Below are positions 1 to 64,000 of a stretch of 64,000 nucleotides of DNA, piece by piece. How positions within the stretch are numbered: the first letter of the stretch is position 1; each line of letters begins with the position of its first letter. A program made the position numbers and the translations under genes. Origin of the DNA: Harmothoe impar (taxonomy: Eukaryota > Annelida > Polychaeta > Phyllodocida > Polynoidae); assembly GCA_947462335.1 (NCBI GenBank), contig OX381720.1, forward strand, positions 47,666,981 through 47,730,980, in the 5' to 3' direction. The notes beneath the pieces were generated by a model. The model did not search any database, was not told where the DNA came from, and saw only the letters and a program-made list of their open reading frames with translations.

Positions 1-332
1 TTTCCTGCATAATAGTTCAATCTCAGCTAGGATCATACACACTACACAATGTAATGGTTTAATCCTGCTTCAATACAGCTGAACCGTATGTGATACCAGC
101 TTTTCCCCAGTCCGGGCACTTAAGCATTTAACTTTTCCCACCAATGTGGTGTCTATTCTATACTTTTGCTGTTTTTTTGTATTATTCAACATAATCATGC
201 AAATATCAATACACTTTATGATAACTGCATTCAGTATCTCTCATCCATTCTTATTTTACGATGTCTTGAGAGTTTGTGAGGCTTTATTTGACTCGGAAAA
301 GGGTTGGGTGGAATAATTAATACAGAAATGGT

Positions 333-527
333 CTACTGCTGCCACCTAGCGGTGGAAATCTACAGCACAATGTACTGTAAATGTACAGCAACATTGCCGG
401 AGACCCAATTTACAGTACATAATGCTGTAATTATACAGTAAATAGTGCTGTAATACCAACTACAGCAAAAAGTGCTGTAAATGTACAGCACATTGTGCTG
501 TTTAAATACAGTAACTTCTTACAGTGT
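333..527. repeat. Palindrome-rich TACAGCA/TGCTGTA element
   Basis: About 190 bp built from alternating TGCTGTA and TACAGCA words, so it can fold back on itself many times. It ends in CTTACAGTG, the same terminus seen on the elements ending at 2041 and 3637. It looks like a non-autonomous inverted-repeat element (MITE-like). The left end is not certain and no target duplication was identified. Confidence 0.5.
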
Positions 528-892
528 ACATTTTTTTCAAAATGACGTAGTATGCACAGATCTTAGATTAATGTGACTGCACTTGCTCTTTGGAATTCTC
601 GAGCAGACAACTCTGGATTTCTCTTGATGTAGCTGCAATCCATGTAAAGATATACTGTACATGTAACTTATATGACAAAATGGTATGTTGTGGAATTATA
701 CATTTACATATCGGAACTCTATATGGAAGGATCTATGTCAATATTATCATATTACACAGCATCTATTTTGAAACATGATTTGATGTGAGGTTTTCTTCTT
801 CCACCTATAAGTAATATAGTTGAATTCAGGTTTGGTACCCATGGATTTAATGAACGCCCTAAAGTACTCATTTATCACATATCTACCTAGTA

Positions 893-927
893 TAGCCCTT
901 TAAGGGTAGTATAGTGGTTTAATGCAC

Positions 928-998
<71 letters not shown>

Positions 999-1245
999 CG
1001 GCTTATAGTTATGGTATTAGGTATAATACATGAATTCAGCCCTGGCGAGTAACTTGCCAAAGGTCCATTATTGAATCATGCTGTCCCTATGAGTCACTCT
1101 AACTTGCAGGTCCAGCAAGTTACTCACTGACATTGCATTTGTGTATCATGAAGATACGTGAACATGGTCCTTAAGGAATCATGCCATCCTGAAATGGATA
1201 GAGATATCAATGAGCGGCAACTCGCCCATTACTTTTTCTTGACTT
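893..1245. repeat. TTAACCCTTTAA-family inverted-repeat element, copy 1, split by a TA repeat
   Basis: It starts with AGCCCTTTAAGGGTAGTATAGTG and carries the family's internal words (TCATG, GCCCTGGCGAGTAACTTGCC, CAAGTTACTCACTG, ATCATGCCATCC). A (TA)n run of about 65 bp at 935-997 sits between the left end and the core. The copy is part of the segmental duplication. Confidence 0.55.
935..997. repeat. (TA)n microsatellite
   Basis: About 30 uninterrupted TA units. A likely cruciform-forming, length-variable site. Confidence 0.95.
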
Positions 1246-1849
1246 ATAGATATATAATGCCCCCCAGCTAATGAACAGGTCTACACAGAGTTGGGTTTAG
1301 ATCAAACTAAACAGTGATTGATTCCCTTTGACAAGATCTTCAATGAATAGATGAGAGACAATCTCTACGCTATTTGTTTCAGAAGAAGTCATTTGGAGGA
1401 TCTTAGAAAACTGTCATCCACACCATGTTCTTAAACAGTGAATAGGGGTTGGTTAAAGGCATACCCTAACTACACTGCATTAAGTAACAATATTTATATA
1501 CATGCATAGATAAGAATACTTGTTAGAGGACTTAGTGGTACATGTCCCCAAACCTTTTTTACTTATTGATCACCCTCGTGATGTGCTTTATTCTTTGTAC
1601 ATATTGATGACACTATCATCAGGTTTACTTCCTGTATTGCTGTAATGTGAATTGGCGTAATTGGAAATAAGGTAATGCCTGATATGAAGAGAATGCTAAG
1701 CATGATGACTGAAAACATGAACCATGAACCAAAGAAGAGTTTCTTTTTCTTAATACATTTGGCTTACCGACATAAATGGGACAAACAAGGTACTTCTATA
1801 GAAAACGTCCCTGCAAGCTTTTCACGCAGCTAGGCAATCAATGCCCGCA

Positions 1850-2041
1850 CACTGTTAAAGGTTGGCTGCCAATTTTGTAGGTGTACAGTAGATTCTACTG
1901 TAGGTATACAGTTCATTGTAGGTATACAGTAGAATCTACTGTAAATCTACAGTAAATTTTACAGTCAATCAATTCTACAGTAGATTCTACTGTACATCTA
2001 CAGTAGATTATACCATGTACTTACACTAACTACTTACAGTG
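1850..2041. repeat. CACTGT...ACAGTG element with nested TAGATTCTA palindromes
   Basis: About 190 bp beginning CACTGTTAAAG and ending CTACTTACAGTG. The body repeats CTACAGTAGATTCTACTGTA-like palindromes. It closely resembles 31858-32041 inside the P450 gene, including the CACTAACTACTTACAGT 3' end, so the two are copies of one mobile family. Confidence 0.7.
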
Positions 2042-2749
2042 CAGCATACTCTAATGTGGCATGCCGCACACATACAGCTAGGGAGGGGTCATCTTTTAAT
2101 ATCAGGGGGGTAGGAGGGACCGTCACTCATTTTCATTAGGAAGCCCAATATGCCTTAATATAGATCAAGGGGCAGGGGATGAAACGTTTTTGAAAAAATC
2201 ATTCATGCGAAAATCATTTATGTGTAAATCCACTCCCCCCCCCCCCGCATTGTTAACAAATGCCCCTCCCTATGCACTCCATTGCACATTTGTTTTGGCA
2301 TGTATTGAAAGATGGGGGAAAAGCATGAAAAGATTAGCTGCAGGCATCAGGATAGGTGAAGGGAGACAATTATACCATCACTAACTGTTGAACTAAATCA
2401 TTTGGTATGCCATAAAATATACACATACACGTTTAGTGGATGGCCATAAATCATATGAACTTCACAAAATAGGTCTAGCCGATTATGACTTACCTATATG
2501 TAATAGAATTATCGTTAACACTGCATTGAGGTCACTCCTTTACAAGGTTTCCATTTTATAACCATTTCCCACACTCATCACTATTCACATCTCTTCACCA
2601 TGCCAGACTCTGAATCCCGTTTGCTTCTCCCTTTTCCATAATGCCTAGCAAAAGACTTAGTAACATTTCCATTTTCCCATCTTCCTACTGAAAATAAAGA
2701 AATACGCCTCATGTATATTGACTGTAGCGCTAAGAACAACGGATATACT

Positions 2750-3637
2750 CACTGTAAAAAATAGATGTACTTTTTACAGATTTGCTTTGTAAAATTTAAC
2801 GCTGATTTACCGTTATTTGGAATACAATGAAGCATCGTATATATCATCCATTTCACAGTGGATCCTTGTCAAATGCTAACCTGGTTTGGATTACAATGAT
2901 TCAACGTAAATTCATCTTCTAATGTCAAATCCCAGAGGGAGCCACATATAGTGGGCCCTTTCATAGATAGGTGGCCTGGTTTGTAAGAAGATTTTCCTGG
3001 AGAGTGTGAGCCCTTGAAGTGGAGTGAACATGTTGCAATAATGGTCATTTTCAATTATTCTATATGTTTGACAATCTAACAATTCAATCTTGTGATACAT
3101 TTAACAAAATACCATGATCACTTGATAATATCCAGAGGAAAGTAGCTGCATGGATCTATACACCTATATTGTGGTAACATACTATGCATATATCCCCACC
3201 TCTGCAAACTCTGCCTTGTATCAATCCTATAGAGTAAAACCTCCTATATAGGCCATGGCTATTATGCAAGTCAGATCGTCAATGTGGCATATAGGATCAC
3301 GACAAAGGCTTATCTGTAAGTTTTTAGATGTATACTACAAAAACCAAAGTCACCATAATCAGACTCCCTGTGAGGCTTATAGAATATTCCCAAAGTCTGT
3401 AGTAGCACTAGCAAGAACGCTGAATCTCTGTATATTTGAATACTCTTAATCTATTAACAGTGATTCAACGTCAAATCAACGTATATTCAACATCAAATTT
3501 ACGGTGATTCTAAGTCAAATTAACAGTGATTCTACGTAAAATTGACGGTGACAGTCACCGTTAAAAAAACAGTGAAAGTCATGTCCCAAAAGTTGCCTGT
3601 GATTCATCGTCATTTTGACGACATTTTTTTTACAGTG
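2750..3637. mobile_element. Putative inverted-repeat element of about 890 bp (CACTGTAAAAAA ends)
   Basis: The left end CACTGTAAAAAA at 2750 is mirrored by TTTTTTTACAGTG ending at 3637. The right part has loosely repeated GATTCTACGTAAAATTAAC units and the palindrome TGACGGTGACAGTCACCGTTA (about 3543-3563). No coding region was found inside. It is probably a non-autonomous DNA element; no target duplication was verified. Confidence 0.4.
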
Positions 3638-4522
3638 CTGCTTATATCGGGCATGCCACGATGTTGTGGAGTTCTGGAAGGAAAGAACCTTCTAACGTCT
3701 GTTATTGAAACAATGTTATCCTGATCTGGACTCAGTGACCTTCTCATTATTTGATTATCTAGTGCACATTCTTTTTCAATATGCTATAGTATACATACTC
3801 TGAACTTAGAGTAATGCAATTGTCTGCCCTTACCCTTTGGAAATCTCGAGCAAGCAATCATAGCTTCCCCTTGAAGTAGCCATATTCAAATAGAGATTTA
3901 TGCCCTACTGTACATGTAACCTAGACGAGTAATGCCTCAACAGTATGTTCTTGAATTATACATTTACATACCGAAATTCAAAAGGGAAGGATGTATGTCA
4001 TATATGGAAAAGGGTGTGGTACCAGTGATTCTACGTAAAATTGACGGTGACAGTCACCGTTAAAAAAACAGTGAAAGTCATGTCCCAAAAGTTGCCTGTG
4101 ATTCATCGTCATTTTGACGACATTTTTTTTACAGTGCTGCTTATATCGGGCATGCCACGATGTTGTGGAGTTCTGGAAGGAAAGAACCTTCTAACGTCTG
4201 TTATTGAAACAATGTTATCCTGATCTGGACTCAGTGACCTTCTCATTATTTGATTATCTAGTGCACATTCTTTTTCAATATGCTATAGTATACATACTCT
4301 GAACTTAGAGTAATGCAATTGTCTGCCCTTACCCTTTGGAAATCTCGAGCAAGCAATCATAGCTTCCCCTTGAAGTAGCCATATTCAAATAGAGATTTAT
4401 GCCCTACTGTACATGTAACCTAGACGAGTAATGCCTCAACAGTATGTTCTTGAATTATACATTTACATACCGAAATTCAAAAGGGAAGGATGTATGTCAT
4501 ATATGGAAAAGGGTGTGGTACC
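3524..4522 (+). repeat. Perfect tandem duplication, two 499-bp units
   Basis: Units 3524-4022 and 4023-4521 read identically wherever I compared them, joined at TGTGGTACCAGTGATTCTACG. Each unit carries the right end of the 2750-3637 element plus part of segmental-duplication copy 2. Zero divergence means either a very recent duplication or a haplotype/assembly join artefact. Confidence 0.85.
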
Positions 4523-5440
4523 AGAGCATTTAAAGAACGCCCCACAGAAATCAATCTGGTTATCACTCAATATTCATCTAGCATACAGCTGCTCAAGTAA
4601 AGATGACAGTCAACTCTGAGGGTGACAAGCCAATTCATGTCAATATGAAATGAGGCACCTATACGGTGCCGGCAAGTAACACACTACCGCCTCATTGAGA
4701 TCCTTGGGGAGTATATCAATATCAATCCTTCAAGTTTGCGAGAATGCAACGCTGGTGAGTTCCTCTGCCAAGGGTGCATCCATGCATCAAAACAACAAAG
4801 GTCATTACAGTACTATGCTGCCCCTAGAGGGTTAATACCCTACAGCTAATGGCCATGTCAACATATAGAGTAGGGTAGGATCAAGCCGAACAGAACATGA
4901 TTCTCTTTAAAGTCAATGACTAGATCAAAGACAGACTCAGATATATTTGTTTCAAAAGAAGTCAGTGGGAGGATCTGAGACAACTGTCATCTACACCTTG
5001 TACTTGAACTGTGAATAGGGGTCGGTTAAGGGCATACACTGACTGTTCTGCATTAGATAGCAACAACATCTATATACATATGTATATATATAGCTATGAG
5101 CAGAGAGGGTTTAGAGGCAGGATATCTCCCAACATTCTATCTGTTGTTAAATAATGACCACTCACTAGTTCTACGTGGGCTCTCTGCACTGCTCATCCAA
5201 AGTGAACCTCTCAGTGCTCTTTGCTCTTTTTGTACATCAATGACACTATAGGTCATAGGGGTTTTACTTCACGTATTGCAAATACATAATAATTGGGATA
5301 GTTAGACATAATAAGAGTGCCTGGTATAAATAAGACATTAACATGATGAATGGCAATAGCAAGCAATATATTAAAAAGGAGCTTGCTTTTCTCAAAAGTT
5401 ATCATAAATATGATTCATTGACATAAATAGTCATGATACT
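3785..5440. repeat. Segmental duplication, copy 2
   Basis: Partner of 545-1800 (see there). The first few hundred bases are present twice because of the 499-bp tandem duplication. A degenerate inverted-repeat-element segment lies at about 4640-4870, at the position matching the element in copy 1, so that element was probably inserted before the duplication. Confidence 0.7.
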
Positions 5441-5689
5441 TGCTGAGATCAGCCGAACAAAATGTAATAGTTCTGGGGGAATAACATATGGTAACAAGTG
5501 GGCAATAGATTTACGTCCATGCTAGATGAAAGAACCACATTCATTAGCATAAGTGCTGGTTCTGGGACCCACCAAATAGAGCATTATGTAAATGTGTACT
5601 TTATGCTTACTAAGCACATTTTCTCAAAATAAATTCTGCTACCCTCTGAACTCCCCCACCCGTCTGTCGTTAGCATTTCTAAGGGCACC
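5441..5689. other. Intergenic, nothing recognised
   Basis: AT-rich single-copy-looking DNA with no open frame or repeat that I can support. Confidence 0.5.
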
Positions 5690-5925
5690 ATATATGTAGT
5701 ACTTAAATGCACTATGCCCTTCTGTCTTCATGATGTATCAATGCAGTACTGTTGAGTGCTGCATTCATGCATCATGACGACCTGACTGTGTTAGTTCCTG
5801 ATAGAACCCCTGAAGAGTTCGCATGATGCAGTGCCAGCGAGGTAATCTCCGACGCTGCATTGGTACATCATGATGACAAATGAACATGAAACCTTGTGGC
5901 ATCATGCCATCTGTAAAGGGTTAAC
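5690..5925. repeat. TTAACCCTTTAA-family inverted-repeat element, copy 3
   Basis: It runs from TAGTACTTAAATGCACTATGCC to CATCATGCCATCTGTAAAGGGTTAA. The interior has TCATGATGTATCAATGCAGT, TGAGTGCTGCATTCATGCATCATGACGA and a second-half mirror with GCATGATGCAGTGCCAGCGAGGTAA. About 235 bp, with no coding capacity. Confidence 0.65.
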
Positions 5926-6182
5926 CAGCCTTTCCACCTGCCACCTGCAACCAACCCCCTCTACCCCCCCCCCCCCACAGCCGCCGCCGCCACCACCCAG
6001 TGTCCCCCATATCGACCTTCAGTTATACTCCTTGACTTTAAATAGGCAGAGCCCCCTTGTAAGGGAGTGGAGCCAAGAGGCAGACAGTGGCAGTAAGGAG
6101 AAATAAGGGATACCAGCTCAATGACATCGAAAACAACCCTAGCAAAGTGATTGAAATGAGACGGGGGGTGGGCGGGTATAAC

Positions 6183-6250
6183 GAGAGAGAGAGAGAGAGA
6201 GGGAGAGAGAGAGAAAGAGAGAAAGAAAGAAAGAAAGAAGGAAAGAAAGA
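6183..6250. repeat. (GA)n / (GAAA)n purine tract
   Basis: An uninterrupted purine run on the plus strand. It produces a spurious Arg/Glu-rich open frame. Confidence 0.9.
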
Positions 6251-6399
6251 AGATGGACAGCTCTGTACTACCTACCTACACAATCGGCTTGCGATACGCC
6301 TACTTATAGTTTATAAAAGGGAAAAAAAGATGAAGAGAGAGAGAGATAGAGGGAGACAAGGGGAGGACGCGGAGGAGGGAGTGGACAGGACACTGTCCC

Positions 6400-7030
6400 A
6401 CAGACAAACACACACCATACACTACATAGTGATTGGTGGGGCTGTGCGGCGTCCTATAGCGATGACTCGGTTTTCTCCGTATGGGCAGCCATGTTAGTTC
6501 TGTGCTCGCAACTTATCGTGAGACTTAGGCAGTGACCAGATAGTCACACACCATAGCTTCCGGGGAACAGGCTACAATACGAGAGCAGAGCCAAGGTCTC
6601 ACGAGATTGCTGGTGTGAGTGTAAACAGTGTGGGTGCGGGAACAAGTCCGATCCCGGTAGAGGCCTATACCCCTACAGACGCAGTCCCATCGGCCTCTGC
6701 GCTCTGAGATCAGAGATGAGTTCCGGCCGCCACCTTGCTGCCAAGAGGGCTAGTTCACAGACTCCCCCAAGCGGCTGGTGGCGTAACTAATCAGGCCAGA
6801 CCCCCGGAACAAAGGGTTCGGGGGACGTGGGGTTAGCTGGTAATCGGCGGGCTGCCTTCAAATCTGCATCCATCTACGTTTTAATCATGGGACCAGCAGT
6901 GAGGCGGCTTCATAGCATGGTCTTTATTGTACTTCACATACGTGTATGTTGTATCTACGGCAGGGGGGTCCATGGGGGTGTTTGGTATATTCAGGATAGA
7001 ACCCCGGCAGATTAGTCTCCTACTGTATGA
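6400..7030. other. GC-richer stretch, possible unannotated promoter or first exon
   Basis: More GC and CpG than its surroundings. It contains a short ATG frame at about 6717 (MSSGRHLAAKRASSQTPPSG, stop soon after) with no convincing splice donor. I saw no family similarity. It could be the 5' end of a gene whose later exons I cannot see, or chance. Confidence 0.2.
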
Positions 7031-7499
7031 TGACGTGTGAAGCCTGTTCTACAGCACTATCGACCATAGAACTCGGTTTGATGCTGCTTGATGTTGTGGG
7101 GAGTTTATAACATCAATGGCACATTGCGGGAAATGTATGTCACACATCGAGTACTTTACATTGGTGGTAGGATGGGGCCTTAGGCCAACCGAAGATTGGT
7201 TCCCGGTCACCTGCCATGGTCTAGGCAACCAGTGCCGACCCCTACCCCCAATCCTTTATTTTGCTACATGCCAGTTTTCACGGTTCGTATCTCAGACAAG
7301 TCTTCAGGATTCTATAGTAAAAACTTTAAAACCGGGCCAAAAGGCAAATGATATAGAAACACTAAACAGCCGAGCCGGTTTTTTTCAGACCAACCTTTAT
7401 TGGCCTTACACAGAATAAGCCTCACACCATTGGCACGTTCCAGACAGTGACACACTGACACAGGCTGACACTAACAGTACTACTATAATGGGGGTAGAC

Positions 7500-7720
7500 C
7501 CCTAAAATCGACAGGGCGACATGGCTGTTTCTTAAAATCGACAGGTGACATGGAGCTTAGTGACAAATGACAGGAGAAATAAAAAGATAGTGACAAGGGA
7601 CATGAGCATTTCTTAAAATCGACAAGGGAACTGGGTATTTCTTAAAATCGACAGGAGAAAAAGAAAGATAGTGTCAAGGGACATTGGCATTTCTTAAAAT
7701 CGACAGGCGACATGGAAACC
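7500..7720. repeat. Irregular tandem repeat of TTCTTAAAATCGACAGG-GACATGG
   Basis: The phrase AAAATCGACAGG, usually followed by CGACATGG or GAAAAA and preceded by TTTCTT, recurs about five times with spacing of roughly 30-50 bp. Related phrases recur at 51450-51600 and 54645-54800, so it is a dispersed family rather than a local minisatellite. Confidence 0.7.
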
Positions 7721-8645
7721 CTCCCATCTAGACCCCCCACTATAACTGCTGGGTATAGCCAGAAGCAAACACGCATGTCCATGTACTACTCACGGTGCGT
7801 CGTCGGTGCCGCGCAGAACGGGACAGCGATGGTGGCTGGGTACTTTCAGCAGTTGAAGCACAATTAGTTAGAATTAGAGATCTCGGCTATGTTGGGTTGT
7901 ATAATCTCCCCCTATCATTTACTTGCCATTACCCGCCCATGTAGTCAATATAATCACTGAGTACCTGTTTTAAAAGTAAAATGGGTTTGGTAAGGTATAG
8001 GAGGGGGGATTGTCTTTTTTAATCTCTTACTGAGAGCACCTGCCTGTGAAGGTTCTGTTTAAACCATTGTTACCAACCCATTTGTCACGAGACTTGTGGT
8101 TTCATTACCGATTTTCGGGTGAAATAGAATGGCGATAGAATAAAATGGCGATACCAAATTGGACACACCTTAAATGCTATAGTACGATTTAAAGAATAGG
8201 GGTATGACAGCAAGTTTACTCATATATACTCAGTCTATATCCCAAGATAATCGACATAACTACAACAACTGAGGTAAGGTGTACATGGTGGCAAGTTCAT
8301 TTACAAATCAAAGATCACAACGTTTCGCCAGAATTAGGTCGATAGGACGGGATGATTAAGTACAAATGATACATTATAGTAAAATGAAAGTTATATAATT
8401 ATATGGCTTTGTTTTGACAATACAGACTGCACTAACTACGTGTATGTGCATCATCAGTAGACATAGCATTGTGAGGGGGATCCATGCCGTGACAGATAAC
8501 AATAATACCACAAAGTCCAGTTTTAACATGTACACAATATTATACATTTACTTTCAAGCTAATTGATTTTAACTTTCCCTGTGTGCTATATTTAGACCCA
8601 CTTGAATGGCGGTTTGTTCGGTTATGACGTCAATAAAGGCTTTCA
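7721..8645. other. Intergenic, nothing recognised
   Basis: No exon-like frame with splice sites and no strong repeat, apart from two ATGGCGATA words near 8130-8150 that echo the AAAATCGACA repeat family. Confidence 0.4.
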
Positions 8646-8649
8646 GTGT

Positions 8650-8882
8650 GTAGAGGTTAATCCTTTGCCGTACGCTACTTTAATGCACTTTTCTCCAAGT
8701 CGTCATGATGCATGAATGCAGCCCTGGCGAGTCAGTAGACTGTCTAGGGGTGCCTTCATGCATCAGGCTGACCCTACCGGTTGATACCCTCGTGAAGGGA
8801 CGGAATGGCGCATTAATTCAGCCCTGATAAGCAGTCTCACCCGGACTTAAAGGTACGATGCGGCCCTTAGTTGGTTAACTGC
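8650..8882. repeat. TTAACCCTTTAA-family inverted-repeat element, copy 4
   Basis: It begins GTTAATCCTTTGCCGTACGC and ends GATGCGGCCCTTAGTTGGTTAAC. The core holds TCGTCATGATGCATGAATGC, GCCCTGGCGAGTCA, CATGCATCAGGCTGACC and the mirrored half. The ends are more diverged than in copies 6 and 9. Confidence 0.65.
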
Positions 8883-9879
8883 AGTCTTTACGTAATGTCT
8901 AACGTTACTATTGTTGTCCTTTTACATGTGTGACTGGGGGGACCACCTGTTGCCATGTACAGGAACCAATGTGCTATAGGTGGGTGTGTCCTGATGAACC
9001 ACTCAGACGGAGCATCCTTTCTACTTGCCTGATCTCTGTGTAATGGCTCATAGGTCACATCAAGGTAGTCGAGGAATGTGAGCCCATCCCATATAGAGGG
9101 TAACCCTCCCATGACCCGACCACTGCTCTGTCACTAAAGTCAGACACCATGTACATATATACATTTCTAATAAGTGAACACAGGATAGAATTACGTCATT
9201 ATCTCTTCCCCTATAACTATGGCTGAAGGAAAATATTCACACAGCATACAGGATATTCATAAGGGTTATTTTGAGCTTTTGAATATCTTTATTGGTGATA
9301 AGATTCACTATACGATAAATAGCGCATTTCAACGGAAACCAACGTAAACATACTTCACAATAACAAAAGTATCGTGATACCTCTCTGAAATATCAATGTT
9401 CGACACTATGTAATATGTAATATATGATTATGTAAGTGCATGTACATGGTTAAGCCATGGGTAATGTGCCCTATACATGTACAGTACTATTGTTCTGGAT
9501 CCTCTTCATTCATCCTCTGCTCGTCATACATGTATTGGTTACCACCCACGCATATCTATACGTTATTACTACAACGCACACACTCTCCCTTGTGCTTAAA
9601 CCATTGGATATTCTGAATGTTCCTGACGTGGAGCAGGCTCACCCGTATTTGCTAGGAACGTTTATCCAAACACTGCACTTATAAGGTAAATACATGTATA
9701 ATTAAATCATCTGATATCCATAAGACTGCACTTGAACAGTGGCGGGATCATAGGGGGGGGGGGTGGATGGGTGATACATCTGAAGCCAGGTAAATATATT
9801 GAGTATCTGGATACTGGTTTTCCACTTTTAGAAGACTACATTGAGGGAATCCACTACCAGGGCTTAACCAATGTATTAA

Positions 9880-10130
9880 CCCCTTAGATCAACGATAGCT
9901 TTGGGTTTTTTGTGGACGTGGTGGGTGAATTTAGCACTGATATGTAGCTCTCGAGTGCTGTATTCATGAATGTATCATGCCGATCCTACAGAGTTGATAC
10001 ACTCCTTAAGTGTCGGCATGATGTACCAATGCAGAACCGTTGAGTCACTCGCTGGTGCTGCATCATAACGACAGATGAGCATAACTCCTTGAAGCATCCT
10101 TGCTATCCTTAAGTGCTCACCACAAAGAAC
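9880..10130. repeat. TTAACCCTTTAA-family inverted-repeat element, copy 5
   Basis: The left end is TTAACCCCTTAGATCAACGA. The core has GTGCTGTATTCATGAATG, ATCATGCCGATCCTACAG, GGCATGATGTACCAATGCAG and GAGTCACTCGCTGGTGCTGC, then GCATCCTTGCTATCCTTAAG on the right. Same arrangement as copies 4, 6 and 9. Confidence 0.65.
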
Positions 10131-11865
10131 AGAACTCGGAAAAAGAGACAGAAGCATGGATACTTGGTAGGGCCAATAAAAACGCCAATGTTTCCCAATG
10201 ACAATGATCTATTACCATGCCTGCGCAGTATACGACCAACCCAGGTCACATGATCTATGTCGCCTATCATGTGATTTGTGCCTGGTCATGTGATTGCCCT
10301 GCCCCCGTTCGGGCTAAGGTTAGATCCATGTCGTGTAGATATTGTATAGGGGGTGGCTGGACACTGCAGGCTATATCTGGTAAATGTGATCTTAATTGAT
10401 TATCATTGAGACAAGGATACAGCTGCCTGTGTTTATCTATGGATGTTTCATTAATACCTTTATGTCCTTGTATTGGAGACCTTAAACCTCTGTCGAACAT
10501 AAAACCAATAATCAATATTGAGTTGGATGCGCCATAGATATAGATTGTAATGATGAGGCCAAGAAATAAGGTGTGCTTCAAGCAACCAAACCTTATAGCT
10601 TCAAAACAGGGCCGACCCTTGTATTTTCTCCTAATTGTTGGGAATATTTCTCTCTATATCTTTTATGTTCACATATTGAAGCTAATTATTAGGAATATTT
10701 CTCTGTATATTTTTTATCTTCATATTTTGAAGCTTTTTCTTTTGGCCCAATTCATCCAAACAGTGAGACGTACAGCGCCCAATTGCTCTAAAAATCTTGG
10801 CTATGTCTGAGTAGCCACACGGACAGGATTCTATACTTAAGGTGTACAGGTCGTCTGGATCATTCTATCTATTGGACTGTTCACCTTTTTGAAAACCATT
10901 CACTAAAATATAGACAATTTCAATTTCAATAGTTTTAAATCAAATTGAATTAAAGATAATTCAGCAGCCAAGCAGAAGGAATGATCGACACGCAAGTGTT
11001 TACATAATGAATGTGTCCGAGGTCAGATCTTGAATGGCTGACTATATGTATTGGCGAACAATCCTGATATACGGACTGTCATGGCCACACTTCCAGGGCA
11101 GCAGTCTGTCTTGGCTCTCCATGGAGCCCATGACATAGAGCTGTAATAGCTCACCAAGGTTGGAGTCCTCCTTTTCTGTTGTGACAATTGATATGTTAGA
11201 TTCTCCAAGGCTGGGTATGCCCAGGTATGCCTGGTTTATTAGTGAGAAGCTTGAACCGCTTCAAATTACACAGATTCACATCACATGGTAACGGACTGGG
11301 CTCCGCAACCCAATGTGGGGGATGTTAAGGAGAAAGTAGTAGGCTAGCTTCATATGAGGCAAAATTGTAGATAGAGAATCAGCTTAATGTTTATGTGTGA
11401 CAGTTTTGATTTTGTGAGCTGGAAATGGAGCTGCGCCAACACAAAGCCACCTATTTGAGTAGTATTGACTGCCTGGGTGCAATTAAGCTGGGCACTAGTT
11501 GACAAAACTTTGTTGGATTACAGTATGGTTGTCAGGACACATAACCTGATTCTGATGCTTTAGCCCTAGCGATTCACCAATTCAAGCTATATGATGATTC
11601 AGGCTCAAAGTCAAAGATAAATCACACATGCCTACAAAGCCCAGGAAGGGTTGTTATTATAGGGATCTGTGGGTGACGTCCCTAGTTGTTTACACAACAT
11701 GAGACAGTGGTTCAGGGTGCAGTGAGGGGGATCTATGGGAAAGATCATGTGTCCTCTACCAGTGGATGAAAAGGCAGCATGGCCAGTAGCCAACATATGA
11801 CATTAGAGGAAATGCTACATGCAGGACGATGGCAGACCTTTTGCAGCTGCGACCAAACCACCTCT
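10131..11865. other. Intergenic, nothing recognised
   Basis: Several 60-100 codon frames exist but none shows family motifs or paired splice sites. A short direct repeat is visible near 10630-10735 (GGGAATATTTCTCTxTATATxTTTTAT twice). No RNA gene seen. Confidence 0.4.
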
Positions 11866-11867
11866 AG

Positions 11868-12122
11868 CCCTCTAAGGACAGCATAGTGCTTTAATACACT
11901 CTGCTCCTCTGTCGTCATGATACATGGATTCAGCCTTGGTGAGTGACTCGCCAGGGCTGCATTCAAACATCATGCCAAGCCTAAGGGGTTGATACACTCC
12001 CAAAGGCCTGGCATAATACACCGATGCAGCACACGACGGGTTACTCACCAGTACTGCATTATACAATGCATCATGGCGAGACATGAAACGTTAAGATGCC
12101 ACACTGTCCTTAAAGGGTTAGC
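11868..12122. repeat. TTAACCCTTTAA-family inverted-repeat element, copy 6
   Basis: A well-preserved copy. It starts CCTCTAAGGACAGCATAGTGC, passes through TCGTCATGATACATGG, GGTGAGTGACTCGCCAGGGC (a local palindrome) and GGGTTGATACACTCCCAAAG, and ends GCCACACTGTCCTTAAAGGGTTA. Left and right ends are reverse complements with few mismatches. Confidence 0.75.
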
Positions 12123-14744
12123 ATATGTCTACACGAGTCCTAAATCCACCCAGAACATGCCTCATAACAAGGGTCAACAGAAATAAGGAACACAGGAACC
12201 CTCCCCTCTACACACCCAGCCCCTTCCTCCTCAGTCAGAAGTCCGTCCATTGATTGCCAATTGCACTAAATCAAAGGCGTCCTAGTCGACAGTCGTAAAT
12301 TATTGAGACTTTGAAAAAGGCCCCTGGCTATAATCCCTCACGGTGTGATAAGTCTGCTCTAGGTGGACGTCTTTGAAGAGGACAGAGATGACAAGGGCTT
12401 ATCTTTACACTAGCTGCAGGGTGTTCTCATACCAGTCTGGGTACGAGATAGCAAACTGATGCTGATAGTATTGCAGCTGCAGATATATCGATCACTGTAA
12501 GATGATGATCCACTATCCGATGTGTACGTCTTATCGGCCAACTGTTTTCCAGTGGTTGATTGTGGCTCTATCGGCCAATAGGACGGATACACATCAGCTA
12601 ATGGAAAAAGGGCTTAACGTGTGGTAGGTCCCAGTTATAGAGTCCTAGCGACCAAGTATTTGACATGACCCGAATTCATTACCAGTGGAGGGTTGGTACA
12701 TTACCCTTTAACGACGGCATGATGCTTCAAGGCTTCATTTCTCGTCATGATAATTGAGGTCATAATTCTTTTCCGCCTTCTTGTATCCATAATAATTATA
12801 ATCAGTGGTGTCATTTTCCAAATTTTCGTTCTCCTTTTCGATATTGCTTTGATGAGCAATCATAATTATCATGATCAATATTCATTTTTCGGAGGTCTCT
12901 TCAAACAAAACTGTGAGAGTTGATTGTGACAGCTGCCGTATATCCACCAGTAGTACAGAAAGGGTCAATACATACATCTACCTTTCATAATTACTATTCA
13001 CAGAGAATACAGGAACACATTCTGATACTTCCTTACTGTAAAGATAAACGTGTAAGGGTTATCACGTACCTGTGGGGGCCAGTCCTATCATTTGTCCTTA
13101 AAGGGGCATTCTCACCACTCGCACTTACCACATAGCAGACTAGAACAGTACTAGAATTGTGAGTGGGAAACGCTCGGTGAGAATGCCACTTTAATATTGG
13201 CAAAGAGCCAGGCTTATTATAATTGCCTGAAACTGAATTCATTGGAATTCGTTGTATTGCCAATTGTTTGTTTCTATGAATTTCGATTAGCAATAAACAC
13301 AATATGGCTAATTACTATTGATTTGCAAGAGCCTCATCTGACAATAAAGGAAAGGCAGGACATCCTTGCAATTGATCAACAAGAGACACGTGACCAGTGC
13401 ACGAGAGTTACGCTGACAAGCGGCGTTGGCTGGAACTATCAGCCACTGCTGAACCTCCAATCTCCAGCGGCAGATATTACGCGAGACACCGGTCTTGCTT
13501 CACCTCTGCAAAAACCTTCCCCCGTGCTTCGCAAATGGACAGAGTCCATCCATTGCACACATTTCGTTAAATATCCAATTTTTCATCTATGATTCGATTC
13601 AATATTTGTAGGGAGGTCTGAACATGAAATTCCGAAAGTTACAGACATGTTGGTAATGTTTTTGTGGTGGAATTTGTTGATTTTCCTAGGGACTATTTTG
13701 GAGTAGGGATACTGTCTGTCTGTGAAGAGGATAGGAGAGCAGCAAAGAAATACAGTTTTTTAGACTTTTTCCACAGGAGAGCGCCGCTTTAGCCCCTCCC
13801 ATTACTGAAGAGTTCTTAGGTTTGGGCAGAGATGGAAGTGACCGGGGGAACGGACGTTTCTGCCGGGGAGATTGCTGAACCTCTCGCTGTGGTGGTCCGC
13901 ACACTGATACCCTGACACACACACCCACCACACAGGGCGCCGACAGCATGTAACTATAGCCACTAAGGAGCCTACTTACCACTGTACCCTCCTGACCTTT
14001 TCACCGGAAGGTATATAGCTCAGAGCCACCGCCGGGTTTATTCTGTTGTCCTGACTGCTGGACTGAATGAAGGAAGGATACACATCTTTGCTCTTTTGTT
14101 TTTAGTTCTGTGGATATATTAATATAGTTTCACATAAAGTGAGAGGATTAAACGGGTGAAGCATCCAATGGATGTCTACTATTGTTGACATTCGTGTGAG
14201 GCAGATGACATTATTTGATGAGTGAATCAGGGACGCATCAATTATATAAAGGACATATTTTACATTCCATTGTACCGGAGGAATTTTATTCAATTGCATT
14301 TCTGCGATTCAACTCAGCTGCGCAACCGCACCCCCCCCCCCCTTCAGTCTGCACAAGGTTCTCGGGCATTCTATAAACTTAATCATATTTCAGTATTGCC
14401 CATCAAAGCATATCCATATCAGCAACCCCAAGTGGTACCTATAGGAATCCGTCTCTCATCAAACTAATTGATTACTGGGGTATACTATGTACGTAACCTT
14501 CCAAATAGGCTTAAAGCCTGCGCCGTCATCTGTGGCACTAGGGAGACTGTGGACGGGCACATCTCTAGAAAACAGCAGTGCATCAGAAGGTAAGGCCATC
14601 TAAGTTTAGAAGGCCACCTGGATGTATCGATTACTTCGGCGCCGCCTGTCATTACATGGCAGGTGCCCTTAGTTCTATCAAGGGACCTCAAGACCTTGAA
14701 ATTTTCTGCAGATGCAATCAACACAGAACATGGCGCGTACATGC
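12123..14744. other. Intergenic; one element fragment, otherwise nothing recognised
   Basis: A fragment of the TTAACCCTTTAA family lies at about 12700-12775 (ACCCTTTAACGACGGCATGATGC). The longest open frame (about 13197-13592, plus strand) has no recognisable domain and no flanking splice logic. A poly-C run lies at 14331-14342. Confidence 0.4.
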
Positions 14745-15480
14745 TCCCAGGGACCCATACATGCCCCTAGACACCCATAGACTCCTACATACTACCAGGC
14801 ACTCATTGACTCTTACATGCCCTTATAGCTACTTATGGATTCTCCCAGGCACCCATAGACTCTTATTAGGGACCCATATATACCCCTAGCCACTCATGGA
14901 CTCTTACATGACCCTAGACACCCATAGACTCCTACACGCTACCAGGCACTCATTGACTTTTACATGCCCCTATAGCTACTTATGGATTCTACCAGGCACC
15001 CATAGACTCTTACATGCTATTAGGGACCCAGACATGCCCCTAGCCATTCGTGGACTCTTACATGCCTCTAGCCACTCATGGACTCTTACATGCCCCTGGT
15101 CACTCATGGACTCTTACATGTCCCTAGCCACCCATGGACTCTTACATGCCCCTTGCTACTTATGGATTCTCCTAGGCACTCATTGACTCTTACATGCCAC
15201 TAGGGACCCATATATGCCTCTATAGCCACTCATGGATTCTTACATGCCCCCATAGTCACTAGTGGATTCTTACATGCCCCTAGCCACTTATGGCCTCTTA
15301 CATGCCCCTATAGCCACTAGTGGATTCTTACATGCCCCTAGCCACTTATGGCCTCTTACATTACCCTAGCCACCCATGGACTCTTACATGCCCCTAGCCA
15401 CTAGTGGACTCTTACATACCCCTAGCCACTCACGGGCTTTTGCATGCCCCTAGCCACTAGTGGACTCTTACATACCCCTA
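14745..15480. repeat. 28-bp minisatellite, about 26 units
   Basis: The unit is roughly ACATGCCCCTAGCCACTCATGGACTCTT, with interspersed variants carrying ATAGCTACTTATGGATTCTC or GGGACCCATAT. Some variants recur in the same order, showing that blocks of several units were duplicated together. Because 28 is not a multiple of three the frames shift from unit to unit, so the open frames here are not genes. Confidence 0.9.
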
Positions 15481-17090
15481 GTGCAATAGTCAAATCTATC
15501 TGGGGTGTTAAGTGGTCTTATTGCATTGCATAAGGAACCTTAGCCGATCATAGGCTCACAATCTCCTAGGCACACGTGAACTCTTACATAAATCCAGACA
15601 ATCAGGAAATCAGTGAGGGCATGTGGGTGGTGATGGATTGTACATGTCGTTGCATAAGGGACCTTGCAAATTCTGGATGAGAGGACCTCTACACTGAATT
15701 TGATCGTATTACATATGGTTGCATTGTTAGGGCGGAGGTGCCTCCACCCAGAGGGGACTACCACAGACAAAGTAGGTTATACAGTTGCCTTATAAGTGGA
15801 CATGAGGGACGTGTTCATACATTGCGCTGGGTAGGCATCCACACTGTCAATGGACATGGTGATTTCCCCTACAACTAGGAGTCTTGACTACAGGAAACAG
15901 CGCCTACCACGTTTTGTGACATATACATGATGGTTATGAAGGAGTATCTAGTTACATAAGGGGTGTACAGCAGCAGAAACCCCTATACCGGACCCTGGAG
16001 TATTACTTGACTTATAAGTAATACACACATGTACAGGATGCCCCAGGACACTTCCTGAAACCCTACCCATATAAGCTACCTGGTGTGATACACACAGCAG
16101 AGTGTGTATCCATTTAGTGAATACACGAAGTATATATAAACTGCGTCGCATTACCATTGAAATACAGGAGTTCTCTCAAAATCTAGTCATACTGACATTG
16201 TTGTCTTGACTTGAGTAACTACTAGTGTTGTGACATTTGGTGTAGCGGGGGTGGGTGCATACACTCCTATTGTGATCACCAAACTAGACAATGCCGATAA
16301 ATTATAATCCAGGATTCGTGACTGGGAGAGATGCGGGAGAGATACTATCGTGGTAACATGTGTCAAGGTTGTAAACCATTGAACTGAAAATGTCCATGCC
16401 TAACCAAGTATCGAGAACGTGAGTATGACTCTTGGACCCTAATTTTATTCACCTGATGATTATCAGAATTTATTCCAATCATTAAGAGAAGATTCACACA
16501 TGATCTTACTTTTGGAAGGTTTGACATTTTTACAACTTCCCTTGACCTCTGTCATAGAATAATGACCAGTCCCTATATGGTCTAGCATGGCCAAACCCTA
16601 CAATCCTATCTGCGAGCACTGTACTAAACATTGGATATAATCATAGTATACCCCCATTTCATACGGTTGCCATTTTGATGGTATCATGGTTGGACATTTG
16701 AAATATGTCGCAAACCTCCATCAGTTTGTGCATTCTACACATGTGTCCGCACTCCACAGTGTCCACATATATAGCCGCATCCCACCCTTGTCCCTGCAGT
16801 GTCAGACTAGTCAATATTTACAGGCAGGCCAATACTTGAAGAGTACACTTTCACCCCTGACGCTCAATGATACTCAAACGGCTGAGATTGCACTTATCAT
16901 GCGATATTTGAACAATACGTTTAAGCATAGTTTCTAGGACATTGTACTTGACTGTGTACTTGACTTTAGCCAGCACAAGGCACGGGGCCACCGCTCCTGT
17001 CTCCAGCACAGCTGCTCATATAACATTATAGTGCTACTGCTGTGGTGAGCTGGACATTTTAAACTTATTATCAGGGCTTCCCCCGTGTGA
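15481..17090. other. Intergenic, nothing recognised
   Basis: No gene-like frame or RNA gene. Sequence complexity is ordinary. Confidence 0.4.
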
Positions 17091-17310
17091 GTAGGGTAGA
17101 CTGACCTAAAGGTAACCACGTACCATGAGATATCCACCTTAATGTTGTAGTTATTTATGTATGGTATTGTCTTTATTTGTCCTTTGCTGGAAAGAGTAAC
17201 ACTTAAAGTGTCCTAGGATACACAAAAACAGGGCTTGTCATGCATGGATGACTACAAAATTAAGGTGGACATATCATGGTACGTGGTTACCTTTAGGTCA
17301 GTCTACCCTA
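17091..17310. mobile_element. Inverted-repeat (hairpin) element, about 220 bp
   Basis: The left arm from about 17091 (GGGTAGACTGACCTAAAGGT, then AACCACGTACCATGA) is matched by its reverse complement ending at about 17310. Arms are about 60 bp with only a few mismatches, around a loop of about 95 bp. A MITE-type fold-back element; no target duplication was verified. Confidence 0.7.
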
Positions 17311-19990
17311 TATACAACTAGTGTTCCAACAACATGAAGGTTATTGAGTCTCAATAGGGCCCCTGGATGGGGAGTCCTCATGTCGCATCTCAAATTCAAG
17401 AAATGACCTCTCAATTAAATACCCCTGGGCCATGTTATATCGAATCTAAGATATTCCCTATGTCACTTAGAAATGCTCATGTCACAACATCGAATTCATT
17501 GCTGTATACTTATGGACCTAGTCAATACCACTGGTCACATATTGACAAGACATGAAGTTATGAATCTAAGAACAAAATTCTCAAAGATGCCCCAGACTCC
17601 GGCCCAGACTTCTAAAGACATATTTTCTTAGCTAGAAAGTGTTGTACTTTGTATACTGCCTGGTACCCTGTGTCAGAAAACTGAACTACCAAACACCTCA
17701 CGTGACCCCGCGTGGTGTGATGCGGAAGCCACCTGGTGGTGGGAGGTCGTACTATCTTGATTGATTCCGTGTCGCGGCGTTTGTTCAACCCCTCGATTGT
17801 TTGACATCTCCTCCAAGTAAAGCCAGTAGTGTTTGGACTCCACATTTCTTGGTGAGGTGAAAGGGACAGGCTCCCATAAGTGCAGGTTTGTCGTCTGGGT
17901 TCTAGTGGACCACCTGCGGAGCGCCTGAAGTTAATTACCTTTATTGTCAGATGTCGTCTGCTATCTGTTTGCTTTGTTCTGATGGCGGGAAAACTATAGG
18001 GAAGTAACCATTTTGGTTGGTTGGAGGGACCTAATATACTATAAGCACTGATTACACCTATTACGATGGGTACGCAGTGCCCCTCTTTTGTAACAGATAA
18101 TGGGGTACACAGTAGGCATACCTAGGGTCTCATCAGTACATTTGACCATGCCTGTCCAAGTAATAAGATGGCGATCACACTGAGGAACCTGCCAAAATCT
18201 TATATGATACAGGACCTCGGAGGGTTAACTACAGTTCCACTATCGCAGTAGTGCCAAATAGTAGAATCAACATATTTTGGTTGGCACTTAAATCGAGGAA
18301 TTTGAATAGACTCCATCCCCATGTTTAAACATTATTAATAGCCTCCTATGTTAGACTCTTCTCCTAATAGATACCATGGACGTCTCTGATCTCGGGACAA
18401 GATGGTGCTTTATATTGGGTGATAAACTATACAGAGTTATAGTTTAGAGAGTTCATAGACTATAGCTTTTTTGTACCAGGAACCCAGAGGGCGATAACGT
18501 TTTTATGTGCACATGTAGCCTTTATACCCCAAGGCCGGTCGTCTTAAATATAGATAGAAGCCGCAAACAGACACTTTGTCTTCACATCTAAATGGAGACT
18601 CGGGTACTATTGGCGAATCACTAGCGGATTCAGGGGGTGGTCTGAGGGGTGGAGCATATACACCCTAGCCCCTCAAAAGGGGTCCCTGTTTCACTTGAAA
18701 CATAGGAAAAGAGGCACAGGCGTTGCCCCCCCCCCCCAATAAAAAAACACAAAAACAAACAAACCAAAAAAACATGACACAACTTTATATACTTATAAAA
18801 CATGAGTGTCCAGAACATCGAAACTTAAAGAAATGAAACAAGCAGTCATTTACGGAAGACTACATTTTCGCTACTCAAACTTTTCGACTCTTCGCATTCG
18901 TTATGTAATTTGTATTGAATGCTATAAATTATAGCTAAGGATGGCGGTAAAGACAACGATCAGTTTAGTTAAACAGTAAGAAATACCGTTGATAGTTTGG
19001 CCTATGATCTAGCAGCCCATGGTACAATGCATATGGGCCTTTAAGTTAATACGTGATCTCATGTAACATGCTTTCCATATACTACTTACAACGTTGTTGT
19101 GGAGGTGTGGGTGTATGGGTATGGGTGTGGGGTGTGGGAAGGGGTGGAGGGGGTGTATACTCTTACATTGTACCTGTATTATGACTTCGCATATTCTGCT
19201 TCATGCAAGGCTTCTAATGACAAAAGAGGCGTAGACTGTGGCTTGCTCTAGGTACTGGAGGGCTTATGGTATAATGTAGAAGGGGTATAGACTGGGCTCT
19301 GGGATCGCCTGCAGTTGTGCTTACCTAGGCAAATAATCTGGCCCAGTGAACCAGTCTGGTGCTATAAAGGTCAGCCAACTGACATCCCCGTGACGTATGA
19401 CGCTATTCAAGATGGCCGCCGCCAGGTCAGGTAGTCTATGGTCGGCCATATTGGAACTGTATACAGTTTACTTTGTGTCATAAACCCTCAATTTATCATA
19501 ATGTATGGAAATGATAATTATGTGTCACTAAATACTATCTGTCTCTGCCTGTTTAACTCTTTATAATATATTATATGTGTCTCTCTGTCTGTCCCCTTAT
19601 CTGTCCCTACCTATCTGTCTGTGTCGCTGTGCCTCCATAACGTCTTCTGCTAGACGTTGGGGGGGGGGGGGCAGAGTGTTATTGCTTTTTAGAGCCCAAT
19701 GTCTGGATGTTTCTTTAGTGTAACTTTGCAGCTTTTTCCCTAACAAGCCCCTTAATATGACAAGGTTAACCCATGCGCCCAGACCTCATTAGATTCTTTT
19801 TGACTTCCTCAAACATGAACAATCTGGATTTTAGGGTTTAACAACTCATGAATGCATGTATGCAATTTCTTGCACATATATTATTAGAATCAAAGGGTTA
19901 ACAGAGGTTATGCTCCCTTATACCGGGTGTCAGATATTAATGTTTACAACAGATATAAAGGAACGACAATATTGCACCATCCAACAGTGG
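17311..19990. other. Intergenic, possible second promoter-like spot at 19380-19460
   Basis: Mostly unremarkable. At about 19421-19436 the sequence AAGATGGCCGCCGCC, and at about 19442 CGGCCATATTGG, resemble YY1-type promoter sites, but no exon follows that I can support. Confidence 0.3.
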
Positions 19991-20004
19991 CACCTCGTCC
20001 GCAG

Positions 20005-20165
20005 ATCCCCAAACCGGAAACTGCCCTGGCAGCTTACTTCCGGTGTCGCTGGTTCCCCCTTGTGGTACTCGGCGACAGCTGTCACCCGGCGGCCAGAGGG
20101 TAAGGCGACGTCACGTGACGCCACGCGACGTCATTGACGTCACTGACGTCGTCTGTCCGACAATT
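20005..20165 (+). promoter_or_regulatory. CpG-rich promoter-like region upstream of the 662-residue membrane protein
   Basis: Two ETS-type sites in opposite orientation (ACCGGAAACT near 20013, ACTTCCGGTG near 20035), a CACGTGAC-type E-box near 20112 and stacked CRE-like sites (a perfect TGACGTCA at 20135-20142, with ACTGACGTC right after) lie within 160 bp. A good donor, AG|GTAAGG after 20099, could join to the acceptor TTTTTCAG|AC at 22208/22209, giving a non-coding first exon for the downstream gene. Promoter and splice are inferences. Confidence 0.4.
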
Positions 20166-20884
20166 CGTCTCAATTAGGGCGGTGAAGCAGGTTACCCGGA
20201 TGTCGAGATCTGCGGCCGTATGTTCTCAGCCTTCTGCAAGATTAATCTTATTTTGGTATGGATTCATTCTTTCTTTTCCTTTTCAGTATATAGTTCTTCA
20301 GAGAGCGTTAATATTTGTCTGTTTTATGACAATGGGATGCTATAGTATAAATGTGGGTGTCTAGAAAAAACGTGAAGGTAGGGAGTGTGATCCTCGGTCT
20401 TAGTGTCACGTCCACCCCCCTTCCCACACAGTCGTCACCCTTGGTACAACGGTCTTAAAGGCACAGATCTCGGTACCCCTCCAGCGACAGTCGGAGTGGA
20501 GTCGGGACAGGTACTCAGTCCTATCTATATAGGGGCGCAGTAAAGGTCTTGAGTACCGGTCCTCGCTCCATTCCGACTCTTAGTGTAAGGGCAGTAAGAT
20601 ATTGGTCATTGAAGATGCTGGTCTGGGCCTCGTTCTGGTGTATAGCGTTAATTGCTGATTGGTTGAATTAGCCTGAATGGAGTGGAACTAGGTAACTAAT
20701 ACACAGAGTGCCGTAGGCAAGTTATGGCTGGTGATAACTGTTCTAGATCGGAGACAGCATGCACCGGACGCTACGCGGTTGAGGGCAGGTGATGCCAGGT
20801 ATAGTTCAAGGGTCGCAGGGGTGGCAATGTTGACATTAAAGGTAGGGCCTGGGCGATCTCGGTACTGAGGAAAATATTGCGGGT

Positions 20885-21360
20885 GGGAGGGTCTGATGGT
20901 TCAAAGGAAGGGTGATGTTGATGAACATTATGAGGTGGGAGGGAGGGTGATGGTAGTGAACATGCTGGGGTGGAGGGAGGGTGATGTTAACGACCATGCT
21001 GGGGTGGGAGGAAAGGTGATGGTAGTGAACATGCTGGGGTGGGAGGGAGGGTGATGGTAGTGAACATGCTGGGGTGGGAGGGAGGGTGATGGTAGTGAAC
21101 ATGCTGGGGTAGGAGGGGGGTGATGGTAATGAACATGCTGGGGTGGGAGGGAGGGTGATGGTAGTGAACATGCTGGGGTAGGAGGGGGGTGATGGTAATG
21201 AACATGCTGGGGTGGGAGGGAGGGTGATGTTGATGAACCTGCTAAGAATGGGAGGGAAGGGTGATGATAATCAACATTATGAGGTGGGAGGGAGGGTGAT
21301 GTTGATGAACATGCTAAGAGTGGGTGGGAAGGTGATGATGATCAACATGCTGGGAAGGGA
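20885..21360. repeat. 35-bp minisatellite, about 12 units
   Basis: The unit is roughly GGGTGATGGTAGTGAACATGC followed by TGGGGTGGGAGGGA. It is strongly strand-biased (G-rich plus strand with many GGG/GGGG runs), so G-quadruplex formation is plausible. Reverse-strand frames through it (His/Pro/Ser-rich) are artefacts of the repeat. Confidence 0.9.
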
Positions 21361-21430
21361 GGGTGATGCTGCTGATAATTAATGCTGAGTGTGGGCGGAG
21401 GAGTGTTGATATTGATGATGAAGGGAGGGT

Positions 21431-21485
21431 GTTGATGATGTTGAAGATGATGATAATGATGATGATGATGATGATGATGATGGTA
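21431..21485. repeat. (GAT)n microsatellite
   Basis: About 15 GAT units following the 35-bp minisatellite. Confidence 0.9.
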
Positions 21486-22208
21486 ATGCTGAGGGTGGGG
21501 CGGGGGGTTGGCGGTGTTGTTATGCAGCAGTTGCACTCACTAGTGGTTCTGAATGTACCGTTTGTGGTGCTGGTGGTATCCATAAAGAGGGACAGGGCCT
21601 CGGGGAGGCAACATGCATGAATAAAGATGGCGGAGTGCATGTAGTACACTACTTAAGAACTCCAGGGTGGAACATGGCTGGGTGAGAACGACAGAGGGAT
21701 TATTCATCTTTACACTATTTAATGCTTCTCACCTCAGAGCACCTACAAATCGATAAATCACTGTTGGATCCTTTACAAGACGTACACCTACGTCATTGTC
21801 TGTTATTATGCTGTCTCCTGTCCTCACATCTGTACCACAATTTGTCCTGTCCCTGTCCCTGTCTCGTACCCTTCATTACCTTATTGTGCAGGCCTGAGTC
21901 TTGTTCCAGTCTGCTTTGATGAACCAAAGGCGGAATGAAAACGTCCTGGTGGTATCAGGAGTATATCTCTTGGACAGTCGGCTGTGAACAACGATATGAA
22001 TTTGTTGTTAGTTAGATAAGGTTTTATTTGTACATGTTTATGACACTTAATCCAGTACAAGCTTGCTTTACTTTAGGTCACTCTGCCGCGGATTCACCTC
22101 TATAAATTCGGCCATTGGCAATGCTCCTCTGCTGCTCAGTATGTCTTTATTGTTTTGATCTGATTGTGTAGGTGATAAGACTAACCACCTTTGTTTTCTA
22201 TTTTTCAG

Positions 22209-22498
22209 ACCGTGGCCTGTGTGCAGATTCTTCATGTCTTATAGGATGTTAAAGAGGGACTGAAACCATGACAACTGCTTTCCTCCTCCAAGTAGACTGC
22301 ACCAGTGGTACCACCATATTGTGTTGGGTATGCAGGGGGTTGTGTCTGGTCCAGACGTATTACCAACACCTGTACAGGTGCCCTCAGCTCTCAGCATGAC
22401 CCAACTATAGCGAAGACCACTCTCTGCCTCTTCGTACCAACACCACATGTTTTTTCCACGGCCACATCTCTTCTGTGACGTCACATCCACATGGAGGC
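22209..22498 (+). other. Probable 5' untranslated part of the coding exon
   Basis: The pyrimidine-rich acceptor CTATTTTTCAG ends at 22208. The following 290 bp hold several short upstream ATG frames. In the frame of the main protein a TGA lies at 22397-22399. The last upstream frame is ATG GAG GCA TGA at 22491-22502, whose stop overlaps the main start codon as ATGA. Confidence 0.45.
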
Positions 22499-24487
22499 AT
22501 GACGTCACGGTTTGTGTGGCTCTTCCTGTTCATCCTGTTGGACACTTCAATAGATTGGACGCGAAGCATGAACTTTCATAGAATCCTCCTACCCGCTGGG
22601 GATCCCGATATTGATCGGCCGGTCAGGGACAGACGAAATGTTGATCGCAACTTTGATAGCCTCCGCATGAAAGATATGGACAAGGTGGGGCTTGCGAATG
22701 ACAGTGACACAGAGACTGTGACAGTGAGAAGCAATATGACAGCTGCCAATGCAAGTGAGTATGTGATAAGTAGTCCGGCTGAGGAGAGCGCTGACGCACC
22801 CACTCACCTAAAGGAGTGCAATCCTTGTGTGGTATGGAAGCCTCCCAAAGAAGACAGCGAGGATGAGACATACCACCCTAACCTCACTATCATTCCCATG
22901 GGTGGCATATTCATGTTCCTAACTGGTATTATATTCAGTTTCATCAGCTGGTGCACTGAAGACCTTCGCATGGATGATGAGCGATTTATGAAGATCAGCG
23001 TTCCGATTTATCTGTCGCCCAATGGATCACCGCTCGCCACTCCTGCTAAGCATCATGCTCTTCGTGGAGTACATCATAGGAGATCGTCTATCAGTGTTTC
23101 CCATACAAAGTGCATACAAAAAGGCAGGGTTGGTGTAGAGGATGATATTGCCTCCAATATTGATGAAACAACGAGTGAGGACAATACCGTCATATACCAT
23201 GACATTGGTGCAGAACCTCCTCCTGTTGCCGCCTGTAGTAGAGGCATCAGTAGACGCATGTCCCAGAAAATGGGCCTCAACCGCTCTCCAAACAGATACC
23301 TTAGACGCCAGTCACTAAATTCTTCCAACACAACTTTAAGCAGTGCATTTAGCTCAAGATCACCATCGGTGCGAACTCGCAACATTGGCTTCCAGAATTC
23401 CCAAGAGTGTACCTCGCCTTCTTCGTTGAGCTATAGCCATGCCGATTCTTACCTCGATATTACCCCACTCATATGTCATTCCACGTCATCAGAGACACCC
23501 TTCACACAGCGAAAGTTGGCTTTCCACACACACCTCCTCACACCACCCCTCCTCCATTTCCAAGTTTCTAGTATGAACACATCAACCACCAGTTTAGCAG
23601 AGTCCATACCCTCACTAACCTCCAAACCTAGCATGTCTGACTCAGCTATGACTGAGCAGATGTGTATAAGTGAGGACAATGAATCATGTGGTTCCGAGGG
23701 TGCTTGCAGTAGTAGCCGTCTCATTCGGCAGTCGTCTCACAAAAGTGGGATGATGCTCCTGTCGGGCAGCTACTATGAGGATCCGCTCATCCTCCAATGC
23801 AGCTATATGGAGGTGGATGAGACACTTGAACCAAGCTCAGAACCAACCATCTTTACTTGCGGTTCACGGTCCCCCTCTCCAGAGTCTGTTCTCGATGATA
23901 CTGACAGCTCCGCTAAACGGACATTTGGTGGAGAACCCAGCAGCACAAACTGCACACAGAATGGTGTTGATGACAGTCGTGGTGAGGATGTGCATACTCA
24001 CCTGTTAGAAGGCTCAGATATGAGTGACTGTAACTCTGAGACTGGACTAACAGAGAACCAGGAGGGTGAAGAGGAGTTCCCCAAAGGTTCTGAAAGTACC
24101 TCATATTGTTCCAGCCCTGGTGCTTATCGCGGCATGGATCCTTCGGTATACTACAAACTGTCTGTGGAGTCCAATGCTTCCACAGGGTCTTTACAGTCCC
24201 CTGAATCTATGCAGTCCGACTCCAACTCTGTTTGTTCGAGTGAAGTGGCACTCTTACGAAGAGTCAACCCTTCAGTTACCCTGCGTGCGCTCAATGCCAA
24301 GTCTCATACCCCAAGACGAGAGAGGGTAAGCCTCAACGGTGTGACTTACTTCAGTCAACATGGCGGCCGACGAATACAGAATGGGAAGGTAATGCGCATG
24401 TGCAGATCATGGTGTCTGGGAGATAAAGCCAGTGCCGTATATGGACAGTTTCGTCGTGGGCAAATAGAGAAGGAGTGTTACATGTGA
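22499..24487 (+). CDS. Unrecognised single-pass membrane protein with long Ser-rich tail (662 aa)
   Basis: I do not recognise this protein. The start is the first in-frame ATG (22499), 102 bp downstream of an in-frame stop. Residues 5-14 (FVWLFLFILL) form a short signal-peptide-like hydrophobic stretch. Residues about 24-128 would be lumenal or extracellular, with three N-glycosylation sequons (N79, N84, N128) and a CNPC pair at 107-110. Residues 131-151 are a clear membrane segment (IIPMGGIFMFLTGIIFSFIS). The remaining 510 residues are low-complexity, rich in Ser, Glu and Thr with Arg-Ser patches (HHRRSSIS, RRMSQK), consistent with a disordered, phosphorylatable cytoplasmic tail; the C-terminus is basic and Cys-containing. 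This suggests a type I adaptor-like membrane protein. The 2-kb frame is uninterrupted and uses balanced codons, so I think it is a real gene. Confidence 0.75.
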   Translation: MTSRFVWLFLFILLDTSIDWTRSMNFHRILLPAGDPDIDRPVRDRRNVDRNFDSLRMKDMDKVGLANDSDTETVTVRSNMTAANASEYVISSPAEESADAPTHLKECNPCVVWKPPKEDSEDETYHPNLTIIPMGGIFMFLTGIIFSFISWCTEDLRMDDERFMKISVPIYLSPNGSPLATPAKHHALRGVHHRRSSISVSHTKCIQKGRVGVEDDIASNIDETTSEDNTVIYHDIGAEPPPVAACSRGISRRMSQKMGLNRSPNRYLRRQSLNSSNTTLSSAFSSRSPSVRTRNIGFQNSQECTSPSSLSYSHADSYLDITPLICHSTSSETPFTQRKLAFHTHLLTPPLLHFQVSSMNTSTTSLAESIPSLTSKPSMSDSAMTEQMCISEDNESCGSEGACSSSRLIRQSSHKSGMMLLSGSYYEDPLILQCSYMEVDETLEPSSEPTIFTCGSRSPSPESVLDDTDSSAKRTFGGEPSSTNCTQNGVDDSRGEDVHTHLLEGSDMSDCNSETGLTENQEGEEEFPKGSESTSYCSSPGAYRGMDPSVYYKLSVESNASTGSLQSPESMQSDSNSVCSSEVALLRRVNPSVTLRALNAKSHTPRRERVSLNGVTYFSQHGGRRIQNGKVMRMCRSWCLGDKASAVYGQFRRGQIEKECYM

Positions 24488-24983
24488 TCGTGTAGACATC
24501 TAGACAAAAGACATCTTTGCAATGACTAAGCAAATAATTTGTATCTAAATAATCGCTCATCAATTTCTTCATTCAGTGTATCCATTCAGTTTTCATCACA
24601 ACCTGATAGGTGTACTTTTGGTCTAGGTACTATGTGATAAAGGCTATGAAGTCAGTATAAATGTGATACGAACAAGTGTGATGCAAACCACATGAGATCA
24701 TCGACGAATTAGAGATAATTTAGAGCAATCTACAAATTGAGGATGAAAAGAATGTACTCTAAGGGTAGAAGGAGGGAATGATTCCAATTGAGCTAGCTAA
24801 CAAAATATGGTGGTGAAGTATAATACTTTAAGGTGCTTTGATAGAAAGGAATCACACATTTTAAAGCTCCCTGTAGAATATGTATTACCATAATTGGACA
24901 CAGTACCTATCATAAGCATTTATAATTAATCATACCTTTTTGTTAGAATTCAACACGTGTACATAAGGTGCTTTATATCATAT

Positions 24984-25138
24984 ATATTAAAGCCAAGGAC
25001 TGATTGGAATGAAGATATATTCTGTGTACATTTTTACAATTATTGTACATAAGGCACAGCATTCCACGACCGTGTTAGACAGGACAGACTCACCTCATTG
25101 TACCTTTTGCTGCTTGAATTGGATATAAGATTGTAATA
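24984..25138 (+). terminator. Candidate poly(A) signals for the 662-residue gene
   Basis: ATTAAA lies near 24986 and AATAAA near 25133, about 500-650 bp after the stop codon. Either could end the 3' untranslated region. Confidence 0.35.
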
Positions 25139-25289
25139 AATAGACCTGCACACATTTGTGGGAATTTGATGTAATAAGTGAAATCTGCGTTTTAACTGTA
25201 TGTCTTTTGGTTTTACCCTCAAGTTATATCATAACACTATCTAATTTTACTCGTTTTGTATCTATTTGATAGTGTCTGAGTTCCAGTGC

Positions 25290-25700
25290 TAGAAAGCAAC
25301 GTAAATTTAATGATCTCAGCGCTCTGCCGATGTCCTCAACAGGCGGTTGATTGTGTCAGAGCTCTACCGATGTCATAAACATAGGTTTGATGATGTCAGA
25401 GCTCTGCCAATGTTATAAACATAAGTTTGATGATGTCAGAGCTCTGCCGATTTAGTAATCATAGTTTGATGATGTCAGAGCTCTGCTGATGTCATAAACA
25501 TAAGTTTGATGATGTCAGAGCTCTGCCGATTTAGTAATCATAGGTTTGATGATGTCAGAGCTCTGCTGATGTCATAAACAGAGGTTTGATGATGTCAGAG
25601 CTCTGACAACGTCATAAACAGAGGTTTGATGATGTCAGAGCTCTACTGATGTCACGAACCCAGGATTGATGATGTCAGAGCTCTGCTGATGTCCTGCCGA
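25290..25700. repeat. 40-bp minisatellite, about 10 units
   Basis: The unit is about TTTGATGATGTCAGAGCTCT followed by GCCGATGTCATAAACATAGG. The palindromic core CAGAGCTCTG is nearly invariant, while the right half alternates between GATGTCATAAACA and GATTTAGTAATCA versions. Confidence 0.9.
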
Positions 25701-27883
25701 TAGCTCTTGGACGTCAATAAGACACATCAGTAAATCACCGGCCCCCAATGTCTTCATAGAGTTCAACCCAGTAACCGTACATTGGCATATTCAATCGAGC
25801 ACAATCAATCACAATCAATGGTTCAGCTGCAGTAAGCTTCCTACAAGGGACAGCTGCTCCAAAATATTGATCACTTGTTGTGTCTCACCTCGACTGGCAA
25901 TCAATCACCTTATCCGATCATCTAATCATCATTGCACCCATCTTAACTCATCAGCTATAATCAATTAAACACTGTAATAATAATTATCGTGTATTATGCC
26001 ATTCTGTACTCTACATCTGACCTTGGATCATGCTATGCAATTCAATCACTGAGGGGGTGTTAATACATACAGTGATACACTACAGACCAGAACAAGAAAG
26101 GTCCCAAGTATTCTGTGGTTGATGGCTAACATCCTTGTACCAAAAATAGACTTATATTGCACCACAACGCAAAAATACTGTTTGCCTACAAACATGATTA
26201 CTGTAATAACAGGTTGCTGCAAAGCGGATACCAGGATAGTGTATTCTCTGCCTGCAGCTTAATACCATTGTTTGCCTGCAGGTGTGCTATAAATATGCTA
26301 CCAATGTTTGCACGAACTTGTAGTTCCGGTGCTGCGCTATCCCAGACAGTGTAGTCTTAGACACTCAAAGACACGGGATGATGGGTCCTCTTCCATCCAA
26401 TGTGATGCTTGAGACATAATGCCCCTCTCTCTCTCTCTCTCTCTCTCTCAATATGTGTGTGTCCTCTCGCTTACATTTGGACAAAACCACAGCATAGGCT
26501 GAAAGAAAAAAATGTTTCCCATAATAAGGCCCTTACGATCTTACCATCATTGATATGAATCCATTAGTATGCTAACAAAGGATCATTGCGGTGCGGCATT
26601 TACCGTTGCCGCCCCCGCTCATCCTGAACCATCTTGTCTTGGCCCTTTGATACATCACCATTATAGTTACATTATAGAAACCCCCTAATCCATGAGCACA
26701 CAGCTTAATCCCATCTTGATCCTTAACTGATCCCCCACCTCCCCCACACACAGTTATCACCATACAGCAGGGCAGGCTAATCGTTCTGTAGCAAGAGTTG
26801 GTGCCACCTGAGTTGAATACCTATCGCTCTGTATAGATACATCCATCTTTAGCCACCGGCAGCTAAATTTATAATAATCCATTCAGTTTGAGACTAAACC
26901 AAGACTATGTTGGGAGAGGGATGTATAGATGTGCTACAAATTTTGACCCCTCAGAGAGGGATCTCTCAGTCGGCCCTTGGCTCAGAATGCATAATGATTA
27001 TGGGTAGAACTATAGAATAAGCCAGAACTGTACATTTGTATAGCCGCCTCCCACATATTTCCTCATTGGGCATTTTGGTAACTATGCAAATGACACATTG
27101 AATGCTCATTCCATTATGTATCCACTATACATGTATCATATCATCAGCTGCACATGGCTATGACACTGACAGCCTGTATTTCATACCAAAGGCATTTTCG
27201 CATTGACAGAACCACCTAGGTATATGATAGCAGTTGTTCAATTGAGCAGATCTTTAATTGGCAAAGTAGATATGAGTTGTTTTACCCCTATCGGTTAATC
27301 TTCTACTATTAATTAAACAAGCCCGATTATATATTGCGCCCATGGAAATGACGGCAAGTCATAGAAGTTACAGACACATGCTCCAGTCATCTGAGTTGAA
27401 GGTATATTTCCAGTGGCTATATATTGATTAATGTACCAGGATAAATATAACAGGACACCGCTGTGAAGAAGAATTGGCATTGGTTTATTCGCGGATGACA
27501 ATGCTTATGTGTTGGAGAGTGAGGATAGTGTTAGTCTATAATGAAAGATCCCGTTTCAGGCTGAAATTAAATGTTTCACATTCATAAAAAAGTAATTTAC
27601 ATTTAAAATCTAGAACTTGCAACATTTAAACAGTCAAACATTGGTTATGTGTGCACAGTTTGGTATATACGTGCAGTCGCTCGTCTTAAAGGATGATGGA
27701 TGGCGTTTCATTAATTAAGACTTCATTAACATCTCTGATGGACTGGTGCCTAATTCAGTGTCATCACAATGGCCAAATATTAAATCTAAGGATGCCATGT
27801 CGAGACCACTTGATCCATCGTTTACATCATCTATACAGACAAACAGCTGGTTCTAAAATACCTACATATAGGTAGGCGTTATT
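25701..27883. other. Intergenic between two convergent genes
   Basis: A (CT)n run lies at about 26424-26450. A TTTATT near 27483 (AATAAA on the minus strand) is about 400 bp beyond the P450 stop and could be its poly(A) signal. Nothing else is recognised. Confidence 0.35.
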
Positions 27884-30800
27884 TCATCTGGCAGAAAACC
27901 TTGGTTCAAAGATGATAGTAAAGTTGTGTGGCGACACTATGGCCCCACAGGACGCCGGCTCCATACTGGGGAGCGGGGCGCCCTCTGGGAGGCGAAGGTT
28001 GAACGAGTGGAGAATGCCTGTTAGGAAGAGGAACAACTGCTGCCGCGCTATCTCCTCCCCCATACACATACGCCGCCCTGCCGACAGAAAGAGGAATTAG
28101 TTTAATAAAGAGAATTGTCGTCTGCTGAGGTTGAATATTGACAGAACATGGGTTTGTCTTGTTTAGAATATCCTTATTATTTAAGCATCATCTCAGGGTG
28201 TTTTTCAGATGAAGCAATAAGCTCTAAGATGAATGAATGTTTTAAAAAGGTCTAAATGGCACAGGCGATGAAGGGATATAGTGAACGATATCTTATAGAA
28301 ATGACATCTATGTTAACTTGGAACCTACTATATTCCTAGCCATAGGAACTGATGTTGGACGAGGATTATTGAAACCATTCCAGGTAGACCTGCGCAGTGC
28401 AATTCCCTACAGATGGCAGCACAAAACAGGCGGAATAAATAGACATGGCATATGGGTATTTCCTTAAAGGCTAAGACTTCTCAAACCAAATCGTAAAATC
28501 CTATGCCAGGGTCGTTGAGTTTATATAACACCTCAGTTAAATTTAGAATCGCCCAAGCACAATCCCTGAGATCCAGGCATGTCCTAGCTCTGTAGGATCA
28601 TTTTCCCTAGCAAAGTACCCCAAAAATAATGGCTCAGGTAACCAAGAAATAGGATGCTGGTTGTTCCCTTCCAGCAATTCACTGCTCTACATAAGTTGCA
28701 CTGGTGTGACCAGCAGTTAGACTATGCCAGTGGTAGTATACAATACTATTGATACCCACAAGTGTACTGACTGTCTAGACTACCACTTATGTGTCCACAG
28801 AAAACGGTATACTACCCCTTGAATAGACCACATCCCATGGATTCGGTTAAAAATAAACACTTGAATACAAAAGGATTCCTTTCTGCATTGTGTATCCCTA
28901 GAAGCCTAGTTCAATGATTAATTTAAGGAGGTTGTGATAGCTTTATCCTGGTTTTATAGAATGTTTCATACCAAGCCAAGCCTGATTCATGCTCCCCATA
29001 CCAATTTCACCTGACCAGGCCGGGTCAACTGGTTCAAGGTAATAGAGTTGTCCAGTTGTGCTATTTATCGCTGATTGGGGATCAAACAAACGCAGTGCCC
29101 TGTGCTGGGTGCAGTCAGTAGGGTTTGTAAACTACAAATGTGCAAATCGATCTGAGAGACTGCCAGTGGCACAGTTAGGAACTACATGATCCACTCTCCT
29201 GCAGTCTCAGAGATCGGCCCCTTTAAAACCAAAATGGCGATATTGGCATTTCGTATAATCCACATGGTGACATGATTTAAAAGGGGGACAGGAAGATCCC
29301 TCCTCCCCCCGCTATCAAGATCCCCGCAGCTGTCCGGCTAATAGGAAACACTGCTACAGGACGCTACACCTTTAATATACATGAAGGCAGTGGCGGATCC
29401 AGGCTTGTCTAGGGGGGGACCTGGCCAACCTGGGGTGACAGTTATCAGGGGGTTTTGGGGGGCATGCCCCCCCCCCCCCCCACACAAGAAAATGTTGATG
29501 TACTGGACATTAAATGGTGCATTCTCATGCATTTTAGGACACGATATTTTAAGAGGCAGCCCCCTCCCCCAACCCAGGTCATTTATACTCCACTGAAATA
29601 GACTATGATCAGATGATGTGTCATATATTGTGTCATATATCATCTCCATCTCTCTCCCTTTCCCCTGTTCTCTTTTCTCATCTTCCTTTTTTTCTTTTTT
29701 TTCTTTTCTTTTCTTCTTTTTTTTTTTTGGGGGGGGGGGCAAGGCCCGTTGGGCTACCCCCTGGATCCGCCAATGTGACGTGACGTCATTGGCTATGTCT
29801 CATGACGTAGCACAGACATAATAGAGTACACAGGTGCAGCGTCAGCCTTGAATTACCTTAGCTATGTTTGGTAATAGGGTACACTTACCCGATACCCATG
29901 ACGTCAATATCCTCCAGGTTTGGCCTACCTCCTCGATATATGGAGGAGGAGCCAGCCATGCACGACCACACTGAATATCTAGGGTACTATACCCTATTTC
30001 TAAAAATAGCCCAGGTCATCACAGACTGACACAGAAATCGTTAGCCCCACTATACTTTGTGACGTCATTGGACATTACCAATGACGTCAAAAAGCTGTGT
30101 AGGGTCAGGTAAACATGTACATAGAAGCTGACGTGGGATGGGCAGTTTCTTTCCAATCGTTTATCTAGTGGGCCTTTCACATGATCCGCTCACCCCGGAT
30201 CAGCCCATGAATATTATTAATAAAGTCTTCAGAATAACACTGCAACCCAGTGGACACAGAATTCAGTTCCACGTTGAATCAATGCTGAATCAATATTGAA
30301 TCAACATTGACAACCAGTTTTCAACGTCGATTCAATGTTCTGTGCCCACTGGGAAGAAGTAACTCACCCATGCCAAACGGCACCCAATGGGCATCTTTGA
30401 CCACCTCACCGTCTGCCCCCAGGAAGCGTTCAGGACGGAACAGCTCGGGTTGGGGCCAGTACTCCGGGTCGTGCAGCACGGCGTGCAGGTTAGCCCTCAC
30501 CTGGAGGTGGGAATTAAAGTAAACATAGATAAAGATTGACAACCACAACCAAGAGTTCCAGATAGTATAGGCCCAAGACGACAAAATAAGAGATAATGTA
30601 GACAAATTTATGTGCGGGTAGCGTACTATCTCGGGTGCTTGTTTGGCCTTTATCATTCATAAATGCCTTTGTACTACAAAATTCATATACACATGTACAT
30701 AATTTTGTAAGATAAAGACTATTGTATCACTAAGGCTCTTATGCTACAAAATTACATTTTTCCTACAGAAATATTACCCTTATCCTACAAAACCCTTCTT

Positions 30801-33800
30801 TGAGCAGTTTTGTAGGATAGGGCAACTTTGCAGGATAATGAGTTGACTGATAGTCTTTATCCTACACGTCTATACATTGAGAAATTATTTATAATACAGC
30901 ACTATTCATTCAATAAAGATAACTCTCACCTGTGTGCCCTTGGGTATACGATACCCATTGATCTTGACGTCTGTGAGGGTACCATGGAAGAGTGCAGAAG
31001 GTAGGATGCTGGCCATGCGCTGTATCTCCATAATGGTGGCCTCTGTGTAATGTAGGCGTCTCCTGTCTGAGAGCACCGACACGCCCCTAGCGGTAGGCGC
31101 ACCAAGCACACGGTCCAACTCATTCTGCATCTGGAAGGGGAAAACCTTAGTTATTATGCTCTTATTGGCACAATTATAATACATACAACAGCTACATTCA
31201 AGTAGGGACATGGAGGCTAGACAAGACATCAATGGCTGCCTAAATCCGAAACATGCCCCAATTGAATGTGATTCACTGTTTTGATTTAGGTTTTCCAAAG
31301 TTCCCAAAGTAATTCATAATGGTGTGTCACATAAATAATTATGAATTGATAGACTGGAGAGCATACTATGTGGTTTGTTTTACTTTAAGTCCATATATAG
31401 AAATGGGCCTTGATGTGAAAGGACTGGGCGGTGTTTTTTTGTACACTAATTCTGTGTAGAGGAATTATCCTCCACTTGTCAGAACTGGGACAGTGCTTCT
31501 AAACTAATCCGAAACATTAATGTAGTACCATTGGAATGCCCTTTCAACTGATTCTTGTCAGGATTCATTCTCCAATGAATAAGTCTAAAACGTGCTGGCT
31601 CTAGATACTTACGATCGACAAGGTTACATGGGTATTACCTTTTTAATCAAAATTGATAGACACCATTGGGCTAAGTGATAACGGCAGATGGGCCAAATGA
31701 GTATTTCTTTTTAAGGGACAGGGAATATATAATAGGGGTTTAGTAACAATGACATGAGGAATAATACCAAAGTGATCAGGAACATTTCCTAAAATTGTCA
31801 GGGAACACCCCCCCCCCCCACACACACACCCTCAAAGATCCAGTGCCCCAACATTCACACTGTAAAAAGCTGCCATTTATTTTGGTGTAGCTTCTACTGT
31901 ATAGGTGTACGGTTCATTGTAGGTAAATAGTAGAATATACAGTAAATCTACAGTAGATTCTACTGTAAATCCATTATCCAGTAGGTTCTACTGTAGATCT
32001 ACAGTAGATTCTACTGTGTACCTACACTAACTACTTACAGTTGAGCTCACCTTATCCATGACGAGGGTGTGCCGTATGAGGTAGAGCAGCGCCCACCTTA
32101 AGGTGGTGGCCGTGGTCTCAGACCCCGACACAAAGAAGTCTACAGCGACGTCGTGCAGCCAGTCCTCCGTTATCTCGGCCTTGTTGGTGGCCTTGCCATA
32201 CAGCTCCAGGAGGTAGTGCTCGATGAAGTCTCCGGGCTCGGTGATAAGGCCGCCCCGCACCCAGCGCCGCCGCTCACGGATCTCCATAGCCACAAACTCG
32301 TGCACACCCTGGAGGAGGATGTTTTAGGGAATAGTATAGGGTTTTGTCTCTTGTAGTCATCATAATTGAAAAATGGAATTGAGGTGCTGTCAGCAAAAAT
32401 GCTAATTAACTTGTGTTATCATTGTAAGTACCGACCTTTTCTGTTATCCAATGGAATCAAATGTAATTGTATTCATACTTTTATGTTTCTTGAGATCAGC
32501 AGAATAAAAACCTTGCAACTTGAAAATTGATGAATTGAACTCTTGGGCTTTCAATTGATGCAAATGCATATTATATGTCAATAACAATGTCTACATTTTC
32601 ATAATAGTTCCCAGTAAACAAAAAACGTTATAGAATGTTTTTCTATGGCTCCTTATCGTCGCAAGACGTTAGTTAACGTTCAAAACGTTATTTTGACGTA
32701 GAATGACTTTTTTGTTAGCAGGGTTACATGTCTATACTAAAAATTATTCGCCATGTAGGCGGAGTTCAGCTGCTGCCATTGGGGGACTGAAGAGGCGATT
32801 CCTTCAAGCATCAAAAGCGTCTATATTGATGAATACCAATTTTTAACAAGTATTTGTTATCCTGTAGACAATTCAGACATCAGTTACTAACGTGATAGAC
32901 TGATATAGCGTCCCATTGAGTATAAATAACAGGTTTATCAACTAAAATGGAACGAGATGAAAATAATTATAAAAATTAAAGATTCTAAAATTCTAAAAAT
33001 CATCTTCTCACCTTGACAGCAGTGGAGAGTTTCCGTAGGGTGCTGTGGTGTAGCGTCATGTAGGCATAGAGCCCAGACATAAGAGGCACCCCAGCCCACT
33101 CCGCCTTACCCAGGAAGGTACTATGTGCTTCATTCAAGTTGTGCATGAGCTTCAAAAGTTTGTGGTCATTATGATTAAATCGTTTTGAGAACAACAAAGA
33201 GCAGATTATATTAGCTCCACATGTGTTGAAGCACAGGGAAGGGTCAAAGGGAGTGGATCTGGTGACCTTAAGCCGGGTGAGAAGGGATTCCCGCTCCTCC
33301 AGTAAGCAGTGCTCCACACTGTGCTTACCCCAGGCAAACCTGTGCAGGATGGAGAGGGCATTGTGTCGCTGTCTGGACCACTCTGGTGAATAGTCTCCAT
33401 CTATGATACCTGGAGGTAGCATGGAGGTGGGAATTAGAATTGGTAAAGTGTCAACAGTTACAGAGGAATTATGAGTGCAAGAAGAAAGCTGTGACACCTA
33501 TGATGGCTTGATAAGAATACAAATCATGCTCATAATCTCTATGCAGCATATTCTGGGCCACCTGTTGTTAATGATTGTGACTAAAGTAAATTTTGATGGT
33601 GGTAAGATTACTTTGAATCATGATTTAACCATTGAAAGGAGTTATAAAAAGAATGCATTCCGGTCCAAAGTATCTACTACATTAATGGAAACTACACTGA
33701 ACTATAGCATAACCAATCTATGGGGAGTGTGAAATGGCACTTTACTCCACTTTGTTTGCCACTGACATGTCCAATAACAGCATTAGTTGTTCTTAATTAG

Positions 33801-35831
33801 CTACCACTTTCTTTTACAAGGGACTGTATATCAATCAAGTTCCGACACAGCAGTGTTCAAAGATCCAAAATGTGACAAATGTCTGCATGATCGCTACTTA
33901 CCATATGCTGAGTAATACTTGTGGACTAGGTCCTGTTTCATAAGGCGGGGTCGGCCAGCGAACTCCACCCCTTTACACACAAATGCCTCCTTTATAGACT
34001 CATAGTCATTGAGTACCACGACCCATCTGCAACACAAGGGGACAAGACAAGGGTCAGGTATAGCCTGTACTGGTTATAGTCATTGAGTACCGCCACCCAC
34101 CTGCAACACAAGGGGACAAGACAAGGGTCAGGTATAGCCTGTACTGGTTATAGTCATTGAGTACCACCACCCACCTGCAACACAAGGGGACAAGACAAGG
34201 GTCAGGTATAGCCTGTACTGGTTATAAATAGTCATTGAGTACCACGACCCACCTGCAACACAAGGGGACAAGACAAGGGTCAGGTATAGCATGTACTGGT
34301 TATAGTCATTGAGTACCACGACCCACCTGCAACACAAGGGGACAAGACAAGGGTCCTTTATTGTCTAGATGGTTATTACTAATATAGGTATTGGGTGGTC
34401 AATATTTGACAACATTTTGATGCCTTGGAGAGAAAGTCCAGCACCGCCTGGTCCCCTTTCAAAGAGGGTCAGATCATGCTGGACTGATTATATGAGATAG
34501 AGAGTCAGGAAATTACTAGACTCTGGAGGTAGAGTTCAACGGGATTTTCTAAACTGGGCTATACTGGTCTGGGCTATCATGACCCTTACTGTGAACCAGT
34601 CACGGTTCTGTAGTTATCTATACCAGCATAGGCCCTCTAGGTGACCCCTCTTCTATAGACATGTATGAGTTAATTTTGGGGTGTATGATTCGTCCTAGTC
34701 TCAGCTATTGACACGTTGTATTGGGGTACGTGTAGAGGTGTGACGTCAGTAAGCCGCCAGTAGCAACATAAATGTCAAGTATACATCTATGTATGAAAGT
34801 TGAAAGGGCTATATAGTGAGCGCTTTATTTCTATTTTTATCAAACTATTAAATCTTGCATGCATGTATTTATAGCTTAAACCTGGCACCCCATGCCCTCT
34901 ATTGTTAAAGTTCTTTGGGTGACTGTGTGGCTCTCTTATCGTGTCTCTTAGATGCCACACGGTCTGAAATCCTTTCTATAGAATTAACCCTTTCATCTAT
35001 TGACTACTCAGAGAGCAGCTAGCTGACCTTCCATATAACTATACCTAGCAGTACATAACCATGAATTATATATCATAGCTCTTATCAGCTTTAATACCAG
35101 CTTTAGAGTACACAAAAGGTACCTACTCTTGTCCTAGGGCTATACTGAAGATGTGTCCATAGACCTTGGCCAGCCTGGTGAACTCCTTGTACAGCTCGGT
35201 GTGACAGTGCCCTAGGAAGGGGGCACTCCCTACCAGGGGCAGCCAGGGGGGCCCAGGGGGGAACCCTGAGGGACGCAGGGCGCCCACCTGAAATAAAGGA
35301 CAAGTTATGATTCATATTAGGGAGACTACACAGTCTAATAATATTTCAGTTCTTTCTGGTCTAAATATTGTACACCATGCAATATCAACTTAGATTGTAA
35401 ATTTAGATTTATAAAAATATATACTTACTGAAGCATAAATAAGTACCATAAATGTTGGCAATGTGAGGCTCCATACTATACTAATTTTAGAGATAGTATA
35501 TATTCTATGCTTCATGGAGTCTCGACGTCCTTGAATAATACTCAAAATGTCTGTAGATAATAAGTCTATAACCGAATCCTCTACAGTTACGTAAACTTCT
35601 TGAAAAATAGTTTGTTTCATGAATCATTCTTGGCATTCGCAAAATAGATAAATTCGATAGAGATTTGATTCGATAAAAGAATACGTTGAGAGAATAACTT
35701 ACCCATACTCTAGTGAGAAGTATAAGGCAGATGATTAGTATGACTAGTGTAACGATAGATGCATTCTGCAATAGCAGAAGCATGTACCTGTCAAATAACA
35801 TTGTCAGTGATGCTGGTAGAAGAGGAATCAT
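27884..35831 (-). CDS. Cytochrome P450, CYP2 clan (8 exons, 532 aa)
   Basis: A microsomal haem monooxygenase. Minus-strand exons in transcript order: 35831-35703, 35287-35127, 34026-33902, 33409-33012, 32308-32051, 31130-30930, 30500-30368, 28077-27884. All introns are GT-AG and phases agree, giving an intact 1599-bp frame. The start ATG at 35831 has an in-frame TGA just upstream. Residues about 15-40 are a hydrophobic membrane anchor, followed by the proline hinge [12 protein letters not shown]. Hallmarks: I-helix SGSETT (about 332), K-helix EIQR (392-395), FRPERF (445-450) and haem loop FGMGRRMCMG with Cys473 as the iron ligand. Length and exon plan are typical of CYP2-like enzymes (steroid, fatty-acid or xenobiotic substrates). 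The exact family and substrate cannot be assigned. No lesion seen, so it is probably functional. Confidence 0.93.
29388..29775. mobile_element. hAT-like non-autonomous element in the last P450 intron
   Basis: The ends are inverted: CAGTGGCGGATCCAGG at 29388 and CCTGGATCCGCCAATG ending at 29775. The interior has a poly-C run, a T-rich run and TTTTGGGGGG runs and no intact gene. The CAGTGGCGGATCC-type terminus is common in hAT-superfamily elements of marine animals (established pattern). An 8-bp target duplication was looked for and not seen. Confidence 0.6.
30249..30352. mobile_element. CCCAGTGG...CCACTGGG mini-element beside a P450 splice donor
   Basis: About 105 bp with ends CCCAGTGGACACAGAA and TTCTGTGCCCACTGGG. 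The interior repeats TTGAATCAA-like words. It ends 14 bp from the donor GT (30367-30366, minus strand) of the exon that carries the first half of the haem-binding loop. Confidence 0.7.
31858..32041. mobile_element. CACTGT...ACAGT palindromic element in a P450 intron
   Basis: A second copy of the family at 1850-2041: CACTGTAAAAAGCTGCCATT at the left, TAGATTCTACTGT palindromes in the middle and CACTAACTACTTACAGT at the right. It ends about 9 bp from the donor GT (32050-32049, minus strand) of the I-helix exon. Confidence 0.75.
34003..34353 (-). repeat. 74-bp tandem repeat spanning a P450 intron-exon boundary, five copies
   Basis: Units begin at 34003, 34077, 34151, 34229 and 34303 (spacing 74, 74, 78, 74). 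Each contains, on the minus strand, the pyrimidine tract and acceptor TTGTGTTGCAG plus the first bases of exon 3 (TGG-GTxGTGGTACTCAATGAC, encoding WVVVLND). The copy at the exon is the true acceptor (CAG at 34029-34027). Four upstream copies place decoy acceptors at 34103-34101, 34177-34175, 34255-34253 and 34329-34327. Confidence 0.9.
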
Positions 35832-36726
35832 CAAGAATGTGATTCAAGTCATGCAGGGAATCAGGATCAAGAGAAAGTCCCAATACACACTATTTCACTT
35901 CCAGGCTGAGGTCCCAGTGGGGTATCATTAATCCAATATGCTGTCAGACAATACGTATCCATCAGTGTATGTTATGGAAATAGTGTTAAATCCAAATGGC
36001 GAGGATGATATCAAGGCCCCAGCGATGTCCAACACTATTCCATGAGCTACAGTCATCACTGTCAGAGCTTCGTGGTATCCTGTGTATCCGTACCCGGCTA
36101 TGTTTGGTATATATAAAAGCCTCTTCACGTAAAATCCAATTGCCCTCTGATATCATCAACTCTATATGCAGCTTGCCAACGTCCTGTGATACTTTAAAAG
36201 CTACTTTTATGTTTTCTAGAGGATTGGACCTTGAGGTTAGGTTCCTACCATTCCGACCACCCCTCACGTTCTGAATCTAAGATCTATGTAGGTCTGAGTT
36301 TAGGGTACTGATGCATTGCCCCTGCTCCACTTACCCTCAACCCTCAACCCTCAACACACCCCCAGCCCTACCCCACCCCACGTGAACAGCTGACTAGGTG
36401 GGTTGGTGCGGGTGCGGCCACCCGTATACATATTGATACGCCAGAGTGACCAGGGCAGCCCTGGAGAATCTCCATATATGTATAAACACCTCTGACGCCC
36501 TGGGGTTCTCTGCTTTCCCTGAGAAACTGGAGACTGTACCATCCACTTATCATATATGGCTGTGTCTCATGAGATTGGTACAATTGAAACGTCTTTGACC
36601 GGGTGTCGTCTTTGACCAGCAAGTTCCAAAAGGGCTGAAATGGGGGCTATGTAGACAGAAATAGGGGTGGGGCAGGTTAATGGATATTTTAACACTATAT
36701 ATATTACAAATTTCTTGGTACATATT
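35832..36726. other. Upstream flank of the P450 gene
   Basis: It probably contains the minus-strand promoter, but no TATA box in a convincing position was identified. Overlapping frames of about 90 codons on both strands at 35986-36274 show no recognisable domain. At 36585-36625 lies a CTTTGACCGGGTGTCGTCTTTGACCAG phrase related to the ends of the element at 60273-60620. Confidence 0.35.
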
Positions 36727-37055
36727 GTATAACTGTAACCCTCCCCACCCTGCACCATGCCCTTGTTATGTAACTGTAACCCTCCCCGCCCTGCACCATG
36801 CCCTTATTATAGCACTGTAACCCTCCCTGTCCTGCACCATGCCCTTGTTATGTAACTGTAACCCTCCCCGCCCTGCACCATGCCCTTATTATAGCACTGT
36901 AACCCTCCCTGCCCTGCAACATGCCCTTGTTATGTAACTGTAACCCTCCCTGCCCTGCACCATGCCCTTGTTATGTAACTGTAACCCTCCCTGCCCTACA
37001 AAATGCCTTTATTATGTAACCATGCCTTTATCTATTATGGAACTGTAACCCTCCT
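36727..37055. repeat. 41-bp minisatellite, about 8 units
   Basis: The unit is about GTAACTGTAACCCTCCCCGC then CCTGCACCATGCCCTTGTTAT. Units alternate TATGTAACTG and TATAGCACTG starts, indicating two-unit block duplication. Confidence 0.9.
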
Positions 37056-38169
37056 GCATGAATGTTGTATTTTTGTGATTTGTGTACGAAGGGACATAAT
37101 TCAGAAAAATGTCCAATGACAATTACTTTTATTTCTGAACTCCTAGAGTTGGACAATTACGTCAAAACTTGTTTTTTTGCCTAACTTCACATGTTTCATA
37201 ATTGTGTCCTCCATGTATGCTGAGACAGCAACAATCGTTCCTAAACAGCATTAGATTTATGCAGTATTTCACAGATTCCAAAGTTTTTAATCAGATATTG
37301 AGCCCAATTATTATGCCCCAGCCCTTTCTATAACTCATTGTAAGGTCCGTCCCATTTCTTTTGTCCAGCAAATAGCCTCCTAGTACTACTAGGAAGGGCA
37401 ACCCAATATAATTTAAATTCAATCCTGAGATGCCTGTATGTAGTAAGGCGGGGGGGGGGTGAGGATACACGGGTATGGACTGATTTATAAAACTGTCATA
37501 TTTCAATATCTATAAAACTCGATTAAATGTTGGCTTGAGAAATGACCTACAAAATGGCATTTTTAAACTGTATGCAATTTCAATTTCAGAATTTTATAAA
37601 GAATCTTGAAGACAAATCACTGTACTCAAAACATTGATATTTTGTGCATGTCTGTCTGGTTTGTTTGACTTTTAAGTTCTCTTTCTATTACCATAAAGTG
37701 CTATGGCTATGGGTCTGAGGAACTTATGGGGTTGATCGTGATGGTTTGATAGTTTGGCCAGTGCCCTTATTTGACCTGGCTTAATGACTGGCCGACAGTT
37801 ATCCCCCTGCACCAACGTGACAGGAGGATGATGATTAACCCTTATTAGCCGGAGACATACCACCACTCATCTTAGGAACAAACGTACCAATAACCGTTCT
37901 GGTAAAGTGCTTTCATACTTTGTATAGGAGGCGATGTGTCAAGGATGCAAGTAGCACGGTGCTGCCATCTTGTATAGTACTGAGAACCACTTGTAAAGGA
38001 CACCTGATATCAAGCTGGCCCCACCTCCACCTTTGCTCCTGGGGCCGATGTTCAGCCTTCTGTGCACCTGAGATACACTTGTAGAAATGTATCTGAGATA
38101 CAGAAGAAACTGACCAATCCGAAGCCGGCACCTGCTGCAGCAGATGCATCTGCTGCTTTCCAAGATGGC

Positions 38170-38460
38170 TGACCTGGAAGTGTATCTGGGATACACTTGG
38201 AGACTGAAGTGTATCTGGGATACACTTGGAGACCAAAGTGTATTTAGGATACACTTGGAGACTGAAGTGTATCTGGGCTACACTTGGAGACCAAAGTGTA
38301 TTTAGGATACATTTGGAGACCAAAGTGTATCTGGGATACACTTGGAGACCAAAGTGTATTTAGGATACACTTGGAGACTGAAGTGTATCTGGGATACACT
38401 TAGAGACCAAAGTGTATTTAGGATACATTTGGAGACCAAAGTGTATCTGGGATACATGCA
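38170..38460. repeat. 29-bp minisatellite with palindromic unit, about 10 units
   Basis: The unit is about GTGTATCTGGGATACACTTG followed by GAGACCAAA. Half of each unit, GTGTATCTGGGATACAC, is an inverted repeat. Units alternate CTGGGATACAC and TTAGGATACAC, and GAGACTGAA and GAGACCAAA, so the array grew in pairs. Looser relatives at about 38070-38105 flank it. Confidence 0.9.
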
Positions 38461-38730
38461 CTAGGGGGCAGACATGTAACTAAGATACACTCCTTAACCC
38501 TTTAGGGCCGAGCATCAACTATCAGTTGTTTTTTTCAAAATTGATATCAATAAATAGATTTTATTACATGGTGGATACGGCCCTCTCTATGTTAAAGCTA
38601 TGGGAGCTCCGTATTCCATACCCCATGGAGTACGTTGCGTGTAGCCTTTTCTTCATTTTAAGACAGTAGGACCATGTAATAAACCCAAAACCCCACTTAT
38701 TAACATAAATGCACATCATACATCACTCCT

Positions 38731-38787
38731 TGAAGCTGGGTCATATCACGCTCAGCCTTCGGCATCATGTGATATGACCCAGCTTCA
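38731..38787. other. Perfect 19-bp stem hairpin
   Basis: TGAAGCTGGGTCATATCAC at 38731-38749 is exactly complementary to 38769-38787 around a 19-base loop. Weaker pairing (CATCACT / AGTGTGATG) extends outward. It could be a small fold-back element, or a structured RNA if transcribed. Confidence 0.6.
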
Positions 38788-38799
38788 ACTCATGAAGTG

Positions 38800-40730
38800 T
38801 GATGTGTATGTATTTCAATGGCATAGAGCTTTGTCTATTTATTTTAATTTTTGGAAAATAAAAAAATCTAAATTTACTTTGACATGTGCTTGTAACATAC
38901 ACCACTAAATTTCATGACCTGTCTAGTGGTGTATATCTTGAAGTTCTGGGATAAAAATGTTCATTTGGCTGTAGATGGGTCAAAAGCGACCTGGCGACTA
39001 GGCTGTTTTCCATGCGACTTCCGACCTGACACAATACTTTAAGCGACCTGGCGACTTTTGGACAACTTTGACTATACTTTAAATGGCCTCAAAGGGGGAC
39101 TCTAACTCTATACAACAAACATGGATGCAATATAATGCAATTTAATGCAATGTAGGCTGGATGGCCATTACACATTTTTATTCAAAATTACTCCTCTCTC
39201 TAATGCCAACTACATCAGGTATGTGTTATAATATCAAACACACATTTAGGCCCTCAATCTAAATGTAACAAAACGTGTCCATAAGGACTTTCCATGTACT
39301 TGAATATCATGTTTACTTCAAACACTATAGCTGGAACTTTAGTGAGACATGCCCTAAGCTAATCATAATGTTACAGGATAAATAAAAGATTTCCAAACTC
39401 AATATAATGATTGTGCATTTGAATATCATACCATTATGAGGGCGTACCAGCCCCATGTATCGAGTAAAGAAGTTTTTTTTTGTAAAATCACCAAGTGTAA
39501 TGAAAATACTTTACAAACCTCCAAAAACAACACTTGTGGACATGTTCATTGATACCTTCCACTCCTTTGTGTAGCGTGAGGGTGTGGTCAATTGATAATG
39601 AGAAAGATAAAACCACGATAACCTGGGTCTACACCTGCCTCCGGCCCAATATAGGCTGATGTGCCTGGTTGTATTTCTGGGTGGGGCCTCATAATTAACC
39701 AATCATCCTCTCCAGGGTACCCATTTGTATCATCTAAGCAGACAGATGCTTATATAATTGGAGACCTATATCCTCCCTGCGCTTATACAAGAGAGGCGCT
39801 CATTTAAAACCTGGCACATAACCGCGATAATACAGTATTCTGTAGTCAGTGTGTTTTTGAGCAGGATAGTGAAGTTTGATGCTTGGCGATAATGTCCATC
39901 CCAATAAGAAATATTTCGTGGAGAGGTTTCCAGGATTGAATATTCCTCATGTATTAATTTATAATATCAAATGTGTTACATGTAATGTAAATCATTCATA
40001 CCAAATCATTTGAGTAGTTGAAGTTTTTCATATTTCTAGATAGAAGGACAACAATTGGGAGGACTTCTTTTTAATATCGCATCAAACGTTTCTATAAAAC
40101 TGTGAGAATCGCCGTATCTTATATCAACCTCTAGCCGCAGAAATATGAATTATTACAATTAACACTTTTATGTCTTCAATAGATGTTGATGGATAGATTG
40201 TTCAAAACAAGGGTACAGCATGGTCCCCTTATACACATATGATGATTTAAAGCAACAGCACCAGTCATATATTAATTCTTATATCATTTATTGTTATATT
40301 TGTATATCTTATTAAAGAATATTATTTGTATATTGGCGACCTATCCATTTGTATGGAGTGAAATGGGTATCAAATATGAGCTTGTCCTGATGCATTCAAG
40401 CCGTTAGCCAACGTCACTATTTGAAAATTGGGTCAAGGGTGCTTGTAATTTTACATTTAATGAGAAATTTGGGTTGGGTCCCAATCCAAACTTTAAAAAA
40501 TGGACACGGGTGTTACAGTTCTTACCCATTACTTCTATGTAGACCCACTGCCCACAGGGCAAGTCAAAACAAAGCTAATTTGTCTCAGGTCTCACATATA
40601 CGATACCCGCCAGATGTCCACTGCTTACGGCATATACTGTGGTCAAAGCATGATAATTGATATTTGAGAATGTTTTGCGAAAATGTGTTATGTATGCTAT
40701 TGGCAGCACAGGAGGACCACCTTCCCAGGA
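38800..40730. other. Intergenic, nothing recognised
   Basis: AT-rich. Short repeated phrases AAGCGACCTGGCGACT occur twice at about 38980-39060. No supported gene. Confidence 0.4.
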
Positions 40731-40735
40731 AGCAC

Positions 40736-40743
40736 TATAAAAG
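40736..40743 (+). promoter_or_regulatory. TATA box proposed for the GPCR gene
   Basis: TATAAAAG sits about 30 bp before the start of a plausible untranslated first exon (about 40766-40883) that ends in a good donor, TCG|GTAAGC. Inference from spacing only. Confidence 0.4.
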
Positions 40744-40765
40744 TAAGGGAGACCATTCTAGGAAC

Positions 40766-40883
40766 CCTGCACATCTAGATCTGAGCTGAGAGGGAAGGAC
40801 CATACACTGAGACAGAAACATTGCAGTTCAGAGAAATCTTCATTCTTCGCACTCCTCAACTACCGATCTGAAGGCACCTCTCG
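40766..40883 (+). other. Proposed untranslated first exon of the GPCR gene
   Basis: It lies between the TATA box and a GTAAGC donor at 40884. The matching acceptor TTGTCTTACAG ends at 47944, 23 bp before the GPCR start codon. If correct, the first intron is about 7.1 kb and holds the whole LINE. Confidence 0.4.
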
Positions 40884-41054
40884 GTAAGCACATGTTTAAA
40901 AATTGTCCTTAAATCAAGTTTTTTAAAGTGACTGTTAGTTACAAAAATCCATAGGCAGGCAATATTGTATACATTCAGCTTTTAGCTTTACATTGAAGTA
41001 TGCTTAAGTATCTTAGGGAGTGTTCATTTGGGGGGGTTGGTGGATTTTGGGGGG

Positions 41055-41135
41055 GGACCAAAAATAATTGGACCCCTTGAAGGACCAAAAATATTTGGAC
41101 CCCTTGAAGGACCAAAAATATTTGGACCCCTCTAG
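41055..41135. repeat. Short tandem repeat, about 2.5 units of 32 bp
   Basis: The phrase GGACCAAAAATATTTGGACC then CCTTGAA is repeated just upstream of the LINE. Confidence 0.8.
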
Positions 41136-41385
41136 AGGGGATGGCCATGCTCAATTTCAACTTGCCTGAGGGGGGACCAAAAACAATTAGATAGAGTGAT
41201 AACATGCTATCTGGTTATTAAATAAAAGTAGTCAGTTTAGTGAGAATCAAGCAAGATGGCGGCACAAGGCTAGAAGCGTGTGAGAAGGGCTCCGAGGAAA
41301 ATCGTCGAAAAGACCAGTCTAACAAGAACTGAGAAAGGAGATATTTGGTATATAGGTGTATAAGAGTATCAAGAACAAGATTAAC

Positions 41386-43032
41386 ATGGCGAATCAAGGC
41401 AGAACCAACCGGAGAGGAGGAGACGACCTTCTTAAAGCGGGGGCGTCAACGGCCGACGTAGTGACTGCGGTAAATGAACTAGCTAGGCGCTTGACAGCGC
41501 AGGAGGCCACTGCTGTCACCCTTCAAGGTGAAGTCAACACTATAAATCAAACGCTTCTTGGAGTTGCTGAGACTAACAGACAGACGTCCGAGACCTTAGC
41601 GGGTCTTCTCAAGAAACTCGACGGGCAGGACCATGTCTTATCGGGAATATCTGATACCTTGAGCGAGACCGAAAATGCCATGAAGAAGATTAATGTCAAC
41701 GCCATGGCGCAGACCCGGGTCCTCACCAACCACAATTTGGCTTTTGAGAAAATGGAATATCAGGACAAGAAGAAGGTATTTGTAATCGAGGGGTGCCCAG
41801 AAGACGCAAATGAAAATTTATTGTACATAGTGACGAGGCTGTTTAAAGACTGTAACGTAGAATTCGGCCCAGAAATGATCGATACGGTAGAAAGGATTGG
41901 AACTCTCCACAGGGGGAGGCGGAACGACAACAACAACCAAGATGGCGGCGCCCATGCGGCCGCTTCCGGTAAGACGAGGACAGTGAAAGTGACTCTCTTA
42001 AAACCGAATTACAAGGCGAAATTAATGAAGAATCTTGGTCTGCTCAAAGGGAATGGATACTGGCATGGCTGCTCTATCGGTGATGATTTAAATGACAATG
42101 AAAGACGTCAGTTTCTTGATCTGCGCGCCATGTTCTACCTCGCAAGGGACAGCAACATGGACTGTAGGCTTCGCCAACGGTCAGTGATAATCAATAGGGT
42201 ACCGTACTTGCACCAGCAGTTATCAAACCTCCCCCACCCAGAGCTCACAATGGAATTAGCCACCACGATTCGCACCCCGGACGGGATATTATTCAGATCT
42301 TCCCACAACAGGCTTTCAAACTTGTATCCATGCGTGATTAAATCAGAAGGAGTAATGTACAATTCTGTCGAACAAGCCTTCCAGGCACAGAAAGCTACTG
42401 TATGTGGAAACCAAGAGGCTCTAGATGTCATAATGTCACTATCAGATCCATATCGGATTATGTCAGAAGCCAAGAAGATCACGGTAAACCACGACTGGGC
42501 CAGAGACGCTGAGAAGTACATGTACAAGTTCAACAAGATCAAATTCAGCCAGCCTGAACTGAAGGACTATCTAATCAGCACCAGGGGTCATCTCTATGAA
42601 GCAAGTTTCCACCCCATCTGGGGGTCTGGCTTCCATTTAGGACAGTCAAGACAGTGTAAACAAGAAAACTTGAGATGTGAGAACCTACATGGACTGCTCC
42701 TTGAGCGCCTCAGGAGGGAGCTGTCTCCCCCAGCAGATGACCCTCAAGATGGAAATGACAGTCAACAGGGCGACAATGGCAGTCAACAGGGCGACAATGG
42801 CAGTCAACAGGGCGACAATGGTAGTCAGCAGGGAGATAATGGTGTTCAACAAGGCGACAACGTCAACCAACAGGGTGTAAATGGGGACATTCAAACCCAA
42901 GGCAATGACCAACCAGCAGATGTACAGACAGGCCAGAACATTCCACCTGTGGGAGGCGGGGGCGCGCCCAGGGGTCAAGTCAACAACCAAGCGCGACAAC
43001 AAGTCCTGCAACCACCGCCAGTAGTAACCTAA
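41386..43032 (+). CDS. LINE ORF1 protein: coiled coil, RRM-like part, NADAR domain (548 aa)
   Basis: The start is ATG 41386 (AACATGGCG). Residues about 25-125 are predicted helical, coiled-coil-like, with heptad-type Leu/Val spacing. Residues 129-235 (KKVFVIEGCP ... GCSIGDDLNDNER) match the pattern of an ORF1p RNA-recognition fold and C-terminal region. Residues about 302-445 read as a NADAR (YbiA-like) domain: FRSSHNRLSNLYPC, then YNSVEQAFQAQKA, W371, and near the end LYEASFHPIWGSG, which match the family's conserved SN, E-QAQKA and EA-WG-G signatures. Residues 459-500 repeat SQQGDNG about four times (21-bp DNA repeat). NADAR proteins are N-glycosidases acting on riboflavin intermediates or ADP-ribosylated guanine (established for some members). 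A role in retrotransposition is unknown. Confidence 0.85.
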   Translation: MANQGRTNRRGGDDLLKAGASTADVVTAVNELARRLTAQEATAVTLQGEVNTINQTLLGVAETNRQTSETLAGLLKKLDGQDHVLSGISDTLSETENAMKKINVNAMAQTRVLTNHNLAFEKMEYQDKKKVFVIEGCPEDANENLLYIVTRLFKDCNVEFGPEMIDTVERIGTLHRGRRNDNNNQDGGAHAAASGKTRTVKVTLLKPNYKAKLMKNLGLLKGNGYWHGCSIGDDLNDNERRQFLDLRAMFYLARDSNMDCRLRQRSVIINRVPYLHQQLSNLPHPELTMELATTIRTPDGILFRSSHNRLSNLYPCVIKSEGVMYNSVEQAFQAQKATVCGNQEALDVIMSLSDPYRIMSEAKKITVNHDWARDAEKYMYKFNKIKFSQPELKDYLISTRGHLYEASFHPIWGSGFHLGQSRQCKQENLRCENLHGLLLERLRRELSPPADDPQDGNDSQQGDNGSQQGDNGSQQGDNGSQQGDNGVQQGDNVNQQGVNGDIQTQGNDQPADVQTGQNIPPVGGGGAPRGQVNNQARQQVLQPPPVVT

Positions 43033-43861
43033 TTGAATGAGTGTATAAATAATCCAAGACTCCTTGTATGCTTCTGTTTAAAAGGTTATTTAATCTCAAT
43101 CTAATTGTTCATTAATTTTTGATTTAACTTGCTCATTAATACTGTTTAACTTAAACATTATATTCCCAAGGCTGTGGTAGGAATTATTATTTTAGTTCAA
43201 ATCTCACTGTTTAGTATACAACTTCAGGACGAGCTGAAATGTACGGACGCTACCGGTAATTCTTGTTCTTGTTTAATAGATTTAGTTAATAGAATTATGT
43301 TACCACCAGATTGAAATAGATGTGTATGCTACCGGTAAATGAAAAGTTAAGCTCATTTAATCTAGTGTACATTCCTGATTGTGAAGTTCTTTTGATTTAA
43401 TCTAAATTGCTACCGGTATTCGAGCAGCTAAGTTCATCTAATCTATATTCTTGATTGAAATGTACTAGCGCTACCGGTAATTCTAATTCTAATTCTAATT
43501 CTTGCTCTTGTTTAATAGATTTTGTTAATAGAATTTTGTTACCTTCAGACTATAACCTGAAAATGATTGAAATAGTATCTTGTTGTGTATGCTACCGGTA
43601 AATGAAAAATCAAGCTCATTCAATCTAGTTTATATTTCCGATTGAGAGGTTATTTTGATGTACTCTATTGTAACGATACCTGGCTACACCAAATGGTCAG
43701 AGTATTTGAGAGATTAATTATTAGGAGTTGATGTAGGGATTTTGATATTTCTTAGGAGCAATTTCACCTGCCGAGCCTATAATAATTCATGTTCAGCTTA
43801 GGTGGCCATAAGAGCCGTATACCTTTGCAGGGGGGTTTAGGGGGATATATATTGAATCTGA
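43033..43861 (+). other. LINE ORF1-ORF2 spacer with five GCTACCGGTA motifs
   Basis: An AT-rich spacer of about 830 bp. GCTACCGGTA occurs at 43249, 43328, 43409, 43470 and 43591. Flanking text is also duplicated: TCTTGTTTAATAGATTT-GTTAATAGAATT occurs near 43262 and 43502, and AATGAAAA-T-AAGCTCATTxAATCTAGT near 43337 and 43600, so a segment of about 220 bp is present twice, diverged. It could be an internal promoter, a translation-initiation element or a protein-binding site. Confidence 0.6.
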
Positions 43862-46294
43862 AACCAGGGTATATTCAATCAACATGTGCGAAGAGGGATA
43901 AATCTAGTATCCCAGGTTGTAAAAAAGCAAAACGAGACAGGCGAGGTACCTAATTTTAAAAAGGGATTTTCCTTAGTCCACTTAAATGCTAGAAGTGTCA
44001 GAAATAAAACTGTATCAATCAAAACAGAACTTATGTGTAGAGATATTGACATTGTCATGTTTTCCGAGACATGGCTAAATGACACAGACGAAGATGGTTT
44101 ATATTCTTATCCTAGATACAATTTATTTAGGCACGATAGAGTTTCAATTTATAGAGGTGGTGGTCTATGCGCTCATGTCGATGAAAATATAACTTGTTCA
44201 ACTGAAAAGTTTAAATTACTTAATAGATGTAATGACGACATAGAAGTTCAATGGTTGTACTCTATAAAAGGTACCGGGAAGGATTCCTTAATTTGTAACT
44301 TGTATAGACCACCAAATGGTTCTCTTTTGACCTTTTGCCAGACCATGCGGGCTCTTTTTATACAAATTGATGATATACACAAATATGATGTCTACATTAT
44401 TGGAGATTTTAATGTTAACGTGTTAAATGACACGCCTGAAAAAAGGCAGCTTTATGAGGTCATGGATGAATTTAATTTGACACAACTGATAAATGAAGTT
44501 ACCACTACGTCTGGCACTAATACGTGTATAGACTTAATATTCTCAAGTTCAACTGATATTATAGCCAGTGGCCCTTTAAATGTCCACTTAAGTGACCATC
44601 TCCCTGTCTATCTGATAAATAGGCAGGTACATGTGAAAACCACATACAGGAGTTTTAGAGGCCGATCATATCGTAATTTAAATATGATTAATTATTTGAA
44701 TGACATTGAAGAATATGATTGGGGAACTTTTGATGAGTCTCAGAACCCGACAGAGTGTTGGGATATATATGTGAGTGTACTAACAGACATGTTAGAAAGA
44801 CAATGCCCTGTAAAAGACTTCAAGGTGCGCGACAAAAATGATCCTTGGATGTCTCACTACTTGCTGGAGCGAATTACTGATAAAAATGACTTGTTATACG
44901 AGGCCAGACACGCTAAGGATATAGTCACCTGGCATCGTGCCAGAGCCTTAAAAAATGAAGTTAATCTTGAATTAGTTAACGCTCGTAATACATACTATAC
45001 TGAACTCAGTGAGGCTCATTATAGAGACTCAAAAAAGTTCTGGTCGGTCTTAAAAGAGGTGATACCCTCAAGCAAGAGTGGAAAAAAATCCATTAATATA
45101 GTAAATGGTGATGGTGGGACGATCCTAAAAAAAGACACAGCTACTTTTGTCAACAATTTTTTCGCAGAAATTGGACCTAAACTGGCTGAATGTCATAATG
45201 TCCCTTTTGAATTTAAGGGTGAACGCTGTGATGTTGACATGCCTGACCCTGTGTACTCTGATGATGAAATAATAGAATGTGTTAGGAATTTGGATGTGAC
45301 AAAGTCCTCTGCGTTAGAGTATCTACCTACAAATATATTCAAGCAGGCTGTTCTGAAAAATCCTGAGCGGTTTTGTAAAATAATTAAGTTGGTAGTCTTG
45401 TCTTGTGAAATTCCAGATTCTTGGAAAATAGCTACTGTGACCCCCCTCCCTAAGGGGGGGGACCCAACTAATGTCTCTAATTTTAGGCCAATCAGTGTTC
45501 TACCTGTACCAGGAAAAATATTAGAAAGATTAGTTCATACTTCCATTTCGACTCACCTGGAAATAAATTCAATTCTTTCAAAAAAACAAGGAGGTTATCA
45601 AAAATGTAAATCAACACTAGATACAATAAGCGTTTTGATTGATGATATTTTAATTAATAGGAATAAAGGTAATATTACAATGGCGGCCTTTATCGACATA
45701 AAAAAGGCCTTTGATTCGGTAAATTTCAAAATTCTATTAAAAAAATTGGAAAATTATGGTATTCGAAATCGAACTCTAACACTGATAGAAAATTACCTCT
45801 CAAGAAGACAACAGTGCACAGTAGCTAATAACATTAAGTCAGCATATGTAAAGCTCAAGTGTGGAGTCCCCCAGGGATCCATACTAGGCCCCTTATTTTT
45901 TCTAGTTTATATAAAAGATCGCATTTTACCTGAAGACACCCACAGCACTTTACTTTACGCTGATGACTCTGTCTTGTATGTTTCTGGCAAGGATATAGAT
46001 AGCCTCTCAAGGAGAATTTCGGCAGCTTTAGAAACCTTTTATAACTGGACTAGTATAAATAAGTTAACAATGAATGAGGAAAAAACCAAAATTATGACTT
46101 TTGCATCAAAAATAAAACTTGGGAGGCTACGAAAACCTACAATCCGCTTAAATAATAAAATATTGATGAATGTAGTCTCCTATAAATATTTGGGAGTAAT
46201 TTTAGACGAGGAATTAAATTTCTCGTTCCATATAAAAAACTTAATCAAGAATCTCAGGTTTAAATCTGTATTATTGTGTCTAAAGAGGTCATGA
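43862..46294 (+). CDS. LINE ORF2: APE endonuclease and reverse transcriptase (frame-shifted near end)
   Basis: Open from 43862, after a TGA at 43859-43861. No ATG lies in frame before the endonuclease; the first in-frame methionine is already inside it, so the start is unclear. Endonuclease: LVHLNARSVRNK, FSETWLND, IIGDFNVN and, near its end, LSDHLPV. Reverse transcriptase: NFRPISVLPVPGKILERL, GGYQKCKSTLDT, AFIDIKKAFDSVN, CGVPQGSILGPLFFLVY and the catalytic YADD at 45956-45967, then SYKYLGVILDEELNF. It performs target-primed reverse transcription. The frame ends at TGA 46292, but the expected C-terminus continues in another frame. The catalytic residues are intact. Confidence 0.9.
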   Translation, partial: NQGIFNQHVRRGINLVSQVVKKQNETGEVPNFKKGFSLVHLNARSVRNKTVSIKTELMCRDIDIVMFSETWLNDTDEDGLYSYPRYNLFRHDRVSIYRGGGLCAHVDENITCSTEKFKLLNRCNDDIEVQWLYSIKGTGKDSLICNLYRPPNGSLLTFCQTMRALFIQIDDIHKYDVYIIGDFNVNVLNDTPEKRQLYEVMDEFNLTQLINEVTTTSGTNTCIDLIFSSSTDIIASGPLNVHLSDHLPVYLINRQVHVKTTYRSFRGRSYRNLNMINYLNDIEEYDWGTFDESQNPTECWDIYVSVLTDMLERQCPVKDFKVRDKNDPWMSHYLLERITDKNDLLYEARHAKDIVTWHRARALKNEVNLELVNARNTYYTELSEAHYRDSKKFWSVLKEVIPSSKSGKKSINIVNGDGGTILKKDTATFVNNFFAEIGPKLAECHNVPFEFKGERCDVDMPDPVYSDDEIIECVRNLDVTKSSALEYLPTNIFKQAVLKNPERFCKIIKLVVLSCEIPDSWKIATVTPLPKGGDPTNVSNFRPISVLPVPGKILERLVHTSISTHLEINSILSKKQGGYQKCKSTLDTISVLIDDILINRNKGNITMAAFIDIKKAFDSVNFKILLKKLENYGIRNRTLTLIENYLSRRQQCTVANNIKSAYVKLKCGVPQGSILGPLFFLVYIKDRILPEDTHSTLLYADDSVLYVSGKDIDSLSRRISAALETFYNWTSINKLTMNEEKTKIMTFASKIKLGRLRKPTIRLNNKILMNVVSYKYLGVILDEELNFSFHIKNLIKNLRFKSVLLCLKRS

Positions 46295-46776
46295 GCAATG
46301 CTTCTCTTCTAAAAGTCTACAAATCACATGCATTACCCATTATTGATTATTGTGACGTTGTGTACAGTGGAGGTAACAAGGATCTATTGGAAGAACTACA
46401 GCGAGTCCAAAACAAATGCCTGAAAACTTGCTTTGGTGTTCATGTCCTAACTCCTACAGATTTCATACATGCTCAAGCCAAATTGCCTTTGTTGAAGTTT
46501 AGAAGAGAGTATCACACGAGACTTTATGCTTTTAAAAGGTCAAAAAAGGACAATTATGTTCAAAAAAAGGTCCGTCACACAAGATTATCTGAGGCACCCT
46601 TACTAAAGTATTCTCACATCCACAGTGCTTCGTATGAGAGATCAATTGAGGTAATGTGTGGACGGGAATGGAATGCCCTTAATGTTAAGACTCGAGGTAT
46701 AGAAGATTTGGTGGAATTTAAAAAGGAAATGAAAACCCTTCTAGACAAAACCATACCGGTACTAGATGCTAATTAA
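46276..46776 (+). pseudogene. LINE ORF2 C-terminal part, displaced by one frameshift
   Basis: It encodes the typical tail of this LINE group (YKSHALPIIDYCDVVYSG, LEELQRVQNKCLKTCFG, then a basic region and WNALNVKTR). It overlaps the end of the reverse-transcriptase frame by 19 bp in a different frame, so a small indel lies at or just before 46276-46294. Otherwise uninterrupted to TAA at 46774-46776. Confidence 0.8.
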
Positions 46777-47125
46777 GTTTCTAGGCTTTGATCGAATTCT
46801 ATGTTCTTCAAGACGTAGATTGGGGGGGGGGAATTAATTTAATTCAATTTAATTATGAGTACGATGTTTATTGACTGAATGTGCCTTCATCTTGCCTGAA
46901 AGAACTGTTATTTTTCATGACTCCTATGGTGGTGAATCTGGCTGCACCAACAAACAGATTTCTGACGGGTGCAGTCAGAAACTTATTGGTTGAATAGAGA
47001 GAATTTACCTGATCTCATATGTCCTTAGGAACGTATTTTCTATACAAGGCGATTTATATTGGATATTCACAAAGGACTGAGACACATGTATGTCATCATT
47101 GTAACAGTCATAAAAAAATCTGACC

Positions 47126-47155
47126 AATAAAGTTGATTCTTGTTCAAAAAAAAAA
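47126..47155 (+). terminator. LINE poly(A) signal and A tail
   Basis: AATAAA at 47126-47131 is followed 15 bp later by A10 at 47146-47155, as expected for the 3' end of a reverse-transcribed polyadenylated transcript. The boundary is inferred. Confidence 0.5.
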
Positions 47156-47967
47156 CTCTGCCATAGTGTCACTTCTTTTATAAGTATTGTAATTTTGTAA
47201 TGGGCTATTTTCGAGGGGTACTTCAAGTTAGTACATCCGATGTTTTGGACCAAAAAATAGATTTCCTTAAAAATAAGTCAGAATGTTCACAAATAATATA
47301 TATTTGACCTCCTATCTATTTCATTACCCCTAATTCCCTCCGATTTTGCTCTAATTAGATTTTATTGCCCAATATATGGTCATTTAGGGAATAAAATAAT
47401 GTGTGCACGCTTTTATTCTCCTTATTGAAAATACACTAGAAGAGCTCATGGTTGGGGGACATTGGGTCCCTTTGTGACCTATTAACACCTATTGTTGACA
47501 TCTAATTGACCTCTATTCTCTAAATATTATACTTTTACAGTGTTTGTAATACATTTAAGTAAGATTTAGAATTTGAAGAAAAATCGGATATACCCACTTT
47601 CAACATAAAAGTAGTGAGAAGTCTACACGGTGTCCAAGTTTTCCCCTGCGTATGAATCATGTGTTTATTTTAGTGCAAACGGTGGCTTTCTTGTTGAATT
47701 CAACTCTGTAGGATTAGTATAAAGTATTCAATTTTATCACACAGCTCAAGGATTTAACGCATTCATATATTTTATTGCCACTTCCCACTTGGCATAATTT
47801 TTCCCACACATGCAATTTTGTGACCTGGGCATTTATCAAAAACAATAACATACACAAATGTATATTGGATGGTGAATATTTTTGGATGCTTATCGATGGT
47901 CAGAAGAATCAATAAATGACTCATCGCTTTATCTTGTCTTACAGTGAGCTGACTGAAGAGCAACAAA

Positions 47968-49041
47968 ATGGCAGCCAACATTACAGCCCTTTCCATCATG
48001 GATGATGTGAAGGAAGCATTAACAGAAGAGCTGACAAACCTGACCACCCTCTGCAACTCTACTGAAGACCATGTGGGCAACTCTACCAACTCCTCCCCTG
48101 GTTCAGCATGTGACTCCTTCACTCCAGTCAGAAGAAACCTGATACCTTTTGGTCTGTCAGTCATGTATGTTGTGTTTATTGTCACTGGTATCTCTACCAA
48201 CATGGTCAATGTGTTCACCCTGAGGAGGCTGAAGAGAGGCACCATGAATGTGTATCTGGCGGCTATTGCCTGCTGTGACATTCTCTTCTGTGCCTCCCTG
48301 GCCTCCTCATTGATGCTCCTCATGGTAGGGTACTTCTATAGCTCCTGGTACAATGCTATCCATCTGTATTTCTGGGTAATCATCATGCATATCACCCCCG
48401 GGGCTAGTATCTGGATCACCATTGTCATTGCATTTGATAGACTGATGGTCGTAAGCCACCCTCTCAAGGCCAAAGTGTGGTTAACCATCTTTAGGGCTAA
48501 GATTATTGTTCTGGTTGTGGTATTGGTGAATGTGCTGGCAAGGGTGCCCTATGGGTGGCTGTACAAGCCAATGAGTGGGGAGATAGAGCCAGGGGTATAT
48601 GTCTACTGGTACAGTTGGACGCCGCTTATGCGGGCAAACTTTGGGCAGATGTATGTTTACATAACTGTCATTCTGTTTGAATATCTCCCAGTATCTATCT
48701 TGGTTATCTGCAACCCTCTGATTGTTGCAGCCTTGGCCAAACAGCGCAAGAAGAGGGTTGAATTGTTTGGGGATGCTGGTGCAGCTAACTGTGCTAAAGC
48801 TCAATCCCATGATTCTGAGTATAGGATGACTGTGCTTCTGATTGGGGTGTGTATACAATCCATCACATGCAATCTGCCTCTCTCAATAACTCGCTTTGTC
48901 TACTCAAATGCACCACGTAGTGGGCTGGTCATCAAAAACATTGCAAATTTGCTGTACATCTTTGATCGCTGTGGCAACTTCTTCATCTACTGCATCACCA
49001 ACCCAGACTTTCGCAGAGCAATGTGGAAGAAGGCAACATAA
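47968..49041 (+). CDS. Rhodopsin-like (class A) GPCR, orphan peptide-receptor type (357 aa)
   Basis: A plasma-membrane receptor coded by one exon. The acceptor CTTACAG ends 23 bp before the ATG (context AAAATGGCA). The N-terminus has five N-glycosylation sequons (N4, N24, N30, N38, N41) and no signal peptide. Seven hydrophobic segments follow: TM1 about 58-84, TM2 95-121 with LAAIACCD, TM3 132-157 ending in DRL instead of DRY, TM4 178-196, TM5 225-256, TM6 287-311 with CNLP in place of CWxP, TM7 320-341 with NFFIY in place of NPxxY. The cysteines that normally link TM3 to the second extracellular loop are both missing. The layout recalls invertebrate FMRFamide/peptide receptors, but the ligand cannot be assigned. 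No frame lesion, so probably functional. Confidence 0.88.
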   Translation: MAANITALSIMDDVKEALTEELTNLTTLCNSTEDHVGNSTNSSPGSACDSFTPVRRNLIPFGLSVMYVVFIVTGISTNMVNVFTLRRLKRGTMNVYLAAIACCDILFCASLASSLMLLMVGYFYSSWYNAIHLYFWVIIMHITPGASIWITIVIAFDRLMVVSHPLKAKVWLTIFRAKIIVLVVVLVNVLARVPYGWLYKPMSGEIEPGVYVYWYSWTPLMRANFGQMYVYITVILFEYLPVSILVICNPLIVAALAKQRKKRVELFGDAGAANCAKAQSHDSEYRMTVLLIGVCIQSITCNLPLSITRFVYSNAPRSGLVIKNIANLLYIFDRCGNFFIYCITNPDFRRAMWKKAT

Positions 49042-49640
49042 TATGATATATAATATATAAAGTAAACTTTTGGTTAGGAGCTGCAGCTACTACGTGAGTC
49101 AGATCGACGGTGTGACTTATACAATCGGCCCAGAGTCAGTGTGCATCTGATAGACGAGCTTTTGCTACTATAACACAGTGCTAAAATAACAATTTTCCAT
49201 AGCCCCATTAAATTATTTTAAGCTTATATGATTCCTCAAAGTTAGGGGGCGTCTTATACATGAGTTAGGCTTATACACAAGGTTTTAGGGTAACCCTCAA
49301 AGTCATTGGGTTTTTTGAAACACCCTTATTTTCATAATTGAAGCCATTGCAGAAATTCAGCAAATTGTCCCTAGTAGTCTCGTGTATAAAATGTAAAGAT
49401 AAATCCGGCCTACATATCCTCACACCAGAAAAGAAAAGGAGCCAATACCTATCTTTCACGTGGCTCTGGTAAAGATGGAGTGTCAAACAGTTATTGACTC
49501 TGCTTATATGAAGGGTCAACTTGGGTTGGCAAAGATAGTAGAGAGTCAACTCAAGTTCACACTGATGGTAGAGTGTCAACTCAAGTTGATCCTTCATATA
49601 AGCAGTCATTAGCTGGACTGAATAGTGCTGGTATTATATA
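49042..49640. other. 3' flank of the GPCR gene
   Basis: ATTAAA near 49208 is a possible poly(A) signal. GAGTGTCAACTCAAGTTG-type phrases around 49480-49590 form a short imperfect inverted pair (CTGCTTATATGAAGGGTCAACTTG versus CAAGTTGATCCTTCATATAAGCAG). Confidence 0.4.
49490..49606. repeat. Inverted repeat, about 24-bp arms
   Basis: TGCTTATATGAAGGGTCAACTTG (about 49501) pairs with CAAGTTGATCCTTCATATAAGCA (about 49583). The loop holds direct repeats of GAGTGTCAACTCAAGTT. A small fold-back element just beside the TA microsatellite. Confidence 0.65.
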
Positions 49641-49644
49641 TAAC

Positions 49645-51100
<1,456 letters not shown>

Positions 51101-51110
51101 CTGTAGTATG

Positions 51111-51362
51111 TGAGTGTCTACTCTCGTTCCCAAATCCTTCCGAAGGAAGGCTCTGGTAACAGCCATATGACCTTGAACTTGGGATTTTGCTGGAAACAGA
51201 AGGTTTGATGGTAAAACTACCATCAAACATTCTGGTTCCTGTTCGCTGGTTCCAAGCTAACCATAGGGACTACCCAAACCCAGCAAAATACCAAGTTCAA
51301 GGTCATATGGCTATTACCAGAGCCTTCCTTCAGAAGGATTTGGGAACGGCAGTATAGTGAGT
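51111..51362. mobile_element. Fold-back element, about 250 bp
   Basis: The left arm, about 51115-51192 (through TTCCCAAATCCTTCCGAAGG, CATATGACCTTGAACTTGG), is reverse-complementary to the right arm, about 51281-51350, with few mismatches. The loop holds a nested hairpin, TTTGATGGTAAAACTACCATCAAA at about 51204-51227. Confidence 0.75.
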
Positions 51363-51449
51363 GTTTGGACCCAGCGAAATCTCGCGGGAAATTCCGTGGA
51401 TGAAGCTAAGATGGCGCCGCACATATGACCATACATGGGTTAAAATTCG

Positions 51450-51605
51450 AAACGTTTCACACGGCGAGACGACACTTTAAAAATCGACACGGGCGACACC
51501 GCCCCTTTAAAAATCGACGGACACAGTCAGATAGATCATAATGCACTGGATAAAAATCGACACGGCGACACGGCCCTTTTGCTTAAAATCGATAATGGAT
51601 TTCCG
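51450..51605. repeat. AAAATCGACA-type irregular repeat, second block
   Basis: TTTAAAAATCGACACGGGCGACAC and related phrases occur four to five times, spaced about 30-45 bp, matching the block at 7500-7720. Confidence 0.65.
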
Positions 51606-52757
51606 TATGGGTGCATTGGGATCCTCCCTCCTGTCCAATTAAAGCGCTAAAGAGATCATTTGCGCCAACCCACCTCCATCCTTATTGTGGGAAGTACATT
51701 TGTAATGACCACGTCTGGGGTCTATCGTACATTATGCACATAGCAAATTACATGTAGAAACAGAGGCTGCTTGCTTCTGATCGCATTTTTGTTTTGTTTT
51801 ACACGCCATGGACCCCTGGGACAACAGCATAGTTCCCTATACTACTTAGGCCTACCTCCGAGCTGTAGGTCGATAGGTAGACACTAGGGGGCAGCACTGA
51901 GTTATATATTTCTTGCCGATATTTCTTCACACCAGATGATTCTTTCGGTATGAGACTGTGCAAAAACTACCATTCCCGTTTATTTACACTGGAATAATTA
52001 AGAGATTATCCAACCCGGAGATATCATATTCCGGTCTTATAATTAACCTGGATATATGTGCGACGTATAATAGATTATAACATATATGTAATACATATTA
52101 AATAACCCCGTCGACAAATATTGGCAGCTACGTGTTAAGTAATGTTTACACTATGCCATATAACATTTAATTAATGCAGTAACTATACTTTGAGAATACA
52201 TATCATTCAATTTTATACCTATGATTAGAACCAATTGGGGCGGACACCCCCTATATTATGATGTTGAAAAATATGAAATGCAGTTGATTTCTAATTCGAT
52301 TTTACTAGTACATATGAACATGATTCGAATAGGAACGATTAAACGATACAAAAATATCTAAGATTACAAAATTTGAATTTCTTTTTATCAGGGGTGATTG
52401 GGGAATAGTCGATACTGCATAGGTATTTTTTCTGTCCACTTTGAAGGTTTCATATTCAATGTTATTATGCGTAGAACAATGACGAATGAGGTTGAACACG
52501 GGCGTGTGCTCTCTATTACTGTTCTCCTATTTGAACATTACATTAAGTAAGTGCATTCTTCTGGTATAAGCCTATATAAGGCTGATCCCTGGTGTGTAAG
52601 AGAGAGGGAAAAAGCTAGGGTTGCCCTTCTTTAATCTAGGGTTGGGCTGACATTTTCTTTGGCCTAGGCTAGAAGTCATATGATTAGTGTTTTGGGGCAT
52701 TTAAGGTTATTCGTTCTAACCCAATTGTCTAGATATACCAGATAGCGCAACTGTCGT
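51606..52757. other. Intergenic, nothing recognised
   Basis: AT-rich with no exon-like frame. Confidence 0.4.
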
Positions 52758-52765
52758 GTTAGTCA

Positions 52766-53107
52766 CGCACGTCCGTGATAGCTCTCCCAGGTGCACAGAC
52801 AAACGTTCTGAGCGCAATCTCAATTCTGTCTTAATCTTGAGTAAATAGGCTTAGACAACCTGAAAAGTCCTTTACTGAGCAATGAAGATGATGACACTAT
52901 TAGTGATAAGACTAGACAGTCCATTGTAGGATAGGCTTGTTAGCTAGTATGTAGTGGGGGGCTCTGCCCCCCAACCCCCGTTTTTTTTTTAGATGTTTAT
53001 GTTATCTCAACAGGGTCTAGGGTATATACTATAAAGGCAAACTATTAAGATCCAGGATTATAGATTAAGATTGCGCTTAGAACGTTTGTCCGCGCACTCG
53101 GGAGAGC
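52766..53107. mobile_element. Inverted-repeat element with 8-bp target duplication, upstream of the GH1 gene
   Basis: Ends contain GCTCTCCCAGGTGCACAGAC / AAACGTTCTGAGCGCAATCT and the reverse complement on the right (AGATTGCGCTTAGAACGTTT, GTCCGCGCACTCGGGAGAGC). GTTAGTCA at 52758-52765 is repeated at 53108-53115, an 8-bp duplication as made by hAT-type transposases. The same family lies at 56728-57036. No coding capacity. Confidence 0.7.
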
Positions 53108-53312
53108 GTTAGTCACCCACTGGAGTTCAGCAGCCAAGTCTTATTTTTTTCTTAACATCATAATATTATGAGGGCTAGCTATGAATCATCAATGATAACA
53201 AGCTCCACGGTATAAGTCGGATCCGAAAGGCGACTACAGTTGTGAGTACAAGAACCTTAAGACATGTTATCAGAATAACACGGCCCAAACAGACAGTCCA
53301 AAGTCACTCTGA

Positions 53313-59949
<6,637 letters not shown>

Positions 59950-60129
59950 GGGCTAGCTGAATTGCTGTATATATTGAACTTGGGATGATATGATTATAAA
60001 GGCCTCTTAATAGTCCCACTTGACTATATAAACTAGGGCCGTATTTTTTACTACATACCCTTTGTGTGGGCTATGCTCAATAGTTTACTCATGGCATGTT
60101 TAGCAATGTCAAAGTCTGCGGATTCTGAG

Positions 60130-60140
60130 AATAAAATAAA
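60130..60140 (+). terminator. Poly(A) signals for the GH1 gene
   Basis: Two overlapping AATAAA signals at 60130-60140, about 180 bp after the stop codon. Confidence 0.55.
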
Positions 60141-60272
60141 TAGCTGGAAAAAGGCAGTATTTTTCTGATGGCGAAATATCAGATTGGCCTAAAAATAAAG
60201 TAATCTAATTAATTTTTTAAAAACAGTGTGCTATAATGTATATGTGTCCTACCGATATCAGGATGTCCTGCT

Positions 60273-60620
60273 ATAAGGCTGTGTGACAGTGTCTCACGAC
60301 CTTGGGACAATGTTTTTGTCTCTGACCGGGTGCCCTCTCTGACCAGGTACCATCTCTGACGGGGTGCCGTCTCTGACCGGCTTGGCTTGATAAGGTCAAA
60401 ATACTAACAGCAGGAGGCTCATTATAATTATAACTATGATTATATAACAACCGCCATAACGTTTTTCCAAATCCTTATATATATGAGTATAATTCTTTTT
60501 AAAGCACCTTTTTCTGACACCTGGTCAGAGACGGCAGCCGGTCAGAGACGGCACCTGATCAGAGACGGCACCTGATCAGAGACAAAAACATTGTCCCAAG
60601 GTCGTGAGACACAGCTATAA
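60273..60620. mobile_element. Inverted-repeat element with TCTCTGACCGG sub-repeats
   Basis: The left arm, GTGTCTCACGACCTTGGGAC then AATGTTTTTGTCTCTGACC, is mirrored by the right arm ending CATTGTCCCAAGGTCGTGAG then ACAC. Inside each arm, CCGTCTCTGACCxGGT (or its complement) recurs four times, so the arms are themselves tandem repeats. A related fragment is at 36585-36625. Confidence 0.75.
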
Positions 60621-61986
60621 TCTGTCGCTATTAGACAGTTCATCTGCCAAACGAATCTATCAACAACAACAAAACATGCCAACAACACCAAAATGTGCCA
60701 ACAATAAACCATTATGCAATCTTTCAAATTTTGTATTATCAAACCTGTAGTTGAATGCCCTGGCTCTATGGATGTCACCAAGACTCTATGCGGGGAATAT
60801 TGAATTGAAATTTATTATTGGGATCTACAACTTAATGCAATAGTCGGGGCCCTGTAAGAATAAACGGCCGACATATATTATGTTGTGGTCGGTATCTATG
60901 GCAACCTGAGTTAGTAGCGCCTGGACATGGCTTCTCTAATCCTAGTGGCGACACATAGCGGGCAGCCGCTGTACCAGTTGTCACAGACCAGCTGGAGCTA
61001 AACACGTGACCTCTGACACTGGTCATGTGACCACTACCTCCCCTGACCTGACCAGGTTGGAGATAGTGGCATATATATGTGTCTGAATCATGCAGAGCTA
61101 ACTGACTATATAGGTACATACAAATGTCTGGCCTGACCTTCAAAATATTTGATGATGATATACAGTCATGTAGGATACATTTGCATGGCAAGGGTTTTCT
61201 TTGCATCTATATATTCTAACCACAATTAGCAGAGAATAGGTTTTTGTTATGATTAGATTCTAACATGATATATCACCATTGAGAAATATTATTGTATATT
61301 CCTCTCTTGTGATATAAAAGTTGGTACTTCCGAATTTTTGTACATCTTATTAAGTTTGTTCCAAACACAATGATCTTGAGGACAATATCTGATCGTTCGG
61401 TGCAACCAGTGAACAGGCCGGTGAGCATATGGACCAATAGGTATGTTACTGTGCATCCTGACCGACGGAATAAAAATGTGCACTCCAGAATTAGCAAATT
61501 TTGCTCACTTTAATTTGACAATTGGATCAAATATACGCTTAATTTGTTGAATTAGAGGAGAACGTGAGGCGAATTAGAAAAGAAAATGTCTACTTTACTG
61601 AGATTTGATTACATGCAGGGATAAGTTTGAGTTTTGGTTATTTTATTTGGTTTCAATCACATAAAAATAAGAACAAATCGAGCGAATATGTTCTCGGAGA
61701 AAAAATAAGAGTTCTGTGTAGGTAGTTATCAGTCGCTGGTCGGGAAGACATTATCTCAAATGCTTTGTCATTTGTTGTGGGATTTTGATACAGCTAATTT
61801 ATCTACTGTTACTTGATTACTTTAGCAAAGTCCTCAGGCAGAGCTAGGTGTGATCTAAGTCGTTCCACAGCTTGGGATATTTTCAAGGGACTGATTATAC
61901 CATCAAAACAGATCATTCTTGCCATACCATATGTTTCCATACTGGAGGCTTTGTGAGTTTAAGCTCATCCTGGAAGGAGAGCAGCT
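60621..61986. other. Intergenic, nothing recognised
   Basis: No supported gene or RNA gene. Confidence 0.4.
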
Positions 61987-61987
61987 T

Positions 61988-62231
61988 TACCCTTTAAGGA
62001 CGGCATAGTGCTTTGATACACCATCATGATGCAGCAATGCAGCCCTGACCAGAAACTAACTATTAAAGTTTCCATTTGTGCATCATGCTGACCCCACAGG
62101 GTTGGTGCACTCCCGAAGGGTTGGCATGATGCAGCAATGCAGTGCTGATTAGTTACTGAGCAGTGCTGCATTATTGCATCATCATGACCATCGTTATTAT
62201 CTCAGGCATCATGCTGTTATTAAAGGGTTAA
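61988..62231. repeat. TTAACCCTTTAA-family inverted-repeat element, copy 9 (best preserved)
   Basis: 244 bp. Left end TACCCTTTAAGGACGGCATA then GTGC; right end GCATCATGCTGTTATTAAAGGGTTAA. The interior is a nested palindrome of ATGATGCAGCAATGCAG (about 62026 and 62126) facing CTGCATTATTGCATCATCAT (about 62165). A useful reference copy for the family. Confidence 0.8.
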
Positions 62232-64000
62232 TTGATCAGACCTGCATAATATATACACAGAGATGGACACAGTCCTCCTCCCCCCATCTGCTGCCTCCCC
62301 ATCCCCTTCACACACTTTGCTAGTCTTGTCTAACCTATGTCACCTTTCACATGAAATGACAAAACTGTCATAAAACATGGTCACAGCCCCCTTGTCCCGC
62401 CTCCACACATCTTACATATGTACAGCACAGAATGTAGGGGGATAAATCATGAGTGCAGGCTGCTGATGTGAGGATCTGCAGGAGGATATATCCTGTAGAT
62501 TTGGTAAATAGCATTGTGTGTGTGATGGTGGGTTTGGGGAGAGCTAACACCAGTGTAGTAGAAAATTGTTGCGATTCTGCGGTCTGGCAGATAGAAATAA
62601 GCATAAGGCGCACACACATGCCCATTCATAGAAAGATGGTAGAGACTAGAAGAAATGCTTACACCAAGAAAATCCTTGGTGTTGTTTTGAAAATAATATT
62701 TTATCGATTGACAATGTTATGCACATATTGAGTGGAGGGCCAAGCACTGTGATTAAATATACACTCGTCTACCATCATTTAGTGCACCCACACCACCTTT
62801 TATAACTTCTGGCTTAGACACTGGAATAGACACCAAGCACACAGTAGTATCAGGCACACCGTGTGGTCACGGTGGTTCTAAATCCCATTTTTCTTTACCT
62901 TTCTCCCAACACGTCCGTGCCTATAGTGTCTACACCTAACAATACAGTATAGGAAATAACATTCACCCTAAGAAAAGTGTGTTATATTTACACAATTTTT
63001 TGACAAAATATTTTTGCAGTCACCTTTTTTGTAGCACACTACACACTCTTACCGAAAGTGTATTGATCCCAAAAACATGTTGCAAATTCATGCATATGCG
63101 GTACTCTTTCTGTAAATGTTACAGTGTTGGCATTTTGGGTCTTGATCTACCCGGAAATATTAAAGACTTGTACTTCCTGCCATACTGGCCGACGTTGGAA
63201 ATGTTTTTCACCAAAGTATTTAGTCCAGCATTTTGGAGCCAGTCCTGCATTCCTCATAGTGGTTCTTGGCCCATGGCAATGAGATGTCTCATCTGCCAGG
63301 AAGATCAGAAGAGACAGAGTAAAGTAAAATAAAAATGAAAATGAATAGCGTGAGATCTGTTGACACCCCCCCCCCCCTCCGAAAAGAAAAGGTATAAAGG
63401 AAACAAAAAATAAGCTCCATTTTGATATCTATGTTAGGAGTTAAGAGCTCAGTGAAAGGATCTAGATAACAAGTTGTTGTCCTTTAGGAAATATGAACAG
63501 CATAATATTATTTTAATATATGAGCCCTCCCCCTTTTTTTACACGACCTTCCTATTTTCTCAAAGTGTTACCTGAATCACTCTAAGCCATGACAAACTTG
63601 AAAATCCTTCCAATGCAACCGTTGTGACTTTCCAGAAGTGATGATATAAGTTTGATACAAAAACCTCAAGAAGGAGACATCCTATCGCTTTCTTTGCCGC
63701 ATCAAAGAAAGAAAATATTGAGACATGTATGGAATGTTGGACCTGTGATCCTCATGCAGTGTTCTGACTTTGAAAAACTTTGAAAATAATTTTTAAACTC
63801 AAATCGTGAAAAATCATGATATGATATAGGAAAGAGTCTTCTCATAGGTAGGGGTGGAAGCCAGGCAGGCAGGCACTATGGCAGGGAGCGAAATGATGTC
63901 TATTTGTTGCTGAACTACCAGTAAAAGTAGATTCTCTGTTATTTGACTCTACAGGTCTTAGTAAAGGAGATGTATAGACAGCACGTCTAGGTTTGGCTGT
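62232..64000. other. Intergenic, nothing recognised
   Basis: A frame of 117 codons at 62979-63332 (plus strand) has no recognisable domain. A poly-C run lies at 63367-63377. No other structure. Confidence 0.4.

Follow-up and report, generated by a model that had tools for sequence, protein, structure and literature searches.

The ORF1 protein (ORF1p) of a LINE retrotransposon in the polychaete Harmothoe impar carries a NADAR domain, and the same domain recurs in copies on many chromosomes that are joined to the same ORF2. Nearly all of these copies preserve the active site, and the genome holds several further kinds of ORF1 with a NADAR of their own. From the kept catalytic residues, removal of ADP-ribose from LINE RNA or cDNA would be the simplest reading of what the domain does. 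That it is a working N-glycosidase on the LINE ribonucleoprotein (RNP), clearing ADP-ribose from guanine in LINE RNA or cDNA, is a proposal on which we would wager evenly.

Architecture of the element

The element lies in the window, the whole 64,000-nucleotide stretch of DNA that was analysed, and comprises the following features.

41253..47145, forward strand: full-length LINE element of 5.9 kb, followed by a poly(A) tail at 47146-47155
41386..43032, forward strand: ORF1, 548 aa from the first ATG at 41386, in an open frame of 558 codons (41356-43032)
41449..41751, forward strand: predicted long coiled coil, a single helix (residues 22-122 of the 548-aa model) whose block pLDDT peaks at 76 and drops below 50 at the helix end
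41773..42084, forward strand: predicted RRM-like domain, modelled in the order strand-helix-strand-strand-helix-strand with moderate to low confidence
42085..42267, forward strand: CTD-like region of ORF1p, a conserved block that is 48-60% identical in outside relatives and divergent copies
42301..42723, forward strand: NADAR domain (PF08719 match, alignment to 8bau and YbiA, fold match)
42733..42879, forward strand: low-complexity ORF1 tail of 21-bp (7-aa) repeats, with six overlapping 42-nt copies at a spacing of 21
43033..43861, forward strand: non-coding ORF1-ORF2 spacer of about 830 bp, with repeated blocks (direct repeats D2, D4, D5 and D10) and GCTACCGGTA motifs
43862..46294, forward strand: ORF2, endonuclease and reverse transcriptase (RVT_1 at 115.7 bits, over its cut-off; Exo_endo_phos at 21.6 bits, just under the cut-off of 24.5)
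46276..46776, forward strand: C-terminal part of ORF2 in another frame, after one frameshift in the window copy near 46276-46294

Both ends of the element are defined by comparison with other copies. Homology to seven of them (L005, L006, L007, L008, L014, L018 and L020) starts at 41245-41252, and AAGATGGCGGC is the 5' end shared by the window and four other copies, each with different flanks. At the 3' side, three copies (the window, L041 and L042) end in common with AATAAAGTTGATTCTTGTTC-A(n) and diverge beyond it, which places the end at 47145. A target-site duplication of 7 bases or more was not found for the window copy; the poly(A) tail and the many dispersed copies are those of a LINE. 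The AAGATGGCGGC at the element start (41253-41263) resembles a YY1 site, like the one near the start of human L1.

The predicted secondary structure of ORF1p fits the order of coiled coil, RRM and CTD found in Type II ORF1 proteins, with no Pfam match over cut-off for these parts and none at all for the RRM-like part; the CTD label itself would hold by analogy to L1 ORF1p. The model of the full protein is weak overall (mean pLDDT 54.5), and the long helix, the strand and helix order of the RRM-like part and the NADAR core are visible in it. Both parts of ORF2 are contained in a single open frame in the relatives L034, L035, L036 and L038. The ORF2 has what we assume to be a Jockey-group look, and PDB searches with it do not separate LINE clades.

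Several side observations concern the same stretch. Five GCTACCGGTA motifs, counted by eye, lie in the spacer at 43250-43600, where blocks recur at a spacing of 221-263 bp; these motifs and repeats have a possible regulatory or internal-initiation role. An in-frame ATG before the endonuclease is absent from the ORF2 of the window copy (43862-44040) and of L035, and a Met stands shortly upstream of the endonuclease in L034, L036, L037 and L038. Just downstream of the element is a GPCR-like open frame at 47968-49041 (7tm_1, 63 bits), and an open frame of 695 aa at 22400-24487 has hydrophobic stretches, is otherwise serine-rich and lacks a Pfam match.

Identity of the NADAR domain

A first-pass annotation of this DNA had proposed a NADAR domain inside ORF1 from three motifs, and these (RLSNLYPC, YNSVEQAFQAQKA and LYEASFHPIWGSG) do occur there in the order listed. 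The Pfam NADAR profile, PF08719, spans residues 316-456 with E = 1.4e-18 and 68.1 bits against a cut-off of 35.1, which as a sequence match is far beyond chance. In the coordinates of the window the match covers 42301-42723, so that the annotated limits of 42286-42720 were correct to within a few codons. Searched against the PDB, the single ORF1 sequence retrieved no NADAR; a profile made from the window protein and four relatives reached the Phytophthora nicotianae (Pn) NADAR 8bau at 1.2e-13 and Escherichia coli YbiA (2b3w) at 1.6e-4. A 173-residue piece was also modelled, with a mean pLDDT of 64, core blocks at 81-97 and a poor C-terminal part. In a Foldseek search with this predicted model the top two of 20 PDB matches were again 8bau (E 5.7e-4, probability 1.00) and 2b3w (1.6e-3, probability 1.00), and from the third match onward none was significant, the next having an E of 1.9. 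Two of the checks that had been suggested, an HMM search and a structure prediction, thus agree, as PF08719 scores over its cut-off and two NADARs are the only structures that match the model significantly.

Copies in the genome and linkage to ORF2

The domain is far from a single-copy oddity, the outcome that would have counted against the first-pass annotation. In the 1.51-Gb genome, at least 79 ORF1 matches were found (the window included) at 43-100% identity when the best of 4012 candidates were scored, with copy L020 split over at least two of them. By a count made by eye, 75 of the 79 span the NADAR, reaching residue 457 or beyond, and 58 are free of internal stops. At a threshold of 80% identity, the thirty copies that were fetched group into nine clusters, and none of six relatives taken from other public sources exceeds 56% identity to any of them. 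Two of the copies, L030 and L031, are 99.8% identical over the 3088 bp compared and lie on different chromosomes with different 5' flanks. As far as sequences can tell, the LINE group of the window is large, diverse and recently active. Searches with an ORF1 profile found no relatives among collections of viral contigs or genome contigs, and a search with ORF2 found none among viral contigs.

That the domain belongs to the ORF1 of a LINE, as had been annotated, is upheld by the ORF2 that follows other NADAR-bearing copies. In 5/5 fetched regions the same ORF2 (66-77% identical) lies downstream of ORF1 in the same order and orientation; four of these ORF2s are open and uninterrupted, at 947-1002 aa, and the fifth is truncated where the stretch ends. 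A genome search with ORF2 gave at least 57 matches (the best 56 of 18553 candidates were scored), and in 30 of the 57 a listed ORF1 lies upstream on the same strand at a distance of 0.7-1.8 kb (one copy is split in two, and its second piece lies at 2.4 kb). From the 27 without a listed ORF1, eight with a stop-free ORF2 match were examined upstream, and five of these also have NADAR ORF1 sequence: L049 has almost all of ORF1, split over two frames, L047 and L048 have a large part of the NADAR, and L043 and L044 have only its end. None of the eight regions has a recognised ORF1 without a NADAR, and three have no recognised ORF1 of any kind, a count in which a very different ORF1 would escape notice. 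It might be supposed from the spacer of about 830 bp, and from an ORF2 that, in the window copy, lacks an in-frame ATG upstream of the endonuclease, that ORF1 and ORF2 come from different elements or that their fusion is an artefact of assembly. Given the constant order and orientation in the five regions, in the 30 matches and in five of the eight examined among the remainder, spread over many chromosomes, such a chimera has a negligible probability.

Conservation of the active site

Catalytic-pocket residues align with those of the characterised NADARs 8bau and YbiA, the comparison with YbiA being one that the first-pass annotation had proposed. The Pn enzyme served as the alignment reference, with residue roles as given in PMC11543638, and the key residues of the window protein (E339, K346, K373, W381, E415, H419 and W422) are numbered from the codon at 41356. 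The Pn residues E43, K50, W89, E125 and W133 correspond to E339, K346, W381, E415 and W422, so that the window domain shares with 8bau and 2b3w the fold, the pocket residues E, K, W and W and the second glutamate (E125). The differences are that no LINE ORF1p is joined to either of those proteins and that some contacts to ADP-ribose have changed: the loop that bears the adenine-stacking Y84 in Pn is shorter by two residues, R79 is replaced by K373, D130 (a water-mediated contact) by H419, and R93 is not kept (A385), these three being contacts in one enzyme and not all family-defining. Owing to these altered contacts, the substrate may not be exactly ADP-ribosyl-guanine.

Across 45 genome copies, E339, W381 and K373 are present in 45/45, E415 and W422 in 44/44 and H419 in 42/44, the missing row being L014, whose frame ends before residue 415. 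Position 346 is K in 39 copies, R in five and Q in one. The arginine is that of a subgroup (L055, L056, L060, L061 and L062); in a bacterial NADAR, the substitution K95R is reported to retain activity in vitro and to lose toxin rescue (PMC11543638). The six outside relatives include one with A at 415 and another with Y at 422 beside an apparent frameshift, and both look like decayed copies. The kept residues are those described as needed by a bacterial NADAR for guanine de-ADP-ribosylation or toxin rescue (PMC11543638). The same paper assigns to the YbiA subfamily those NADARs with a glutamate at the position of Pn E125, and this is what E415 provides in all 44 copies with sequence there.

Purifying selection on the domain

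Ratios of nonsynonymous to synonymous substitution (dN/dS, Nei-Gojobori) were estimated from 14 disjoint pairs, with 95% bootstrap intervals over codons. The NADAR gives 0.051 (0.037-0.069), the CTD 0.021 (0.010-0.036), the RRM 0.066 (0.040-0.098) and the N-terminal coiled coil 0.118 (0.086-0.158), and the ORF1 tail is the least constrained part at 0.255 (0.186-0.347). When overlapping pairs are grouped by divergence, the NADAR lies at 0.04-0.10 and the tail at 0.27-0.42. In 15/15 further, more divergent copies, the NADAR is the part of ORF1 closest to that of the window (53-60%); in an alignment of seven proteins (A2), the CTD is conserved more than the NADAR, with mean pairwise values of 0.59 vs 0.52. 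Purifying selection had been named in advance as something to look for, and by these estimates the NADAR is under strong purifying selection. Because match score decided which copies were taken, decayed ones are under-represented among them. Together, the presence of the domain across copies, its aligned catalytic residues and this selection argue against mere use of a remnant fold.

The same evidence bears on the idea that the NADAR only adds structure to ORF1p, or rides along as a passenger, and has no function involving ADP-ribose. ORF1 proteins of known LINEs do tolerate other appended domains, such as PHD and esterase (PMC4120745). Here, however, the active site hardly varies from copy to copy, and the dN/dS of the domain, 0.051, compares with 0.255 in the adjoining tail, which makes a passenger very improbable.

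Other ORF1 types and the origin of the domain

The NADAR is not confined to the family of the window. A genome search with PF08719 scored 150 of 3484 candidates, and every one of the 150 exceeded the cut-off, at 88-178 bits; the frames that contain them measure 128-1331 aa and are spread over many chromosomes. The same search was positive in 3 of 14 control genomes. Four stand-alone NADAR frames score 150-178 bits, one at C19:3.415 Mb (L066) and three clustered at C21:30.06-30.08 Mb (L067-L069), and these are likely host genes.

Seven sampled ORFs (L070 and L072-L077, on C1, C2, C8 and C5) represent types B-H beside the window family, type A, with one or two copies read per type and types G and H related to each other. 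Each of B-H has a NADAR Pfam score of 90-109 bits. Downstream on the same strand, B, D and F have a Pfam match over cut-off to an endonuclease or a reverse transcriptase, and E has an endonuclease match under cut-off; Pfam detects neither in C, G and H, and G and H have no ORF2 in the fetched stretch. By BLAST, types A, B, C, D and E have ORF2 pieces that are alike (27-34% identity), and the piece of F is nearly unrelated to them, with a single D-F match at E 0.008. Six of the eight types (A-F) are thus linked to a LINE ORF2, and these ORF2s fall into two widely different kinds. An extra ORF, esterase-like by eye and without a Pfam match at E 0.01, lies between the NADAR ORF1 and ORF2 in L072 (4704-5582) and L074 (1305-2099).

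The part of ORF1 that precedes the NADAR is similar in several pairs among B, C, D, E, G and H (E 4e-4 to 2e-41). That of A has marginal similarity to G and H only (E 0.002-0.003), and that of F has none to the other types at E 0.01. Since these regions are alike in most types and not in F, shared descent for most, with a separate gain or exchange for F, would fit the sequences. In a tree of 30 rows, 10 of 27 inner branches are starred and 8 open, which leaves the relations between ORF1 types unsettled; family A is a supported clade, and the presumed host NADARs stand beside those of phages and not beside those of LINEs. Phage NADARs reach up to 33.8% identity (best 25 of 306 phage records), phrog_1017 matches the domain at 5.8e-24, and a homologous protein search with the NADAR alone found two LINE-like relatives among 19 candidates.

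In the copies read, all eight types retain the counterparts of E339, K346, W381 and E415. Other positions vary: that of R79 is E, S or D in types B and D-H, a tyrosine takes the place of W133 in type E and a phenylalanine in type G, and the following glycine is absent from C, G and H. The changes at W133 and at the glycine, with H419 for D130 and K for R79 in the window family, are what might be expected if the domain were a non-catalytic reader of ADP-ribose or of ADP-ribosylated partners (e.g. PARP-modified proteins) that guides the RNP or the integration complex. The residues of hydrolysis (E43, K50 and E125 in Pn) are nevertheless kept in the sampled copies of all eight types and nearly always across copies that are 43-99% identical, more than binding alone seems to need, and we hold a reader to be quite unlikely.

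Relation to known systems

The first-pass annotation left open whether such a fusion had been described, and this caution was apt. PMC12477816 reports a NADAR in the Pol of Ectocarpus Gypsy elements and devotes one sentence to NADAR-like ORF1 proteins in several Tx1 LINE families of Crassostrea gigas; as a role it proposes that RNA intermediates are processed. The oyster elements resemble the present one in having a YbiA-family NADAR inside the ORF1 of a LINE, and the Ectocarpus elements in having one inside a retrotransposon protein, there Pol (PMC12477816). What that single sentence covers for the oyster is here extended by a genome-wide search, a selection test, an active-site census and the linkage of ORF1 to ORF2. 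The fusion of a NADAR to LINE ORF1 has therefore been published before; on how widespread it is, how selection acts on it and how well its active site is kept, nothing was found in the open-licence literature searched. Besides PMC12477816, the titles listed in searches of that literature included no other report of a NADAR in a retrotransposon, and one may exist elsewhere. Neither NADAR nor DUF1768 is mentioned in the main text of PMC4120745, on LINE ORF1 modules, and NADAR does not occur in the main texts of PMC11203168 (gastropod LINEs) and PMC10294476 (bivalve LINEs). NADAR homologues are described from several eukaryotic groups and not from chordates (PMC11543638).

Extra modules in LINE proteins are known from other lineages. 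LINEs of the CR1/L2 group have an esterase or PHD in ORF1, with domain shuffling between lineages (PMC4120745), and TRAS LINEs have a viral helicase (PMC5563155); in contrast to these modules, the NADAR belongs to a family of ribosyl N-glycosidases. Closer in biochemistry are the DarT1-associated NADAR antitoxins, which share the domain and its conserved E and K. They differ in that their K115 (Pn K75) aligns with M369 of the window protein and that the third residue of the latter is Glu (E415), not Asp (D171) (PMC11543638). A DarT-type partner was not found in the element either: no second gene matches an ADP-ribosyltransferase, and the Pfam matches over cut-off in its long frames are the NADAR and the reverse transcriptase only.

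Proposed function

By analogy to L1, the coiled coil would multimerize ORF1p, and the RRM and CTD-like region would coat the LINE RNA. The tethered NADAR could then hydrolyse ADP-ribose from guanine, or a similar nucleic-acid ADP-ribose adduct, in LINE RNA or nascent cDNA. The mark would be placed by a host enzyme, and its removal would keep the template readable for the reverse transcriptase. That nearly all copies examined retain the active site suggests that the element has to reverse a chemical mark, carried by its own nucleic acid or by a host signal.

A host signal could be a small molecule. The NADAR may act on free ADP-ribose derivatives, cyclic ADP-ribose-like signals or NAD-type RNA caps that the host makes against foreign RNA, and not on LINE nucleic acid. 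YbiA, which has the same fold, acts on small riboflavin intermediates (PMC11543638, PMC9503650), soluble targets are argued for phage NADARs and considered for viral NADARs generally in PMC9503650, and the altered adenine-side contacts allow another substrate. Set against this, the copies examined have the domain fused to an ORF1p that contains an RRM-like part, and a substrate on the RNP is thereby favoured; we regard a small-molecule target as unlikely. Riboflavin metabolism itself was put aside as a function because the NCBIfam profile of the riboflavin N-glycosidase, TIGR02464, gives 61.5 bits, below its cut-off of 73.7, and because the NADAR is fused to ORF1p.

Removal of ADP-ribose from LINE nucleic acid can be extended to the history of the lineage, more tentatively. 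The NADAR would be a core module of LINE ORF1 in this lineage, repeatedly gained or exchanged and found with at least two nearly dissimilar kinds of ORF2. It would have stayed catalytically intact because hosts mark retroelement RNA or cDNA by ADP-ribosylation of guanine (or a similar modification) as an innate defence and the RNP carries the eraser. We consider this extension possible, if doubtful. If true, it would be a retroelement counterpart of the conflict between DarT and NADAR in bacteria and phages. Scabin-like proteins, which we take to be guanine ADP-ribosyltransferases of the pierisin kind, gave 0 candidates in a search of the genome with PF22596, a search that was also positive in 0 of 14 controls and so carries no weight as evidence of absence. 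ZAP is catalytically inactive. It is a PARP-family protein that restricts human retrotransposition (PMC4441479), and a guanine-modifying activity, CARP-1, is reported from clams (PMC11209040). Neither ZAP nor the clam enzymes show ADP-ribosylation of a LINE.

LINE ORF1 is usually described as binding and chaperoning RNA, and to our knowledge few roles are known for ADP-ribosylation of RNA or DNA in animals. The comparisons made here build, from sequence, a strong case that an enzyme of the ADP-ribose-removing kind is a working part of the machinery of whole LINE families, and they make a function of ORF1 directly testable. A dedicated eraser kept by retroelements would point to a defence based on nucleic-acid ADP-ribosylation and would offer a direct route to finding it.
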